The translations under genes and the position numbers were made by a program. The notes below the pieces were generated by a model, which searched no databases, was not told where the DNA came from, and saw nothing but the letters and a program-made list of their open reading frames with translations. Below are positions 1 to 64,000 of a stretch of 64,000 nt of DNA, one piece after another (the first letter of the stretch is position 1; every line of letters begins with the position of its first letter). This DNA comes from an uncultured Pelagibacteraceae bacterium (GTDB lineage Bacteria > Pseudomonadota > Alphaproteobacteria > Pelagibacterales > Pelagibacteraceae). The stretch spans positions 61,447 through 125,446 of the forward strand of contig CACGOO010000001.1 in NCBI GenBank assembly GCA_902574685.1, in the 5' to 3' direction.

Positions 1-1
1 A

Positions 2-1276
2 GATATTCAATTTCAAAAAACAAAATATTCAAAACCTAAAAAAGAAAAAAAACTTAACGGCAAATCTCACAACCATTTTAATCAAAACAGCATCGATGAA
101 TTAATTGAATTAATGAGTAAATCTTCAAAACCTATTTTTTATACTGGTGGTGGAGTGATTAATTCTGGACCTAAGGCTAGTGAACTTTTAAGAGAACTTG
201 TTTATGCAACAGGTTTTCCTATTACTTCAACTTTACAAGGATTAGGATCATTCCCAGGTGATGATAATCAATTTTTAGGAATGTTGGGTATGCATGGAAC
301 CTATGAAGCAAATAATGCAATGCACGATTGTGATTTAATGATTAATATTGGGGCACGTTTTGATGATAGGATAACAGGAAAAATAGATGAATTTTCTCCA
401 AAATCAAAAAAAGTTCATATTGATATAGATCCATCTTCTATTAATAAAAATGTTAAAGTTGATTTAGCTATTGTGGGAGATGTAAAAACTGTTCTTTCAT
501 CTACTTTAAAAAGTTTAAAACAAAAAAAAACAAAATTTTTAAAATCAAATAAACAAAAGACTTCTAGGTGGTGGGAAAAAATTCAAAAATGGAGGTCAGT
601 TAGATCTTTAGATTACATCGGAAGTGAAGAGACTATAAAACCCCAGTATGCGATCGAAAGATTATATGAATTGACTAAAGACAAAGACTCCTACATTACA
701 ACCGAGGTAGGACAGCATCAGATGTGGGCCGCACAACATTATAAATTTAATAAACCAAATCGTTGGATGACATCTGGTGGACTAGGCACCATGGGATATG
801 GTTTACCAGCAGCAGTGGGTGTACAAGTCGCTCATCCAAAAAAATTAGTTATTGATATTGCGGGAGAGGCTTCAGTATTAATGACAATTCAGGAAATGTC
901 TACAGCAGTGCAATACAACCTTCCAATTAAAATATTTATATTGAATAATCAATACATGGGTATGGTTAGACAATGGCAAGAACTTTTACATGATAAAAAC
1001 TATTCTGAAAGTTATACTGCTGCTCTACCAGATTTTGTTAAATTAGCGGAAGCATATAACTGTGTTGGTATTAGAGCAAAAACACCAGAAGAGTTAGACG
1101 ATAAAATTATTGAAATGTTGAATACAGATAGACCTGTAATATTTGATTGTATGGTTGATAAAGTAGAAAATTGTTTTCCAATGATACCATCAGGAAAGCC
1201 TCATAATCAGATGATTTTAGGGCCCAAAGATCAAGAAAATAAGAAAATTACCGGTAAAGGCAAGTCTTTAGTTTAA
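2..1276 (+). CDS. ilvB: Acetolactate synthase large subunit, 5' end cut by window
   Basis: Thiamine-diphosphate enzyme that joins two pyruvates (or pyruvate and 2-oxobutyrate) in the first common step of valine, leucine and isoleucine synthesis. The track starts at an internal Met (113), but the frame is open from base 2 and reads DIQFQ...KPKKEKK, which matches the usual mid-protein linker, so the gene begins left of the window. About 424 residues are visible against roughly 570-590 for the family: the central domain (GARFDDRITGK) and the C-terminal TPP domain (AGEASVLMTIQEM, then ILNNQYMGMVRQW). The GEAS form of the TPP motif, in place of GDGS, is common in alphaproteobacterial IlvB as I recall it. 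The stop overlaps the ilvH start (TAATG), so the two subunits are probably translationally coupled. Confidence 0.96.
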   Translation, partial: DIQFQKTKYSKPKKEKKLNGKSHNHFNQNSIDELIELMSKSSKPIFYTGGGVINSGPKASELLRELVYATGFPITSTLQGLGSFPGDDNQFLGMLGMHGTYEANNAMHDCDLMINIGARFDDRITGKIDEFSPKSKKVHIDIDPSSINKNVKVDLAIVGDVKTVLSSTLKSLKQKKTKFLKSNKQKTSRWWEKIQKWRSVRSLDYIGSEETIKPQYAIERLYELTKDKDSYITTEVGQHQMWAAQHYKFNKPNRWMTSGGLGTMGYGLPAAVGVQVAHPKKLVIDIAGEASVLMTIQEMSTAVQYNLPIKIFILNNQYMGMVRQWQELLHDKNYSESYTAALPDFVKLAEAYNCVGIRAKTPEELDDKIIEMLNTDRPVIFDCMVDKVENCFPMIPSGKPHNQMILGPKDQENKKITGKGKSLV

Positions 1277-1824
1277 TGCCTAATTCAAAATCAGCGTATA
1301 GTTTTTCAAATAAAAAAGAGAAATTTGACACCCATATTATAGTTGTTTGGGTAGACAATGAAGCTGGTGTATTGGCTAGAGTAGTCGGTCTATTTTCTGG
1401 TAGAGGTTATAATATTGAATCTTTAGCAGTTGCCCAAGTTGATGAAAAGTTAAATTTATCAAGGATAACAATTGTAACTACAGGAACACCACAAGTTGTT
1501 AATCAAATTAAACTTCAATTAAGAAAACTTGTGCCTGTTCATAAGGTTGCAGATTTTAAAAGAGAAGATAAAGCAGTAATATTTAAGGAGATGGCGTTAT
1601 TTAAAATCGTTGGTCCAAATAATAAATTAGAAGGTGCATTGAAAGCTTGTAAAAAATATAATCCTGTAATACTAGACAAAACAAAAAAATCAAATGTTAT
1701 TCAAATAACAGCTTTAAGACGAGAAATAGATAAAATGTCAAAGGATTTAAAAAAATTTGGATTGGTGAGTGTTTCAAGAACAGGAGCCGTAGCTATGACA
1801 AGAGGTGCAGATATATTTAAATAA
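1276..1824 (+). CDS. ilvH: Acetolactate synthase small (regulatory) subunit
   Basis: Regulatory partner of IlvB that binds valine for feedback control and stimulates the catalytic subunit. The N-terminal ACT domain lies at about residues 19-95 (VVWVDNEAGVLARVVGLFSG, then RGYNIESLAV), followed by the C-terminal ALS small-subunit domain. At 182 residues it is slightly longer than the usual 160-170 because of a short charged N-terminal extension. The ATG overlaps the ilvB stop by one base. ilvC follows after 18 bases, so ilvB-ilvH-ilvC form one unit. Confidence 0.96.
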   Translation: MPNSKSAYSFSNKKEKFDTHIIVVWVDNEAGVLARVVGLFSGRGYNIESLAVAQVDEKLNLSRITIVTTGTPQVVNQIKLQLRKLVPVHKVADFKREDKAVIFKEMALFKIVGPNNKLEGALKACKKYNPVILDKTKKSNVIQITALRREIDKMSKDLKKFGLVSVSRTGAVAMTRGADIFK

Positions 1825-1827
1825 TAA

Positions 1828-2865
<1,038 letters not shown>

Positions 2866-2912
2866 CTTGATGTTAAAATTGGCCTAATTCTCCCAAATTA
2901 TTTTGCAATCTG

Positions 2913-2939
2913 AGCGAGAGCATGTATTATGCTCGAGCT
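2913..2939 (+). promoter_or_regulatory. Hairpin at the leuA start
   Basis: A perfect 6-base-pair inverted repeat, GAGCAT / ATGCTC, closes a 5-base loop. It is extended outward by a symmetrical GA/GA internal loop (which can form tandem sheared G-A pairs) and three more pairs, AGC/GCT. There is no following T run, so it is not a typical terminator. It covers the upstream candidate ATG of leuA (2929) and ends about 10 bases before the next in-frame ATG (2950), so it could control leuA translation or mark the true start. The structure is seen directly; the function is inferred. Confidence 0.45.
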
Positions 2940-4524
2940 AAAAAATACAATGTCAGACAGAGAAAAATTATACATATTTGATACGACTATGCGAGATGGT
3001 GAACAATCGCCAGGCGCATCTATGAGTGTCGAAGAGAAAATTCAGATATCTAGAGTATTCGATGAAATGGGAATAGATATTGTTGAAGCAGGATTTCCAA
3101 TAGCATCACCAGGAGATTTTGAAGCAGTTTCTGAAATAAGTAAAATAATGAAAAACTCAATTCCATGTGGTCTTTCAAGAGCACTAAAAAAAGATATTGA
3201 TGCATGTCATGAGTCGTTGAAACATGCTCCAAGATTTAGAATTCATACTTTTATTTCTACAAGTCCTTTACATATGAAACACAAACTTGAAATGACAAAT
3301 GATCAAGTTCTAGATGCAATAAAAGAAAGTGTTACATATGCAAGAAACTTTACTGATGATGTAGAATGGTCATGCGAAGATGGAACAAGAACCGATATGG
3401 ATTTCATGTGTAAAACTGTTGAACTTGCAATTAATTGTGGAGCTAAGACTATAAATATTCCAGATACAGTTGGGTATTCTATCCCAGAGGAATTTGCAAA
3501 AACAATCAAACATCTAAAGAATAATGTTCCAAACATAGATAAAGCAATATTATCTGCGCACTGTCACAACGATCTTGGCTTAGCAGTAGCAAATGCATTG
3601 GCTGGAGTTTCAGAAGGCGTAAGACAAATAGAGTGTACAATAAATGGAATAGGTGAAAGAGCAGGGAATGCCGCATTAGAAGAAGTAGTTATGGCAATTA
3701 AAACTAGAAATGATTTGATGCCATACAATACAGGAATTAAAACAGAATTAATAAGTAAAGCCTCTAAAATAGTTTCAAACGCAACTGGTTTCCCAGTTCA
3801 ATTTAACAAAGCAATAGTTGGAAAAAACGCTTTTGCACATGAGTCGGGAATTCATCAGGATGGAATGTTAAAGAATAGAGAAACTTATGAAATTATGACG
3901 CCAGAAAGTGTAGGTGTTAAAAAAACCTCACTTGTTATGGGTAAACATTCAGGTCGACATGCTTTTAAAGATAAATTATCAGACTTAGGTTATTCAGATC
4001 TTACAGACGATATTATCCAAGCTGCTTTTGGAAAATTTAAAGTTTTAGCGGATAAAAAGAAACATATATATGATGAAGATATAGTAGCGTTAGTTGATGA
4101 TAGTTTAATTGTAGATAATAAAATAAATGCAATTAATTTAAAATCTTTAAAAGTATTTGCTGGCACAGGGGAACCGCAAAAAGCAGAAATGACACTAGAT
4201 GTCTATGGAGATATAAAGAGCACAACTGAAACAGGGGATGGACCAGTTGATGCAATATTTAAATGTATAAAAAAATTATTTCCTCACGATGTAAAATTAT
4301 CTCTTTATCAAGTACATGCAGTAACAGAAGGAACAGATGCTCAAGCTACAGTTAGTGTAAAAATTGAGGAAAATGATAGAACAACAGTGGGTCAATCAGC
4401 CGATACAGATACTTTAGTTGCATCAGCAAACGCATATTTAAATGCATTAAATAAAATGCTTATAAAACGTGAGAAAAGGGCACCTTCTCAAAATATTAAA
4501 CATCAAAAAGTGAAAGGAATATAA
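2929..4524 (+). CDS. leuA: 2-isopropylmalate synthase
   Basis: Condenses 2-oxoisovalerate with acetyl-CoA, the first committed step of leucine synthesis. The HMGL-like TIM barrel starts at about residue 17 ([16 protein letters not shown]), with later metal-site signatures ([18 protein letters not shown]). The C-terminal LeuA dimer/allosteric domain runs from about 390 to 520. The track gives 531 residues from ATG 2929, but that ATG lies inside a hairpin; the in-frame ATG at 2950 ([10 protein letters not shown]) fits the family start well and may be the real one (524 residues). The gene follows the ilv genes by 63 bases and is followed by mreB after 4 bases. Confidence 0.95.
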
Positions 4525-4528
4525 ATAA

Positions 4529-5560
<1,032 letters not shown>

Positions 5561-5565
5561 ATATT

Positions 5566-6402
5566 ATGTCAACAGAGTCGAGTAGAGATGATTTTATTAT
5601 TGCTATTCGTTCAGCATTTCTAAAAAAAGGAAATAGACAAAAATTTTCATTATTCACTCTATTAATCATATCTATTTTAGTTTTATCATTAGAGTATTTT
5701 AAAACTGGCCCAGTTAATCAATTTAGATCTATCACAAAGGATATAATATTTAGAGGTTCGTATGTCGTATCAAGTCCATTCAAATATATAAAAGATAAAT
5801 ATTATCTCTTTCAAGATCATATGAGTATGTACGAAGAGTTTTCAGTTTTAAGAAACAAGGACCTTAATCTTGACTCACTTAGAAAAGAAGTTGATTTTTA
5901 TAAATCAGAAAATGCTCTTCTAAAAAAATTGATAGAGGAAAGAGATCTTTTTTCTAAAGAATATATGTTAACTAAGATTTTATTAGATAAACAAAGTCCT
6001 TATTTAAAATCCTTAATAATTAACAAAGGTCAAAAAAATGGAGTTAAATTAGGATCAGCTGTTAAAGATCGACTATATTACATTGGAAAGGTAGTAAATG
6101 TTAACTTTTTAAGCTCAAGAGTATTACTGGCTAATGATCTTAATAGCAAAATCCCAATCATTATTGAGCCAAGTGGTATCAATGCAATACTCTCAGGAAA
6201 TGGGAATGATGAATACGCAGAACTAGAATATCTACCGAAAGATAATGAAATAAAAGAGAATGAGATTGTATATACGTCAGGTTCAGATGGTACAATTCCA
6301 GCCTCAATTCCTGTTGGAAAAATAATAATTCAAGATAATAAAAAGTATGTGAAGTTTTTTAGCAATTTAAATCAACTTAATTATGTGCAGGTGAATAAGT
6401 AA
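5566..6402 (+). CDS. mreC: Rod shape-determining protein MreC
   Basis: Periplasmic scaffold that links MreB/MreD to PBP2 in the elongasome. One N-terminal membrane segment is seen at about residues 27-45 (SLFTLLIISILVLSLEYF), followed by a coiled-coil stretch (residues 85-120) and the MreC beta-domain core with the typical ILLDKQSPYLKSLIINKGQK and later SGSDGTIPASIPVGKI. Its 278 residues are normal. It lies 5 bases after mreB and one base before mreD. Confidence 0.95.
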   Translation: MSTESSRDDFIIAIRSAFLKKGNRQKFSLFTLLIISILVLSLEYFKTGPVNQFRSITKDIIFRGSYVVSSPFKYIKDKYYLFQDHMSMYEEFSVLRNKDLNLDSLRKEVDFYKSENALLKKLIEERDLFSKEYMLTKILLDKQSPYLKSLIINKGQKNGVKLGSAVKDRLYYIGKVVNVNFLSSRVLLANDLNSKIPIIIEPSGINAILSGNGNDEYAELEYLPKDNEIKENEIVYTSGSDGTIPASIPVGKIIIQDNKKYVKFFSNLNQLNYVQVNK

Positions 6403-6403
6403 A

Positions 6404-6925
6404 ATGGCTAGAGGAGATATAAAAATTTATCAATTTTTACTAAATGGTTTTCCGATTATTTTATTATTTTTCTTTGCTCTAACAGGTTATTCATTCTCAT
6501 TTAATATATTTAAAATCAATATATCTTTTAATTTTATTCACTTAATTGTTTTTTATTGGGTTTTAAGAAAGCCCGAAATGCTTGGTTATGGACTTATTTT
6601 TTTCGCAGGTGTTATTAATGATGTTGTACAAAACCTACCAATTGGAGTTTCATCAATAAATTATCTTTTACTCTGTGTTATTGCATCTTTTTTTAGGGCA
6701 AGAACTCTAGTTCCTAATTTATTTTATGATTGGATACTATTTTTTATCGCAATATTAATTATTAGCTCAATTCATTTTACAGTATTAGCAATTTTCTTTG
6801 ATGGAAATACTAGTTATGGGGCTTTAATGTCAACAGCTTTTTTTTCATTTTTAATTTATCCAGCAGTGGCAAAAATATTTAATCAAATTTACTTACTAGG
6901 TTTAAGACAAGAAAATGTTGAATAG
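6404..6925 (+). CDS. mreD: Rod shape-determining protein MreD
   Basis: Integral membrane subunit of the elongasome, with five or six hydrophobic segments across 173 residues and the family hallmark LIFFAGVINDVVQNLPIGVS in the middle. It is poorly conserved as a family, so the call rests on this motif plus its position between mreC and mrdA. The 3' end overlaps the mrdA start by 11 bases. Confidence 0.92.
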   Translation: MARGDIKIYQFLLNGFPIILLFFFALTGYSFSFNIFKINISFNFIHLIVFYWVLRKPEMLGYGLIFFAGVINDVVQNLPIGVSSINYLLLCVIASFFRARTLVPNLFYDWILFFIAILIISSIHFTVLAIFFDGNTSYGALMSTAFFSFLIYPAVAKIFNQIYLLGLRQENVE

Positions 6926-8864
6926 AGGAAGAAACATCGAAAAGGGTAGAGTTATAACAAGGAGGATGTTTATTCTGGCTGCTGCAAAAATATTACTTTT
7001 TGCCGGTATATCATCAAGGTTATATAATTTACAAATTTCTGATAGAGAAAAGTATGAAATTTTATCTGATAAAAATAGGATACGTGAATGGAAAACTCCT
7101 CCTCAGAGAGGTATAATTGTAGATAATTTTAATAAAGTACTAGCAAGTAACGATAGAGTGTTTCAGCTACACTTAATATTAGATGAAATTAACGATTTTG
7201 ATGTAACAATATTCAAAATTAAAAATTTAATTGGTTTAGATCAGTTTCAAATTAAAAAATTATATAAAAAAAAGGAGAGATTAAAACCTTGGGATACATT
7301 AGTAGTTTCAGATAATTTAACTTGGGAACAATTTTCAAAAATTAATCTATATTTACATGAATTAGAAGGTGCAAAACCTGTATTATCAACATCTAGGTTT
7401 TATCCCTATGCAAATGACTTGGTACATATAGTTGGTTATGTTGGTGATGCTAGTCCAAAAGATCTTGAAAAACCTGAGATAAAAGAAAATTTTGTTCCAG
7501 GTCTAAAAGTTGGAAAATATGGAATAGAAAATTCACAAGAAAAAATGTTAATAGGTAATTACGGTATTAAAAGATACGAAGTTAATGCATCTGGAAAAAG
7601 AATAAGCCAAATAGATTACATTAAAGAAAGACAGGGTAATAAAGTTAATTTAACTATAGATATTGAAATTCAAAAATATGCCCAAGAGCTACTTAAAGAA
7701 AAAGCAGGCTCAATATGCGCAATGGATATATATACCGGAGAGGTAGTTGCAATGGCATCATCCCCAACCTATGATCCAAATAAATTTACGCACGGAATTA
7801 ATCAGAAAGATTGGAAAGAAATAAAAAATAATCCTTTAAAACCCCTGATAAATAAGTCTATTGCTGGACTTTATTCACCTGGATCTACTTTTAAGCCATT
7901 AGTTGCTCTTGCAGCTCTAGAATATGGAATATTAGATCCTAATAAAACAATAAGATGCAAGGGTCATAAGCATCCTTATGAACTATATGGAGTAAAATAT
8001 CACTGTTGGAAAAAAGAAGGTCATGGATACATGAAGCTCAGAAATGCCATCAAACAATCTTGCGATATATACTTTTATGAAATGGCAAGATTACTTGGAG
8101 TTGACAGACTATCAATAATTGCAAAAAGATATGGTCTTGGGACTAATGTGCTAGGAGATCTTTATAACGATGAAAAAAAAGGATTAGTTCCGGATACTAA
8201 ATGGAAGAAACGTGCATTAGAACAAAGTTGGTATTTAGGTGAGACTGTAATTAACGGTATTGGGCAAGGCTATATTCAGACCACACCACTTCAACTTTGT
8301 CTAATGACTGCACAAATTGCAAATGGAGGATATAAAATAAAACCTCATATCATAAAAGATGACTCTATAAATTATAAGGATGTATTAAATAAGATTAAAT
8401 TAGATCAATCTAATTTTCCTTTACATGAAAGAAATTATTTAGATGACATTAATGTTGAATATTATCAGAGAATGTATCACAAGAAGTCTAATATTAATTT
8501 TGTATTAGATGCAATGTTCGGTTCTACAAACGAGCAGTATGGAACTTCATATAAATCTCGATACGATGATCCCAAATATCAATTTGCAGGCAAAACTGGA
8601 ACATCACAGGTAAGAAGAATAACTGATCTTGATAGAGAACTAGATTTAGATACTGATCAAATTGAATACAAAAAAAGAGATCATGCATTGTATGTTGCTT
8701 TTGCGCCATATAAGGATCCACGATATGCAATAAGTGTAATTATTGAACATGGAGGTTCTGGAAGTAAAACCGCAGCTCCGCTTGCAAGTAAATTAATAAA
8801 AAGAATTATTGATAGACATAAATTACGAGAACAATTTAATAATGGAAATACTAGTTTAGCATAA
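6915..8864 (+). CDS. mrdA: Penicillin-binding protein 2 (elongation transpeptidase)
   Basis: Class B PBP that cross-links side-wall peptidoglycan with RodA. One N-terminal membrane helix lies near residues 17-35, followed by the dimerisation/pedestal domain (TPPQRGIIVDN). The transpeptidase domain shows all three active-site motifs: the SxxK motif in GLYSPGSTFKP near residue 325, the SxN-type motif in KQSCDIYFYEMA near 380, and KTGTSQV near 560. At 649 residues it matches PBP2 length. It overlaps mreD by 11 bases, and its stop overlaps the rodA start (TAATG). Confidence 0.96.
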   Translation: MLNRGRNIEKGRVITRRMFILAAAKILLFAGISSRLYNLQISDREKYEILSDKNRIREWKTPPQRGIIVDNFNKVLASNDRVFQLHLILDEINDFDVTIFKIKNLIGLDQFQIKKLYKKKERLKPWDTLVVSDNLTWEQFSKINLYLHELEGAKPVLSTSRFYPYANDLVHIVGYVGDASPKDLEKPEIKENFVPGLKVGKYGIENSQEKMLIGNYGIKRYEVNASGKRISQIDYIKERQGNKVNLTIDIEIQKYAQELLKEKAGSICAMDIYTGEVVAMASSPTYDPNKFTHGINQKDWKEIKNNPLKPLINKSIAGLYSPGSTFKPLVALAALEYGILDPNKTIRCKGHKHPYELYGVKYHCWKKEGHGYMKLRNAIKQSCDIYFYEMARLLGVDRLSIIAKRYGLGTNVLGDLYNDEKKGLVPDTKWKKRALEQSWYLGETVINGIGQGYIQTTPLQLCLMTAQIANGGYKIKPHIIKDDSINYKDVLNKIKLDQSNFPLHERNYLDDINVEYYQRMYHKKSNINFVLDAMFGSTNEQYGTSYKSRYDDPKYQFAGKTGTSQVRRITDLDRELDLDTDQIEYKKRDHALYVAFAPYKDPRYAISVIIEHGGSGSKTAAPLASKLIKRIIDRHKLREQFNNGNTSLA

Positions 8865-9994
8865 TGTTAAGGGAAAGAATACAAGCAAGTAATTACAGTC
8901 TTTTAGATAAATTAAGATCTATTGATTACTTATTAATCTTACTGATAATTGCTATAGGATCAATTAGTATTTTTGCAATTTACTCTACAGAAGGGGGAAA
9001 GTTTTCTTTTTATACTAAAAATCATATTATTAGATTGTCCTCATTCTTTATTTTATTTTTACTTTTATCTTTTGTGAGAGTCTCAACCTGGTATAAAAAT
9101 GCTTACTTATTCTATTTTGTTGGGTTACTTTTATTAATAACTGTTTTATTTTTTGGAATTTCAGCATCAGGAGCTAAAAGGTGGATAAACTTATACTTTT
9201 TAAATTTACAGCCATCAGAGTTAATGAAGATTGCTGTGATAATATGTTTTGCAAGATATTATCATAGAATTCAAAGCTCAGATATTCAAAGCTATAAGTT
9301 TTTAATTCAACCAATCATACTATTAATAATTCCTTGCTATCTTGTTATCCAGCAGCCTGATTTAGGTACTTCAATTTTAATTGCAGGAAGTGGTATTGCT
9401 ATAATTTGGTTGGCAGGTCTTAATATCAAATATTTTGTTTACTCAGGATTGTTGTTATTAGTCTCATTACCTTTTGCTATATCCATTTTAAAACCTTACC
9501 AAAAATCAAGAATTTTAACTTTTTTTAATCCTGACAGAGATCCTTTGGGAGCTGGATATCAAATAATTCAATCTAAAATAGCTATTGGATCTGGTGGTTT
9601 TTTTGGAAAAGGATACTTAAAAGGAACTCAAAGCTATCTAGAATTTTTACCTGAAAAACATACTGACTTTATATTTACGCTTTTTTCTGAAGAATTTGGG
9701 TTTCTTGGGTCAATTATACTTTTATTGTTATACATACTATTAATTTATAGAATAATAAATGTTGGACTAGTCTCAAGGAGCTTCTTTGCAAAATTATATT
9801 GCTTTGGTTTTGCTACAGCAATTTTTTTATATGTATTTGTTAACATAGCAATGGTTTTAGGTATGCTACCAATTGTTGGTGCGCCATTACCTATAATGTC
9901 TTATGGTGGATCATCCTTATTATCTATTATGTTGGGATTAAGTATTGTTATGAGTTGTAAAATATATAATCAAGAGCAAATTTCAGCTTATTAG
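8864..9994 (+). CDS. rodA: SEDS peptidoglycan glycosyltransferase RodA
   Basis: Multi-pass SEDS-family polymerase that makes glycan strands with PBP2. About ten hydrophobic segments are visible in 376 residues. Family signatures are GAKRWINLYFLNLQPSELMK (near 105) and FNPDRDPLGAGYQIIQSKIA followed by GKGYLKGTQS and LPEKHTDFIF. It is the last gene of the elongasome operon. Its TAG is directly followed by the TAA of the converging phosphatase gene, leaving no room for a separate terminator. Confidence 0.95.
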   Translation: MLRERIQASNYSLLDKLRSIDYLLILLIIAIGSISIFAIYSTEGGKFSFYTKNHIIRLSSFFILFLLLSFVRVSTWYKNAYLFYFVGLLLLITVLFFGISASGAKRWINLYFLNLQPSELMKIAVIICFARYYHRIQSSDIQSYKFLIQPIILLIIPCYLVIQQPDLGTSILIAGSGIAIIWLAGLNIKYFVYSGLLLLVSLPFAISILKPYQKSRILTFFNPDRDPLGAGYQIIQSKIAIGSGGFFGKGYLKGTQSYLEFLPEKHTDFIFTLFSEEFGFLGSIILLLLYILLIYRIINVGLVSRSFFAKLYCFGFATAIFLYVFVNIAMVLGMLPIVGAPLPIMSYGGSSLLSIMLGLSIVMSCKIYNQEQISAY

Positions 9995-11284
9995 TTATTT
10001 TCCATCTATAGCAACAATTGTTAAATCATCTTTTTGTACATGACCTGCTCCTAAAATATCATCTATCATTGTTTTTAATCTCTCATTAATTGCAGTTGAT
10101 TGATATTTTTTAATATAATTTTCAAAGCCTTCCGATCCTAACATTTCCCCATTTGGATTTTTTATCTCTGTAATTCCATCTGTAAAAATATACATTGAGC
10201 TATTTTCGAAAGGAATGGTGTGCTCAGGATATTTAGTTTTAGGCATTATACCCAAAGGAGGACCAGCTTCAGAAAAATTACTAAAAGTTCCATCAGCTGA
10301 TAAAATTAATGGAGGTTCGTGGCCAGCGCTTGAAAGCAGCAACTCTTTTTTATTTGAGTTGTATATTCCAATTAACATAGTAACAAACATACCTCTTGAT
10401 ATAGTTTCACATATTTCATTATTTAATTGAAACAATAAATCAGATGCAGAAAAATTTGTTTTACTTAAGCATCTATACAAACTAGATGCTTTAGACATTA
10501 AGAGCGATGACTTTATCCCTTTTCCAGACACATCTGCAACCCCAAATCCATATTTTCCATCCCCTAAATCAGAAAAATTATAAAAGTCGCCCGAAACAAC
10601 TTTTGCTGGTATATTGATTCCTGAAATAGGAAAGCCTTTCTCTTTATTTTTAGATAATAAAGATCTTTGAATTTCTCCAACGATTTCTACTTCTTTTTGT
10701 ATTTTATTTTTTTCGACCATTTCTTTAGCCATCTTTGCATTTCTAATAGCTAAAGCAGCTGGTGCAGAGAGAGTTTCTAAAAGCTTTCTATCATCCTCAA
10801 TAAACAATTTATCATCAGTTTTTTTATTTAAACAGTGGATTACACCAATACATTCATTTGCAGCAATTAAAGGAGAACATAAAACTGAGTAGGTTGTAAA
10901 ATTTGTTTTATTATCGAGGTCAAAATAAAATTCTGCTATTTCTCGTACATCTTTTCTAACGTTACCAACACGGATACACTTTCTTTGTTCGACAGCTTTA
11001 CCCATAACTCCATCTTTTAAATCTAGCTCATACTCATCTAAATAATCTTGATGTAATGATGCGATACATTCAAATTTTTTCTTTTCTTCATTAATTAAAA
11101 ATATATTCGCAGCTTGCGCATTAAGTCTTGCAATAATAACTCTAAGTGCATTCATTAGGGTATCATTCAAATCTAGAGATAAAGCGAAATCCTGATTCAT
11201 TTTTGTGACCAGTTCTAGATCCACATTAACTTGTGAAACTTCTTTTTCTGGCTCGATAGGTTTTTTTGACTTAAAAAAGATCAT
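9995..11284 (-). CDS. GAF-domain PP2C phosphatase (RsbU/SpoIIE type)
   Basis: Predicted soluble, signal-sensing serine phosphatase of the partner-switch kind, which dephosphorylates STAS antagonist proteins. A GAF sensor domain spans about residues 30-185 (INEEKKKFECIAS, SVLCSPLIAANECIGVIHCL), a coiled-coil linker about 185-210, and the PP2C/SpoIIE domain about 220-429. Metal-binding motifs are intact: SGDFYNF, ADVSGKGIKS, FTDGITE and KDDLTIV. No membrane segment is visible. It could serve the RsbW/STAS pair at 34639-35370 and is similar in its catalytic half to the two Amt-fused phosphatases at 36742-41547. The ligand of the GAF domain is unknown. Confidence 0.9.
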   Translation of the reverse strand: MIFFKSKKPIEPEKEVSQVNVDLELVTKMNQDFALSLDLNDTLMNALRVIIARLNAQAANIFLINEEKKKFECIASLHQDYLDEYELDLKDGVMGKAVEQRKCIRVGNVRKDVREIAEFYFDLDNKTNFTTYSVLCSPLIAANECIGVIHCLNKKTDDKLFIEDDRKLLETLSAPAALAIRNAKMAKEMVEKNKIQKEVEIVGEIQRSLLSKNKEKGFPISGINIPAKVVSGDFYNFSDLGDGKYGFGVADVSGKGIKSSLLMSKASSLYRCLSKTNFSASDLLFQLNNEICETISRGMFVTMLIGIYNSNKKELLLSSAGHEPPLILSADGTFSNFSEAGPPLGIMPKTKYPEHTIPFENSSMYIFTDGITEIKNPNGEMLGSEGFENYIKKYQSTAINERLKTMIDDILGAGHVQKDDLTIVAIDGK

Positions 11285-11452
11285 TTATTTACTAGCAATT
11301 TAAACAATTTTTGATAAATTTTTCAACAATGGAGATTATCGTCTATACGCCAAATTTATATATTCATCTTCAAGATGCAGTGTTACTGGTACAATATGTA
11401 ATCGACGGATTAATTCACATCTCATCAAACATTAAATTATAATCAAATTTAA
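11285..11452. other. Divergent intergenic gap
   Basis: This 168-base gap lies between the minus-strand phosphatase and the plus-strand prepilin peptidase and must hold both promoters. I see no convincing -35/-10 pair, terminator or RNA fold. A 37-codon ORF (ATG 11329 to TAA 11442) lies inside it without a ribosome site; it is probably chance. Confidence 0.5.
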
Positions 11453-12214
11453 GTGGACTTTATTTTCGTAATAGTTTTTGGAGGACTATGGGGTAGTTTT
11501 GCAAATGTTTGCATATATAGATTTCCAAACAATGAAGGCGTTGTATCCGGAAGATCGTTTTGCCCAAATTGTAAAACAAAAATCAATTGGTACGATAATA
11601 TTCCTCTAATTTCTTATCTTACTCTTAGAGGAAAGTGCAGGAGCTGTAAAAAAAAAATTTCTACTCAATACTTTATTGTAGAAACTTTAAGTATAATTCT
11701 ATTTACTTCAATTTATTATAAATTTGGTGCTTCACTCACCACTTTATATTTAATAATACTTTCTCTATCCTTTTTAATTATTTTTTTTATAGATCTTAAA
11801 CATTTTATAATTCCAAATGTTTTAACTTTTTTTTTAATGATAATAGGATTTATAAAATCTTTTGATCCAAATTTAAATTCAATGTTCCCAAATTATATGA
11901 ACTCTTTAATTGGAGGAATTTTTGGTTATGGAATTATATGGTCGATCATATTTATTTATAAAGTTGTTAGAAAAAAAGAAGGAATGGGATTGGGTGATGC
12001 GAAGTTATTTGGAGCAATTGGATTTTGGTTTGGATGGGTATCTATTCCTTTCATAATATTTTTGTCTTCTATTACTGCACTTATTCATGTTATTCCTAGT
12101 TTATTAAATAGATCAAAAAATATATCTTCACAAATTCCCTTTGGTCCGTATATCATTTTAGCCACATTGATATATGTTATTTTTGAAAGTAATATTAAAT
12201 CTTTAATATTTTAA
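11453..12214 (+). CDS. pilD: Prepilin peptidase / N-methyltransferase
   Basis: Inner-membrane bifunctional enzyme that cuts the leader from type IV prepilins after Gly and methylates the new N-terminal Phe. The methyltransferase domain has the four zinc cysteines as two CxxC pairs (CPNC near 37-40, CRSC near 62-65). The A24 aspartyl peptidase domain has its two aspartates in IDLKHFIIPN near 112 and GMGLGDAKLFG near 180. It has 253 residues and several membrane helices. The start is GTG; an in-frame TAA directly upstream excludes a longer protein. Its substrates are the pilins and minor pilins elsewhere in this window. Confidence 0.94.
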   Translation: MDFIFVIVFGGLWGSFANVCIYRFPNNEGVVSGRSFCPNCKTKINWYDNIPLISYLTLRGKCRSCKKKISTQYFIVETLSIILFTSIYYKFGASLTTLYLIILSLSFLIIFFIDLKHFIIPNVLTFFLMIIGFIKSFDPNLNSMFPNYMNSLIGGIFGYGIIWSIIFIYKVVRKKEGMGLGDAKLFGAIGFWFGWVSIPFIIFLSSITALIHVIPSLLNRSKNISSQIPFGPYIILATLIYVIFESNIKSLIF

Positions 12215-12226
12215 GGTAATATCAAA

Positions 12227-13114
12227 ATGATATTTAATGAAATAATAGCCAACTCATCAAAAATTATAATTTCTAATGTAGATAAAATTAAATTGACATT
12301 GGCTGCTATAGTTTCTGAAGGAAGTATTTTAATAGAAGATTATCCAGGGTCAGGTAAAACAACATTTGCAAAAGCTATTACTCAAAATCTTGGTCTTAAT
12401 TTTAAAAGGATACAGTTTACATCTGATTTATTACCCAGTGATATTCTTGGATTTAATATTCTTTCAGATGGGAAGTTAAATTTTCAACAAGGTCCAATTT
12501 TTACAAATATAGTTTTAGCTGATGAACTTAATCGTGGAAGTCCCAAATCGCAAAGTGCATTCCTAGAGGCAATGGAAGAAAAAAATGTTTCTATAGATGG
12601 TCAAAGTTATAAACTGCCAGAACCATTTTTTGTTATTGCTACTCAAAATCCTATGGATTCTTCAGGTACAAGTTCTTTACCAGATTCCCAGCTTGATAGA
12701 TTTATGATTTCATTTTCTTTATCTGATCTAAATGAAAACGATAAAATTTTGATGTTAAAAAATACAAGTAAATTAAATGGCGCTTCATCAAAAGCTGTTG
12801 ATTGGGACACAATCAAACAAAAAAAAGATCAGCTAACCACAAAAGATGAAATTTATAAATATGTTGTTGAAATAGAGCAGGTAATTCAAACGCTTGATCA
12901 AAAAATTTATATTTCTGCAAGATGTTTAAAGCAAATCTTAGATTTAGCTAAGGGTTGGGCAATTATTCATGAAAAAGATTATGTAACTCATCAAGATATT
13001 AAGGAAACTCTGCCTTACATATTAAGACATAGAATTAAATTTCTTAACCAGGAGGATAAGATGAGCTTCATTAATGAGGAAATACTTCAAAAAATTAAAA
13101 TAACCAATGGTTAA
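12227..13114 (+). CDS. MoxR-family AAA+ ATPase
   Basis: Chaperone-like AAA+ ATPase of the MoxR family. Walker A is EDYPGSGKTTFAKAI near residue 40, Walker B region NIVLADELNRGSPKSQSAFL near 100, sensor 1 FFVIATQNPMDSSG near 135, then the lid domain (LRHRIKF). MoxR proteins are commonly paired with DUF58 and von Willebrand or transglutaminase partners, as here. It overlaps the DUF58 gene by 8 bases. The actual client is unknown; its location inside a pilus island suggests, but does not show, an envelope role. Confidence 0.92.
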   Translation: MIFNEIIANSSKIIISNVDKIKLTLAAIVSEGSILIEDYPGSGKTTFAKAITQNLGLNFKRIQFTSDLLPSDILGFNILSDGKLNFQQGPIFTNIVLADELNRGSPKSQSAFLEAMEEKNVSIDGQSYKLPEPFFVIATQNPMDSSGTSSLPDSQLDRFMISFSLSDLNENDKILMLKNTSKLNGASSKAVDWDTIKQKKDQLTTKDEIYKYVVEIEQVIQTLDQKIYISARCLKQILDLAKGWAIIHEKDYVTHQDIKETLPYILRHRIKFLNQEDKMSFINEEILQKIKITNG

Positions 13115-14027
13115 TCAGCTAGTACAGAGGTTAACGAACTTAGACTTTAAACATTTAATCAATCTTAAAAAAAAACTTAAAGTTTACATATATCCCAATC
13201 TTCAAGGACTATTATTAGGACTGTTTGTATTTTTTTGCTTTTTAATATCTGTATTTTATGAAAATAACTCAGGACTTCTTATTTCAATTGTTATTTTCTT
13301 TATTTTCTTTATTTCAATTTTTATCTCACATCAAAATATTAACAATTTAAGAATAAATTTTCTAACAGAATACTTAGTTGAAGCAAATAAAACAGAACAT
13401 ATAAACTTTAAGATAATTAATGATGCAAAAGAGAAAAAATTAAATATTGATTTAGAGATCAATAAATCAATATTACAAAATTTTAATTTATCAGATAAAA
13501 TAAAAGAATTTAAAATAAAATATAATAATGACAAAAGGGGCGTCTATTCTTTAAATAAAATAATTTTAAAATCGATATATCCATTTGGAATAATAAGGAC
13601 AAAAATAAATTATCAACCTTTTAGTAAAGTATATGTATTTCCACAGAAATTAATTCCTAATCAAGAATTATTACAAGAATTTAAAATTCACCAAAATAAT
13701 AATTCTGACGAATTTGACGGTATAGATGAGTACAAGAAAGGAGATAGTTACTCAAAAATCGCTTGGAAAAAATCAACTATTGGAGATAAAAAATTTGTAA
13801 AAGAATTTAAGTCTTTTAAAAGCTCAAAAAAATCAATCCTAGATTTAAACAAATACAGTCATATAGAATTTGAGAAATTATTAAGTTATTCAGTATTTAT
13901 TTTAGATTATTATTTCACAAAAAGTCTAAATTTAACCTTTAAATACAAAGATAATGTGTTCCATTTAAACGAAAATAAAAACTCTCTAAATAAAATTTTA
14001 AAGTATATTTCAAATGTTAAAAATTAA
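13107..14027 (+). CDS. DUF58 membrane protein
   Basis: Two N-terminal hydrophobic segments (about residues 30-70) are followed by a soluble part ending in the DUF58 signature near residues 205-230 (DEYKKGDSYSKIAWKKSTIG), the lysine-rich version of the usual R-x-Y-x-x-GD-x-x-R-x-I-x-WK. It has 306 residues. It sits between the MoxR ATPase and the transglutaminase with overlaps on both sides, the standard three-gene arrangement. Its biochemical role is not known for the family. Confidence 0.88.
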   Translation: MVNQLVQRLTNLDFKHLINLKKKLKVYIYPNLQGLLLGLFVFFCFLISVFYENNSGLLISIVIFFIFFISIFISHQNINNLRINFLTEYLVEANKTEHINFKIINDAKEKKLNIDLEINKSILQNFNLSDKIKEFKIKYNNDKRGVYSLNKIILKSIYPFGIIRTKINYQPFSKVYVFPQKLIPNQELLQEFKIHQNNNSDEFDGIDEYKKGDSYSKIAWKKSTIGDKKFVKEFKSFKSSKKSILDLNKYSHIEFEKLLSYSVFILDYYFTKSLNLTFKYKDNVFHLNENKNSLNKILKYISNVKN

Positions 14028-15909
14028 ATCGCAAAATATTAATCTTCTTACTTATATTATATTATTCTTTTGCTTAGTTTCGTTGTCTACAGATTTAATA
14101 TTAACTAATAAAATATTTTGGGGCACTTTATTTTTTTTAAGTTTTATTTTTTCAAAAATACACTTCAAGTTTAAGTCAATAGCGGTAGGAATATTTGCTT
14201 TAGGAGCTATGTATATTCAATTGATTCTCAATCAATATGTTTTGTCCGAAGAGTTTTTTCTAAACTGCCTTGGAGTTTTGCTGATCATAAAGTTTTCAGA
14301 ACTTAACAATAAAAATAATCTTTTATCATTTAATTTAATCTCTATGATTATTGCTGTAGCAAGTTTAATTAAGGGTCAAGACATACTAAGTACATTAAAT
14401 TCGTTTCTAATCTTAATACTTTTAGTTATTAATATGTATCTTATTCAACAAAAGGAAATTCTCGATTTCAGTTTAAAAAATATTTTAAAATATTTAGGCT
14501 TTGGTCTTAGTATATTTCCAATAATTATTATTTTTTATCTTGTATTTCCAAGGGCAGAGGTAAATTTCAGATTATTTGATACATCTGCAAGTTCAGTAGG
14601 TATTCCAGATAGCATAGATCTTGGTTCATTTAGCCAGTTTTCGAACTCAGACGAAGAAGTTTTTACTTTAATAAATAACAATTTTAAGAAGGAGGATCTT
14701 TATTTTAGGGTCAAAATCTTTGATTATATGGAAAAAGATCAATCTTGGAGACCTTCCTCAAGTTACTATCTTTTTAGTGAATTTAAAAATTCTTTGAGAA
14801 TAAATGGTAATGAAGATTTAAATAAAAATTATCAGATTATTTTAGAACCATATAAAAAAAAATGGATACCAAGTTTAAAAAACTCAAAATTAATCACTAA
14901 TGATATTCAAATTACAAAAGATTATTTTAACCAGTCTTTTGTAAGTAGGGAACTAATTGACAGAAAAAAGAAATTAATTTTTAAAATGAATAAATCTGAA
15001 TATTCCTTAGATGGTCCACTTAAAAGTTATTATACTTTGTTACCAGAAAACATATCACCGAAAATAAAAGATTGGGTAGATAAAAATAATGTAAGCACTA
15101 AAGAAGAATTTATCGAAAAAATTTATAAAAAATTTTCTGATGGATCGTATTTTTACAACCTTAGTCCTCAGATAAACTCAAATAATAAATATGAAAACTT
15201 TTTCTTTAATTCTAAAGAAGGATACTGCGAATATTATGCAGGAACATTTGTATTACTTACAAGATTAGCACAAATTCCAAGTCGGATAGTGACAGGTTAC
15301 TATGGTGGAGATTTAAATGAGATAGGAAATTTTTTTCAATTTAAACAAAAAGATACACATGCTTGGGCAGAAGTTTGGTTTGATGAAAGAGGGTGGGTTA
15401 GAATTGATCCAACTAGGGCAATACCTAGTTCTAATATTAGAAACTCATTAAATAATTATTTCGTAAACAATGATAAATCTTCAAGCACGATATTTTCTAA
15501 TAATTTTTTCAAAATAATAAATTTTTATTTTAACTATATTGATTTTGTATGGACACAACATTTACTATCGTATGACGATAATGAAAGAAAAAATTTTATA
15601 AAAGAATTATTAAATTTAAATTTTTCAAAAATCGTTGTTTGGATATTCGTACCAATATCATTATTTGTAAGCGTAAAATTATTATATAATTTCAATTCAA
15701 CCAATGTGATGAGGCTAAAATTGGCTTTCATTCTTCTAGGAAAGAAAAGAAAACTTCAAATAAAAAATTCGGATACTATCCAAGAGATTTATCTTAAACT
15801 TATGGAAAAAGATAAAACAAAATACCAAAATTTCTTTAAATTTTACGAGAAGCAGATCTACTCAAATAACCAAATAAGTTTTATAAAAGTTTTAAAGCTA
15901 GTTTTTTAG
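14014..15909 (+). CDS. TgpA-like transmembrane transglutaminase
   Basis: An N-terminal multi-span region (about six helices, residues 10-185; DUF3488-like) is followed by a periplasmic transglutaminase-core domain with the catalytic triad visible as Cys in GYCEYYAGTF near 405, His in DTHAWAEVWFD near 449 and Asp in RIDPTRA near 466. One more helix lies near 545, then a short cytoplasmic C-terminal domain. At 631 residues this is normal for the TgpA family, periplasmic cysteine proteases/transglutaminases usually linked to MoxR and DUF58. The 3' end overlaps the converging beta-helix gene by 12 bases. Confidence 0.9.
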   Translation: MLKIKSQNINLLTYIILFFCLVSLSTDLILTNKIFWGTLFFLSFIFSKIHFKFKSIAVGIFALGAMYIQLILNQYVLSEEFFLNCLGVLLIIKFSELNNKNNLLSFNLISMIIAVASLIKGQDILSTLNSFLILILLVINMYLIQQKEILDFSLKNILKYLGFGLSIFPIIIIFYLVFPRAEVNFRLFDTSASSVGIPDSIDLGSFSQFSNSDEEVFTLINNNFKKEDLYFRVKIFDYMEKDQSWRPSSSYYLFSEFKNSLRINGNEDLNKNYQIILEPYKKKWIPSLKNSKLITNDIQITKDYFNQSFVSRELIDRKKKLIFKMNKSEYSLDGPLKSYYTLLPENISPKIKDWVDKNNVSTKEEFIEKIYKKFSDGSYFYNLSPQINSNNKYENFFFNSKEGYCEYYAGTFVLLTRLAQIPSRIVTGYYGGDLNEIGNFFQFKQKDTHAWAEVWFDERGWVRIDPTRAIPSSNIRNSLNNYFVNNDKSSSTIFSNNFFKIINFYFNYIDFVWTQHLLSYDDNERKNFIKELLNLNFSKIVVWIFVPISLFVSVKLLYNFNSTNVMRLKLAFILLGKKRKLQIKNSDTIQEIYLKLMEKDKTKYQNFFKFYEKQIYSNNQISFIKVLKLVF

Positions 15910-18495
15910 CAAAAGATTTCTCTCTGTTTTAAGTTTATTGTTTTCCTTGATTAATTGAATAATCATTTCTTTCATTATTCTATTCTCCTCAACTGCTCTA
16001 CCGGTTATCTGAGCTAGTCTTTCATTTTCTTTAGCTAATTGTAATTGATCAAATAATTTTTCTAGTTCAGGATCAATTGGTAGTCCCTCTATTTTTTTTC
16101 TAATATTATTTTGAATAACTTTCGTTAATGAAATACTTACTTGGCTATCTTTAAGTCCATTTTGTTCATTAAACTCTAGATTAAATTTTAGGCCGAAATT
16201 ATCAGTATTTTTGCTGATATTTAAACCAGCTTTTACTGCTAAATCATCATTCATAAAATGGGCCATGTCTTTTCTTTCACCGTCTGCAACAATGTCAATT
16301 TTTTCACTCAAAGTTTGATTTAAAGATAGGCCTGTATATGGCTTAAGAACGAAGCCATTTTCAAAAGATTTTGAATACTCAACATTAAATCCACCTGACA
16401 ATACTTGATCCACAGCATCATCAACAGAAAGATCCCCATCTGTAAAAGATGTTAGATAAGTTGGAAGTCTTCTTAGACCATATTTACCATCCACTTCAAT
16501 ATTTAAACTTTGACTATCATCAATTTCTATTTCTTTAGATGCTCTATAATTTACAGCAGCAAACTGACCTAGATTTTCTTTTGAAATAGTTTGCTTTGTT
16601 TCAGTTTCAAGATCTAAATATTTATTTTGAGTTAACCCAAAAATTGAAACTACAGAAAATTTAAATTTCTCGTAATCAATATCTTTTTTTAAACCAATAG
16701 CTAAATTTTCACTATCTATTGCTTCTCCATTATTAAATTTTGCCTGCTGAGATGAATAACTTAAGAACGGTGTAAAGTTATCGTTTTCAATTTTAAAGTC
16801 TCCCGTTACACCACTTGTTTCACTTTTATAAATATTATCTCTTTTTTTAACAGAATAATATCCACTAGATTTTTTTTCTTCAGAAACTGAATTAAAAATA
16901 TCATTTAAATTAGATAAAAATATTTCAGATCTATATTTTTTATTATGGCTATCAATATCTAAATCTTCACCATAAACATATAAAAAACCATCTGTTTCAG
17001 AGTTGTCTGCATCTGGATCACTGTTACTGTCTAATATTTCATAGGTATCATTTCCACAAAGATTATTTGTGACAACCATATTTGTTTTTCTAAGAATTTC
17101 TATTTTTTGATCTTTTGAAATACTACAATCTAATGTCATTGTCGTAGTTGAATCTTTTAAATCAATTGAGCCTTCATACGTACCTTCATCTTTAGTAACA
17201 ATATTTATACCTGTACTAGAAGAGTTAAGTATATATATAGAATTACCAGATCCAGTAATTGTACCATAATTATTTATCGTAATATTAAACATTGGGGTGG
17301 CATTCTTTCCAATACCAATTCCATCTGCAAAAGAACCTGATGTTGCACTAATCGTGCCATAATTGTTTAAAGTATTATTTACTCTGTTGGTTCCATCATT
17401 TTCATACAATATTCCATATCCTGTATTAGAGCTTGCAGAAATGGTTCCATGATTTGTTATCGTAGAATTATCTACATTTGAAGATTGCATTCCCATACCA
17501 ACCCCAGATATAGTGCCAGTATTGGTGACAACGGTGCCGTCCGATTGATTTATTGATAAACCTGAATTTACAGTTGTGGCAGTTATTGTTCCAGAATTTG
17601 TTATACTAATATTATCACCATGTGAAATTACTACTGCGTTATTTCCAGATGTCATTGTCCCTGTATTAATGAAAGTAGTATCCGGGCATGTTTTGCAATA
17701 AAATGCACTTTTATCTACTGCAGTTATTGTTCCATGATTAGTAAAATTGACATTTTCAGATTGTTCAGTATTAACTGCGTGTCTGTCGGCACTTTCAATT
17801 GTTCCTCCTTTGTAATTAACGAATTCAAAATCAACAACATGAAATGCTTTAATTGGGCTATCGCCTTCATCTGTTGTTTTAATAATTCCACCGTCATAAT
17901 TATAAATTTTAAGACCTTTACTCCTGTGATTACCTGAGGCTCCTGAACCTAACCAAATTGTTTCATGAGTAGAGGTAATGGTACCATAATTGTGTAGTGT
18001 GAGACCAACACCATTAGATTGACCAGATAAATCTGAATGGCAATGAGTGCCATTAAAATGACAGTTACCAACGTTTTTTCCATAAATTGCAGTATTTCCG
18101 TCAGCACTTATTGTTGCTCCTGCATTATTGGTAATTACAACGTTTTCTGCATAATTTAATATTATAGCATATTTGTTATCTGAGTTGATTGTTCCGTTAT
18201 TTGTAATTGTAGTATCCAAAGATGACTCAGCATTTATTGCGATTTGTTTGTTAGTTCCATCCTCTGTTTCAATTGTTCCATCATTAGTAATTTCAACTCC
18301 ACTTATATCTTCGAGATCAACTGCCTTATTATCGTTGTAAGTAATTGACCCAGCAGAAGTAACATTTAAAATATCATCATCTGCACATGCTAATTGGTTT
18401 GTTGAAGCACTAGCAATAGTTGTTAAACATGGACCAGCTAAACTATGAGAGCTAAATAAAAAGAATAAAATCAAACAAAGATATATTTTTTTCAT
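15898..18495 (-). CDS. Autotransporter-like beta-helix surface protein
   Basis: Predicted exported protein with a signal peptide (residues 1-20, ending SHSLAG). Residues about 25-430 are built of short repeats of the type ITNNGTI / LNNYGTI at about 20-25 residue spacing, typical of a right-handed beta-helix passenger. Residues about 520-810 are rich in alternating amphipathic strands and resemble an outer-membrane beta-barrel. Unusually, the barrel is followed by about 55 residues of coiled coil (LEKLFDQLQLAKENERLAQ and on to the end), so the protein does not end in the aromatic residue usual for autotransporters. It is the last gene of the minus-strand pilus operon, 12 bases after pilY1. Possible roles are adhesion or a pilus-associated surface factor; neither is shown. 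Confidence 0.7.
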   Translation of the reverse strand: MKKIYLCLILFFLFSSHSLAGPCLTTIASASTNQLACADDDILNVTSAGSITYNDNKAVDLEDISGVEITNDGTIETEDGTNKQIAINAESSLDTTITNNGTINSDNKYAIILNYAENVVITNNAGATISADGNTAIYGKNVGNCHFNGTHCHSDLSGQSNGVGLTLHNYGTITSTHETIWLGSGASGNHRSKGLKIYNYDGGIIKTTDEGDSPIKAFHVVDFEFVNYKGGTIESADRHAVNTEQSENVNFTNHGTITAVDKSAFYCKTCPDTTFINTGTMTSGNNAVVISHGDNISITNSGTITATTVNSGLSINQSDGTVVTNTGTISGVGMGMQSSNVDNSTITNHGTISASSNTGYGILYENDGTNRVNNTLNNYGTISATSGSFADGIGIGKNATPMFNITINNYGTITGSGNSIYILNSSSTGINIVTKDEGTYEGSIDLKDSTTTMTLDCSISKDQKIEILRKTNMVVTNNLCGNDTYEILDSNSDPDADNSETDGFLYVYGEDLDIDSHNKKYRSEIFLSNLNDIFNSVSEEKKSSGYYSVKKRDNIYKSETSGVTGDFKIENDNFTPFLSYSSQQAKFNNGEAIDSENLAIGLKKDIDYEKFKFSVVSIFGLTQNKYLDLETETKQTISKENLGQFAAVNYRASKEIEIDDSQSLNIEVDGKYGLRRLPTYLTSFTDGDLSVDDAVDQVLSGGFNVEYSKSFENGFVLKPYTGLSLNQTLSEKIDIVADGERKDMAHFMNDDLAVKAGLNISKNTDNFGLKFNLEFNEQNGLKDSQVSISLTKVIQNNIRKKIEGLPIDPELEKLFDQLQLAKENERLAQITGRAVEENRIMKEMIIQLIKENNKLKTERNLLLKN

Positions 18496-18507
18496 TATAT
18501 CTATTTG

Positions 18508-21500
18508 TTAATTTTCTCTCCAAGACTTTCTGTAAGTTTGAACTTCACCAGTAGCAGCATCTAAAGTAACAAGGTCAGCAACTGCTCCTAATGATTTACC
18601 AGATATATTTGCAAAAATTTTGCCAGCGAAAAGTACAATTTCTGATAAGACCCCTTTACCAACAAATCTACATAAAGTTTTTTGTTGTTCTGTTCTTTTA
18701 GATTCTAATCCAATAAACGAGTCATGTGTTCCACATTCATCATCAGTTACACAAATTAATGCATCTCCCAAATCACATTTGTTTTGAGATACAGATGGTC
18801 TATAAACTGGGAAGTAAACCATACCATTGTTTACTTTTGGTTGAGCGGTAACTTTAGCAAAATCTTTTAATACAACATACCAACCTCTATCCTTATCTGT
18901 CACTCTACAAGAAGTTCCGCTTCTATCATTTGATGTATTTTGGCATTTTGTAATATCGTCTGCATTTTTTGGAGTTGCGATAGATTTATAGAATGGATAA
19001 TCTGGATCTTTTATTCCAATCATTAAGTTACTTGTTCCTTTTACTCTTGCATTCAATCTTTGAGCATCCCCAGTTCCAGCGTACAACCATAAATTATTTG
19101 TTGTTCCACCAATTGAAGCATCTAATGGTTTATACATGTATCTACCATTTGATTTAGTTGCTCCTGCTTTAAATAATGTTGTTATGTCATACATTTTTAT
19201 AGGTACATTTTGAGGATCTGTACTCATATTTGTTAAATTTAATTTACTAATTTTACCTTCTAAATCAGACAAGTATACAAGTGCTCCTGCAAAGTCAGCA
19301 CCCCTTGCTTTATCTGGAGTAATAACTGTTAATGATGCGGGAACAGAATTATCAATATCGCTTGCAGTAGTATCTTCTACCGTAATTGTCTTTATTAATT
19401 GTCCAAACTTATCTTTTGATTGCAGATCTATAACAAATACGTTGCTACCAGCTCCTGAGAATTGAGCACCAAAACCTCCACCCATTACAGCAACTGATAT
19501 ATCGTCATCTCTGACATTGTCTCCAGCACCAGCATTAGGTAGTCTAAATATTCTTGGATCTGACCATGTTTCTCCAAGAGTACTGTAGTCCCATTCAGGG
19601 TCTGTTACAACTCCAGTACCAACTGCTCCTTGTTTTATATTCACTCCGATCGGTGAGTTGTCTCTTTGAGTTTTGGACTCATCAGCATCAAATTTCATTT
19701 TTTTGTTGAAATTAATTTGAGTGTTTCCAGATGTATCATAGCTAATTGTAATGCTATTTGTTATATCAACTCCATCTTCAAGAACTGATAGCATACTTTT
19801 AGTTAGACTTTTTACTGGTAAAGTCCATTTTGTGCTTTCGTAACAATATTTTGTTTGTGTATCATCACAAGTTTGCTTACTGGCAACTTCATTATCTTTA
19901 TCTGGAGCATAAACGTTACCTACTTCTTGCGCCTCTAGAAATTCACTTAGAGGATAAGATGTACCTATATAATCATATACAAAAACATTATTTGCATGAT
20001 CCATTCTGTACACCTGATTATTAATCATATCATTATATATTGAGACTAAATGCTCTGGTTTTGCAGGATCAGTCACATCTAACACAGAGAAACCACTACC
20101 TCCTCTTCCATAAGGTACAAACAATACGGTATGCCAATTTGCAGATGTATCATGTGGACTTTGAAAGAAAATATCATGTTGAACGGGAGATCCATCAACA
20201 CCATAAATTGCATTTGAACCTCCTTTGTTTGGATTAATTTCATTTAAGTTAGTATTCATTATTGTAGGTAATCTTGATGCTATAAATGGTGGCACAAATC
20301 CCCACAATTCTACTCCTGAGCCTGCATCTAAAGCATGCAAAACTCCACTATTTGATCCAGCATAAATTACAGGTTTTCTCAATCTCTGAGATTCTGCCCA
20401 ACTATCATATCCCTTAGTTGATCTCCAATAAGCTTCTTGATTTTCACTTGTAAAAGCTGTTTCTGCAGTTGGTGGTCCTACAACAACTAATTGTGAATGG
20501 TAAACATCTCCCATTGGCTTAGCTCTTGTTTCTGTCAGATTACAATCTGCATCATAATCAAAATAATCTGTCCCTCTAATAAAATTAATTAAGCCTTTTA
20601 AATCATCATCTGTTCCATCAGCAACACCACTTGTGTTCGCACATCTTTTATTATTTATAGAATTATCAGTATTTTTAGTTTTTCTGTGATAGTCCTGAAT
20701 ATCAAACCCTTTTAGAGTTAAGATACTTTCAATCGCTGAAGAATTACTATCTACCCAGTTGTTGTAATTAGTCGAATAATCTGTTCCAGGAATTGGACTC
20801 CATATCTTTCTATTCCCTGGTTTAGGTAATACATCAACAGCTGACCAATTACCTTTATCTTTTGTATCAAGATTTCCTTTTTTATCTATTTTTGTTCTCT
20901 TAATTGTTCCAGTCCACTCTTTATTTTGAGCATAATCAAACTGTGCTTGATACAATGATCCATCAGAGTTTAATGTTGCAGTAATAGCAGGCGCTGTGAA
21001 AGATAACTTAGATGCAATTATTTGTGAAACAGCAGCAGCTAGTTGAGTTTTGAGTGACTCTGCTGTTGGAGCAACAATAGCTTTTGTTGTTCCTCCTGCT
21101 ACAGCTAGTTCGTTAAAGTACCTCATTCCTCTATTGCTAATTCCTGTTCCAAAAGCAATGGCGAATGTGGGTATCTTATAATTATTAAATAAGTTTTTTG
21201 CCATAGCCACAGCTTTTGAGTGATTGTACCAATCACCATCTCCAATAACGAGGACATAACTTTTTTGACAAGGTGAATTTTTATCAATTGGGCTTAAACT
21301 TCCATGAAGATAATAGTCTTGAGCTATTTTCATAAATGTATAGGCATCAGTTCCACCTCTTGCATTAACTGACGAAATAATTTTGTTAATTTGCGCAGCC
21401 CCATTATTATGAACTCTTACTTTTAAACAGTTTTGGGTATCACAAGGTTTTGCTCTACCTGTGGTTATATCCCCTGACCATGAACTAAAACCTGGTGGCC

Positions 21501-22644
21501 ATGCTTTCGATGACCATGAACTTGACCAATAACCAAAGCCAAAATTTACACCTGATGTTAAATTGGAGTCTGTGACCACTGCTTTTATGGCTTTATGTGC
21601 TGCTGCCATTCTTGTAGTAGCAGCATATCCACCAATAGACTTTATATATGTTCCATTTTCATCAAAGACCTGAACTTTTTTTGCATTATATCCATAGGTA
21701 ATAATCCTATCATTGCTATGATCATAACTAATTCCAAAAGGATAATAAAAAAATGTATTACTTGCAGTTGAAATACCCATGTATCGGTATCTGCCTTTGT
21801 CCCAATTTAATGTGTATCCAGTTCTTGACGAGTTAACAGTTATTTTACGCATCTTATTATAGCTACGAGCCATAATATAAAGCACATCATTTGTGTTAGG
21901 GTCTGCTTCCATTCCATAAACATAGCCTGAAGCACTATCTCTAAAATATTTAGCTCTTCCTGAAGGACACAAAGTGCCTCCAACACTAGTTAAAGGAGCA
22001 CTATAAAGATAACGACTATAGTGACTGTAAAGAGTATTGTTACTTCCTGCAATAGCATATGTATATCTCCATTCATTATGGTAATTACAACGTCTTCCAC
22101 TATTAGTGTTCAGGTTCATTGAATACAAACCACTGTTGGAAGTGGTAAATAAATAATTTTGATAAACTGTTACACCTCTAGGATAAGTGCCAGTAGCTAA
22201 ACTTCCTAAACAAGCACCATCTGAAAGTCTAATCTTTCTAATTCTATGGTCATATAAACTTGCCACATACATGACCCCGTTATAAACATCTGCACTGTAA
22301 GGATAGTAAGTTCGACATGACCCACTCATACCAACTCTTCCATTTGAACCCCAAGAAGTATCAGTTTTACCAGTAGTATAATCTATTTTTCTAACCCCAT
22401 ATCTTGAAAATTGTGCAATATAAATATTTCCTGAACTGTCCGTAACACCATCAAACATTCTATTGATTGATTGTGCGTTACTCATTCTCCAACCCATACT
22501 TCCAGATTTATCTAAAAGAATTAATAAGTTGGAAGGAACATCAGCTTGTGTTCCAGTGCCTGGCGGCAATAATTTTGCATGTAAGTTTGATGCAAAAAAA
22601 GAAAAGAACAGTATTAGGCTGGATATAAAAATTTTAAATTTCAT
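18508..22644 (-). CDS. pilY1: PilY1-like pilus tip/adhesin protein
   Basis: Large exported pilus-associated protein (1378 residues, signal peptide to about residue 23). A von Willebrand A domain begins at about residue 40 with the MIDAS sequence LLDKSGSM, is interrupted by about 275 residues of beta-propeller-like repeats (VTDSSGNIYIAQFS, AIAGSNNTLYSH), and resumes near 335 (RMAAAHKAIKAVV) with the later MIDAS Thr (GGTDAYTF) and Asp (YVLVIGDGDWYNH). The C-terminal half is the PilY1 beta-propeller (GDVYHSQLVVVGPP, VIYAGSNSGVLHALDAGSG, WLYAGTGDAQ). PilY1 acts in pilus assembly, adhesion and surface sensing. It overlaps the upstream unknown gene by one base and follows the minor pilins, the usual pilVWXY1 order. 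Confidence 0.9.
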   Translation of the reverse strand: MKFKIFISSLILFFSFFASNLHAKLLPPGTGTQADVPSNLLILLDKSGSMGWRMSNAQSINRMFDGVTDSSGNIYIAQFSRYGVRKIDYTTGKTDTSWGSNGRVGMSGSCRTYYPYSADVYNGVMYVASLYDHRIRKIRLSDGACLGSLATGTYPRGVTVYQNYLFTTSNSGLYSMNLNTNSGRRCNYHNEWRYTYAIAGSNNTLYSHYSRYLYSAPLTSVGGTLCPSGRAKYFRDSASGYVYGMEADPNTNDVLYIMARSYNKMRKITVNSSRTGYTLNWDKGRYRYMGISTASNTFFYYPFGISYDHSNDRIITYGYNAKKVQVFDENGTYIKSIGGYAATTRMAAAHKAIKAVVTDSNLTSGVNFGFGYWSSSWSSKAWPPGFSSWSGDITTGRAKPCDTQNCLKVRVHNNGAAQINKIISSVNARGGTDAYTFMKIAQDYYLHGSLSPIDKNSPCQKSYVLVIGDGDWYNHSKAVAMAKNLFNNYKIPTFAIAFGTGISNRGMRYFNELAVAGGTTKAIVAPTAESLKTQLAAAVSQIIASKLSFTAPAITATLNSDGSLYQAQFDYAQNKEWTGTIKRTKIDKKGNLDTKDKGNWSAVDVLPKPGNRKIWSPIPGTDYSTNYNNWVDSNSSAIESILTLKGFDIQDYHRKTKNTDNSINNKRCANTSGVADGTDDDLKGLINFIRGTDYFDYDADCNLTETRAKPMGDVYHSQLVVVGPPTAETAFTSENQEAYWRSTKGYDSWAESQRLRKPVIYAGSNSGVLHALDAGSGVELWGFVPPFIASRLPTIMNTNLNEINPNKGGSNAIYGVDGSPVQHDIFFQSPHDTSANWHTVLFVPYGRGGSGFSVLDVTDPAKPEHLVSIYNDMINNQVYRMDHANNVFVYDYIGTSYPLSEFLEAQEVGNVYAPDKDNEVASKQTCDDTQTKYCYESTKWTLPVKSLTKSMLSVLEDGVDITNSITISYDTSGNTQINFNKKMKFDADESKTQRDNSPIGVNIKQGAVGTGVVTDPEWDYSTLGETWSDPRIFRLPNAGAGDNVRDDDISVAVMGGGFGAQFSGAGSNVFVIDLQSKDKFGQLIKTITVEDTTASDIDNSVPASLTVITPDKARGADFAGALVYLSDLEGKISKLNLTNMSTDPQNVPIKMYDITTLFKAGATKSNGRYMYKPLDASIGGTTNNLWLYAGTGDAQRLNARVKGTSNLMIGIKDPDYPFYKSIATPKNADDITKCQNTSNDRSGTSCRVTDKDRGWYVVLKDFAKVTAQPKVNNGMVYFPVYRPSVSQNKCDLGDALICVTDDECGTHDSFIGLESKRTEQQKTLCRFVGKGVLSEIVLFAGKIFANISGKSLGAVADLVTLDAATGEVQTYRKSWREN

Positions 22645-23192
22645 TAATTTTGAGACTCACTTTTCGCCATCTCTTCTTCAAGTTGATTATAGAAAATTCC
22701 AAGTAACTCATCATATTTTTTGTTAGAAAGATACATTTGCTCTTCAATAAATCCAAGATCATCCAAAGTTCTTTGGTAAACTATAAACTGCTTTGTTTTT
22801 TCAAATACTTCATATCCAAGATATGAGGTTGGAGTTTGACCTGTATCAAAGTCACCATAATTTCTTTTTACATATTTCATTATAGTTAATTTTTCAGATT
22901 TTTTTGTGTCGCTTTCAGTATTTAAACTAATTAAATTAACCGCAGCTAGTTTGTCGTTTAAAAATCTATACTCAATAGCAACATCTTTTAACCTGTGGTT
23001 TGGGCAGACTTCATCAGCAACAGCAATGACCATGCTCAATTCATCTTCTCCAAAATTTTCTAGTGGCATTGCTTGGCCATATTTGTCCTGTATTTTTGAG
23101 ATATCCTCTCCAAAATCTAAATCAAATTTACAAGCTGCGTTTGCATGAATTGAGAAAAGGAATATGAAGCTTATTAAAATAATTTTTTTCAT
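22644..23192 (-). CDS. Unknown periplasmic protein in the pilus operon
   Basis: I do not recognise this protein. It has 182 residues, with a clear signal peptide (MKKIILISFIFLFSIHANA then ACKFD), so it is probably periplasmic. The mature part is mixed alpha/beta with two cysteines (ACKF and EVCPNH) that could form a disulfide. Its stop overlaps the pilY1 ATG (TAATG), which implies coupled translation and a role alongside PilY1 or the minor pilins. It is too large and has the wrong N-terminus to be PilE or another pilin, since no FTxxE-type segment is present. Confidence 0.75.
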   Translation of the reverse strand: MKKIILISFIFLFSIHANAACKFDLDFGEDISKIQDKYGQAMPLENFGEDELSMVIAVADEVCPNHRLKDVAIEYRFLNDKLAAVNLISLNTESDTKKSEKLTIMKYVKRNYGDFDTGQTPTSYLGYEVFEKTKQFIVYQRTLDDLGFIEEQMYLSNKKYDELLGIFYNQLEEEMAKSESQN

Positions 23193-23242
23193 AAACGTAT
23201 ATATTATCTTATTTTATTCATATTTTATTAGTTAATAAAACC

Positions 23243-24001
23243 TTAATTTTTAGGTAAAACTACCACACTTTCTAACGAAACTATCATTCTATCTTTTTCT
23301 TTTTCAGCTCCATAAATACCACAACCATAAACTCTGTAAGCAATACCATTCTTTGAAGCATCAGATGCCGTTAATTTAATGCTGGATCCTATTGCTTGTG
23401 TACTTGCAGCACCAATTCTTTCAATAAAGTACTCATAATAATAACTTTTCATTCTAACTGCTTCCTCTTTTTCAAAATCTTTACCTTTATTTTTAAAGGT
23501 ATTTTCAAGAATTACTCCAAGATTAAAACTGTGAGCCACTTCTTTTTTCGTGGTTTCATTCTTTATAACTCTCATCCTTTTTTTGTTGTCTGGATTATCC
23601 CTATCAATATCTCTATAGCTTTTAAAACAAGATGTACCTGTATTTATAAATTTTCGATCAATTGTTGATGTAAATTTATATTTAGCACCTGGATTATAGT
23701 TTTGCGCACTCATAGTTCCTAAAAAAGGAGAGGTATGATCTTCTGGTAAATTTGCTTTCGAAGTATCTCTAGTGCTTTTTCCATCCCATGGCCCACTTTT
23801 CTCATTTAAAATATATTTCTCTCCTTCTAACAGAGCCATCTCTGCGGCATAAAATGTTTGTTGATATTGATCACTGTTATTATTGCTTTGATGGTCACCC
23901 GATGAAATTAATATTAATGCTCCACCCATTAATGACATTGCTAGTAGCAAAACTAATGACAAAACCATTGCAAACCCTTTTTCTGATTTTCTAATTATCA
24001 T
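23243..24001 (-). CDS. pilX: PilX-like minor pilin
   Basis: Minor pilin of 252 residues. The N-terminus has the PilX pattern: short charged leader, KGFAMVLSLVLLLAMSLMGG hydrophobic helix, then DHQSNNNSDQYQQTFYAAEMALLEGE, matching the PilX family N-terminal domain. It lacks the Glu5 of major pilins, as PilX/GspK-type proteins often do. It overlaps pilW by 4 bases and is 50 bases upstream of the unknown gene. In other bacteria PilX primes pilus assembly together with PilV, PilW and PilY1. Confidence 0.88.
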   Translation of the reverse strand: MIIRKSEKGFAMVLSLVLLLAMSLMGGALILISSGDHQSNNNSDQYQQTFYAAEMALLEGEKYILNEKSGPWDGKSTRDTSKANLPEDHTSPFLGTMSAQNYNPGAKYKFTSTIDRKFINTGTSCFKSYRDIDRDNPDNKKRMRVIKNETTKKEVAHSFNLGVILENTFKNKGKDFEKEEAVRMKSYYYEYFIERIGAASTQAIGSSIKLTASDASKNGIAYRVYGCGIYGAEKEKDRMIVSLESVVVLPKN

Positions 24002-24798
24002 AACCCCATATTTCTTGTGTATGCTGATACAACTAAAGCTTCTCTTAAAAACTTATCTGTGAATTTCTTATTAGATTTTTCACCTAAAAGTCTAAATGGT
24101 CTTTCCTGCTCTTTTCTAAAAAACTCACCTTGAGATCTTAAAGATACCATTATATCAACAACTTTAATCTTGTTACTATCGCTAAGCGTTTTAGGAATTG
24201 GATTCATCACTTTACCCTTGCTATCAATTGGAATAAAAATTAATTCTTGAACGTAATCAACTACTAATTCGTCTTTATAAAGTAAGTCATCAGTTGATTG
24301 TGTTGGTGCCGTCCAGCTAGATCCATTCCATTCATATTTTGATTTATAAATAGCATATGCATTAATTTTTTTGCTTGTTTTTTTGTCTAGAATATTTGAT
24401 GCTTTACACTCGTAAACGACTTTGTATGTTTTATATAAAAAAACTGGTGGTTTAGCATTAGGATTTTTAGGATCTCTAATTCTATCACCGTAAGTTATTT
24501 CAATTTTATCACAACCGCTACCTGGAGCTTTAGTAATTAAAATTGGAACGTAATTTGTTGGGGTTTTACTGACATCATCAAAATATCTAAAACCTGCAAT
24601 TCTTATATCTCTCACTAACATTCCAATCATATCTCTTCCTGTCTGACTAATTTTTGCTCTATCAATTACTTGTGAATAACTATTATTAACTGCGTTATAA
24701 GATGTAAACATAGCAGCCATCATTATCATTGAAATCACAACCCCGATAAGAATTTCAATTAGCGTTACTCCAGTTTCTGAATTAAATTTTTTCATCAT
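23998..24798 (-). CDS. pilW: PilW-like minor pilin
   Basis: A 266-residue protein with a prepilin leader and N-methylation helix (ETGVTLIEILIGVVISMIMM), the canonical Glu at mature position 5 (TLIE), and the PilW-like phrase GRDMIGMLVRDIRIAGFRYF. It is cleaved by the prepilin peptidase after Gly. It starts 1 base before the end of pilV (ATGA overlap) and overlaps pilX, so the group is translationally coupled. Confidence 0.9.
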   Translation of the reverse strand: MMKKFNSETGVTLIEILIGVVISMIMMAAMFTSYNAVNNSYSQVIDRAKISQTGRDMIGMLVRDIRIAGFRYFDDVSKTPTNYVPILITKAPGSGCDKIEITYGDRIRDPKNPNAKPPVFLYKTYKVVYECKASNILDKKTSKKINAYAIYKSKYEWNGSSWTAPTQSTDDLLYKDELVVDYVQELIFIPIDSKGKVMNPIPKTLSDSNKIKVVDIMVSLRSQGEFFRKEQERPFRLLGEKSNKKFTDKFLREALVVSAYTRNMGL

Positions 24799-25436
24799 TT
24801 CATTTGGAAATATAAATATTTCTTCTTTTGAACAGTTTTACCTTTTGTATCTGTCCCTGTAGTTGGCATTAATATTTCCATTCTGCCAATATAAGTTTTG
24901 TCCCAAATATCATCATTACGATAATCACAGTTTGGTCTACTCTTCCCATTTTCTTTTACGTTATTTCTACAAATCTCATAAACTTTTAATTTTTTTATGT
25001 CATTGGTAAGTGTTGAACCAATACTTGTAGGTTGGCATTTAATTCTGTCGCTTGATACTCTCAAATTCCACTTTTGTGTTTTATTATCAATAGCAATATC
25101 TGCGCCCTTATAAGGATTACCAGTTATATTATTTCTTTTTCTGCATTCTGCATTTTGCCAAGCGTAATCATTCTTATCTGTTAAGTTAGCCAGATGTTCA
25201 TAAAGTTTATCATCACCTTTTTTTGAATTTGCATCTCCAATTAAATCTTCTGCTATCATAGCAGTGATATAATTAGATTTTGTTCTTTCCCCAGAAACAT
25301 CAATTGATCTAACTGAATAATTGACCATCTGAAAAACCGCTATAAAACCTATTCCAACAATAGCCGTTGCAACTAAAGCTTCTAAAAGCGTTAAACCCTT
25401 TTCTTTTAATTTACTGTCTATTCCAATCACTTCCAT
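24795..25436 (-). CDS. pilV: PilV-like minor pilin
   Basis: A 213-residue prepilin-like protein with leader and helix EKGLTLLEALVATAIVGIGF (Glu5 in TLLEA), the usual PilV form. The C-terminal part carries several cysteines. It overlaps the upstream fimT-like gene by 26 bases and pilW by 4 bases. It is expected to act in the minor-pilin priming complex. Confidence 0.88.
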   Translation of the reverse strand: MEVIGIDSKLKEKGLTLLEALVATAIVGIGFIAVFQMVNYSVRSIDVSGERTKSNYITAMIAEDLIGDANSKKGDDKLYEHLANLTDKNDYAWQNAECRKRNNITGNPYKGADIAIDNKTQKWNLRVSSDRIKCQPTSIGSTLTNDIKKLKVYEICRNNVKENGKSRPNCDYRNDDIWDKTYIGRMEILMPTTGTDTKGKTVQKKKYLYFQMK

Positions 25437-26142
25437 TCCATTTAAATTTACTTACATTACCAAATCTTGACCATTTTACTAAATAGGCTGGTTTTTCAAG
25501 AGCCTTTCCTTTTGTAGGACATTTGTTTCCATTTTTTTTTGCGTTCTCATAAGTGCAAATAACAATGTAATTAGGAGTAGCGCTACCTTCAACAATGATG
25601 TTAACGTTACTTCCTTTTGAAAGAGCATTGGTTGCTTTATAATAATTTCCTCCTTTACCAAAACATATTGCAGATGTTAATAGAAAATGAACTGCAATTT
25701 TAGACTCGCCAATTACATTTTCCTCAGGATTGAAAATTTCGTAATACTCACTAAAATTTGTTCCCTCAATATTTTTACGTGGTTTACCAAAATCATCCCA
25801 ATAACCTGATGAGGATACTGGACAATTAATTTGTCCATTCTGCAATTTTTGTTTGAAATTTTTATCTCCCATTCCCTTTGATACAAAAATTGAGCTTTCT
25901 TGGTTTTTAGAGCCTGTAAATGTTCGTACCATTAATTGGCTATAAGCTAAGTTTCCTCTTTGAGTTTGTGTTGCAATATTAGAAATCATGCTTGCAACTT
26001 TTTCTGTTGCAGCTCTTACTTTTCGTTCTGTGCTCCATTTTGAAAAACTTGGATACGCTACACCAGATATGATTGCTACAATTGCAATAACAACTAGCAA
26101 TTCTAAAATTGTGAAACCTTTAATGTCCTGATCTTGCTGCAC
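25411..26142 (-). CDS. fimT: FimT/GspH-like pseudopilin
   Basis: A 243-residue prepilin-like protein. The start is GTG and the leader is short (MQQDQDIKG), followed by FTILELLVVIAIVAIISGVA with Glu5 and the FimT/GspH-like continuation SFSKWSTERKVRAATEKV. It overlaps the 3' end of pilT by 23 bases. FimT-type pseudopilins are accessory pilins; some bind DNA in other bacteria, but I see no direct evidence of that here. Confidence 0.85.
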   Translation of the reverse strand: MQQDQDIKGFTILELLVVIAIVAIISGVAYPSFSKWSTERKVRAATEKVASMISNIATQTQRGNLAYSQLMVRTFTGSKNQESSIFVSKGMGDKNFKQKLQNGQINCPVSSSGYWDDFGKPRKNIEGTNFSEYYEIFNPEENVIGESKIAVHFLLTSAICFGKGGNYYKATNALSKGSNVNIIVEGSATPNYIVICTYENAKKNGNKCPTKGKALEKPAYLVKWSRFGNVSKFKWNGSDWNRQ

Positions 26143-27136
26143 CTGGATCTATCTTACCCGACTTTACTAATTCCTCCAGTGATTTTTCCATAGTGATCAT
26201 TCCATCACGCACAGCAGTTTGCATAATGCTTGGTATTTGGTGAATTTTTGCTTCTCTTATTAAGTTCTGAATTGGCGCAGTGCACTTCATGATTTCAAAT
26301 GCACCAACCCTACCAGCACCATCTCTTGTTTTTAACAATCTTTGGGTAACTACCATTTTTAGTGATGTAGAAATTTGAGCTCTAATTTGTTCTTGTTGCT
26401 CTGGAGGAAAAACATCAATTATTCTATTTATTGTGCTTGGCGCACCACTTGTATGCAAAGTTCCAAAAACTAGGTGACCAGTTTCTGCAGCAGTAAGCGC
26501 TAAACTAATTGTTTCAAGATCTCTCATCTCACCAACAAGAATTACATCTGGATCTTCTCTTAAAGCAGCTTTAAGCGCTGCTGCAAAAGATTGAGTTTGT
26601 TTTCCAACTTCTCGATGAGAAACAATGCTTTTATTATCTTTGTGAATAAATTCTACTGGATCCTCAACAGTTATAATATTTGATGTTCTTGTTTTATTAA
26701 TTTCATTTACGATTGCTGCAAGTGTTGTTGATTTACCTGAACCAGTTGGTCCAGTTACAAGCACCAGTCCTTTATGGAAATCTACTATATCATAAAGAGC
26801 TTGCGGTAGACTAAATTGATCCATATCTGGAATTTTACTTTCAACTCTTCTTAATACTGCAGCTGGTCCACTAATCGTTTTATAAAAATTTGCTCTAAAT
26901 CTTAATCCGCTTAACATGACTGCAGAATCTAACTCATGAGTCTTTTCAAATTTTTCAGCTTCGTGTTCGTTACAATTCATTGAGATTAAATCTTTTAAAT
27001 CTTGAGCTGTAACATTTGTACCTTCAACTTTTACGATTTCTCCAGTTTGTCGATAAGCTAGGGGAGATCCTGCCCTAATATGAAAATCAGAAATTTTCTT
27101 ATTATCTTTTGCTAACTGCTCTAATTTTTCAAACAT
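26120..27136 (-). CDS. pilT: Pilus retraction ATPase PilT
   Basis: Hexameric secretion-type ATPase that powers pilus retraction. At 338 residues it has PilT length. Walker A is GPTGSGKSTTLAAIV near residue 125-140; the Asp box / Walker B is LREDPDVILVGEMRDLET near 195; His box is GHLVFGTLHTSGA; the C-terminal part has the PilT-like IQNLIREAKIHQIPSIMQ. It is the first gene of the minus-strand pilus operon, divergent from the pilM-N fusion. It matches PilT better than PilU by this C-terminal stretch. Confidence 0.94.
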   Translation of the reverse strand: MFEKLEQLAKDNKKISDFHIRAGSPLAYRQTGEIVKVEGTNVTAQDLKDLISMNCNEHEAEKFEKTHELDSAVMLSGLRFRANFYKTISGPAAVLRRVESKIPDMDQFSLPQALYDIVDFHKGLVLVTGPTGSGKSTTLAAIVNEINKTRTSNIITVEDPVEFIHKDNKSIVSHREVGKQTQSFAAALKAALREDPDVILVGEMRDLETISLALTAAETGHLVFGTLHTSGAPSTINRIIDVFPPEQQEQIRAQISTSLKMVVTQRLLKTRDGAGRVGAFEIMKCTAPIQNLIREAKIHQIPSIMQTAVRDGMITMEKSLEELVKSGKIDPGAARSGH

Positions 27137-27290
27137 TTTAATAGTTTATACTTTAGTACAATAAATTGTCATTAAATTACTATTAAATATTTGCAAAAAC
27201 CCATTTCAGACACTTTGCTTGAAAGTTCGAGTATTAGTTGATTTAATGTAAATATATAATAATGGTTTAGTATTATAACATAATTAAAAA
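27137..27290. other. Divergent promoter region of the two pilus operons
   Basis: A 154-base AT-rich gap separates pilT (minus) from pilM-N (plus). A TATAAT-like box is at 27255-27260, about 31 bases before the pilM-N ATG, but no well-spaced -35 element is clear. Its central position means both halves of the pilus gene set may be controlled from here. Confidence 0.45.
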
Positions 27291-29006
27291 ATGAAAAACC
27301 CTTTTGCTAATTTATTCAAAAAGAAATCTAAAGAAGGTGAACAAACACCAGTTCCAAAAACAGAGGAAAAAAAGAAAAAAGAAAGTTTTTTAGGTAAGTT
27401 TTTTAAAAATAGAATTGGAAAATCTGCAGTTCAAGGAGAAGAAATTGTAGGTGTTGAGCTTTCACCAACAGAAATTAGGTTAGCACAACTAACAACTGAT
27501 AAATCCAACAAATGGGTTTTAGAAAAATTTTTTATTCACCCAATTGAAGGTCTAGATAAAAGTGCTACTGTTTTAGATAATCAAGATAAGTTTGGAGACG
27601 AACTTAAAATTGCTCTTCAAAAATCTAAAATAACTACGACAAATGCTGCGATTGCCATTCCTGTAACTAGTGCAATTATCAGAGTTGTAACAGCACCTCT
27701 AATGACAGATGAAGAGCTGAGCAAAGCAATAGACACAGACTCTCTTTGGGAAAACCTTGTACAATTAACAGATAACTTAAATGATTATTCAATTTTTCAT
27801 CAAGTAATAAATAGAGATAAAACCGCAAATACAATGGATATTTTATTCGTTGCATCGAAACTATCAGATATCAATAGTTATACAGCAATAATAAAGAAGG
27901 GTGGTTTAAATGCAGTTATAATTGATGTTAAGTGTTTTGCTCTTAAATCCGCAGTCGACCAAATGAATCAATTAGCTGGCTCAATTGAGGATGCAAACTT
28001 AACCGCTGTTTTAGAATTTGGATTAGATGAAAACTATGTAATGATTTTGTATGAAAATAATCCAATCATCACAGATATATTTATAAGATCTCAAGATAGA
28101 AATACTCTTCAAAATTCAGATAATCAGGAAGAGATGGATGCTTTAGTTAGAAGATATGTAACTCAAGTTAAACAAGCGGTGCAAGATTTTGAAACAAAGT
28201 ATGAAAAAAGAATTAGAAACCTGAAAGTAGTATCAAATTTAGAAAATGTAGAAACTTATCTTGGCACTTTTAGAAAAAATTTAACAAATACAGGATTTAA
28301 TTTATTAGATCCAATTAAAGAAATAAAAGTACCAGCACAACTAGAAGAGAGCGTTAAGTTAGATAATAGGTCTTATCTTTCAACTGTTATTGGATTGGCG
28401 TTTAGAAAACTTGATGTATTTGGATATTACAAATTTGTAACTGCTGTAAAAAATATAAATCTACTTCCTAATAGAGATAGCATGATAGCACAGAAAAAAG
28501 CCAAAGTATTTTCTAATTTTGCTTTCAAAGGCGCAATAGGAGTTATCGCAATAATTTATATAGTATTATTTGGCCTTTCTTTTTGGCAAATAAATACATT
28601 GAATAAACAATTAGTTGGATATGATGATATTCTTCAAACACATGAACTTAGAACATTAGAAAAAAATAAAGTAGAAAAAGAATTAGCTTTAATTTTAAAA
28701 TCTTTAAAAATTAGTAAATCAATAAAATCAAACAAAAAAGTGAGTTTTAGAGTTCTGGCTCAAATAGCTTCAGCTGTTCCAAAAAGAGTAAAATTCAATT
28801 CAATAGAGTACAACGGATCAAATCAGATTATTATACAAGGAACAGCATCAAGTGACCAAGATATTTTAAAGTTAATAAGTAATTTAAATAATAAAAAACT
28901 AATAATGCAAGCACAATTAGCCACAATGACCTTACCAGATGGTCAAACTGCTGGAGCTCCTACAATGAAGGGATTTAAAATAGCTTGTATTCTGGAGAGC
29001 GCATAA
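27291..29006 (+). CDS. pilM: PilM-PilN fusion protein
   Basis: A 571-residue protein that joins two normally separate pilus subunits. Residues 1-45 are a charged, lysine-rich N-terminal extension. Residues about 50-385 form the actin-like PilM domain (EIVGVELSPTEIRLAQL, AIAIPVTSAIIRVVTAP). At 389 the PilN motif INLLPNRD appears, followed by a membrane helix at about 412-433 and a PilN-like periplasmic coiled coil and ferredoxin-like fold to the end. In typical systems the PilN N-terminal INLLP peptide binds in a PilM groove; here it is covalently tethered. The stop overlaps the pilO start (TAATG). No separate pilN is present. Confidence 0.9.
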   Translation: MKNPFANLFKKKSKEGEQTPVPKTEEKKKKESFLGKFFKNRIGKSAVQGEEIVGVELSPTEIRLAQLTTDKSNKWVLEKFFIHPIEGLDKSATVLDNQDKFGDELKIALQKSKITTTNAAIAIPVTSAIIRVVTAPLMTDEELSKAIDTDSLWENLVQLTDNLNDYSIFHQVINRDKTANTMDILFVASKLSDINSYTAIIKKGGLNAVIIDVKCFALKSAVDQMNQLAGSIEDANLTAVLEFGLDENYVMILYENNPIITDIFIRSQDRNTLQNSDNQEEMDALVRRYVTQVKQAVQDFETKYEKRIRNLKVVSNLENVETYLGTFRKNLTNTGFNLLDPIKEIKVPAQLEESVKLDNRSYLSTVIGLAFRKLDVFGYYKFVTAVKNINLLPNRDSMIAQKKAKVFSNFAFKGAIGVIAIIYIVLFGLSFWQINTLNKQLVGYDDILQTHELRTLEKNKVEKELALILKSLKISKSIKSNKKVSFRVLAQIASAVPKRVKFNSIEYNGSNQIIIQGTASSDQDILKLISNLNNKKLIMQAQLATMTLPDGQTAGAPTMKGFKIACILESA

Positions 29007-29659
29007 TGGATTTAAAAAATATAGATTTAAAAAATATAAATGTAAGTGATATAGCTGCAAAGTTAAAAACTGTTGATAAAAAAACTCTTATTAAATTTGG
29101 AGCTGGTTTTTTTGCAATTATAATTTTTTTAATTGGGTATTACTTAATCTTAAATCCAATTGTTAAAGAGAAAAAAGCTTTATACGAAGACAAGGTTTTA
29201 AAAGAGTCTGAAATTACTCAATTCGAGGATGAGATAATTAAAAACAAAAAAAGATTAAAGAAACTAAAACCTCAATTTAAAGAAAGTTCAACGTTGTTTC
29301 ACTCAAAAGCTGAAGTTGAAGGATTGTATCAAAGCTTAAGTAGATTTGCAGGCATAAATGGTTTGACGATTTCAAAAATAGAAAAGAAAAAACCAAAACC
29401 TATTTTAAAACCTGGTGTTGCTCAACAAGCAGAAGAACTGTTAAAAAAAACGGATATCTCTTATTATCAGATACCCGTCGAATATGAGATAAAAGGTAAC
29501 TTTTTAGGCTACATTAAATTTAAAAGATCAATTGCAAAATCCAAGAAAATGTTAAATTTTGACAAGGAGACTATAAGTATAGTACAAAACGATTCAACTG
29601 GAGCGATAATTGCAAAAGGAGAACTTACAATAGTGGGAATACCGGATGAATTCTTTTAA
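29006..29659 (+). CDS. pilO: Pilus alignment subunit PilO
   Basis: Inner-membrane subunit of the PilM-N-O-P platform. The track starts at a TTG (28985), but ATG 29006 overlaps the previous stop and has GGAGAG 7 bases upstream, so I choose it (217 residues). A membrane helix lies near residues 31-52 (FGAGFFAIIIFLIGYYLI), then a coiled coil (VKEKKALYEDKVLKESEI), then the PilO-type periplasmic domain (AEVEGLYQSLSRFAGINGL). It overlaps pilP by 14 bases. Confidence 0.9.
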   Translation: MDLKNIDLKNINVSDIAAKLKTVDKKTLIKFGAGFFAIIIFLIGYYLILNPIVKEKKALYEDKVLKESEITQFEDEIIKNKKRLKKLKPQFKESSTLFHSKAEVEGLYQSLSRFAGINGLTISKIEKKKPKPILKPGVAQQAEELLKKTDISYYQIPVEYEIKGNFLGYIKFKRSIAKSKKMLNFDKETISIVQNDSTGAIIAKGELTIVGIPDEFF

Positions 29660-30110
29660 AAAAATATTATTCTTTATTTTGTTTTTCTGTATCCCAAACA
29701 TTGGTTTTGCAGATAATCATTCTACAAATGCTGAACTTGTCGAAAAGGCAAAAGAGATTACAAAAACTTTAGAAACAAAAGTTGAAGAAGAAGAAGAGGA
29801 TGTTCCTTTAAATGATCCATTTGCTGGAAACGAAGGATCTAATTCATCTTTAAATCCTGAAACAGGAGAAGAAAGAGATCCAATGAGTTTATATAATTTT
29901 AAATTATCAGGATTAATATCAGGAGCAAATGCGAGCTATATAAGTCTTACAGATGCATCAGGGGATGTAATGACTATTACACTTGGTCAATATCTTGGGA
30001 AAGTAAAATTAATTGACTTAAGATTAACAGAAGCAATCTTTTTAAAAGAAGATAAATCATACATAATTATAGATTTTAATAACCAAATAAGAGAGGCAGA
30101 TGAATACTAA
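29646..30110 (+). CDS. pilP: Pilus assembly protein PilP
   Basis: A 154-residue periplasmic protein with a signal peptide (ending NIGFA), an acidic flexible linker (VEEEEEDVPLNDPF) and a C-terminal beta domain (LYNFKLSGLISGANASYISL, then TLGQYLGKVKLIDLRLTEA), the PilP/GspC-like fold that links the inner-membrane platform to the secretin. The DPF element before the domain is typical of PilP. No clear lipobox, unlike many PilP. It overlaps pilO and the secretin gene. Confidence 0.86.
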   Translation: MNSFKKILFFILFFCIPNIGFADNHSTNAELVEKAKEITKTLETKVEEEEEDVPLNDPFAGNEGSNSSLNPETGEERDPMSLYNFKLSGLISGANASYISLTDASGDVMTITLGQYLGKVKLIDLRLTEAIFLKEDKSYIIIDFNNQIREADEY

Positions 30111-31650
30111 AAAAATAATTACATCTGCATACTTAATAATATTAGCGATAATTTTAAATAGTTGTGGTCCAAACTCTAAATTTAATCAAAAATATAATAA
30201 ACCTTTTAAACACAACACACCTTTAATTAAAAATGATATAAGACAAACAGGTCAAGCAGAAATTGCTAAAACCTTAGAAATGGGACCTAAGCCAGTTGAT
30301 GGTGATGCGGTCAAATTAAAGAAAAGAAGAAAAATAACATCTGAAACACAAAGAAATTATCTTTTAATTCCTGAAAGCTACCCATTACTTAAACAAAGAG
30401 TAACTTTGAAATTTAAAAATTTAGATTTTAAAGAAACAATGAAAATGATGGGTAAAATTGGCGAAATTAATGTTTTAGTAGGAGATGAGGTTGCAGGTGC
30501 TATATCAGCTGAGTTAGTTGATGTACCATGGGATAAAGCATTCCAAGCTCTTTTAGACATGAAAAATTATGCTTCTGACATAGATGTTAACAGCAATTTA
30601 ATAAGAATTCACTCTCCTGAAACATTAACTGCACAAGAAACTTATAAATCTGAAAGAGCACAGGCAGTTAAAAATAAAGTAGAATTAGAAGATAGTGTTG
30701 AACCAATTATATCTGAAATTTTTAGATTATATTATATATCTCCTGAGTTAGCAAAAGCTACAATTGAAGAACTATTTCAGACTGGTTCAGGAGAAGCATC
30801 AACATCTCCTATAAAAATCACAGAAGAGACGGCCACTAGATCAATTATAGTCAGAGGTAAGGAAAGAGATTTAGATACTGTAGATAAAGTACTGACAGAA
30901 ATAGATATTAAAACTGAGCAAGTTCTTATTGAAGCATTTGTAGTAAAAGCTACTTCTGAATTTGAGAGACAACTTGGAACAAGACTAGGAGGATATTACC
31001 AAAGACAAAATGAGCAAATTGGTGGAGTTGTTGGAACAACAAGTTCATCAGGCACTTTAGATGATACATCTGCTGCACTTGTTCAAACAGCTAAAGATAG
31101 TTTAACAAATTTACCTGCAATTGGAGCGACGAGTGGTATTGGAGTATTAAAAAGAACAGGATCGGCTGTATTAAAAGCTGAGATTACAGCTTTAGAAAAA
31201 ACAGGTATAGTAGAGACAATTTCAAATCCAAAAGTATTTACAATCAACAATCAACCAGCATCGGTTACGCAAGGTAAAGAAATTCCTTACGAAACAACAT
31301 CTGAAGGTACAACATCAACATCATTTAAAGAGGCAGCATTAAAACTTCAAGTTACACCTAGCATTATTGGAGATGGTAATGTGTTGTTAGACATTCAGGT
31401 AAATAATGATGATGCTGATACTTCTCAGTCAGAACCTCCTATAACTAAGATGGAAATTACCACGAAATTATTGGTTGCTGATGGAGATATTGTTGTAATT
31501 GGTGGAATAAAATCAAATAATGTGACAAAAGCAAATGAACAGGTTCCAGGTCTTGGAAATGTCCCTGTAATTGGTAATCTATTAAAATATAAAAAGAATG
31601 AAGACAATTTGGAGGAATTGCTTATATTTATAGCACCAAGAATTTTATAA
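30100..31650 (+). CDS. pilQ: Type IV pilus secretin, lipoprotein form
   Basis: Outer-membrane secretin that lets the pilus through. It has 516 residues and begins with a lipoprotein signal peptide (lipobox LNSC, Cys 22), then an STN-type domain (FKNLDFKETMKMMG, DVPWDKAFQALLDMKNYAS), an N1-like domain (residues about 205-275) and the secretin core (QVLIEAFVVKATSEFERQLG, to VPGLGNVPVIGNLLKYKK and LLIFIAPRIL). It lacks the long AMIN domains of classical PilQ and in size and lipidation resembles MshL of MSHA-type pili. Being a lipoprotein it may not need a separate pilotin; none is seen. Stop overlaps pilB start. Confidence 0.9.
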   Translation: MNTKKIITSAYLIILAIILNSCGPNSKFNQKYNKPFKHNTPLIKNDIRQTGQAEIAKTLEMGPKPVDGDAVKLKKRRKITSETQRNYLLIPESYPLLKQRVTLKFKNLDFKETMKMMGKIGEINVLVGDEVAGAISAELVDVPWDKAFQALLDMKNYASDIDVNSNLIRIHSPETLTAQETYKSERAQAVKNKVELEDSVEPIISEIFRLYYISPELAKATIEELFQTGSGEASTSPIKITEETATRSIIVRGKERDLDTVDKVLTEIDIKTEQVLIEAFVVKATSEFERQLGTRLGGYYQRQNEQIGGVVGTTSSSGTLDDTSAALVQTAKDSLTNLPAIGATSGIGVLKRTGSAVLKAEITALEKTGIVETISNPKVFTINNQPASVTQGKEIPYETTSEGTTSTSFKEAALKLQVTPSIIGDGNVLLDIQVNNDDADTSQSEPPITKMEITTKLLVADGDIVVIGGIKSNNVTKANEQVPGLGNVPVIGNLLKYKKNEDNLEELLIFIAPRIL

Positions 31651-33398
31651 TGCTTAAAATTAGTAGAGAGTCTGAAATAAATTTAATTAATATTCTAATT
31701 GATCAGGATATTATTTCTGGAAAGGATTTAGTTGATATCAAGAAAGCTTCCTCAGAGGGAGAAAAATCTCAAATAGAAGCAGTATTTGAATTAAAGTTAA
31801 CTGACGAACAAAAAATTTTAGATCTTTTAGTAAATGAACAATCCCTAGATATAATCGATTTATCGAATGTGGAAATAACTGATGAAATAAAATCTATTCT
31901 TCCTTCAAATTACATAAATATGAATTTTATAGCCCCATTTAAAATTGAGGGAAATATTTTACATATAGCAATTCCAGACAGTTCAAAATTAAGTTTGATG
32001 AGAAATTTAAAAACTATCACAAAAAAAGATATTGAGTTACACGCTGCTAAAATTTCAGATATTTCATCCTATATAGACAGATTATTAGCTGATGGTGAAA
32101 CCACAATGGAGTCTATTCAAAAGGCTAATAGTGAAAAAACAAAAACTTTTGATTATGATGTCGATGAAAATGCTGAGGTATTGGAAGAAAAACCAGAAGA
32201 AGATATCGAAGCTATTGAAAATGAATCTGACGTAATCAAATTCAGTACAGCTGTAGTTGCAGAAGCTATTAAATCTGGTGTATCTGATATTCACATTGAA
32301 CCTTACAGATTTAGCTCTAGAGTTAGATATAGGTTAGATGGAATTTTAACTGAACAAGAACATTTTGCAAAATTTCTTCATTCAAATTATGGGGCAGTAG
32401 TAACACGTTTCAAAATTATGGGTAAACTTGATATTGCTGAAAGAAGGTTGCCACAAGATGGAGCTATACCATTTAAAATAGACGGAAAAGTAGTTGATCT
32501 TCGACTGTCAATTTTACCAACAGCAAATAATGAGAGAATTGTAATGCGGGTACTAAACAAAGATGCAGGAGACATAAGTTTAGAACAGTTAAATTTTGAG
32601 GAAACGGATTTATCTAATTTAAGAAAAGCAATTCATGGAACACAGGGATTAGTTCTTGTAACTGGACCAACGGGTTCAGGAAAAACAACAACTCTTTATA
32701 GTATTCTTAAAGAGGTTTCTAAACCTCATTTAAATATTTTAACAGCCGAAGATCCAGTTGAATATGAATTAGATGGTGTTGGACAAGTTCAAATAAAAGA
32801 TGATATTGGTTTAAATTTTGCTGCAGCACTTAGATCTTTTTTAAGACAAGACCCAGAAATTATTCTTGTTGGTGAGATGCGAGACAAAGAAACTGTAGAT
32901 ATAGGATTAAAAGCAGCACTAACAGGACACTTAGTGTTCAGTACTCTGCACACAAATGATGCACCAAGCACAATTACAAGATTACAAAATATGGGAACCC
33001 CAGATTATTTAATAAGTGCAGCTGTTTCACTCGTATTAGCACAAAGACTTGCAAGAAAAACTTGTACTGAATGTAGAGAGCCAGATGAAGATATTACACC
33101 AAAAGCACTTGCTGACTTAGGATTTACAGTAGAACAAGCATCAAGAGCAAAAGTTCAAAAGGGAAAGGGATGCGCTAAATGCAAAGACACAGGATATAAA
33201 GGACGAATGGGAATTTATGAAATTTTAAATGTTACAAAACCAATTAAAGAAGCAATTTTAAGAAAAGCAACCACTCCTGAGTTAAAAGAAATTGCTGCAA
33301 ATGAAGGTTTTAGAACAATGCAAGATATGGGAAGAGAGCTTATTTTAACGGGAGACTTGAATTTTAGAGAATACGATAGAGTTCTATCGATGGATTAA
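31650..33398 (+). CDS. pilB: Pilus extension ATPase PilB
   Basis: Assembly ATPase of 582 residues. N-terminal GspE/PilB N-domain at about 10-150, linker, then N2 (SGVSDIHIEPYRFSSRVRYR) and the ATPase domain with Walker A GPTGSGKTTTLYSIL near 335, Walker B LRQDPEIILVGEMRDKET near 400 and GHLVFSTLHTNDAPS. A zinc tetracysteine is intact (CTEC near 471, CAKC near 507), followed by GYKGRMGIYE. It follows the secretin with a TAATG overlap and precedes pilC by 2 bases. Confidence 0.95.
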   Translation: MLKISRESEINLINILIDQDIISGKDLVDIKKASSEGEKSQIEAVFELKLTDEQKILDLLVNEQSLDIIDLSNVEITDEIKSILPSNYINMNFIAPFKIEGNILHIAIPDSSKLSLMRNLKTITKKDIELHAAKISDISSYIDRLLADGETTMESIQKANSEKTKTFDYDVDENAEVLEEKPEEDIEAIENESDVIKFSTAVVAEAIKSGVSDIHIEPYRFSSRVRYRLDGILTEQEHFAKFLHSNYGAVVTRFKIMGKLDIAERRLPQDGAIPFKIDGKVVDLRLSILPTANNERIVMRVLNKDAGDISLEQLNFEETDLSNLRKAIHGTQGLVLVTGPTGSGKTTTLYSILKEVSKPHLNILTAEDPVEYELDGVGQVQIKDDIGLNFAAALRSFLRQDPEIILVGEMRDKETVDIGLKAALTGHLVFSTLHTNDAPSTITRLQNMGTPDYLISAAVSLVLAQRLARKTCTECREPDEDITPKALADLGFTVEQASRAKVQKGKGCAKCKDTGYKGRMGIYEILNVTKPIKEAILRKATTPELKEIAANEGFRTMQDMGRELILTGDLNFREYDRVLSMD

Positions 33399-33400
33399 AA

Positions 33401-34642
33401 ATGTCATCCGAAACATTTTCATATAAGGGTATATCTGCAGGTAAATATATAGAGGGTGAGATTGAGGCAATTAATCAAGAGGAAGCCTCGTTTAAACTTA
33501 AAGAACAAAAAGTAATAATCACAAATTTAACAAAAGTTAAAAAGAAAAAAGCAGAAAAAGACAAAAAAAAGGGTGGTGGATTTTCATTTGGAAAAAAGAA
33601 AGTAAAGCCAGAAGATGTAATGATTTTCTCCAAACAGTTTGCAACAATGGTAAAAGCTGGATTGCCAATATTAAATGTGTTGGGAATGTTAAGAGATCAA
33701 ATTGAGCATCCCACAATGAAAGAAATTATTGAAGATGTTAGAAAAAATCTTGAAGGCGGTATTACTTTATCAAAGTGTTTTGAAAAATACCCAAAAATAT
33801 TTGATAATGTTTATATAAATCTTATCAAAGCAGGTGAGGCCAGCGGTAAATTAGATGTTTTCTTACTTAAATTAGTCGACTCTCTTGAGAAACGAGAAAA
33901 AGTCAAAAAAAAAATCAAAAGTGCATTAACTTATCCGGTTGTTATGTTTTCGGTCGCCATAATAGTTATGGTTTTCATGTTAATCAAAGTCGTTCCAGTA
34001 TTTGCTAAAATGTATGATGGTATGGGTGTTGCATTACCAACACCGACTGCAGTAATTATGACTGCAAGTAATTTTATGAGAGGTGCTGGTGGTTTAACTT
34101 TAGGTTTAGTGCTACTTACAATATTTATTATTTTTAAATACACAACCACTAAGATGCCAGCAGTAAGATATAAATGGCATCAACAAGTTCTTAGAATGCC
34201 AGTATTTGGTGATATGATTTTAAAGTCTTTAATAGCAAGAATTTCATTGATCATGGGAAACCTAAGTGCTGCAGGTGTTAATTTACTTGAAAGTATTGAG
34301 ATTGCTAAATCAGTCAGCAACAATGATGTAGTAACACAAGCATTAGAGAATGTTAAAAAAGGAGTATTTTCAGGAGATACATTAACAAAACTTTTTTTAA
34401 AAGAACCAGTATTTCCACCAACGTTTAGCCAATTAATCTCTGTTGGAGAGCAAACAGGAAATTTAGATGAAATGTTTAGCTCTGTCTCTGCTTATTACGA
34501 AGAAGAATTTGACACCGCCGTTGATAACATGTCTAGTTTAATTGAACCTATTATGATTGTATTTATGGGAACAATGATTGGTGGACTAATGATCGCGATG
34601 TACTCACCAATATTCAACGTTGGTGCAATAATTGGAAGTTAG
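33401..34642 (+). CDS. pilC: Pilus inner-membrane platform protein PilC
   Basis: GspF/PilC-family platform protein on which PilB and PilT act (413 residues). Two T2SF domains: about 75-200 (FSKQFATMVKAGLPILNVL) and 275-400 (LIMGNLSAAGVNLLESIEIA), with membrane helices near 180-200, 230-255 and 385-410. The N-terminus (FSYKGISAGKYIEGEIEA) is the usual PilC opening. The stop overlaps the stop of the converging RsbW-like gene by 4 bases. Confidence 0.94.
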   Translation: MSSETFSYKGISAGKYIEGEIEAINQEEASFKLKEQKVIITNLTKVKKKKAEKDKKKGGGFSFGKKKVKPEDVMIFSKQFATMVKAGLPILNVLGMLRDQIEHPTMKEIIEDVRKNLEGGITLSKCFEKYPKIFDNVYINLIKAGEASGKLDVFLLKLVDSLEKREKVKKKIKSALTYPVVMFSVAIIVMVFMLIKVVPVFAKMYDGMGVALPTPTAVIMTASNFMRGAGGLTLGLVLLTIFIIFKYTTTKMPAVRYKWHQQVLRMPVFGDMILKSLIARISLIMGNLSAAGVNLLESIEIAKSVSNNDVVTQALENVKKGVFSGDTLTKLFLKEPVFPPTFSQLISVGEQTGNLDEMFSSVSAYYEEEFDTAVDNMSSLIEPIMIVFMGTMIGGLMIAMYSPIFNVGAIIGS

Positions 34643-35067
34643 TAATTTATTTTCTTTGTTAAAATTAAATGATTTATCCAAGGTTTTTCACCTTCTTTAA
34701 AAACTACTGCATCCATAATTTGTTGTATAAAAAAAGTTCCTAAACCACCGGGTTTAACATCATCTATTTTTCTATGTCTTACATTTTTTTCATCGACGGG
34801 TCTTCCTTTATCAAAAAAACCTATTTCTAGCTCTCCATTGTTTAAAGAAATTTTTATCTCCATCTTATCATCAGTGTCCTCACCTTGATAAGCATGTTTC
34901 ACAATATTTTGTGCAGCCTCTGCAATTGCTAAAACTAATTCATCTTTTAAATCTTGGTCGATATTTACTTTTTCAAATACTTCTCTAGAAAATGATCTTA
35001 CATCTTTCAAACTTGCAGAACTAACAACAAAGTCTCGTTGTTCTGAAATTTGTCTTAGTGCAACCAT
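34639..35067 (-). CDS. RsbW/SpoIIAB-like serine kinase (anti-sigma type)
   Basis: A 142-residue GHKL-fold protein. The N box reads LAIAEAAQNIVKHAY near residues 44-58, and G boxes are FFDKGRPVDE and PGGLGTFFIQQIMD. In partner switching such kinases phosphorylate a STAS antagonist and hold a target (often a sigma factor) inactive. It lies 3 bases after the STAS gene, forming a kinase/antagonist pair. No sigma factor is encoded in the window. The pair sits between pilC and the pilin genes, so the controlled target could be pilus-related; that is inference. Confidence 0.9.
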   Translation of the reverse strand: MVALRQISEQRDFVVSSASLKDVRSFSREVFEKVNIDQDLKDELVLAIAEAAQNIVKHAYQGEDTDDKMEIKISLNNGELEIGFFDKGRPVDEKNVRHRKIDDVKPGGLGTFFIQQIMDAVVFKEGEKPWINHLILTKKINY

Positions 35068-35070
35068 TAT

Positions 35071-35370
35071 TTATCCTAAATTTAATATCTGCTCTAGTTT
35101 TGCCATCATAATTACCTTTAAAACCGATTTACTGATATCTTTTAAAATTACTTTTTTTCCCATCTCATTCGCTTTTTGATGACTCTCAATAAGAACAGAG
35201 ATGCCGGATGAATCCATATATTGAACTTCTTTTAAATTAAGATGAACTTCATTCTTTGCCTCAATTAAAGGCATTATAATTTCTTTTGCTTTTTCAGTTA
35301 CATCCATGTCAATTTCACCATCAAGGTGAACTATGGATATATCTCCATCTTCAGTTACTTTATATGACAT
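35071..35370 (-). CDS. STAS-domain anti-anti-sigma-type protein
   Basis: A 99-residue single STAS domain of the RsbV/SpoIIAA family. The phosphorylation site region is QYMDSSGISVLIESH, with the expected serines in DSSG near residue 53. Its phosphorylated form would be made by the adjacent RsbW-like kinase and reset by a PP2C phosphatase, of which this window encodes three (9995-11284, 36742-38892, 39310-41547). It is divergent from the pilin gene across a 142-base gap. Confidence 0.92.
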   Translation of the reverse strand: MSYKVTEDGDISIVHLDGEIDMDVTEKAKEIIMPLIEAKNEVHLNLKEVQYMDSSGISVLIESHQKANEMGKKVILKDISKSVLKVIMMAKLEQILNLG

Positions 35371-35422
35371 AAATATTAATATTTATTAAATTTCCTAGCT
35401 AAATCAACAAAAATGACCCAAT

Positions 35423-35450
35423 TTGATTACTTTTAGAGTGTAGATATTGT
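35423..35450 (+). promoter_or_regulatory. Possible promoter of the pilin genes
   Basis: TTGATT (35423-35428) and TATTGT (35445-35450), spaced by 16 bases, form a moderate sigma70-like pair about 65 bases before the pilin ATG. No sigma54 (GG-N10-GC) signature is visible, although many pilin genes use one. Confidence 0.3.
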
Positions 35451-35469
35451 CTTTTAAAATATATAAATT

Positions 35470-35485
35470 ATATGTATATACATAT
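35470..35485. promoter_or_regulatory. 16-base perfect palindrome upstream of the pilin
   Basis: ATATGTATATACATAT reads the same on both strands and ends 27 bases before the pilin ATG, downstream of the suggested promoter. It could be an operator or a small RNA hairpin; AT-rich palindromes also arise by chance in such DNA. Confidence 0.35.
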
Positions 35486-35512
35486 TTTTATTTAAAAATA
35501 GGATCTAAACTT

Positions 35513-35971
35513 ATGAAAAAAAATAATAAAGGTTTTACACTTATAGAATTATTAGTTGTTGTAGCTATTATCGGTATTTTAGCAGCAGTCGGAGTTGTTG
35601 CTTATTCTGGCTACACTTCAGGAGCAAAAAAATCAGCAGTTAAATCTAATCAGGCAGCTATAATTAAATACGTTGCAGCTGAGCTCAAAAAATGTGAGCT
35701 AGGCGAAACAACCGTTATGGGGGGAAACTTAACTTGCGATGACAGAAAAACTCAAGATAAAGTTCAAACTGCAGTAAATACTGCATTAGGCTCTGAATTT
35801 AAAAATCCATACAAAACTTCAAAATCAGCGATAAAAACTACAACCTTGACTGCTTGTAATACAGGTACTGAAGGTGAAACTAGCGTTGATGACGATGGAA
35901 GTGTAGTTACTGTAACTTCATGCCCAAAAGATGGTGAAGCCTTATTAAGCGGTAAAGTTAACATAGAATAA
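35513..35971 (+). CDS. Type IV pilin (likely major subunit)
   Basis: A 152-residue type IVa-type prepilin. The track begins at a TTG; ATG 35513 has AGGA at a good distance and gives the canonical leader MKKNNKG followed by FTLIELLVVVAIIGILAAVG with Glu5. The C-terminal part contains several cysteines (TACNTG ... TSCPKDGEAL) fit for the D-region disulfide. It is followed after 11 bases by a second pilin. Cut and methylated by PilD (11453-12214). Position and leader suggest it is the major pilin. Confidence 0.93.
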   Translation: MKKNNKGFTLIELLVVVAIIGILAAVGVVAYSGYTSGAKKSAVKSNQAAIIKYVAAELKKCELGETTVMGGNLTCDDRKTQDKVQTAVNTALGSEFKNPYKTSKSAIKTTTLTACNTGTEGETSVDDDGSVVTVTSCPKDGEALLSGKVNIE

Positions 35972-35982
35972 AAAAATTTCTG

Positions 35983-36423
35983 ATGACAGCCAAGAGTAGG
36001 GGTTTTACACTCATTGAGCTTTTGGTTGTCGTAGCAATCTTAGGAATAATAGCTGCTATTGGAATAACAAGTTATAATGGCTACGTTTCATCAACTAAGA
36101 AAAAATCAACTGAGAACGTTCTAAGACAAATAGCGCTAGCTCAAACCGAATTTTATTCTGACAATCAAATATACTATTACGATAATACTGGTAATGACTG
36201 TACAGCTACCGTCACTACGTCTCAATCAATAGAAACAGATTTATTGGGTGGTTCGAAAACAATAATAGATCCAAAAGGTAAAAAAGCATTAAACGGATAT
36301 TGGATTTGTATTTCTAATGATGCTTCAGGTTTTAAAGCAAAAGCTATAGAAGAAAATAATCGTAGTGGGTGTAAAATAGAATTATTCGCTGATACTAGAG
36401 TTGAAAGAAATAATAAGTGTTAG
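35983..36423 (+). CDS. Second type IV pilin
   Basis: A 146-residue prepilin with leader MTAKSRG and helix FTLIELLVVVAILGIIAAIG (Glu5 present). The alpha1 continuation YNGYVSSTKKKSTENVLRQI and the stretch TEFYSDNQIYYYDNTGNDC resemble PilE/ComP-like minor pilins. Two cysteines pairs are visible (NDC, WIC, SGCK, NKC). It is co-transcribed with the pilin upstream. It may be a minor or alternative pilin. Confidence 0.9.
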   Translation: MTAKSRGFTLIELLVVVAILGIIAAIGITSYNGYVSSTKKKSTENVLRQIALAQTEFYSDNQIYYYDNTGNDCTATVTTSQSIETDLLGGSKTIIDPKGKKALNGYWICISNDASGFKAKAIEENNRSGCKIELFADTRVERNNKC

Positions 36424-36428
36424 TTTAA

Positions 36429-36677
36429 ATGAATTTAGAGCCAGTAAAAAAACTAATTTCTAATTTCATAAATTCTGAAACAACAAAAAATCAAAAAATT
36501 TATTACACACTCAGTTTAGGTTGGATAATATTTATCGGTTATTTAACCTGGTGGAATGGACTAAGGAATCCGAGTTTAGATAAAAGTTTTAGGTGGGATG
36601 AGTGGATTTGGTTTGGATTAGTCCCTGCTTTATCACCTTATTTATTCTATTTTATCTGGAAGAAAAAAGACAACTAA
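36429..36677 (+). CDS. Small two-helix membrane protein, unknown
   Basis: I do not recognise this 82-residue protein. Two hydrophobic helices are visible (about 26-44, YTLSLGWIIFIGYLTWW, and 58-77, WIWFGLVPALSPYLFYFIW), joined by a charged loop (LDKSFRWDEW) and ended by KKKDN. It starts 5 bases after the second pilin and is thus in the pilin transcription unit. A separate promoter for the Amt fusion follows it. Confidence 0.7.
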   Translation: MNLEPVKKLISNFINSETTKNQKIYYTLSLGWIIFIGYLTWWNGLRNPSLDKSFRWDEWIWFGLVPALSPYLFYFIWKKKDN

Positions 36678-36685
36678 AACCTATT

Positions 36686-36714
36686 TTGAGCACCAGAATT
36701 ATTTAATGTATAAT
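36686..36714 (+). promoter_or_regulatory. Promoter of the first Amt-phosphatase gene
   Basis: TTGAGC (36686-36691) and a perfect TATAAT (36709-36714) are separated by exactly 17 bases, the clearest sigma70-type promoter in the window. Transcription would start near 36721, leaving a short leader with AAGGGA just before the ATG at 36742. This suggests the Amt-phosphatase pair is expressed independently of the pilins. Confidence 0.65.
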
Positions 36715-36741
36715 CTTTTAATATTAACCTAAGGGATAAAG

Positions 36742-38892
36742 ATGGAGAATGTAGATTTGGAATCAGTAAAATCATTTGTTGATACCCTTTGGGTTATAGA
36801 TTGCGCAATTTTAGTTTTCATAATGCAAGCAGGTTTTATGTGTATGGAAACAGGTCTTTCAAGGCACAAAAATAGCATTAATGTTGCTCTTAAAAATGCT
36901 GCTGACTTTGGTCTTGCGGTTGTAATTTTTTGGCTATTTGGTTTTGGTTTGATGTTTGGAAAAAGTTTTAATGGCTATTTTGGAACCGATTTATTCTTTT
37001 TTAAAACTGATCAGGCCGAATACATGACATATTTTGTATTCCAAGCAATGTTTGTTGCAACAGCAGCAACAATTGTATCAGGCGCTGTTGCTGAAAGAAT
37101 GAAATTTAATGGATATTTAATTATTACAATTATTGCTACCGGAATTATATATCCAATTGTTGGTCATTGGGCATGGTCTTCGAGTTATTTAAATAATATC
37201 GATGCAACAAGGCAATTACTTGCTGTTACTGGACAAGTTAAAACTACAGGTTGGTTGACAGATATTGGATTTGTAGATTTTGCTGGAAGCACAATAGTTC
37301 ACTCAGTTGGTGGATGGATTGCTTTATCAGCTGTTTTAATTTTAGGGCCCAGAATAGGAAAATATTCAGATGCAAACAAAGGAAAATTCACAGGATCAAG
37401 TTTCCCTTTAGCAGTTTTGGGAACTTTAATTTTGTGGTTTGGTTGGTTTGGTTTTAATGGTGGAAGTAACGGTGCTATGGATGAGGCAGTTCCTTTAATT
37501 TTAATAAATACATTTCTTGCTGCTTCTTTTGGATTACTAACAGGTCTTGGAATTTCATTTGCATTATTTAAAAAACCAGATCCTTACTATGTAATCCTTG
37601 GACCACTCGCAGGTTTAGTTGCAATCACGGCAGGATGTAATTCAATGACATCAGTGACTTCAATCTTTGTTGGAATTATAGGAGCTGTAGTTGCAATTTT
37701 TGTAAATGAATTTTTAAATAAATTTGAAATAGATGATGTTGTTGGAGCAGTACCTGTTCATTTGGCAGCAGGGGTTTGGGGCACTATTGCTGTAGGATTA
37801 TTTAGTGATCTTGAAATACTTGGAACAGGATTAACCAGACTAGAACAAATCAAAGCACAATTTATCGGAATTGTTTCGATCGGTGTATTCTCGTTTTTTG
37901 GTTCATATATTTTATTAAAAATTTTAAATTATTTTTATCCATTAAGAGTAAGTCCGCTACACGAAGAGTTAGGTTTGAATATTGCTGAGCATAATGCAAC
38001 CTCTGTAGAACATGATTTGATTACAATTTTAGAAAAACAGTCTGAGTCCGGCGACTTGACTATTAGAGGTCCACAAGATCCATTCACTGCAGGAGGTGTA
38101 ATTGGACTTTATTATAACAGATTGATGAGCAAATTAGAAACTAGTGAAGCTGAAAAGAAAGTATGGAGAGATAGAATATCAAATGAAGTAAAACTTGCGG
38201 TAAAAGTTCAAGAAAATTTCCTACCAAAAAGAAACTTGGAAAATTATCCTGTGCATGGAATTAATATAGCTGCTAGAGAAGTTTCAGGAGACTTCTTTAG
38301 TTTTTATCCTCACAATGATAGTGTTTATTTTATTATTGCAGATGTTGCTGGTAAAGGAATTCATGCAGGAATGGTGATGGCAAAAGCATCAACTCTATTT
38401 GAAATAATGTCTAGAGATCAAGTAGATCCAGATGAAATGATGTTTCATATGAATAATGATCTATTTTTAACTAAAACTGGAGGAATGTTTGTAACAAGTA
38501 TATTAGGAGAATATAATATGAGGACTGATGAATTAAGATGGGTAAATGGAGGTCATCAGCCAGCTTTAATCAGATCATCTTCTGGAAATTATGAGCAATT
38601 TGAAAGTAATTCTCCACCAATGGGTGTAATACTTCAAAAGGATAAGTCAGTCTATAAAACTCACAAAGTTAAGCTAGAAAATAAAAGGTTTTGCGCTTTC
38701 ACTGATGGTTTATCCGAAAGCTTAAATAGCTCAGGTGAGGAAATAGGAATAGATGGATCAATTCAAATAATTGAGAAAAACTTCAATATGGACATAAAAA
38801 AACAACTAAATGAAATCACAAAAGAAGTAGTTAAAGTTGCAGGTGAAAATAAGTTAAGTGATGATTTAACGCTAATTTCGATTGGAAAATAA
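36742..38892 (+). CDS. Ammonium transporter fused to PP2C phosphatase, copy 1
   Basis: A 716-residue fusion. Residues about 1-405 are a full Amt domain of about 11 helices: GFMCMETGLSRHKNSINVAL, the pore His of DFAGSTIVHSVGGW, FGWFGFNGGSNGAM and the second pore His in VPVHLAAGVWG, so transport residues seem intact. A linker (HEELGLNIAEHNATS, residues about 410-455) and a short coiled coil lead to a SpoIIE-type PP2C domain (about 485-716) with metal motifs VSGDFFSFY, IADVAGKGIHAG, FTDGLSE and SDDLTLI. I infer an ammonium sensor or transporter that dephosphorylates a STAS protein. It has its own promoter. A close paralogue lies 417 bases downstream. Confidence 0.94.
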   Translation: MENVDLESVKSFVDTLWVIDCAILVFIMQAGFMCMETGLSRHKNSINVALKNAADFGLAVVIFWLFGFGLMFGKSFNGYFGTDLFFFKTDQAEYMTYFVFQAMFVATAATIVSGAVAERMKFNGYLIITIIATGIIYPIVGHWAWSSSYLNNIDATRQLLAVTGQVKTTGWLTDIGFVDFAGSTIVHSVGGWIALSAVLILGPRIGKYSDANKGKFTGSSFPLAVLGTLILWFGWFGFNGGSNGAMDEAVPLILINTFLAASFGLLTGLGISFALFKKPDPYYVILGPLAGLVAITAGCNSMTSVTSIFVGIIGAVVAIFVNEFLNKFEIDDVVGAVPVHLAAGVWGTIAVGLFSDLEILGTGLTRLEQIKAQFIGIVSIGVFSFFGSYILLKILNYFYPLRVSPLHEELGLNIAEHNATSVEHDLITILEKQSESGDLTIRGPQDPFTAGGVIGLYYNRLMSKLETSEAEKKVWRDRISNEVKLAVKVQENFLPKRNLENYPVHGINIAAREVSGDFFSFYPHNDSVYFIIADVAGKGIHAGMVMAKASTLFEIMSRDQVDPDEMMFHMNNDLFLTKTGGMFVTSILGEYNMRTDELRWVNGGHQPALIRSSSGNYEQFESNSPPMGVILQKDKSVYKTHKVKLENKRFCAFTDGLSESLNSSGEEIGIDGSIQIIEKNFNMDIKKQLNEITKEVVKVAGENKLSDDLTLISIGK

Positions 38893-38931
38893 TTTCCCCA
38901 TTTTGATCTAATTTATTTTGTATGTTTTTTG

Positions 38932-38951
38932 TATAAATGATACCATTTATA
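38932..38951. promoter_or_regulatory. Palindrome overlapping a -10 box
   Basis: TATAAATG / CATTTATA form a perfect 8-base inverted repeat with a 4-base centre. The left arm contains a TATAAA -10-like box preceded directly by TG. A repressor binding here would cover the promoter of the small HMA-like gene. It also argues that the track's ATG at 38937 is not the true start. Confidence 0.4.
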
Positions 38952-38969
38952 AAAAATAATAAGGAAATT

Positions 38970-39299
38970 ATGTTTAAAAAAATAGTCTTAACTATAGGTT
39001 TTCTATTATTTAGCACTAACTTATTTGCAGCCCAAACGCAAATCGCACAAGTAAATGGTATGATATGTATCAAGTGTCAAAAAATGGTCACTGAAGCATT
39101 ACAAAAGGCTTGTCCTGATGCTACAGTTAATGTTTCTTGGCCAGAAGGGGTTGCAGTATCTACTTTTGCAGATAAATCAAATTTATCTGAGGATGAATAT
39201 AAAAATGCAATTTTAGGTACTGGATTTGAAGTAGTTAAAGTAATTAGTGTTGATGGCATAATTACAGACGCTGAAGAAGCAAGAAAACTTATAGATTAA
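38970..39299 (+). CDS. Exported HMA-like metal-binding domain protein
   Basis: A small exported protein with a single heavy-metal-associated-like fold. I choose ATG 38970 over the track's 38937 because AAGGAA lies directly upstream and it begins a clean signal peptide (MFKKIVLTIGFLLFSTNLFA); this gives 109 residues. The mature part carries GMICIKCQKMV, the GMxCxxC copper/soft-metal site, and the beta-alpha-beta pattern after it. It could be a periplasmic copper or other metal carrier. It lies between the two Amt-phosphatase fusions, 10 bases before the second, so it may share regulation with it; a functional link is unproven. Confidence 0.82.
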   Translation: MFKKIVLTIGFLLFSTNLFAAQTQIAQVNGMICIKCQKMVTEALQKACPDATVNVSWPEGVAVSTFADKSNLSEDEYKNAILGTGFEVVKVISVDGIITDAEEARKLID

Positions 39300-39309
39300 A
39301 AAAAATTTT

Positions 39310-41547
39310 ATGACTGTAGCTGAACTCCAAATTTTGGTTGATAAGCTACAGTCTAAAATAAGTCAGTTAGAGCTCACAAGTAAAGGAGCTATCAAAGCAA
39401 CAGAGTTTAGATTAGAAGCTGTACTACAAGCGAATTTAGATACATTTTGGTTATTAATTTGCGCTATTTTAGTTTTCTTGATGCAGGCTGGATTTATGTG
39501 TTTAGAATCTGGTTTATCAAGAAGCAAGAATAGCATTAACGTTGCTCTTAAAAATATTACAGATTTTGGAATAGCCGTAGTTACTTTTTGGGCCTTTGGT
39601 TTTGCATTAATGTATGGAACCAGTGTGATGGGCTTGTTTGGTAATAAATTTTATTTTTTTACAACCAAGGTAGCTGGTTATCAAACATATTTTGTATTTC
39701 AGGCAATGTTTGTTGCAACAGCAGCAACTATCATATCCGGAGCTGTTGCTGAAAGACTTAGGTTTTTCTCTTACGTAATAATTACTTTTGTAACTTCAGG
39801 AATTTTATACCCAATAGTAGGCCATTGGGCGTGGGCTTTTGATTTTACGAATCCAACAGTAAAATTTGGTTGGCTAGGTAAGATGGGTTATTTAGACTTT
39901 GCTGGCGCATCTGTTGTTCATTCTGTTGGAGGTTGGGTGGCATTAGCAATATTACTCATTATTGGAAGTAGAACGGGCAGATTTAGAAAAGATAAAGATA
40001 AAAAATTATTTCAAGGAAGTAATACACCAATTGCTGCTCTTGGCGCTTTAATTTTATGGTTCGGTTGGTTTGGATTTAATGGTGGCGCAAATGGAGCAAT
40101 GGATTTAAAAATTCCATTGATATTAATTAATACCTTTTTATCAGCATCATTTGGTTTAATCTTTTCAAGTGCAATGGGCATTATCGTAATGAAAAAACCA
40201 GAGCCGTTATTTATGATTACAGGTCCTTTGGCTGGTTTAGTTTCGATTACAGCAAGTTGCGCTTATGTTAATCCATCGGAGGCAATATATATTGGAGCAA
40301 TTGGAGGAATTTTATCAGGCTCAACAATTATTTTATTAGAAAAATTAAAAATTGATGATGTGGTTAGCGCTATACCAGTTCATCTAGTAGGAGGTATGTG
40401 GGGAACTATATCAGTTGCGGTATTTGGTGATTTCGAAATGATGGGATTAGATAAAACAAGATTAGAACAATTAACAATTCAAATCATAGGAACATTTAGC
40501 ATTGGAGGATTTTGCTTTTTTGCTTCATACATAATTTTTAAATCTATAAATTATATTTATCCACTTCGAGTAGGTAAAATCCAAGAGGAGCTTGGTTTAA
40601 ATATATCAGAACACAACGCATCAACAGATACTCACGAATTACTCGAAGTACTAACCAATCAAGCAAAAACTGAGGATTATTCATTAAGAGCTCCTCAAGA
40701 TCCATTCACTGATAGTGGTATTATTGGTACCCAATACAATTTTTTGATGGAAAAATTAGAACAAAGTGAAAAACAAAAAAATAAATGGAAAAACCGAGTT
40801 TCATCTGAAATTAAATTAGCAATGAATGTACAGAGACGTTTAATGCCAAATAGAGATTTGTCTAATTATCCAATTTATGGACTAAATATTCCAGCCAGAG
40901 AAATTTCAGGAGATTTTTACGATTTTTATTTGCATGATGATCTTGTTTACTTCACATTGTCAGATGTTTCTGGCAAAGGAGTTAATGCCGGCATGGTTAT
41001 GGCTAAGGCAATTACTTTATTTAAAATTTTTTCTAGACTAAAATTTAAACCTAATGAAATCCTGCTTGAAATGAACAATGATTTAAATGAAACTAATCCG
41101 CCAGGTACCTTTATAACCTCAATAGTCGGATGCTATAATATTAAAACAGACATTATTGAAATTGCAAATGCAGGGCATCAACCAGCTTTGTTGAGAAAAG
41201 GAAAGGATTTTGTTGAATATTCATCTTCTTCTACTCCTCTTGCAGTAATCAAACATAACAATGAAAATGTTTATAAGTTAGATACTTTTAAATTAGATGG
41301 AGGAAGAATATATTGTTTTACTGATGGTTTTTCAGAATGTATGGACGAAAATAAAAACGAAATAGGTATTGATGGAGTTAAGAAACTTTTACTTAATCAT
41401 CAAAATTCTTCTTTACAAAAAGAACTTGAAAATTCAACTGAGGAAATAAGACTTAAAAGTCTCAAAAAAGATTACAAAGAGACTGGTATAAAAGCAAATA
41501 ACGATATACTTGATGATGATTTAACTATCATCGGAATTGGGCATTGA
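39310..41547 (+). CDS. Ammonium transporter fused to PP2C phosphatase, copy 2
   Basis: A 745-residue paralogue of copy 1 with the same plan: Amt domain (GFMCLESGLSRSKNSINVAL, pore His in DFAGASVVHSVGGW and VPVHLVGGMWG), the linker EELGLNISEHNASTDTHELL, and a PP2C domain with all motifs (ISGDFYDFY, LSDVSGKGVNAG, FTDGFSE, DDDLTII). It differs by an extra 40-residue N-terminal coiled-coil helix (ELQILVDKLQSKISQLELTS) before the first membrane helix and by a longer C-terminal insertion (LKSLKKDYKETGIK). The two copies differ widely, so the duplication is not recent. Its stop codon lies directly against the remnant of a third copy. Confidence 0.94.
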   Translation: MTVAELQILVDKLQSKISQLELTSKGAIKATEFRLEAVLQANLDTFWLLICAILVFLMQAGFMCLESGLSRSKNSINVALKNITDFGIAVVTFWAFGFALMYGTSVMGLFGNKFYFFTTKVAGYQTYFVFQAMFVATAATIISGAVAERLRFFSYVIITFVTSGILYPIVGHWAWAFDFTNPTVKFGWLGKMGYLDFAGASVVHSVGGWVALAILLIIGSRTGRFRKDKDKKLFQGSNTPIAALGALILWFGWFGFNGGANGAMDLKIPLILINTFLSASFGLIFSSAMGIIVMKKPEPLFMITGPLAGLVSITASCAYVNPSEAIYIGAIGGILSGSTIILLEKLKIDDVVSAIPVHLVGGMWGTISVAVFGDFEMMGLDKTRLEQLTIQIIGTFSIGGFCFFASYIIFKSINYIYPLRVGKIQEELGLNISEHNASTDTHELLEVLTNQAKTEDYSLRAPQDPFTDSGIIGTQYNFLMEKLEQSEKQKNKWKNRVSSEIKLAMNVQRRLMPNRDLSNYPIYGLNIPAREISGDFYDFYLHDDLVYFTLSDVSGKGVNAGMVMAKAITLFKIFSRLKFKPNEILLEMNNDLNETNPPGTFITSIVGCYNIKTDIIEIANAGHQPALLRKGKDFVEYSSSSTPLAVIKHNNENVYKLDTFKLDGGRIYCFTDGFSECMDENKNEIGIDGVKKLLLNHQNSSLQKELENSTEEIRLKSLKKDYKETGIKANNDILDDDLTIIGIGH

Positions 41548-41675
41548 AAATTATAGAGTAAAATTTTAATACAGATTCTAACAAACAATTATCAGATATA
41601 TCAAATACAGTAATTAATACTGCTGTGGATAACAAGCTAATTGATGACTTTACCTTAATATCTATAGTCAAATAA
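41547..41675 (+). pseudogene. Decayed C-terminal tail of a third Amt-phosphatase copy
   Basis: This gap is not random. Read in one frame it gives KIIE, a TAA stop, then NFNTDSNKQLSDIS and, at its end, KLIDDFTLISIVK before a TAA. That matches the last 41 residues of copy 1 (QIIEKNFNMDIKKQL ... KLSDDLTLISIGK) position by position, with the Lys codon after IIE changed to TAA. It retains the last Asp pair of the PP2C domain but nothing else. It is best read as the leftover of a third tandem copy, or of a recombination that replaced the end of copy 2. Confidence 0.85.
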
Positions 41676-41747
41676 CAATTTAAGTAAAATAAACCCGCGA
41701 TCAAATATCATATATATTAAGTATATCTTAAAAAATATATTTCATGT

Positions 41748-42989
41748 GTGAGTGAAAAAAATCTGAAAATTGGAATTATTGGTGCTGGTATACAAGGTGT
41801 TTGTAATGCTTTGTTTCTTCAAAAAAAAGGTTTTCAAGTTACTCTTTTTGATAGAGAGGAGCCAGGAAGTGCAGCATCATATGGAAATGCGGGTCATTTT
41901 TCCCCATATGCATCTGTGCCTTTAAATAGACCCGATGTAATTGCTGATGTTCCATCTATGTTAATTAGCTCAAGAGGACCCCTTGCTTTAAAATGGAATT
42001 ATGTACCAAAAATGATCCCGTGGTTTGCTAGATTTATCTTAAATTGTAGGGAAGAAAAAATGATGCACACAGCTAAAAATATGCATCAAATTTTAGATCT
42101 GTCATTACCAGCATTCGATGAATTATTTGAAGAAATTGATCTCGATGGATTAGTAGAAAATAATGGAATTCTCTATGTTTGGACTGATCAAAATATGAAA
42201 AGTAGAGAATTAGAAATTAGAATTAGAGATCAATTGGGAGTAAAACAACAGTTAGTTAACAAAAAAGAAATTCATGATTTAGAACCAAACTTAAAACCAT
42301 TTTATCATGGTGGGGTATTTTATGATTATGCAAGACACGCAAGAAACCCAAGAAAAATTTTAATTAAATTATTTGAGAACTTTGTGAGCAAAGGTGGAAA
42401 GTTTTTAAAATTAAATATTCAAGATATAGATTTTGATGAGGAAAAGCCTGTTTTAAGAACAGAGTCGCAAAGATTTATTTTTGACAAGCTTGTTATTGCA
42501 TGTGGTGCATTTTCAAAAAGATTAACTGATAAATTACATGAAAATATTCCTTTAGATACTGAAAGAGGTTATCATGTTCACTTTAAAGATTATGACCATT
42601 TAATTTCAAGACCTATTGTTTATGCAAATAGAGGTTTTGGAATGACACCAATGGAACAGGGGCTGCGTGTTGTTGGAACAGTAGAATTTGGGGGTTTGGA
42701 AAACTCTCCATCTAAATCGAGAATAAAAAACTTGATATTAAACGCAAAGGATATGTTAGATGGGTTACCAGAACATAAAGATGAGTGGCTTGGTTTTAGA
42801 CCTACACTACCTGATTTTCTACCAGTTCTAGGGCCATCAAAAAATTATAAAAATATTTTTTACTCATTTGGTCATCATCATTTAGGCTGGACACTTGGTG
42901 CAATTTCAGGAAAAATCATATCTAAAATGATCTCTGGTGAGAATACTAACTTAGATCTGCAACCATACAGTTCAATAAGGTTTAGTTAA
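41748..42989 (+). CDS. DadA-like FAD-dependent amino acid dehydrogenase
   Basis: A DAO-family flavoenzyme (413 residues). The FAD dinucleotide motif GIIGAGIQGVCNALFLQKKG begins at residue 8, followed by the typical REEPGSAASYGNAGHFSP of DadA-like D-amino acid dehydrogenases. The C-terminal part has GFRPTLPDFLPVLGPS and FGHHHLGWTLGAISG. The start is GTG 41748; the ATG at 41744 is out of frame and closes at once. The substrate cannot be read from the sequence. It is followed by an EamA permease and a hydroxyacid dehydrogenase. Confidence 0.88.
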   Translation: MSEKNLKIGIIGAGIQGVCNALFLQKKGFQVTLFDREEPGSAASYGNAGHFSPYASVPLNRPDVIADVPSMLISSRGPLALKWNYVPKMIPWFARFILNCREEKMMHTAKNMHQILDLSLPAFDELFEEIDLDGLVENNGILYVWTDQNMKSRELEIRIRDQLGVKQQLVNKKEIHDLEPNLKPFYHGGVFYDYARHARNPRKILIKLFENFVSKGGKFLKLNIQDIDFDEEKPVLRTESQRFIFDKLVIACGAFSKRLTDKLHENIPLDTERGYHVHFKDYDHLISRPIVYANRGFGMTPMEQGLRVVGTVEFGGLENSPSKSRIKNLILNAKDMLDGLPEHKDEWLGFRPTLPDFLPVLGPSKNYKNIFYSFGHHHLGWTLGAISGKIISKMISGENTNLDLQPYSSIRFS

Positions 42990-43016
42990 AAGTAATCTTT
43001 TATAGTACTCTATTTA

Positions 43017-43922
43017 ATGCTTGAAAATAAAAGTAATATTATAATTGCATCTATTTTACTTTTTTTAGCAGCCTTGTTTTGGTCAGGAAATTTTATTGTT
43101 GGAAAGATAGCAGGTTTAAATGAAATACCTCCAATATCATTAAATATTTTAAGGTGGTCATTGGCGTTTCTAATTTTACTACCTTTTACTTACAAAGAGA
43201 TGCTAGAAAAAAAAGAATTAATTTTTAAAAATATTTATCTTTTATGTTTTCTAGGGATAACAGCAGTCAGTATTTTTAATTCAGCACTTTTTTATTCTTT
43301 AAAAACTACACAAGTCATTACGGGTGTACTTATGATCTCAACTGTTCCAGTTATGATCATTTTATTTTCTATAATTTTAAAAATAGAAAAAACAAATACC
43401 TTTCAAGTAATGGGAGTTGTATTTTCTTTGTTGGGCGTATTATTTATAATTTCAAAAGCAGATTTTGAAGTTTTTAAAAATTTAGCTTTTGAAAAAGGAG
43501 ATTTATTTGCTTTATTTGCAATGATATCTTGGTCACTATATTCAGCTCTTTTAAAAAAAAAAAATTATGGATTATCTCCTATAACTTTACTTCAAGTTGT
43601 TATTGGTCTTGGTGTAATATTTCTTATACCAATGTATGCAATAGATTATATTTACATTGGTAATCGAATTACAATTAATACAAATTTCATTCTTGTTTTA
43701 TCTTATGTTGTTTTGTTGCCTGGAATCATTTCTTTCTTTTTCTGGATAAAAGGTGTTGCTTTAATAGGCGCTAATAGAGCAGGAATTTATTTACATTTAA
43801 TGCCAATTCTTGCAGCAATTCTTGCAATGATAATATTTGATGAAGTATTGCTATTTTATCACTATATCGGTGGAATATTTATTATTTCAGGGATATTACT
43901 TTCAAATAAAAAAAATGCTTAA
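43017..43922 (+). CDS. EamA/DMT-family permease
   Basis: A 301-residue protein with ten hydrophobic helices and two EamA repeats: the first starts ILLFLAALFWSGNFIVGKIA, the second GDLFALFAMISWSLYSALLK. Drug/metabolite-type transporters of this family often export amino acids or related metabolites, but substrate is unknown here. It overlaps the following dehydrogenase by 8 bases, which suggests linked function. Confidence 0.9.
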   Translation: MLENKSNIIIASILLFLAALFWSGNFIVGKIAGLNEIPPISLNILRWSLAFLILLPFTYKEMLEKKELIFKNIYLLCFLGITAVSIFNSALFYSLKTTQVITGVLMISTVPVMIILFSIILKIEKTNTFQVMGVVFSLLGVLFIISKADFEVFKNLAFEKGDLFALFAMISWSLYSALLKKKNYGLSPITLLQVVIGLGVIFLIPMYAIDYIYIGNRITINTNFILVLSYVVLLPGIISFFFWIKGVALIGANRAGIYLHLMPILAAILAMIIFDEVLLFYHYIGGIFIISGILLSNKKNA

Positions 43923-44865
43923 AGTAGCTATACTCGACGATTATCAAAATATCGCAAAAGATTTTATTGATCTTAAAAAATTATCTTCAAAATATGAATT
44001 TCAGGTATTTAATGATCCATTTGAAAACGAGGATGATGCAATTGAAAAATTAAAGGAATTTGAAGTTCTTTTTATAATGAGAGAGAGAACAAAAATAACA
44101 AAAAAACTTATAGAGAGTTTAAAAAAATTAAAATTAATTGCTACTAGTGGAATGAGAAATAAATCGATAAATTTAGAAGTAGCTAAAAAAAATAAAGTTG
44201 TGGTCACTGGTACTGAAATCAATAGTAACCCAACACCAGAGTTAACCTGGGCATTAATTTTAGGACTTGCAAGAAATTTTAAAACGGAAATAGATAATAT
44301 GTATCAAGGTTACTGGCAGTCAACTATTGGAGTGGAGCTTAAAGGTAAGATATTAGGTTTGCTTGGATTGGGTAGGGTAGGTTCTGAAGTTGCTAAAATT
44401 GGTAAAGCTTTTGGTATGCAAATTATGGCTTGGAGTGAAAATTTAAACTTAGATAAATGCAAAGAGCTTGATGTTTTGCCGTGCAGCAAAGATGACTTAA
44501 TTCAAAATTCAGACTTTCTGTCAATCCATGTTCAAGGAGGAGATAGATATAGAGATTGCATTACTATTAAAGAATTTGAGAAGATGAAAAAAACCTCCTA
44601 TTTAATAAATACTTCAAGAGGCGAAATAGTTAATGAAGATGATCTCATTATAGCATTATCAACAAATATTATAGCTGGCGCAGGTATAGATGTTTACGAA
44701 AAAGAACCATTGCCCGAAAGTCATAAGCTTAGATTCGTTCAGAATGCTCTTTTGCTTCCTCATATCGGTTATGTAACTGCTGAAAATTATGCAACTTTCT
44801 ACAATCAAATGATTGAAAATCTTGATAGTTTTGCATCAGGCAAACCTCAAAGAGTTATAGAATAA
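43915..44865 (+). CDS. D-isomer-specific 2-hydroxyacid dehydrogenase
   Basis: NAD-dependent dehydrogenase related to phosphoglycerate dehydrogenase (SerA/glyoxylate reductase family). The track's start at 43837 would place 26 extra residues inside the permease gene; ATG 43915 begins MLKVAILDDYQNIA, a typical start, and gives 316 residues. The Rossmann motif LGLLGLGRVGSEVAKIGKAF lies near 140-160, with catalytic Arg in INTSRGEIV, Glu in DVYEKEPLP and His in LLPHIGYVT. Substrate is not determinable from sequence. It is coupled to the EamA permease. Confidence 0.9.
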   Translation: MLKVAILDDYQNIAKDFIDLKKLSSKYEFQVFNDPFENEDDAIEKLKEFEVLFIMRERTKITKKLIESLKKLKLIATSGMRNKSINLEVAKKNKVVVTGTEINSNPTPELTWALILGLARNFKTEIDNMYQGYWQSTIGVELKGKILGLLGLGRVGSEVAKIGKAFGMQIMAWSENLNLDKCKELDVLPCSKDDLIQNSDFLSIHVQGGDRYRDCITIKEFEKMKKTSYLINTSRGEIVNEDDLIIALSTNIIAGAGIDVYEKEPLPESHKLRFVQNALLLPHIGYVTAENYATFYNQMIENLDSFASGKPQRVIE

Positions 44866-44911
44866 TAGAAATCTTAGACAATTTTACCAGATAAAATTTT
44901 TTATTTTTGTG

Positions 44912-44917
44912 TATAAT
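44912..44917 (+). promoter_or_regulatory. -10 box directly before aceE
   Basis: TATAAT preceded directly by TG ends 7 bases before the aceE ATG at 44925. If used, transcription would start at or next to the A of the ATG and the message would be leaderless, which fits the lack of a ribosome site. No good -35 element is visible. Confidence 0.4.
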
Positions 44918-44924
44918 ATTATTG

Positions 44925-47579
44925 ATGAGCAAAGAACTTAAAGCTAATCAAAATCAAAAATTGGATAATCAAGAGTTAAATGATTGGTTAGATTCTTTAG
45001 ACGCAGTAGTAGAAAATCATGGTAGAGATGGAGCTAAAATAATTTTAGAAAAACTTGAACAACGGGCAAAAGATTTAAGAGTATTATATTCACCCGTCCC
45101 TTATTCACCATATAGAAATACTATATCTCAATATGATCAGGGAATTTATCCTGGTGATTTAGCACTTGAAGAAAAAATAACAGCAATTTTACGATGGAAT
45201 GCTTTAACAATGGTTATGAAAGCAAATAAAAACTTTGGAGGTCTTGGAGGACATATTGCAAGTTATGCATCATTTGCTGAGGTATTTGAAACTGGATTTA
45301 ATCATTTTTTTAAGGGAGGAGACGAAGCAGATTTAATTTTTTATCAATCTCAGTGCACAACAGGAATTTATGCAAGATCATTTTTAGAGGGAAGATTAAC
45401 AAAAAATCATCTAGAAAATTATAGACAAGAACTTAATGAACAAGGGCTTTCATCTTATTGTCATCCATATTTAATGAAAGACTATTGGACATTCACTACA
45501 GCATCAATGGGAATAGGTTTGGTTAATGCAATTTATCAAGCTCGTTTCATGAAATATTTGGAGAATAGAAACTTATTAAAAACAGATAAAAGAGTTTGGG
45601 GTTTATTTGGAGATGGTGAAATGGATGAACCCGAAAGTTTGGCTGGATTATCTATCGCTTCAAGAGAAAAATTAGATAATTTAACTTTTATTATAAATTG
45701 TAATCTTCAAAGATTAGATGGACCAGTAAGAGGTAATGGACAAATAATTCAAGAACTTGAGACAATTTTTAAAGCTAATGGATGGAATGTTATAAAAGTC
45801 CTTTGGGGGTCTGAATGGGATAAGATTTTTCAACAAGATAAAGATCACTTGTTATTAAAACGTTTTGCTAAAACTGTAGATGGAAAATATCAAACTTTAG
45901 GGGCAAGAGATGGTGAGTATAACCTTAAAAATTTTTTTGCAGAAGATCCAGAAGTTTTAAAATTGGTTTCTTCACTTAGTAAAGATGAAATTGATAAACT
46001 TAAAAGGGGAGGCCATGATTTTAAAAAACTTTATGCTGCCTTTAGTGCTGCTGTTAAAACTAAGGGGAAACCAACAGTTATATTAGCTAAAACAAAAAAA
46101 GGCTACGGCATGGGAAAAGCAGGAGAGTCAAAAATGACAAACCATCAACAAAAAGAATTAAATCTTGATGCTTTAAAGGAATTTAGAGATCGTTTCCAAC
46201 TTGATATTCCAGATAATAAAATAGAAAATTTAGAATTCTACAAACCCTCAGATGACTCAGATGAGATAAAATATTTAAAAAAGAGAAGAGATATACTAGG
46301 GGGTCCATTACCAAAGAGAAGTTTTAAAAAGGTAGAACTGAAAACTCCAAGTATAGAAAAGCATTCAAATTTTTTATTTGAAAAAAGTGATAGAGAATAT
46401 TCAACCACAACAGGATTAGTAAGATCTTTAGGAAATGTAATGAGAGATAAAGATTTTGGAAAAAGAGTCGTTCCTATTGTAGCTGATGAAGCTAGGACTT
46501 TTGGAATGGCTAACTTATTTTCACAAATTGGAATTTATTCACCAGATGGTCAATTATATGAACCTGAAGATGCAACTTCAATTTTAAAATATCAAGAATC
46601 AAAAACAGGACAATTATTAGAGGAAGGAATAAATGAAGCTGGCGCAATATCTTCATGGCTAGCAGCAGCAACCTCTTACAGCAATCATAATTTTCCAATG
46701 ATGCCTTTTTATATTTTTTATTCCATGTTTGGTTTTCAAAGAATTGGAGATTTGATCTGGGCTGCAGCAGATCAAATGCCTAGAGGATTTTTAATTGGTG
46801 CAACAGCTGGTCGAACTACATTGGCTGGAGAAGGATTACAACATCAAGATGGACAAAGTCATATAATTGCATCAACATTTCCAAATTTAAAATCCTACGA
46901 TCCTTGTTTTGCAAGTGAGCTAGCTATTATATTTGATGAAGGAATGAAAAGAATGATGACAGAATGCAAAGATGAATTTTATTACATTACTGTGAATAAT
47001 GAAAAGTACGCTCATCCAAAAATTGATTTAAAAAATAAAGATGGAATAATTAAAGGTGGTTATCTTTTTGAAGATAATTCTAATGATAAAATTAACATAA
47101 ATTTATTAGGATCTGGACCAATTTTTAGAGAATGTATTGAAGCTTCTAAAATACTTAAAGAGGAATATGGAATTGGTTCAAGATTATACAGCATAACAAG
47201 TTATTCGGAGTTAGAAAAAAATGCTAAATCAGTTTTAAGACAAAACACGTTGTCACCTGCAAATAAAAAACAAAATTATTTACAGCAGCTAATTTCTAAT
47301 GATGACCCTATAATTGCTACTTCAGATTATGTAAGAGCATACTCACAATTAATCTCTAGCCACATAAATAATAAGTTTTTAGCAATGGGGACAGATGGTT
47401 TTGGAAGAAGTGATACGCGAAAAAATTTAAGAGATTTTTTTGAGGTCGATAGCAAACATATAGTCGTCAGTTCTTTGTATACACTTTATGAAGATAATAA
47501 AGTCCCATTACAAACATTAGAAAAAGCGATTAGTAAATATAACCTCAATAATAACAAAAATAATCCTTGGGAAATATAG
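44925..47579 (+). CDS. aceE: Pyruvate dehydrogenase E1, homodimeric type
   Basis: Thiamine-diphosphate E1 component that decarboxylates pyruvate and passes acetyl to E2. I start at ATG 44925 (MSKELKANQ) rather than the track's TTG, giving 884 residues, close to the usual 885-890 for AceE. The signatures are GGHIASYASFAEVFETGFNH, YARSFLEGRLT, GDGEMDEPES and the TPP site NCNLQRLDGPVRGNG, and later GRTTLAGEGLQHQDGQSH. Most alphaproteobacteria use the heterodimeric PdhA/PdhB instead. No E2 or E3 gene lies nearby. Confidence 0.94.
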   Translation: MSKELKANQNQKLDNQELNDWLDSLDAVVENHGRDGAKIILEKLEQRAKDLRVLYSPVPYSPYRNTISQYDQGIYPGDLALEEKITAILRWNALTMVMKANKNFGGLGGHIASYASFAEVFETGFNHFFKGGDEADLIFYQSQCTTGIYARSFLEGRLTKNHLENYRQELNEQGLSSYCHPYLMKDYWTFTTASMGIGLVNAIYQARFMKYLENRNLLKTDKRVWGLFGDGEMDEPESLAGLSIASREKLDNLTFIINCNLQRLDGPVRGNGQIIQELETIFKANGWNVIKVLWGSEWDKIFQQDKDHLLLKRFAKTVDGKYQTLGARDGEYNLKNFFAEDPEVLKLVSSLSKDEIDKLKRGGHDFKKLYAAFSAAVKTKGKPTVILAKTKKGYGMGKAGESKMTNHQQKELNLDALKEFRDRFQLDIPDNKIENLEFYKPSDDSDEIKYLKKRRDILGGPLPKRSFKKVELKTPSIEKHSNFLFEKSDREYSTTTGLVRSLGNVMRDKDFGKRVVPIVADEARTFGMANLFSQIGIYSPDGQLYEPEDATSILKYQESKTGQLLEEGINEAGAISSWLAAATSYSNHNFPMMPFYIFYSMFGFQRIGDLIWAAADQMPRGFLIGATAGRTTLAGEGLQHQDGQSHIIASTFPNLKSYDPCFASELAIIFDEGMKRMMTECKDEFYYITVNNEKYAHPKIDLKNKDGIIKGGYLFEDNSNDKININLLGSGPIFRECIEASKILKEEYGIGSRLYSITSYSELEKNAKSVLRQNTLSPANKKQNYLQQLISNDDPIIATSDYVRAYSQLISSHINNKFLAMGTDGFGRSDTRKNLRDFFEVDSKHIVVSSLYTLYEDNKVPLQTLEKAISKYNLNNNKNNPWEI

Positions 47580-47595
47580 TCCCTACTAATTTTTT

Positions 47596-48489
47596 ATGGA
47601 ATTACCTGTCGTCAATCATAAAGACTATGAGGCTAAATTAAATGATGACAACAAATTTCCTATAAAAAAATTTGGAGAATTAGCTAAAGCGTTAATTAAA
47701 AATAAAATAGTTAAAAATTTCTATGTTCCAGAACCTTGCTCAGTAGAAACTTTAAAAGAGGTACATACAGAAGATTATATAAATAAGATAAAAAATAAAA
47801 CTTTAGATAAAAACGAGATTAGAAAAATTGGCTTTCCTTTAGTTGACAGCGTAGTTAGGAGGTCTTTTATCGCAACTGGAGGCACAGTGCTCGCTACAAA
47901 GCTAGCTTTAAACTATGGCATAGCTTGTAATACTGCAGGAGGTAGTCATCATGCAACATCTAATGAAGGAGCTGGATTTTGTGTTTTTAATGATGTTGCA
48001 GTAGCAGCCAAATATTTAACTTCAAGAGGACTGGCAAATAAAATTTTAATTATTGATTTAGATGTTCACCAGGGTAATGGCAATTCTGAAATATTTAAAA
48101 ATGATACTCAAGTTTTTACATTTAGTATGCATGCGAAAGTTAATTATCCAGCAAAAAAATCAATAAGTGATCTTGATATTGAATTAGAGGAAAATTTAGA
48201 AGATAGAGAATATATTGATATTTTAAAAAATAACCTAAAATATTTAAACGAAATAGAGTTTGATTTTGTTTTCTATATCGCTGGAGTTGATATTCACTAT
48301 AATGATAGGTTGGGTAAGCTAAAAATTTCTGATAATGGTATATTTGAAAGAGATGAATTAGTTATTGAAAATTTCTTCTCAAATAAAATTCCTATATGTG
48401 GAGTATTGGGAGGTGGATACAACGAAGATTTTAACAAACTAGTAGAATTACATTCCAGTTTACATAAAACATGTGCTAAATTTTTATAG
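47596..48489 (+). CDS. Histone-deacetylase-family amidohydrolase
   Basis: A zinc deacetylase of the arginase/HDAC fold (297 residues). Active-site signatures are AGGSHHATSNEGAGFCVFND, the DxH zinc ligands in IIDLDVHQGNGN and the third ligand Asp in YIAGVDIHYNDRLG. Bacterial members act on acetylated proteins, acetylpolyamines or other acyl amides; sequence alone does not choose. It starts 16 bases after aceE and overlaps msrB by one base. Sharing a unit with an acetyl-CoA-producing enzyme is suggestive only. Confidence 0.9.
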   Translation: MELPVVNHKDYEAKLNDDNKFPIKKFGELAKALIKNKIVKNFYVPEPCSVETLKEVHTEDYINKIKNKTLDKNEIRKIGFPLVDSVVRRSFIATGGTVLATKLALNYGIACNTAGGSHHATSNEGAGFCVFNDVAVAAKYLTSRGLANKILIIDLDVHQGNGNSEIFKNDTQVFTFSMHAKVNYPAKKSISDLDIELEENLEDREYIDILKNNLKYLNEIEFDFVFYIAGVDIHYNDRLGKLKISDNGIFERDELVIENFFSNKIPICGVLGGGYNEDFNKLVELHSSLHKTCAKFL

Positions 48490-48857
48490 TGAAAAAAAAT
48501 TCAAATTTAACTCCAGAACAAGAAAATATCTTATTTAATGAAGCTACAGAACCTCCTGGTTCTAGTGAATTAAATGCTGAAAAAAGAGAGGGCTCATACC
48601 ACTGTGCCAACTGTGATACTGAATTATTTAAATCATCAACGAAATATGAAAGTGGATCAGGTTGGCCGTCTTTTTATAAATCTCTTCCAGATGTTTTTGA
48701 AACTAAAACAGATCACCATATCGGTTATGCTAGAACAGAGTATCATTGTAAGAAATGCGGAGGACATCATGGACATATATTTGATGATGGTCCACAACCA
48801 ACAGGAAAAAGATACTGCAATAACGGAGTATGCTTAGTTTTTAAGCCAGATAATTAA
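48489..48857 (+). CDS. msrB: Peptide methionine-R-sulfoxide reductase
   Basis: Repairs methionine-R-sulfoxide in proteins. It is a 122-residue MsrB with a GTG start overlapping the previous TAG. Zinc CxxC pairs are CANCDTELF and CKKCGGHHGH; substrate region is YESGSGWPSFY; catalytic Cys is in KRYCNNGVCLVF near the C-terminus, where CLVF also places a second cysteine close by. No signal peptide, so cytoplasmic. Confidence 0.95.
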   Translation: MKKNSNLTPEQENILFNEATEPPGSSELNAEKREGSYHCANCDTELFKSSTKYESGSGWPSFYKSLPDVFETKTDHHIGYARTEYHCKKCGGHHGHIFDDGPQPTGKRYCNNGVCLVFKPDN

Positions 48858-48893
48858 TTGTAATTAAAATAAAAATAAATTAAACATTTAAGC

Positions 48894-49784
48894 ATGTATT
48901 TATTAAATAAGTTAATTTTTATAACTTGCTTGTCTCTATTCACGACTTTTGCATACGCAGATACAAGTAATGATATAATAAATAAACTTTCAGACAAAGT
49001 TTCATCATTTGTTGAGAATACTTTAGGAGGAGACACTGAATTCTCTTTAGAATTTCCTGAAGATGATGATGTTGAATTAGAAATATTAAAATTTAAAGAA
49101 TTAGATAGTTCAGAAAATCAAAATTCATTTTCACAATTGAGTTTGCATACTCAGGAAGTAAATGATGATACTAGATTTATCTTGAACCTTGGTTATGGCC
49201 AAAGATATATATCTTCAGATAAATCAATGATCACTGGAATAAATGCATTCGTTGACTATGACACAGAAGGTCATGCTAGAACAAGTTTGGGAGTTGAGGC
49301 AAAAGCTCCAATTTTAGAATTATCAGGAAATTACTATCTCGGGCTGTCCGGTGCAGAGACGATAGATGGGACAAAAGAAAAAGTATTAGATGGTTATGAA
49401 CTAAATTTATCATCTCAGTTACCATTTATGCCTTGGACAAGAATTAATGTCCAAAATTACGATTTTGAAAAAGATAAAGCATCTGAAAATACTGGTGGAA
49501 ATCTAGTTTCCTTAGAAATGAATTTATCACCAAGTATACAATTTGAAGCTTCCAGAAATTTCATTGATACAACAGGAGTAGATGACGAGAATTCTTTCAA
49601 AATTATGTATTACAATCCTCCAAGAAATAAAACATCACTTCAGGATGGGTTTTTATCAGCGAGCGCTTTTGAAAAGGGTGATGTTGAAACTAAAATGAAA
49701 GATAAAGTAAAAAGAAGAAATGCAATGACCATTGAAGTGCAGGGGTCAGTTGTACTAACTTGCGCAGGAGGTGGTTGTAAATAA
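48894..49784 (+). CDS. Inverse-autotransporter-type outer-membrane barrel protein
   Basis: A 296-residue exported protein: signal peptide (ends TTFAYA), an acidic spacer (residues about 25-80), then a barrel domain typical of the intimin/invasin inverse autotransporters, NLGYGQRYISSDKSMITGIN then AFVDYDTEGHARTSLGVEAK and LELSGNYYLGLSGAE, with strands to about 235. Such barrels normally export a C-terminal passenger. Here only about 60 residues follow, with two cysteines close to the end (LTCAGGGCK). It could be a reduced adhesin or a barrel that acts for a separate partner; the next gene, 10 bases on, encodes a secreted protein. Confidence 0.78.
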   Translation: MYLLNKLIFITCLSLFTTFAYADTSNDIINKLSDKVSSFVENTLGGDTEFSLEFPEDDDVELEILKFKELDSSENQNSFSQLSLHTQEVNDDTRFILNLGYGQRYISSDKSMITGINAFVDYDTEGHARTSLGVEAKAPILELSGNYYLGLSGAETIDGTKEKVLDGYELNLSSQLPFMPWTRINVQNYDFEKDKASENTGGNLVSLEMNLSPSIQFEASRNFIDTTGVDDENSFKIMYYNPPRNKTSLQDGFLSASAFEKGDVETKMKDKVKRRNAMTIEVQGSVVLTCAGGGCK

Positions 49785-49794
49785 AAAATTGTTT

Positions 49795-50493
49795 ATGAGA
49801 AATTTAATCAAATTAATATTTATTTTTTACGTTTTGCTATACTCAGCTAATTCATTAGCAGCAACAGGAGCCGCAACAGAATATAAAGTAACAATGACAA
49901 AACTTGAACTGTGCGAAACTGGAAGTACTACGGCAAACTGTTTAAATCCCCTAACTATATCACCATCAGCAACATCTGGTGCTGTAGATATTGCATCAGT
50001 CAGTGCAGGAGCTACAGCTGGATCTTATGGTAATATAGCAAAAGCTAAAATAGGAACTTTATACACTTTTATACAAATTACTATGAGCAGACAATTTTCT
50101 ATAACTGGAACAGCAGGAAGTTGCGCAACCAAAGCTGGAGAAAGTGGGAGCAAAACTGCCGATGCAAAAGGGCAGACTGGAGGTACACCTGGATCATCAA
50201 CTTTATATGTTCCCGATAGCAATGCTTATGATGATCATATGAATGGAGCAGTGGACTCACTAGGTGCAACTGTTTCAAATGATGGAGTAGTAGGAAGTAG
50301 TGACGAGTATTTTCAATACAGAAAAATTATATCAGGAGGCGGATTAAAAGTTAAAGCAGGAGACTTTCCAACAGTAAAAGTAGCATTTGATGTATCAAAT
50401 GCAGTTGGTGAAGCTACCGGTGGTGCAGCAGCGTGTACCGCTAATGTTATGTATGCAAATGAACCTGGAATGACAATATCATTTGTTGATTAA
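49795..50493 (+). CDS. Unknown secreted protein next to the inverse autotransporter
   Basis: I do not recognise the family. I prefer ATG 49795 to the track's GTG 49771, because it begins the signal peptide directly (MRNLIKLIFIFYVLLYSANSLAA) and does not overlap the previous gene; this gives 232 residues. The mature part is rich in Gly, Ala, Ser and Thr with an all-beta look (TEYKVTMTKLELCETGS, GLKVKAGDFPTVKVAFDVS) and has four scattered cysteines. AGGAGG occurs at the end of the previous gene but is 23 bases from this ATG. The tight spacing suggests it works with the barrel protein upstream. Confidence 0.65.
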   Translation: MRNLIKLIFIFYVLLYSANSLAATGAATEYKVTMTKLELCETGSTTANCLNPLTISPSATSGAVDIASVSAGATAGSYGNIAKAKIGTLYTFIQITMSRQFSITGTAGSCATKAGESGSKTADAKGQTGGTPGSSTLYVPDSNAYDDHMNGAVDSLGATVSNDGVVGSSDEYFQYRKIISGGGLKVKAGDFPTVKVAFDVSNAVGEATGGAAACTANVMYANEPGMTISFVD

Positions 50494-50496
50494 AAA

Positions 50497-50751
50497 TTAT
50501 TCTAAAGAACTTAAAAGTTTTCCAGTTTTCTCTAATTCTCTTAATTCCTGATAGCCTCCAACGTGATAGTCATCAAAAAATATTTGAGGAATAGTTCTTC
50601 TTCCATTTGCTCTCTTAGTCATTTCGTCTCTTAGACCTTCTCTTGTTGATATATCTATCTCATTATAATTAAGGTTATTTCTAGATAATAATCTTTTTGC
50701 TGCATCACAAAAGTTACACATTGGACCAGAGTAAACAGTTATACTTTTCAT
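50497..50751 (-). CDS. grxC: Glutaredoxin 3 family protein
   Basis: Small thiol-disulfide oxidoreductase that uses glutathione to reduce protein disulfides. It has 84 residues. The redox site is CNFC near residues 12-15 rather than the usual CPYC. The glutathione-binding cis-Pro stretch is GRRTIPQIFFDD and the C-terminal GGYQELRELEKTGKL is typical. It converges with the secreted-protein gene, three bases between the stops. Confidence 0.93.
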   Translation of the reverse strand: MKSITVYSGPMCNFCDAAKRLLSRNNLNYNEIDISTREGLRDEMTKRANGRRTIPQIFFDDYHVGGYQELRELEKTGKLLSSLE

Positions 50752-50783
50752 AAAGCAATATATAAGTGATGTTTCATAAATTA

Positions 50784-51080
50784 CTATAGCAAGTAATCAT
50801 TTTTATTTATTTTTGACTTAATCTGTTTTCTTGAATATTCAAATTTTTTTCTATGTTTTATACTTTGCGAGCTAGCTCTTTTTCTCCAGAGTCTAAAAGA
50901 AGAAGGTTTTAAAGATCTCCTCATAATCTTAATAACTTCACCTTCAGTCTTTCCAGTTTTTTTTTCAATTTCTTCAAAAGTAATCCGGTCAGCCCACGCT
51001 GCCCATATAACCCAATCTGGACTCTCCAAAGGGGGTTCTGGATTTTTTACTCTGGTTGTGGGTCTGTGACTTTTTTTCAT
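50784..51080 (-). CDS. TIGR03643/DUF2805-family small protein
   Basis: A 98-residue basic protein with the family hallmark VIWAAWADRITFEEIEKKTG, then GEVIKIMRRSLKPSSFRLWRKR. The track starts one codon earlier at TTG; ATG 51078-51080 is the better start. The helix-turn-helix-like pattern suggests nucleic acid binding, but the family is uncharacterised. It is 32 bases upstream of grxC and in the same direction. Confidence 0.85.
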   Translation of the reverse strand: MKKSHRPTTRVKNPEPPLESPDWVIWAAWADRITFEEIEKKTGKTEGEVIKIMRRSLKPSSFRLWRKRASSQSIKHRKKFEYSRKQIKSKINKNDYLL

Positions 51081-51147
51081 CAAAATTCAATAAATTGCTA
51101 AAATTATTTTAATGCAAATACTTAAAGCTATGATATTATCACTTTTA

Positions 51148-51194
51148 GATAGTCCTATCTAGCCATCTTTAGCTCCCGGTTTTTTAGGACTATC
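51148..51194 (+). promoter_or_regulatory. Long-stem hairpin directly before the lysE-like gene
   Basis: GATAGTCCTA (51148-51157) and TAGGACTATC (51185-51194) form a perfect 10-base-pair stem around a 27-base loop that includes agctcccgg, unusually GC-rich for this genome. The stem ends 6 bases before the ATG at 51201, with no ribosome site between. As RNA it would hold the start region next to a stable stem, so a riboswitch, attenuator or protein-binding leader is possible. I do not recognise a known class. Confidence 0.5.
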
Positions 51195-51200
51195 CATAAA

Positions 51201-51815
51201 ATGCTTCCCTTAGATTTTATCCTTTTTTTACAGATAATCATTTTTATGTTTATAACTCCTGGAACGCCTAGAATTGTAATTATTTCTTACTCAATGAATT
51301 ATGGTGTTCAAAAGTGTATTTGGACTGCATTAGGAGACGTAACCGCAAATATAATTCAGGCAACACTTGTAATATTTGTTATTGGATCTTTTTTGTCTGA
51401 CAATCCAACAATATTAAATACATTAAAATGGTTGGGTATCGCTTATTTAACATACCTTGCATATGATATTTATAAATCGAAACCTAAAGATATAAATACA
51501 AAAGATATTTCAGATAAAAGTTTTTTTTCATTTTATAAAGATGGTTTTTTAGTTGCAGGAACAAGTCCTAAAGCATGGATGTTTTTTCCTTTTATATTCC
51601 CACAATTTATTGATTTTAATTCTAATTATGTGATTCAATTTATTATTTTAATTACTACTTATGTCATTTTAGATTTTTTATCTTTGGTTGGATATGCAGT
51701 CTTAGCTAATAAGTTAATTGTTTGGATAAAAGCTAATCCTAAAATTATAAATACAATTTCTGCTTGTGTAATTATTTTGATTGCAATAATTATTGCATTT
51801 ACCCAACAATACTAA
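51201..51815 (+). CDS. LysE/RhtB-family amino acid exporter
   Basis: Membrane exporter of the LysE superfamily (204 residues, five or six helices). The N-terminal LFLQIIIFMFITPGTPRIVI and SYSMNYGVQKCIWTALGDVT follow the family pattern (P-G-P region, then G-x-x-x-G), and KDGFLVAGTSPKAWMFFPFI is the typical mid-protein motif. The GTP in place of PGP is a small variation. Exact substrate is unknown. It may be controlled by the hairpin directly upstream. Confidence 0.88.
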   Translation: MLPLDFILFLQIIIFMFITPGTPRIVIISYSMNYGVQKCIWTALGDVTANIIQATLVIFVIGSFLSDNPTILNTLKWLGIAYLTYLAYDIYKSKPKDINTKDISDKSFFSFYKDGFLVAGTSPKAWMFFPFIFPQFIDFNSNYVIQFIILITTYVILDFLSLVGYAVLANKLIVWIKANPKIINTISACVIILIAIIIAFTQQY

Positions 51816-51839
51816 GGTATATTGCGCTACTACTCCCAC

Positions 51840-51866
51840 TTGCAATTAAATTATTTTTGTTATTAA
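51840..51866 (+). promoter_or_regulatory. Possible promoter of the first ABC importer operon
   Basis: TTGCAA (51840-51845) and TATTAA (51861-51866), 15 bases apart, give a weak sigma70-like pair upstream of the binding-protein gene. An AGAAGGGAA ribosome site follows just before the ATG at 51904. Confidence 0.3.
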
Positions 51867-51903
51867 TTTAAACTTTATTAATTAATTAATTAGAAGGGAA
51901 TAA

Positions 51904-53142
51904 ATGAAAATAAAAAACATTTTAATTACATTTGTTTCTGCAATAGCATTATTATTTTCAACTTCAGTTGTATCGTTTGCAAAAGTAGTTGGAGATAAAA
52001 TTATTTTAGGTGCTGCAATCTCTTTAACTGGTAAGTATTCATCTAATGGTGTTCATACTCAAAACGGCTACAACATGGCTGTTGATAGAATTAACAGCAT
52101 GGGTGGAGTAAAAGTTGGAGGAAAAACTTATAAGTTTGACATCATATATTATGATGATGAGTCAAACCCTAAGAGAGCAGCTCAGCTTGCAGAAAGATTA
52201 ATCTCACAAGATAAAGTAGAGTTCATGCTTGGGCCATACAGTTCAGGTTTGACAAAAGCGATCGCACCAGTAACAGAAAAATATGGTGTTCCAATGGTTG
52301 AGGCTAACGGTGCTTCTAGATCTTTGTTTACAAAAGGTTACAAATATCTATTTGCAGTATTAGCACCAGCAAACTTATATCTTGATGTAGCAATAAGAAC
52401 AGCTGTTGAATTAAATGGTGGTAAAGGCGTAAGAATTGCACAAGCTTTTGAGCAAGATGCATTCTCGCAAGATGTAAGATTGGGTATTTTAGATGCCGCT
52501 AAAGAAACTGGTTCTGAAATTATAATCGACGATAAACTTCCTAAAGAGCTTAATGATATGGCTGCTACATTAGTTAAAGTAAAACAAATGAAGCCAGATG
52601 TATTGGTTGTATCAGGTCATACAAAAGGAGCTTTAACAGCAATAAGACAAATTTCAGAAATGAAAGTTGACGTTCCAATGTTAGCAATGACACACTGTGA
52701 TGCTGCAAAATTATCAAAGCAACATGGTAAAAACTCACAATATGCATTATGCGCTTCACAATGGCATAAAACATTAACTTACAAAGATGATTTCTTTAAA
52801 GATGGTATGACATATGCAGCAGATTTTGAAAAAGAATTTGGCTATGATCCACCATATCAATCTGCAGAGTCTTCAGCTGCACTGTTAGTATTTAAAGATG
52901 CTTTTGAAAGAGCAAATACTTTTGATCAGAAAAAAGTAAGAGATGCTCTTGCTGCAACTAACATGCAAACATTCTATGGAAATATTAAATTTGCACCTGG
53001 TGGTCAAAATGTTGACAAACCAATGGTACTTTTCCAAGTAATGTGTGATGATGCTGGTAAGTGTGAAAATAAAGTTGTTGCTCCATTAAAATGGGCTTCA
53101 GCTGAGTTAATACACCCAGTACCAAAGTGGTCTGAAAGATAA
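51904..53142 (+). CDS. Branched-chain-type ABC transporter substrate-binding protein
   Basis: Periplasmic type-I binding protein (412 residues) that catches the solute for the permease encoded next. Signal peptide about residues 1-26 (ends VVSFA). The mature start KIILGAAISLTGKYSSNG and HTQNGYNMAVDRIN, GPYSSGLTKAIAPVTEKYG, and PPYQSAESSAALLVFKDA are typical of the LivK/urea/amide family. It has a strong AGAAGGGA ribosome site. A terminator follows, so this abundant subunit can be made in excess of the membrane parts. The solute cannot be assigned from sequence. Confidence 0.93.
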   Translation: MKIKNILITFVSAIALLFSTSVVSFAKVVGDKIILGAAISLTGKYSSNGVHTQNGYNMAVDRINSMGGVKVGGKTYKFDIIYYDDESNPKRAAQLAERLISQDKVEFMLGPYSSGLTKAIAPVTEKYGVPMVEANGASRSLFTKGYKYLFAVLAPANLYLDVAIRTAVELNGGKGVRIAQAFEQDAFSQDVRLGILDAAKETGSEIIIDDKLPKELNDMAATLVKVKQMKPDVLVVSGHTKGALTAIRQISEMKVDVPMLAMTHCDAAKLSKQHGKNSQYALCASQWHKTLTYKDDFFKDGMTYAADFEKEFGYDPPYQSAESSAALLVFKDAFERANTFDQKKVRDALAATNMQTFYGNIKFAPGGQNVDKPMVLFQVMCDDAGKCENKVVAPLKWASAELIHPVPKWSER

Positions 53143-53155
53143 AAAAAAATAATTA

Positions 53156-53184
53156 AGCCCCCTAGAAATAGGGGGCTTTTTTTT
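53156..53184 (+). terminator. Rho-independent terminator inside the ABC operon
   Basis: AGCCCCCTA / TAGGGGGCT form a perfect 9-base-pair stem closed by a GAAA tetraloop and followed by a run of eight T. It is the strongest terminator in the window. It lies between the binding protein and the first permease gene, so it probably lets only part of the transcripts continue. Confidence 0.93.
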
Positions 53185-53204
53185 ATAGAAATCAAAATTA
53201 AATT

Positions 53205-54098
53205 ATGGATTTTTTAGTATTCCAATATCCAATGATAACCATTCAAGCATGTCTTGATGGACTTTTACTCGGAATATTATTTGCGTTAATTGCTTATGGA
53301 ATGGCACTGCAATGGGGTGTGATGAATATAATAAACATTGCACAAGGAGACCTTGTTATATTGGGTGGTTACATTGCATATTTTATGTATCTCTATGGTA
53401 TTCATCCAGCCTGGGGAGTAATTGTCTCTCCTATAATTATGTATTTTGTTGGAATTGCGATTTACAAACTAGTTATAAATAAAGTTGTCGATAGAGATCT
53501 CTTCATCTCAATATTAGCAACCTTTGGAATTAGCATTCTTTTTATGCAGTTAATGAACTTTGCATTTGGTGCAGATGTTGTATTGGCTAACTCAGGATAT
53601 GGAACCACAATGTTATTTGATAATAATGTTGTTTTACCAAACTCTAAAATATTTTCTGCTTTTATCAGTATTATCTTTGCAATTTGTTTAGTAGTTTATA
53701 TGAAAAGATCGAAGCTTGGACGTGCAATTAGAGCAACAGCTCAAAATGCTAGAGCTGCAAAGATATTAGGTGTTGATACTGAAAAGGTTTACGCAGCAAC
53801 ATTTGGAATAAATGCTGCATTATGCGGTGTAGCTGGAGCATTAATTTCAATAACATTTACGATCCACCCTTATATGGGATTACCTTACACTATAAGATCA
53901 TTTATGATTGTTATAGTTGCAGGATTAGGAAATTTACCTGGAGTAGCAATGTCAGGTATGGGATTAGGAATATTTGAAGAATTTGCAGATTATATTCTTG
54001 GTACAGAATTTAGAATAGGTTCAGTCTTCTTATTATTAGTTTTAATTTTAGTTTACAGAAGATTTAAACTTTCAAGAAAAAGAGAGTACTTGAAGTGA
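53205..54098 (+). CDS. livH: ABC permease, LivH type
   Basis: Inner-membrane permease of the branched-chain amino acid type (297 residues, about eight helices). Family features: GLLLGILFALIAYGMALQWG, VMNIINIAQGDLVILGGYIA, the coupling-helix region GRAIRATAQNARAAKILGVD and GLGNLPGVAMSGMGLGIFEE. It follows the terminator by 20 bases. It pairs with the LivM-type permease two genes on. The symbol refers to family type; transported solute is not known. Confidence 0.92.
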   Translation: MDFLVFQYPMITIQACLDGLLLGILFALIAYGMALQWGVMNIINIAQGDLVILGGYIAYFMYLYGIHPAWGVIVSPIIMYFVGIAIYKLVINKVVDRDLFISILATFGISILFMQLMNFAFGADVVLANSGYGTTMLFDNNVVLPNSKIFSAFISIIFAICLVVYMKRSKLGRAIRATAQNARAAKILGVDTEKVYAATFGINAALCGVAGALISITFTIHPYMGLPYTIRSFMIVIVAGLGNLPGVAMSGMGLGIFEEFADYILGTEFRIGSVFLLLVLILVYRRFKLSRKREYLK

Positions 54099-54277
54099 GA
54101 AAAGTTAAAATTAAAGACGATAATGGCAAACTGATAGAAATAGATATTGAGAAATTTAAAAAACATTTAGATGAATATCATTCAACAGGATCTAGTCTTC
54201 ATGAAGAAAATGGACATTATTTTACAGTTGATAAAGATTTTAGAGATAAAATAGAGAATTTATATGAACAAAAATAG
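54095..54277 (+). CDS. 60-residue small soluble protein in the ABC operon
   Basis: I do not recognise this protein. GTG at 54095 overlaps the livH stop (GTGA), and its 3' end overlaps the livM ATG by 14 bases, so it is tightly coupled on both sides. The sequence is highly charged, mostly helical, with no membrane segment or signal (EIDIEKFKKHLDEYHSTGSS). The charged composition and coupling support a real gene. It might be a regulator or accessory of the transporter, but this is a guess. Confidence 0.65.
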   Translation: MRKVKIKDDNGKLIEIDIEKFKKHLDEYHSTGSSLHEENGHYFTVDKDFRDKIENLYEQK

Positions 54278-55316
54278 TTGGATTTTGTATATAGGAATTT
54301 TGGTATTTGGTTTAGTTGCACCATTTATTTTTCCGGCTTTTAAAGTTCAATTATCAATTCTGTGTGTATTGATTGTTCTAGCAACTACTTGGAATATCCA
54401 AGGCGGTGAAATGGGCTACAACACATTTGGAAATATTCTTTTTTATGGTTTGGGAATGTATCTTTGCGCATCTGTTCAAGTCGGTATGTTTTTTCCATTG
54501 GCAGAATGGACAGAAAGTGGTGGTGAAAAAACTTTCGTTCACACACCTTCACAATTCTTTCAAGGCATGGCAGCTGGTCTGGTAGTTGCAGCCGTTGTTC
54601 CTACAATTGTTGCAGGACTAATTGGTTATGCAATTTTAGGATTAAGAGGTCATTATTTTGCAATTTGTACATTAGGTTTAGGAGTTGCAGCAGGAGAAAT
54701 TTCTGGAGGTATTGAAATTATTGGAGCTGGACAGGGCTTTACCACTCCTCCTTTTCCAAACATAGGAGGTCTTGAGGCAAGAGGTGAATTTTTTTATTTT
54801 TTAAGTTTTGGAGCACTCGTACTAACTTTCATTGCTGTACGAGCAATTTACACAACAAGGTTTAGATTAATTCTGAATGCAATCAGAGATAATGAAGATA
54901 AAGCTGAAGCAATGGGAATTGAGACTATGAAATACAAAATAACTGGATGGATGATCTCAGCTTTCTTTTGTGGTCTTGCTGGTGGGATAATGGGAGGTTT
55001 AGTTGGTTATATCGATTCAACGGATGTTGCATTTGATGGAAGAGAAATGGGTGTATTTATGGTTTTAATGGCAATCCTAGGAGGTAAAGGAACTTTATGG
55101 GGACCAATTATCGGTGCAACTTTATTTCATTTTTTTAAAGAAGGTTTTTGGACATTCTTCCTTGGTTGGCAATATGTTGCATTAGGAGTTTTAATTGTAG
55201 TTATAGTAATTTATTTCCCAGAGGGATTAATGGGCTGGTTAAGAGAAAAATATCCAGAAAGATTTGGTGAAGTTGTCGATGAAGCTGATCGAAAAGCACA
55301 GGTAGAGTTAAAATGA
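54264..55316 (+). CDS. livM: ABC permease, LivM type
   Basis: Second permease of the importer (350 residues, about nine helices). Typical stretches are VLIVLATTWNIQGGEMGYNT, GLRGHYFAICTLGLGVAAGE, the coupling region AIRDNEDKAEAMGIETMKYK and MVLMAILGGKGTLWGPIIGA. The ribosome start lies inside the preceding small gene. It overlaps livG by 4 bases. Confidence 0.93.
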   Translation: MNKNSWILYIGILVFGLVAPFIFPAFKVQLSILCVLIVLATTWNIQGGEMGYNTFGNILFYGLGMYLCASVQVGMFFPLAEWTESGGEKTFVHTPSQFFQGMAAGLVVAAVVPTIVAGLIGYAILGLRGHYFAICTLGLGVAAGEISGGIEIIGAGQGFTTPPFPNIGGLEARGEFFYFLSFGALVLTFIAVRAIYTTRFRLILNAIRDNEDKAEAMGIETMKYKITGWMISAFFCGLAGGIMGGLVGYIDSTDVAFDGREMGVFMVLMAILGGKGTLWGPIIGATLFHFFKEGFWTFFLGWQYVALGVLIVVIVIYFPEGLMGWLREKYPERFGEVVDEADRKAQVELK

Positions 55317-56053
55317 GTATTCTAGAAGTTAACAATGTAAGTAAATCATTTGGTGGTGTTAAAGCCAATGTTGATATTTCTATGTCAGTTGATAAAGGAA
55401 AAATAGTTGGACTTATAGGACCCAATGGATCAGGAAAAACTACTTTATTTAATTCAATAGTTGGCACCTATCCAATAGATAATGGTTCAATTAAGTTTAA
55501 TGGAAAAGAAGTATCAGAATTACCTGTTCCAGTAATTGCAAAACTGGGATTATTAAGAACATTTCAACAAACTAGAATTTATGGAAAATTAAATTGTGTA
55601 GACAATATGCTTATCAGTCACAAAGGTAGTGATGAAAGTTTGTTTAAAATTTTCTCTAAAATTCCAAAAGAGCTCACAGAAAAAGCAGAAAACTTACTTA
55701 ATTTTGTTGGATTGTATCAAAAAAGAAAACTCAGGGCAGGTGACCTATCTTTTGGACAACAAAAGTTATTAGAACTTGCAATGGCACTAATGAATGAGCC
55801 AGAAATGCTATTATTAGATGAGCCAACAGCAGGTATAAATCCAACTTTAATTAATGGAATTATTGATAGACTAATTAAAGTTAATCAAGATTTTGGAATA
55901 ACATTACTTGTTATCGAGCACAATATGAGAGTAATTATGCAATTAGCTGAAGACATTTTTTGTCTTGCTCATGGCAAAATGCTTGCAAATGGTACTCCAG
56001 AAGAGATTAAAAATGATAAAAGAGTAGTTGATGCATATTTGGGAGCTCAATAA
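55313..56053 (+). CDS. livG: ABC ATPase, LivG type
   Basis: Cytoplasmic ATPase (246 residues). Walker A is GLIGPNGSGKTTLFNSIVG near 34; signature LSFGQQKLLELAMALM with the LSFGQ form near 146; Walker B EMLLLDEPTAGINP; switch His in LLVIEHNMRVIM. It ends with the LivG-type tail RVVDAYLGAQ. Its stop overlaps the livF ATG. Confidence 0.95.
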   Translation: MSILEVNNVSKSFGGVKANVDISMSVDKGKIVGLIGPNGSGKTTLFNSIVGTYPIDNGSIKFNGKEVSELPVPVIAKLGLLRTFQQTRIYGKLNCVDNMLISHKGSDESLFKIFSKIPKELTEKAENLLNFVGLYQKRKLRAGDLSFGQQKLLELAMALMNEPEMLLLDEPTAGINPTLINGIIDRLIKVNQDFGITLLVIEHNMRVIMQLAEDIFCLAHGKMLANGTPEEIKNDKRVVDAYLGAQ

Positions 56054-56838
56054 TGTCTAATCAATATGAAGTTTTAGGAAAGGCACCTGGTGCAGAAGAT
56101 CTAAAAAACTTATCTTCTGAAGATACTCATTTAACAATAAAAAATTTGAATGCTGGATATGGTAAAATGGAAATTTTACATAATTTTGATTTATTTGTAA
56201 GCAAAGCACAATCATTATGTTTAATTGGCCCTAATGGAGCAGGTAAATCAACAATACTTCACTCAATATATGGATTTACAAATATTTTTTCTGGTAAAAT
56301 AGAAATTGATGGAAAAGAAATAACAAATTTAACTCCAGCTGAAAAATTAAAGTCGGTTGGTATAGCTTATATTCTGCAAGATAATTCAGTTTTTCCAGAT
56401 ATGACTGTTGAGGAAAATTTGTTAATGGGTGGTTTTATCAAAGATAAAACGGAAGAATCATATCTAGAGGCAGAAAAGATTTTAGATAAATATGAAAGAT
56501 TAAGGAACAGAAGAAATCAACCAGCAAAAGTTTTATCAGGTGGAGAAAGAAGATTGCTAGAAATATCTAGAGCTTTAGTAATGAAACCTTCAGTTCTTTT
56601 AGTTGATGAACCTTCTATTGGATTAGAACCAAGATACATTGATATGGTATTTGAAATTTTGGGAGACTTACAAAAAAATGAAAAAAAAACAATTATTCTA
56701 GTTGAGCAAAACGCCAAAAAAGGTTTAGAGTTTTCTGATATTGGATATGTATTAGTATCTGGCCAAACTGCTATAGCAGGAAGAGGTGATGATTTACTTA
56801 AAAATGATGATGTTGGACGTCTATTTCTAGGCGGATGA
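56053..56838 (+). CDS. livF: ABC ATPase, LivF type
   Basis: Second ATPase of the importer (261 residues). There is a 25-residue N-terminal extension before the ABC core, which starts LTIKNLNAGYGKMEILHNF. Walker A is LIGPNGAGKSTILHSIYG, signature LSGGERRLLEISRAL, Walker B SVLLVDEPSIGLEP, and the end is DDVGRLFLGG, the LivF-type tail. It overlaps azlC by 4 bases. Confidence 0.94.
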   Translation: MSNQYEVLGKAPGAEDLKNLSSEDTHLTIKNLNAGYGKMEILHNFDLFVSKAQSLCLIGPNGAGKSTILHSIYGFTNIFSGKIEIDGKEITNLTPAEKLKSVGIAYILQDNSVFPDMTVEENLLMGGFIKDKTEESYLEAEKILDKYERLRNRRNQPAKVLSGGERRLLEISRALVMKPSVLLVDEPSIGLEPRYIDMVFEILGDLQKNEKKTIILVEQNAKKGLEFSDIGYVLVSGQTAIAGRGDDLLKNDDVGRLFLGG

Positions 56839-57539
56839 TTAATTCAAAATATTTTTTCAAAGGAATTCTTTGTGCAAAAGAATTCGATAGCCCTGCAATT
56901 GCTCTTGGTTTAAGCTTTTTAGCAATTGGTGCTTTATTAAAAAATTTAGGTTTTACAATCCAAGAAAGTATTTTTTCTACCTTTTTAACTTATGCATTAC
57001 CTGGCTCACTTGTGATGGCAGAATCGATTTTGATTGGCGTTTCATTACTTAATTTATTTTTTGCAGTTTGGTTAGTTAATGCAAGATTGTATCCGATGAC
57101 TGTATCTTTAATGCCATTGTTAAAGCACCAAAGTCAACCAAGATGGAAGTATTATCTTTCATGTCATTTTGTTGCAGTATCTTCGTGGTTAATTCTTAAA
57201 AATAATTATAAAGATATTGAAAAAAAATATAGAGTCGATTTTTGGATAGGAATTGGAACTGCAACTTGGTTGATAGCAATTTTTTCAACTATCTTAGGTT
57301 ATTACTCTGCCGATTTCTTAAATAGAGAAATGATGATTGGATTAGCTATAATTAATCCAATTTATTTTACTTGCACAATGATAGGAGTGATGAAGTCTAT
57401 ACAATTAAATGTTTCAATAATTTTAGGGGCTATCTTAGGACCTTTATTTTATTTTATTAGTCCTGATTGGTGTGTTTTGATTGGCGGGTTTGTAGCTGGA
57501 ACTGTTGCTTTTGTAATTGGAGAGAAAAATGTCAGCTAA
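56835..57539 (+). CDS. azlC: AzlC-family branched-chain amino acid exporter, large subunit
   Basis: Membrane protein of 234 residues with the AzlC pattern: an early GLSFLAIGALLKNLGFTIQE, IGVSLLNLFFAVWLVNARLY and several further helices to WCVLIGGFVAGTVAFVIG. AzlC works with AzlD to export branched-chain amino acids or analogues in other bacteria. Finding it translationally coupled to an importer of the branched-chain type is unusual. It overlaps azlD by 11 bases. Confidence 0.88.
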   Translation: MINSKYFFKGILCAKEFDSPAIALGLSFLAIGALLKNLGFTIQESIFSTFLTYALPGSLVMAESILIGVSLLNLFFAVWLVNARLYPMTVSLMPLLKHQSQPRWKYYLSCHFVAVSSWLILKNNYKDIEKKYRVDFWIGIGTATWLIAIFSTILGYYSADFLNREMMIGLAIINPIYFTCTMIGVMKSIQLNVSIILGAILGPLFYFISPDWCVLIGGFVAGTVAFVIGEKNVS

Positions 57540-57855
57540 TATTGTTTTAATAATAGTTATTACATCTTTAGCTACTTATATCTCTAGGTTTTTAGGAGCT
57601 TTTACATCTGAAATAATAGATGAAAATACTAAAATATATAGGTGGTTTAATTATTTAGCCTATTCGACATTGGCTGCTTTAATTTCTAGAATGATAATAT
57701 TTCCAGCTGGTGCACTTTCTGACAGTAATTATTTGTCTAGATTTATTGTTGTGCTTTTAGCAATAATAATTTTTAAATTAACTAGAAATAATTTAGTTTA
57801 CCCAACTTTATTCTCTGCTATCATTATGTTTTTATTAAGTAGCTTTACGATATAA
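57529..57855 (+). CDS. azlD: AzlD-family exporter, small subunit
   Basis: A 108-residue membrane protein with four helices, the partner of AzlC. The track's TTG (57517) is replaced by ATG 57529, which has GGAGAG just upstream. The pattern VITSLATYISRFLGAF and YLAYSTLAALISRMIIFPAG follows AzlD. The stop is directly followed by the next gene's ATG. Confidence 0.86.
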   Translation: MSANIVLIIVITSLATYISRFLGAFTSEIIDENTKIYRWFNYLAYSTLAALISRMIIFPAGALSDSNYLSRFIVVLLAIIIFKLTRNNLVYPTLFSAIIMFLLSSFTI

Positions 57856-58362
57856 ATGAAAAAAATTATTTTACTATTGTTCTTGGTTTTAATACCAGGT
57901 ATTTCAGAAGCAGCATGTGATGATCCTTTAACTGATGGTGTCGATTATACCAATTGTAGATTTTCAGATGGACAAGATTTACAAGGCAGTTATTTGCCTA
58001 ACTCAAATTTATCATTTGCAAGTTTTATACAAGTAAATTTTGATAAAAGTATTATGATGACATCAAATTTGTCATTTGGAACTTTTCCAGAGTCAACATT
58101 TGTAAGAGCTAACTTATATGAGTCAACTCTAGTTGGTGGAAATTTTGAAAAAGCTAATTTTACAGGAGCAAATATGACAAGAGTTGATTTTATGGGTTCA
58201 ACATTAATTGAAGCAAATTTTCAAAACGCAAATTTAATGGAAGCTAATTTTACCTCATCAAATATGACCAATGCTAATTTTGATGGAGCAAATTTAATTG
58301 GAGCTACATGGACCAATGGTGAAACATGTGGACCAAATTCAATTGGGGTTTGTAACAAATAA
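57856..58362 (+). CDS. Exported pentapeptide-repeat protein
   Basis: A 168-residue protein with a signal peptide (MKKIILLLFLVLIPGISEAA) and a central pentapeptide-repeat solenoid at about residues 40-150 of the A(N/D)FxxA type (GGNFEKANFTGANMTRVDF, EANFQNANLMEANF). The ends carry cysteines (ACDDPLTDGVDYTNC and ETCGPNSIGVC) that could cap the solenoid by disulfides. Function is unknown; most pentapeptide proteins are structural or binding. It directly abuts azlD and is 4 bases from glaH, so all are one operon. Confidence 0.85.
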   Translation: MKKIILLLFLVLIPGISEAACDDPLTDGVDYTNCRFSDGQDLQGSYLPNSNLSFASFIQVNFDKSIMMTSNLSFGTFPESTFVRANLYESTLVGGNFEKANFTGANMTRVDFMGSTLIEANFQNANLMEANFTSSNMTNANFDGANLIGATWTNGETCGPNSIGVCNK

Positions 58363-58366
58363 TTAA

Positions 58367-59287
58367 ATGGATAGCTTAGATACTATTCAAGGGTTTGATA
58401 TTTCATTTAGTGACTATTCCAAAAGAATAATAAATATTAAAATTGAAGATGAAATTATAGATAAATTAATATTTCCTTTTAAAAAATTTGATATTACAGC
58501 TCTTGAATATAAACCTTTTACTAGATTTACACTTGCAAAATCTTTAGACGATTCAACAGGTGGAAAGCTAGGAAAATTTATAAACTCAGTTTTAAGAGAT
58601 AGAGATACTGGTTGTTTTATTATAGGGCCTAAAAATAAATCCAAAAAAATTGATAATAATTTTCTTATTAAATTATCAACAGCTGTAACACACTTACTTG
58701 GTAATCCAAATTTTGATTCAATGGCTGGAAAATATTATGCGAGATTTCATGTTAAACATGAGGACAATAGCGACTCATATCTTAGAAAAGCATATACTAA
58801 TATGGATCTCCATACTGATGGAACTTACGTCAAAGAAAAAACTGATTGGTTGTTAATGTTAAAAATGGAAGAAGAAAATGTTCAAGGAGGTGAAACTGCA
58901 ATGTTACACCTTGATGATTGGGAACATTTAGATGCCCTAACTAATGATAAAGTTGGAAAACAAAACTTTATATGGGGTTCCCCAAAAAGTAAAAATGTTG
59001 ATTACAAGGTGGAACATCCTGTTTTTTCAGAAGACAAAAATGGAAAACCACAAATTTCTTACATAGACCAATTTCCTGAGCCCAAAAATATGGAACAAGG
59101 ACTATTTCTACAAAAATTGTCAGACTCTTTAGAGGGAAGTCAAAAAAAGATTGTAATGCCTTTACCAGTTGGCTTTTCAGTAGTTGCAAATAACTATTTC
59201 TGGCTTCATGGTAGAAAACCATTTGTAGAAAATAAAAAATTATCAAGAGAATTACTAAGAATAAGAGGTTCTTTTTTTACTAATTAA
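58367..59287 (+). CDS. glaH: Glutarate 2-hydroxylase (GlaH/CsiD family)
   Basis: Fe(II)/2-oxoglutarate dioxygenase that turns glutarate into L-2-hydroxyglutarate in lysine breakdown. It has 306 residues. The core matches E. coli CsiD as I remember it over long runs: SMAGKYYARFHVKHEDNSDS, the facial-triad HxD in DLHTDGTYV near 148-150, LHLDDWEHLD, SYIDQFPEPKN, the distal His in YFWLHGRKPF near 280, and the 2-oxoglutarate Arg in SRELLRIRG. The usual partner genes lhgO and gabDT are not nearby. Confidence 0.92.
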   Translation: MDSLDTIQGFDISFSDYSKRIINIKIEDEIIDKLIFPFKKFDITALEYKPFTRFTLAKSLDDSTGGKLGKFINSVLRDRDTGCFIIGPKNKSKKIDNNFLIKLSTAVTHLLGNPNFDSMAGKYYARFHVKHEDNSDSYLRKAYTNMDLHTDGTYVKEKTDWLLMLKMEEENVQGGETAMLHLDDWEHLDALTNDKVGKQNFIWGSPKSKNVDYKVEHPVFSEDKNGKPQISYIDQFPEPKNMEQGLFLQKLSDSLEGSQKKIVMPLPVGFSVVANNYFWLHGRKPFVENKKLSRELLRIRGSFFTN

Positions 59288-59295
59288 TTAATTTT

Positions 59296-59311
59296 AGTGA
59301 TAATAATCACT
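59296..59311. promoter_or_regulatory. Short inverted repeat before the proC-like gene
   Basis: AGTGAT / ATCACT with a 4-base centre lies 9 bases before the ATG at 59321, in the only gap (33 bases) between azlC and the second ABC set. It could be a regulator site or weak hairpin; no T run follows. Confidence 0.25.
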
Positions 59312-59320
59312 TAGTTTATC

Positions 59321-60094
59321 ATGAAAATCGGATTTATTGGTACAGGACATATCTCAAAATCAGTAATCAACGGAATACTGGGATCAAAATTAAAAATTAA
59401 AAAAATAATTGTTTCAAAGAGAAATTCAAAAATTTCAAGTGAACTTAAAAGAAAAAGCAAAAAGATAAAAATATCTAATGATAATCAGGATATTATAAAT
59501 CAATCAAATTGGATTTTTTTAGCAGTAACACCAACGATTGGAAAAAGTATTCTTCCAAAACTAAAATTTAAAAAAGGTCAAACGATAATAAGTTTTATAT
59601 CAACTATAAAAATGACTGAATTAAAAAAATATATTAAAGTTAAAACTAAGATTATTAGAGCAATTCCTTTGCCTCCAATTTCTCTTAGAAAAGGACCAGT
59701 ACCAATTTTTCCACCAGATAAACAAGTTAGAAATTTTTTTAATAAGCTTGGCACATCTGTTGAAATAAAAAATGAAAACCTATCACTAAATTTTTGGTCA
59801 ACTTCATCAATGATGGCACCATTTTATGAGTTACTACAAACCCTTAGTGAATGGTTAGTAAAAAAAGGAATTAATAGAAGTGACTCTCAAAAGTATATAA
59901 CCTCTTTATTTATTGCTTTATCTGAGGATGCAAAAATTAATTCAAATAAAGATTTAAAAGTACTTGTTAAAAATTCACAAACCCCAAAAGGTTTAAATGA
60001 ACAAGCTGTTAAAGAATTAAGAAAACTTGGATTTTATAAATCTCTCAATAAAACAGCAAACAGCATCTTGAATAGATTAAAAAAAAGTAAGTAA
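59321..60094 (+). CDS. Pyrroline-5-carboxylate reductase-like protein
   Basis: A 257-residue member of the ProC family. The Rossmann motif GFIGTGHISKSVINGILGS is at the N-terminus, the second-site phrase NWIFLAVTPTIGKSILPKL near 65, and IIRAIPLPPISLRKGPVPIF matches the ProC R-x-x-P-x-x-P segment in a changed form. The C-terminal dimerisation motif reads NSQTPKGLNEQAVKEL in place of the usual SPGGTT. These changes suggest a diverged paralogue that may not act on pyrroline-5-carboxylate. It lies between glaH and an ABC importer. Confidence 0.8.
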   Translation: MKIGFIGTGHISKSVINGILGSKLKIKKIIVSKRNSKISSELKRKSKKIKISNDNQDIINQSNWIFLAVTPTIGKSILPKLKFKKGQTIISFISTIKMTELKKYIKVKTKIIRAIPLPPISLRKGPVPIFPPDKQVRNFFNKLGTSVEIKNENLSLNFWSTSSMMAPFYELLQTLSEWLVKKGINRSDSQKYITSLFIALSEDAKINSNKDLKVLVKNSQTPKGLNEQAVKELRKLGFYKSLNKTANSILNRLKKSK

Positions 60095-60095
60095 A

Positions 60096-60884
60096 ATGTC
60101 TGATAATATCCTACAGGTAAATAATCTTACAAAGTTATTTGGAGGACTGGCCGCAGTATCAAATTGCTCATTAAATATTAGATCAGGCTCAATAACTGGA
60201 ATAATTGGCCCAAACGGTTCAGGAAAAACAACATTATTTAATTTAATAGCTGGAAATTTAAAATCTAATGATGGAGAGGTAATATTTAATGATGAAAATA
60301 TAACTGATGTACCATCACATGAGTTGTTTGGCAGAGGATTATTAAGAACCTTTCAGATTGCACATGAATTTTCAAACTTAACAGTTTTAGAAAACTTAAT
60401 GATGGTGCCATCAAATCAAAGTGGAGAAAATTTATTAAATGCACTTATTAAACCTGGACTAGTTAAAAAAGAGGAAAAAGTTATTAGAGAAAAAGCCTAT
60501 GAGGTTGTAGATTTTCTTAATTTAACACATTTAGCTAATGAAAGAGCTGGAAACCTATCAGGAGGTCAAAAAAAATTATTAGAATTAGGACGGACTATGA
60601 TGGTTGATGCAAAATTGGTTTTACTTGATGAAGTGGGAGCTGGAGTTAATCGAACACTTTTAAAAGATCTAGGAACTGCAATATTAAAATTGAATAAAGA
60701 AAAAAATTACACTTTTTGTATGATAGAGCATGATATGGATTTTATAAGCAGAATGTGTGATCCAGTAATAGTAATGGCAGATGGTTCAGTTTTATTTGAA
60801 GGAACATCAGAAGAAGTCAAAAAAAATGAAAAAGTAATTGAGAGTTATCTTGGAAAGTCAAACTTAACAAAAAAAGAAAATTAA
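60096..60884 (+). CDS. livG: ABC ATPase, LivG type, second importer
   Basis: ATPase of 262 residues in the second branched-chain-type set. Walker A is GIIGPNGSGKTTLFNLIAG, signature LSGGQKKLLELGRTMM, Walker B LVLLDEVGAGVN (Glu-Val instead of the usual Glu-Pro), and switch His in CMIEHDMDFISRM. The tail KVIESYLGKSN is LivG-like. It starts one base after the proC-like gene. Its stop overlaps the next ATG. Confidence 0.94.
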   Translation: MSDNILQVNNLTKLFGGLAAVSNCSLNIRSGSITGIIGPNGSGKTTLFNLIAGNLKSNDGEVIFNDENITDVPSHELFGRGLLRTFQIAHEFSNLTVLENLMMVPSNQSGENLLNALIKPGLVKKEEKVIREKAYEVVDFLNLTHLANERAGNLSGGQKKLLELGRTMMVDAKLVLLDEVGAGVNRTLLKDLGTAILKLNKEKNYTFCMIEHDMDFISRMCDPVIVMADGSVLFEGTSEEVKKNEKVIESYLGKSNLTKKEN

Positions 60885-61591
60885 TGGCATACTTTGAAGG
60901 AACAAAAATGACTGCAGGTTACGGGGATGGTCCTGATATTATTAGTTCATGTTCCATAACTGCCAATAGGGGAGAGATAGTAGCTATTCTAGGTCCCAAT
61001 GGTGCTGGCAAATCAACAGCCATGAAAGCGATGCTCGGATTATTAAAATTAAAATCAGGCTCTGTAACTTTGAATGGTGAAGATATTTCAAAAATTAATC
61101 CTCAAGATCGAGTAAAAAAGGGTATTTCATTTGTTCCACAAACAAGAAATGTATTTGCAGAATTAACTGTTAGAGAAAATTTAGAGATTGGTGGCTTTTT
61201 GACAGAAGGGAGTTTAGAAAACAAAATTGAGAGTATTTATAGTTTATTTCCAATCTTGAGTGAAAAAAAATCCCAAGTCGTCGGACAATTATCTGGTGGA
61301 CAACGTCAGCAAGTCGCGCTTGGAAGAGCTTTAATGAGTGATCCATCAGTTCTTATGTTAGATGAGCCCACAGCTGGAGTTTCTCCAATTGTAATGGATG
61401 AATTGTTTGAACATATTATAAAAGTTAAAAAAACAAATGTTGCTGTTATTATGGTTGAGCAAAATGCAAAGCAAGCATTAAGTATTTCAGATCGAGGCTA
61501 TGTATTGGTAACAGGTCAAAATAAATTTGAGGGATCTGGTAATGATTTACTTGAAGATCCCGAAGTTCGTAGATCATTTTTGGGAGCATAA
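60884..61591 (+). CDS. livF: ABC ATPase, LivF type, second importer
   Basis: ATPase of 235 residues. Walker A ILGPNGAGKSTAMKAMLG, signature LSGGQRQQVALGRALM, Walker B SVLMLDEPTAGVSP, switch His replaced by Gln in MVEQNAKQAL, as usual in LivF. The tail EVRRSFLGA is typical. It is coupled to the permease gene by a TAATG overlap. Confidence 0.94.
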   Translation: MAYFEGTKMTAGYGDGPDIISSCSITANRGEIVAILGPNGAGKSTAMKAMLGLLKLKSGSVTLNGEDISKINPQDRVKKGISFVPQTRNVFAELTVRENLEIGGFLTEGSLENKIESIYSLFPILSEKKSQVVGQLSGGQRQQVALGRALMSDPSVLMLDEPTAGVSPIVMDELFEHIIKVKKTNVAVIMVEQNAKQALSISDRGYVLVTGQNKFEGSGNDLLEDPEVRRSFLGA

Positions 61592-62601
61592 TGGATTTCT
61601 TAAATGCAATAATTGTACTTTTTAATTTCACAGTAATACCAGCTTTAGCTTATGGTTCACAATTAGCTTTAGGTGCTATTTTTGTTACTTTAATTTATGC
61701 AGTTTTAAGATTTGCTAATTTTGCAACCGGAGACATGATGTCTTTTGGAACAATGTTTGCAGTTATTCTAACATATTATTTTCAGTCCTTAGGTTTTGGA
61801 TTAGGTGTTCTACCAACAGCACTTTTAACAATTCCTTTCGCCATCCTTATGATGATTTTATATATGTTAATCATAGACAAATTTGTTTTCAGTTATTACA
61901 GGATAAAAAAAAGTCCTCCAGTTCAGTTTGCAATGGTTAGTGTAGGGGTAATGTTTGTCACTCAAGCCTTAATTAGAATAATCATTGGACCATCTGACAG
62001 AAGATTTTTAGATGGTGAAAAATTTATAATTAAAGCAACAGAATTTAAAGAGATGACTGGTCTTGCAGAAGGTATAACTTTAAAATCAACACAAGCAATA
62101 ACAATAATCATAACCTTAATTGTTGTTTCAATAATGTTTTGGTTTTTAAATAGAACTAAAACTGGAACAAGTATGAGAGCCTATTCAGATAATGAAGATT
62201 TAGCATTATTGTCTGGTATAGATCCTAAGAGAGTTGTTTTGATAACATGGGTAATCGCAGGAATTTTGGCAACTATTGGTGGAGTATTATACGGTTTAGA
62301 TAAAAGTTATAGACCTTTTGTTTATTTTAATAATATGCTTCCAATATTCGCCGCAGCAATTGTTGGAGGAATCGGAAATCCATTTGGAGCCTTCCTAGGT
62401 GGATACGTTATAGCTTTTGCAGAAATATTTGTAACTTACGCATACAAAAGATTTATTTCGTATCTATTACCTGAACATCTTGAGCCAGACTCTTTACTCC
62501 AGTTATTATCGACAGATTACAAGTTTGCAGTTTCATTCTCAATTTTAGTAATTGTTTTATTAATAAGGCCGTCAGGTATCTTTAAAGGAAAAGTAATATG
62601 A
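61591..62601 (+). CDS. livH: ABC permease, LivH type, second importer
   Basis: Permease of 336 residues with about eight helices. Family stretches are YAVLRFANFATGDMMSFGTM, GTSMRAYSDNEDLALLSGID (coupling helix) and PIFAAAIVGGIGNPFGAFLG. It is longer than the first LivH through a loop near residues 125-165 and 285-300. It overlaps the next permease by 4 bases. Confidence 0.92.
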   Translation: MDFLNAIIVLFNFTVIPALAYGSQLALGAIFVTLIYAVLRFANFATGDMMSFGTMFAVILTYYFQSLGFGLGVLPTALLTIPFAILMMILYMLIIDKFVFSYYRIKKSPPVQFAMVSVGVMFVTQALIRIIIGPSDRRFLDGEKFIIKATEFKEMTGLAEGITLKSTQAITIIITLIVVSIMFWFLNRTKTGTSMRAYSDNEDLALLSGIDPKRVVLITWVIAGILATIGGVLYGLDKSYRPFVYFNNMLPIFAAAIVGGIGNPFGAFLGGYVIAFAEIFVTYAYKRFISYLLPEHLEPDSLLQLLSTDYKFAVSFSILVIVLLIRPSGIFKGKVI

Positions 62602-63968
62602 GAAATTATAAAAATGTCATCGCCGCATATTCAATCATGATATTTTTAATAATTTTAGTTGGGATATTTCAATCCTGGTCTATTGCATTAACTATTTTAA
62701 ATTATTGTTTAATTTCTGCAGTTATGACAATTGGAGCAAATATACAATGGGGTTATGCTGGATTAATTAATTTTGGGATAATGGGATATACAGCATTAGG
62801 AGGACTAGCTGTAGTCTTAGTTTCGGTTGAACCAGTCAAAAAAGCTTGGCAAGTTGGAGGTTTAAATATTTTAGCTTGTATATGGATAATTGTTGCAATT
62901 ATCTTTGTAGTTAAATTTATACTTAACAGATTTGATAAATCTAAATTAAGAAATTACTCAGTAGCCTCTGTAATTTTAGGTGGAATAATCTTATTAAGAG
63001 TTACTGCTGCACCAGGAATAGAGGCGATAGAGTCAGTTGATCCAGCAAGGACAGGATTTCTCGGTGGCATGGGATTACCCGTTTTATTTTCTTGGATTGT
63101 CGGTGCGCTTTTGGCTGGCAGTTTAGCATTTGTCATAGGAAAGATTGCATTAGGTCTTCGTGCAGATTATTTAGCTATTGCAACATTATTAATAGCAGAA
63201 ATTATCGTTTCAATTATTAAACATGAGGAATGGTTGGCAAGAGGTGTAAAAAATGTAATAGGATTAAAAAGACCAGCACCATACGAAATAGATCTACAAA
63301 CTTCAGAATGGTTTATAAATTTAGTTACAAAATTTAATTCATCAAAATTAAATTTGATTAATTCAATCTCTGATAAGCAAGAAGCTCTAAATCAAATGGT
63401 TATTGATGCATCCTCAGTTTATGTAAAATTATGTTTTACAGGTTTATTTCTTACTGTTGTCATTATATTGTTAATTGTGACTCAGAAAGCCCTTTATTCA
63501 CCTTGGGGAAGAAAAATGAGAGCTATAAGAGACAATGAAGAGGCGGCAAGTGCAATGGGTAAAAATATTGTTAAAGAGCATCTTCTTATTTTTATTTTGG
63601 GATCTGCAATTGTTGGCTTAGCAGGAGCTATGATGGTTACAAATGACGGTTTGTTTACACCAGGTAGCTACAGACCTATGAGATATACTTTTGTAATTTG
63701 GGTCATGGTTATAGTAGGTGGAACAGGAAATAATTTCGGGGCAATATTGGGGGGATTTGTAGTTTGGTTTTTATGGGTCGAAGCTGCTCCAATTGCATTA
63801 TTTTTAATTAATTTGTTTACATCCCATCTCCCAGAAACTAATGCAGTTAGAGTTCACTTAATTGAAAGTGCACCATATTTTAGATTCTTAGTTATTGGAA
63901 TTGGTTTACTTTTAATAATGCGTTATAGACCACAAGGAATTATTCCGGAAAAAATTATTAAACAATAA
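62598..63968 (+). CDS. livM: ABC permease, LivM type, second importer
   Basis: Permease of 456 residues, longer than the 300-350 usual for LivM because of extra helices near residues 85-130 and a long loop near 215-275 (YEIDLQTSEWFINLVTKFNS). Typical features remain: TIGANIQWGYAGLINFGIMG, KMRAIRDNEEAASAMGKNIV and VIWVMVIVGGTGNNFGAILG. No binding-protein gene is present in this second set within the window; it may lie to the right or elsewhere. Its stop overlaps a further ATG at the edge. Confidence 0.92.
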   Translation: MRNYKNVIAAYSIMIFLIILVGIFQSWSIALTILNYCLISAVMTIGANIQWGYAGLINFGIMGYTALGGLAVVLVSVEPVKKAWQVGGLNILACIWIIVAIIFVVKFILNRFDKSKLRNYSVASVILGGIILLRVTAAPGIEAIESVDPARTGFLGGMGLPVLFSWIVGALLAGSLAFVIGKIALGLRADYLAIATLLIAEIIVSIIKHEEWLARGVKNVIGLKRPAPYEIDLQTSEWFINLVTKFNSSKLNLINSISDKQEALNQMVIDASSVYVKLCFTGLFLTVVIILLIVTQKALYSPWGRKMRAIRDNEEAASAMGKNIVKEHLLIFILGSAIVGLAGAMMVTNDGLFTPGSYRPMRYTFVIWVMVIVGGTGNNFGAILGGFVVWFLWVEAAPIALFLINLFTSHLPETNAVRVHLIESAPYFRFLVIGIGLLLIMRYRPQGIIPEKIIKQ

Positions 63969-64000
63969 TGTATTATATTTTATTAGGTATTGTTTTAGGA
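63968..64000 (+). CDS. Start of a further gene, cut by the right edge
   Basis: ATG 63968 overlaps the livM stop in the TAATG form common in this operon and reads MYYILLGIVLG before the window ends. The hydrophobic start suggests a membrane or exported protein. Only 11 residues are visible. Confidence 0.5.
   Translation, partial: MYYILLGIVLG

Follow-up and report, generated by a model that had tools for sequence, protein, structure and literature searches.

SAR11 bacteria, which rank with the ocean's most abundant, are regarded as free-floating. In a 1.04-Mb genome of this group (Pelagibacteraceae), a gene was found whose product begins a von Willebrand A (vWA) domain, reaches the DxSxS part of its MIDAS (metal-site) motif, and then continues not with the expected helix but with a long run of repeat-like sequence. 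The locus raises the questions of what the intervening segment is, whether the vWA domain around it is intact, and what such an arrangement might do at the end of a pilus. The window examined, i.e., the whole stretch of DNA analyzed, is 64,000 nt, and all coordinates refer to it (Table 1).

The pilY1 Gene and Its Pilus Locus

Judged by its sequence and gene neighborhood, the encoded protein (P0001) is a PilY1. When the whole protein was searched against Pfam and NCBIfam, the only matches were to VWA_2 and an NHL-type family, both weak, and PF05567 was missed; profile and part-wise searches were needed. With the C-terminal part, PF05567 scored 43.5 bits (cut-off 28.1), and the PilY1 structure 3HX6 was matched at E=1e-14 by this part alone and at E=2.7e-25 with profile A2. 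The frame is also present whole in relatives. Upstream is a minor-pilin operon of four minor-pilin-like genes (two of them just below cut-off) and a T2SSE ATPase, after which homologues of PilM, PilN, PilO and PilP are encoded on the opposite strand. The adjoining minor-pilin genes are those expected of a type IVa pilus, and by analogy with PilY1 proteins elsewhere P0001 would be located at the pilus tip.

The 182-aa protein encoded beside pilY1 is a candidate pilus-tip accessory factor. At 27291–29006 (+), a single 571-aa frame has both PilM_2 and PilN matches, indicating that PilM and PilN are apparently fused. Adjoining pilY1 at 15898–18495 (-) is the gene for a secreted repeat protein of 865 aa, for which neither Pfam nor NCBIfam gave a match; it is often only ~74% identical in strains with PilY1 proteins that are 98–100% identical, its residues 1–269 frequently lie outside the best match, and it constitutes a second variable surface protein.

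Table 1. Coordinates of pilY1, of the segments of its product P0001, and of neighboring genes within the window.
Feature	Position	Strand	Basis
pilY1 gene, product P0001 (1378 aa)	18508..22644	(-)	Open frame; PF05567; 3HX6 is best PDB match
Putative signal peptide, residues 1-23	22576..22644	(-)	Sequence: hydrophobic stretch, AxA-like end
beta1 and MIDAS DxSxS, residues 38-50 (D45, S47, S49)	22495..22533	(-)	Partial VWA_2 match; 17 homologues
Inserted segment, residues 55-342 (288 aa)	21619..22482	(-)	Alignments; position shared by every Pelagibacterales PilY1 examined
Six-bladed NHL-type propeller, residues 59-338	21631..22470	(-)	AlphaFold, Foldseek, insert profile vs PDB
Most variable propeller part, residues 187-241 (top loops and blade 4)	21922..22086	(-)	Variable-site mapping
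Remaining vWA, residues 343-545 (alpha1 345-357)	21010..21618	(-)	Strand/helix order of model; spliced-query Pfam
MIDAS Thr432 (GGTDA)	21349..21351	(-)	Invariant, 17 homologues
MIDAS Asp469 (IGDGD)	21238..21240	(-)	Invariant, 17 homologues
C-terminal PilY1 region, residues 701-1378	18511..20544	(-)	PF05567 at residues 712-876
182-aa protein with no family assignment, encoded between pilX and pilY1	22644..23192	(-)	Conserved beside pilY1 throughout the order
pilX-like minor pilin	23243..24001	(-)	PilX_N 24.2 bits, cut-off 25.5 (slightly below)
Minor pilin, pilW-like position	23998..24798	(-)	N_methyl 20.3 bits, cut-off 21.2 (slightly below)
Minor pilin, pilV-like position	24795..25436	(-)	N_methyl above cut-off
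Minor pilin, fimT/fimU-like position	25411..26142	(-)	N_methyl above cut-off

A Propeller within the Metal-Site Loop

The inserted segment is a complete NHL-type propeller, and it interrupts the PilY1 vWA domain at the beta1-alpha1 (MIDAS) loop. AlphaFold modeling of residues 24–600 gave a closed ring of six blades, each of four strands, with pLDDT mostly 80–93 over the propeller, and a second model, of a homologue with 66% identity, gave the same six-bladed form. The blades of P0001 start at approximately residues 63, 118, 158, 197, 242 and 302. A profile built from 18 insert sequences matched the NHL propellers of TRIM71, Thin, NHLRC2, PknD and Pizza in the PDB (best E=1.1e-15), and Foldseek aligned the modeled propeller with Pizza6 (TM 0.79 over 278 columns), Trim71 (TM 0.74), Thin (TM 0.69), NHLRC2 and PknD. 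Pfam NHL did not exceed its cut-off in P0001 itself and did so in seven relatives (L006, L056, L183, L185, L186, L187 and L193). A whole propeller in the metal-site loop was the central claim of the original prediction, and structure prediction across residues 60–335 upheld it.

The vWA domain and its MIDAS motif, as read from the alignments, are complete on both sides of the insert. The DKSGS motif starts at residue 45, where it had been predicted, and D45, S47, S49, T432 and D469 are all invariant among 17 homologues (32–72% identity); T432 and D469, which follow the helix, complete the motif. The helix itself (RMAAAHKAIKAV) had been placed near residue 335 and starts at 345; likewise, the NHL/SMP-type insert, put at about 275 residues, is of NHL type and slightly longer, at 288. 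The split is clearest in a relative from another genus of Pelagibacteraceae (L186), where Pfam finds NHL after beta1 and ahead of the remaining VWA, whose match resumes at profile position 17 once the insert is passed. Removing the insert from this query produced one unbroken VWA match (profile 1–167 of 174) and raised the score from 33.3 to 47.1 bits, and the same operation on P0001 raised VWA_2 from 18.5 to 26.5 bits, slightly below the cut-off of 27. In both AlphaFold models the strand and helix order of this part fits a vWA domain, with pLDDT mostly 30–75, a confidence too low to place the propeller relative to the vWA domain.

Distribution and the Insertion Point in Other PilY1 Proteins

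PilY1 proteins of the P0001 type were found in 80 of the 247 Pelagibacterales genomes searched, representing five of ten genera. Wherever the N-terminus was in hand, the insertion point was identical, with inserts of ~270–460 residues; this holds down to ~30% identity, in other genera and in a second family of Pelagibacterales, as well as in paralogues whose motif is DxTxS or another variant. No PilY1 lacking the insert was seen among the Pelagibacterales proteins examined, and its presence is order-wide in this sense. In some SAR11 genomes pilY1 is present in two or three copies (L189–L192; G714, G855, G915), the extra ones having MIDAS variants (DRTFS, DRTYS, DKSQS) and more divergent inserts.

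Beyond the order, a class-wide profile search with the whole protein gave no match in 288 other alphaproteobacterial genomes, and the origin of the insert was therefore not found. The insert profile did not match any of 60 PilY1 proteins of other families. In a search of 398 genomes of the phylum for the split vWA-NHL unit, the matches listed from outside the source genome were to NHL or vWA and never to both, and in the library of papers searched PilY1 and 'NHL repeat' do not occur together. Viral contigs in IMG/VR, searched as a source of diverse relatives, yielded three matches only, to the C-terminal part of PilY1; L151–L153, from contigs classed as viral, are relatives of this part.

An insert at this point is not in itself unusual, and the idea that it is was rejected. 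From the 60 PilY1 proteins of other families, 32 with DxSxSM and a recognizable alpha1 (assigned by motif or by eye) were compared. In 24 of them MIDAS and alpha1 are 127–363 residues apart, the intervening segment mostly ending in NWYxYYRxR; in the remaining eight the distance is 5–13 residues. Since large inserts are this frequent, the absence of an immediate helix, noted for P0001, is normal for PilY1 rather than exceptional. Four PilY1 proteins of other proteobacteria (L135, L143, L146, L149) have large inserts elsewhere in the vWA domain, after beta2. Lineage-specific vWA insertions have already been published (PMC10374093), so the principle is known and the propeller is the new content; none was found in the other PilY1 proteins sampled.

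Rate and Pattern of Sequence Change

After the signal peptide, the insert is the fastest-changing part of PilY1. Identity within the L041 pair is 48% in the insert and 74% in the vWA domain, and among the long forms the corresponding values are 16–24% and 33–38%. In nine proteins that are 98–100% identical, 33 of the 47 variable positions fall inside the insert (Fisher P=2.6e-13). For L033, pairwise nonsynonymous and synonymous changes number 17 and 5 within the insert, compared with 6 and 46 outside it. Synonymous divergence is not raised in the insert (0.023 vs 0.05–0.13), which argues against an imported foreign allele, and codon-model omega is 0.486 there compared with 0.015, 0.031 and 0.026 elsewhere.

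Within the propeller, change is concentrated on one face, a pattern that depends on strand borders taken from the predicted model. In the close set (8–9 sequences), omega is 0.91 for the top face (D-A and B-C loops), 0.09 for the bottom (A-B and C-D loops), 0.35 for the strands and 1.03 for blades 3–4; several changes are common to L042 and L043, so the variable sites are not independent events. Variable residues occupy 16 of 88 top-loop positions and 1 of 47 bottom-loop positions (P=0.006). Blades 1 and 6, on either side of the linkers, are conserved. In a wider set the face bias is much weaker (omega 0.27 for the top, 0.08 for the bottom) and entropies are nearly equal. Fast, one-faced change of this kind is what a recognition surface would be expected to look like, and mean omega is at or below 1, a value that relaxed constraint could also produce.

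Possible Function of the Propeller

The explanation that we consider probable is that PilY1 acts as a tip adhesin in which the MIDAS-loop propeller serves as a recognition head for a varying partner. The vWA domain, with its intact MIDAS, would form a fixed stage under the propeller, which would be displayed at the pilus end. One face, mainly the loops of blades 3–4, would contact the partner, candidates being a glycan or protein on particle or algal surfaces, other cells, or phage. Blades 1 and 6, which bear the linkers, would hold the propeller on the MIDAS face. From the known fold, both linkers should exit the vWA domain on the MIDAS side; in the propeller they connect to blades 1 and 6, on the side where the variable loops lie, and blades 3–4, which vary most, are across the ring. 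These features are most economically read as a display head mounted on the vWA domain, a reading in which both the placement of the propeller and the binding of a ligand are inferred. A precedent comes from the PilY1 of Acinetobacter (ComC), where removal of a vWA insertion (166–256) was equivalent to larger deletions for adhesion, twitching and transformation (PMC10374093).

A doubtful variant is a single-chain, integrin-like head, with the ligand held between the top face of the propeller and the MIDAS, so that metal, ligand and pilus tension are coupled by way of the MIDAS loop and SAR11 strains vary the propeller half according to target. Such a composite site could possibly resemble integrins in its working, not in its descent.

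Type IV pili serve as phage receptors in other bacteria, and the top face may instead be the grip of a phage or predator, changing for escape rather than to track a ligand. An omega of 0.9–1.0 on one face among close strains and the variable surface protein encoded next door would suit this, but no phage is known here to use the pilus of P0001, and we regard it as unlikely. It is improbable that the insert is a passive spacer, merely enlarging the tip or filling a tolerant loop, with its fast change due to relaxed constraint. PilY1 vWA domains do accept inserts of widely differing length here, and mean omega is under 1; however, the blade fold is maintained across the order despite 16–24% identity, constraint is strong on the bottom loops and strands and not on the top loops, and insert-less forms were not seen among the Pelagibacterales proteins examined. 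The least probable explanation is the gate or mechanosensor of the original prediction, with the propeller lying over the MIDAS until pilus tension or ligand contact moves it aside and bares the metal site: the insertion does fall within the MIDAS loop itself, its linkers are flanked by conserved blades 1 and 6, and the vWA domain of Pseudomonas PilY1 has been implicated in force sensing (PMC8806160; PMC11891296), but an internal lid is not expected to have a fast-evolving face, the low vWA pLDDT in both models gives no geometry, and most PilY1 proteins have other bulky inserts here, so that propeller-based gating would be specific to SAR11. The pattern of sequence change points to a variable recognition surface over a gate.

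If a fast-changing recognition head of this kind is indeed carried on a conserved pilus tip, many SAR11 bacteria (80/247 genomes) would make contact with something specific and recognize it. What their pili bind then becomes a directly testable question using one soluble domain, and the protein is in addition a clear example of an entire domain sitting inside a vWA metal-site loop.

Comparison with Known Systems

The SAR11 protein shares with Pseudomonas aeruginosa PilY1 (3HX6 C-terminal propeller, PF05567) the C-terminal region, the DxSxS...T...D pattern of the vWA domain and the minor-pilin operon. It differs in that its beta1-alpha1 insert is an NHL propeller, whereas most other sampled PilY1 proteins have a different segment ending in NWYxYYRxR. 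Acinetobacter ComC likewise has lineage-specific vWA insertions (Iruegas et al. 2023, PMC10374093), including a finger-like one, and an interchangeable tool head has been proposed there. The ComC inserts are beta fingers or partly disordered folds, while that of SAR11 is a complete globular propeller found order-wide. TRIM71/Lin41, Thin, NHLRC2, the PknD sensor and the designed Pizza6 also have six NHL-pattern blades of ~40–50 residues each; unlike these, the SAR11 propeller is nested in another domain, extracellular, and built of divergent repeats. The integrin head combines a propeller and MIDAS-bearing vWA-type I domains in one adhesive unit. A pairing of propeller and vWA-type I domains in this head is described in one published account (PMC12422189). 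No homology is claimed, and the nesting is reversed: in integrin alpha the vWA domain lies inside the propeller, whereas in SAR11 PilY1 the propeller lies inside the vWA domain.
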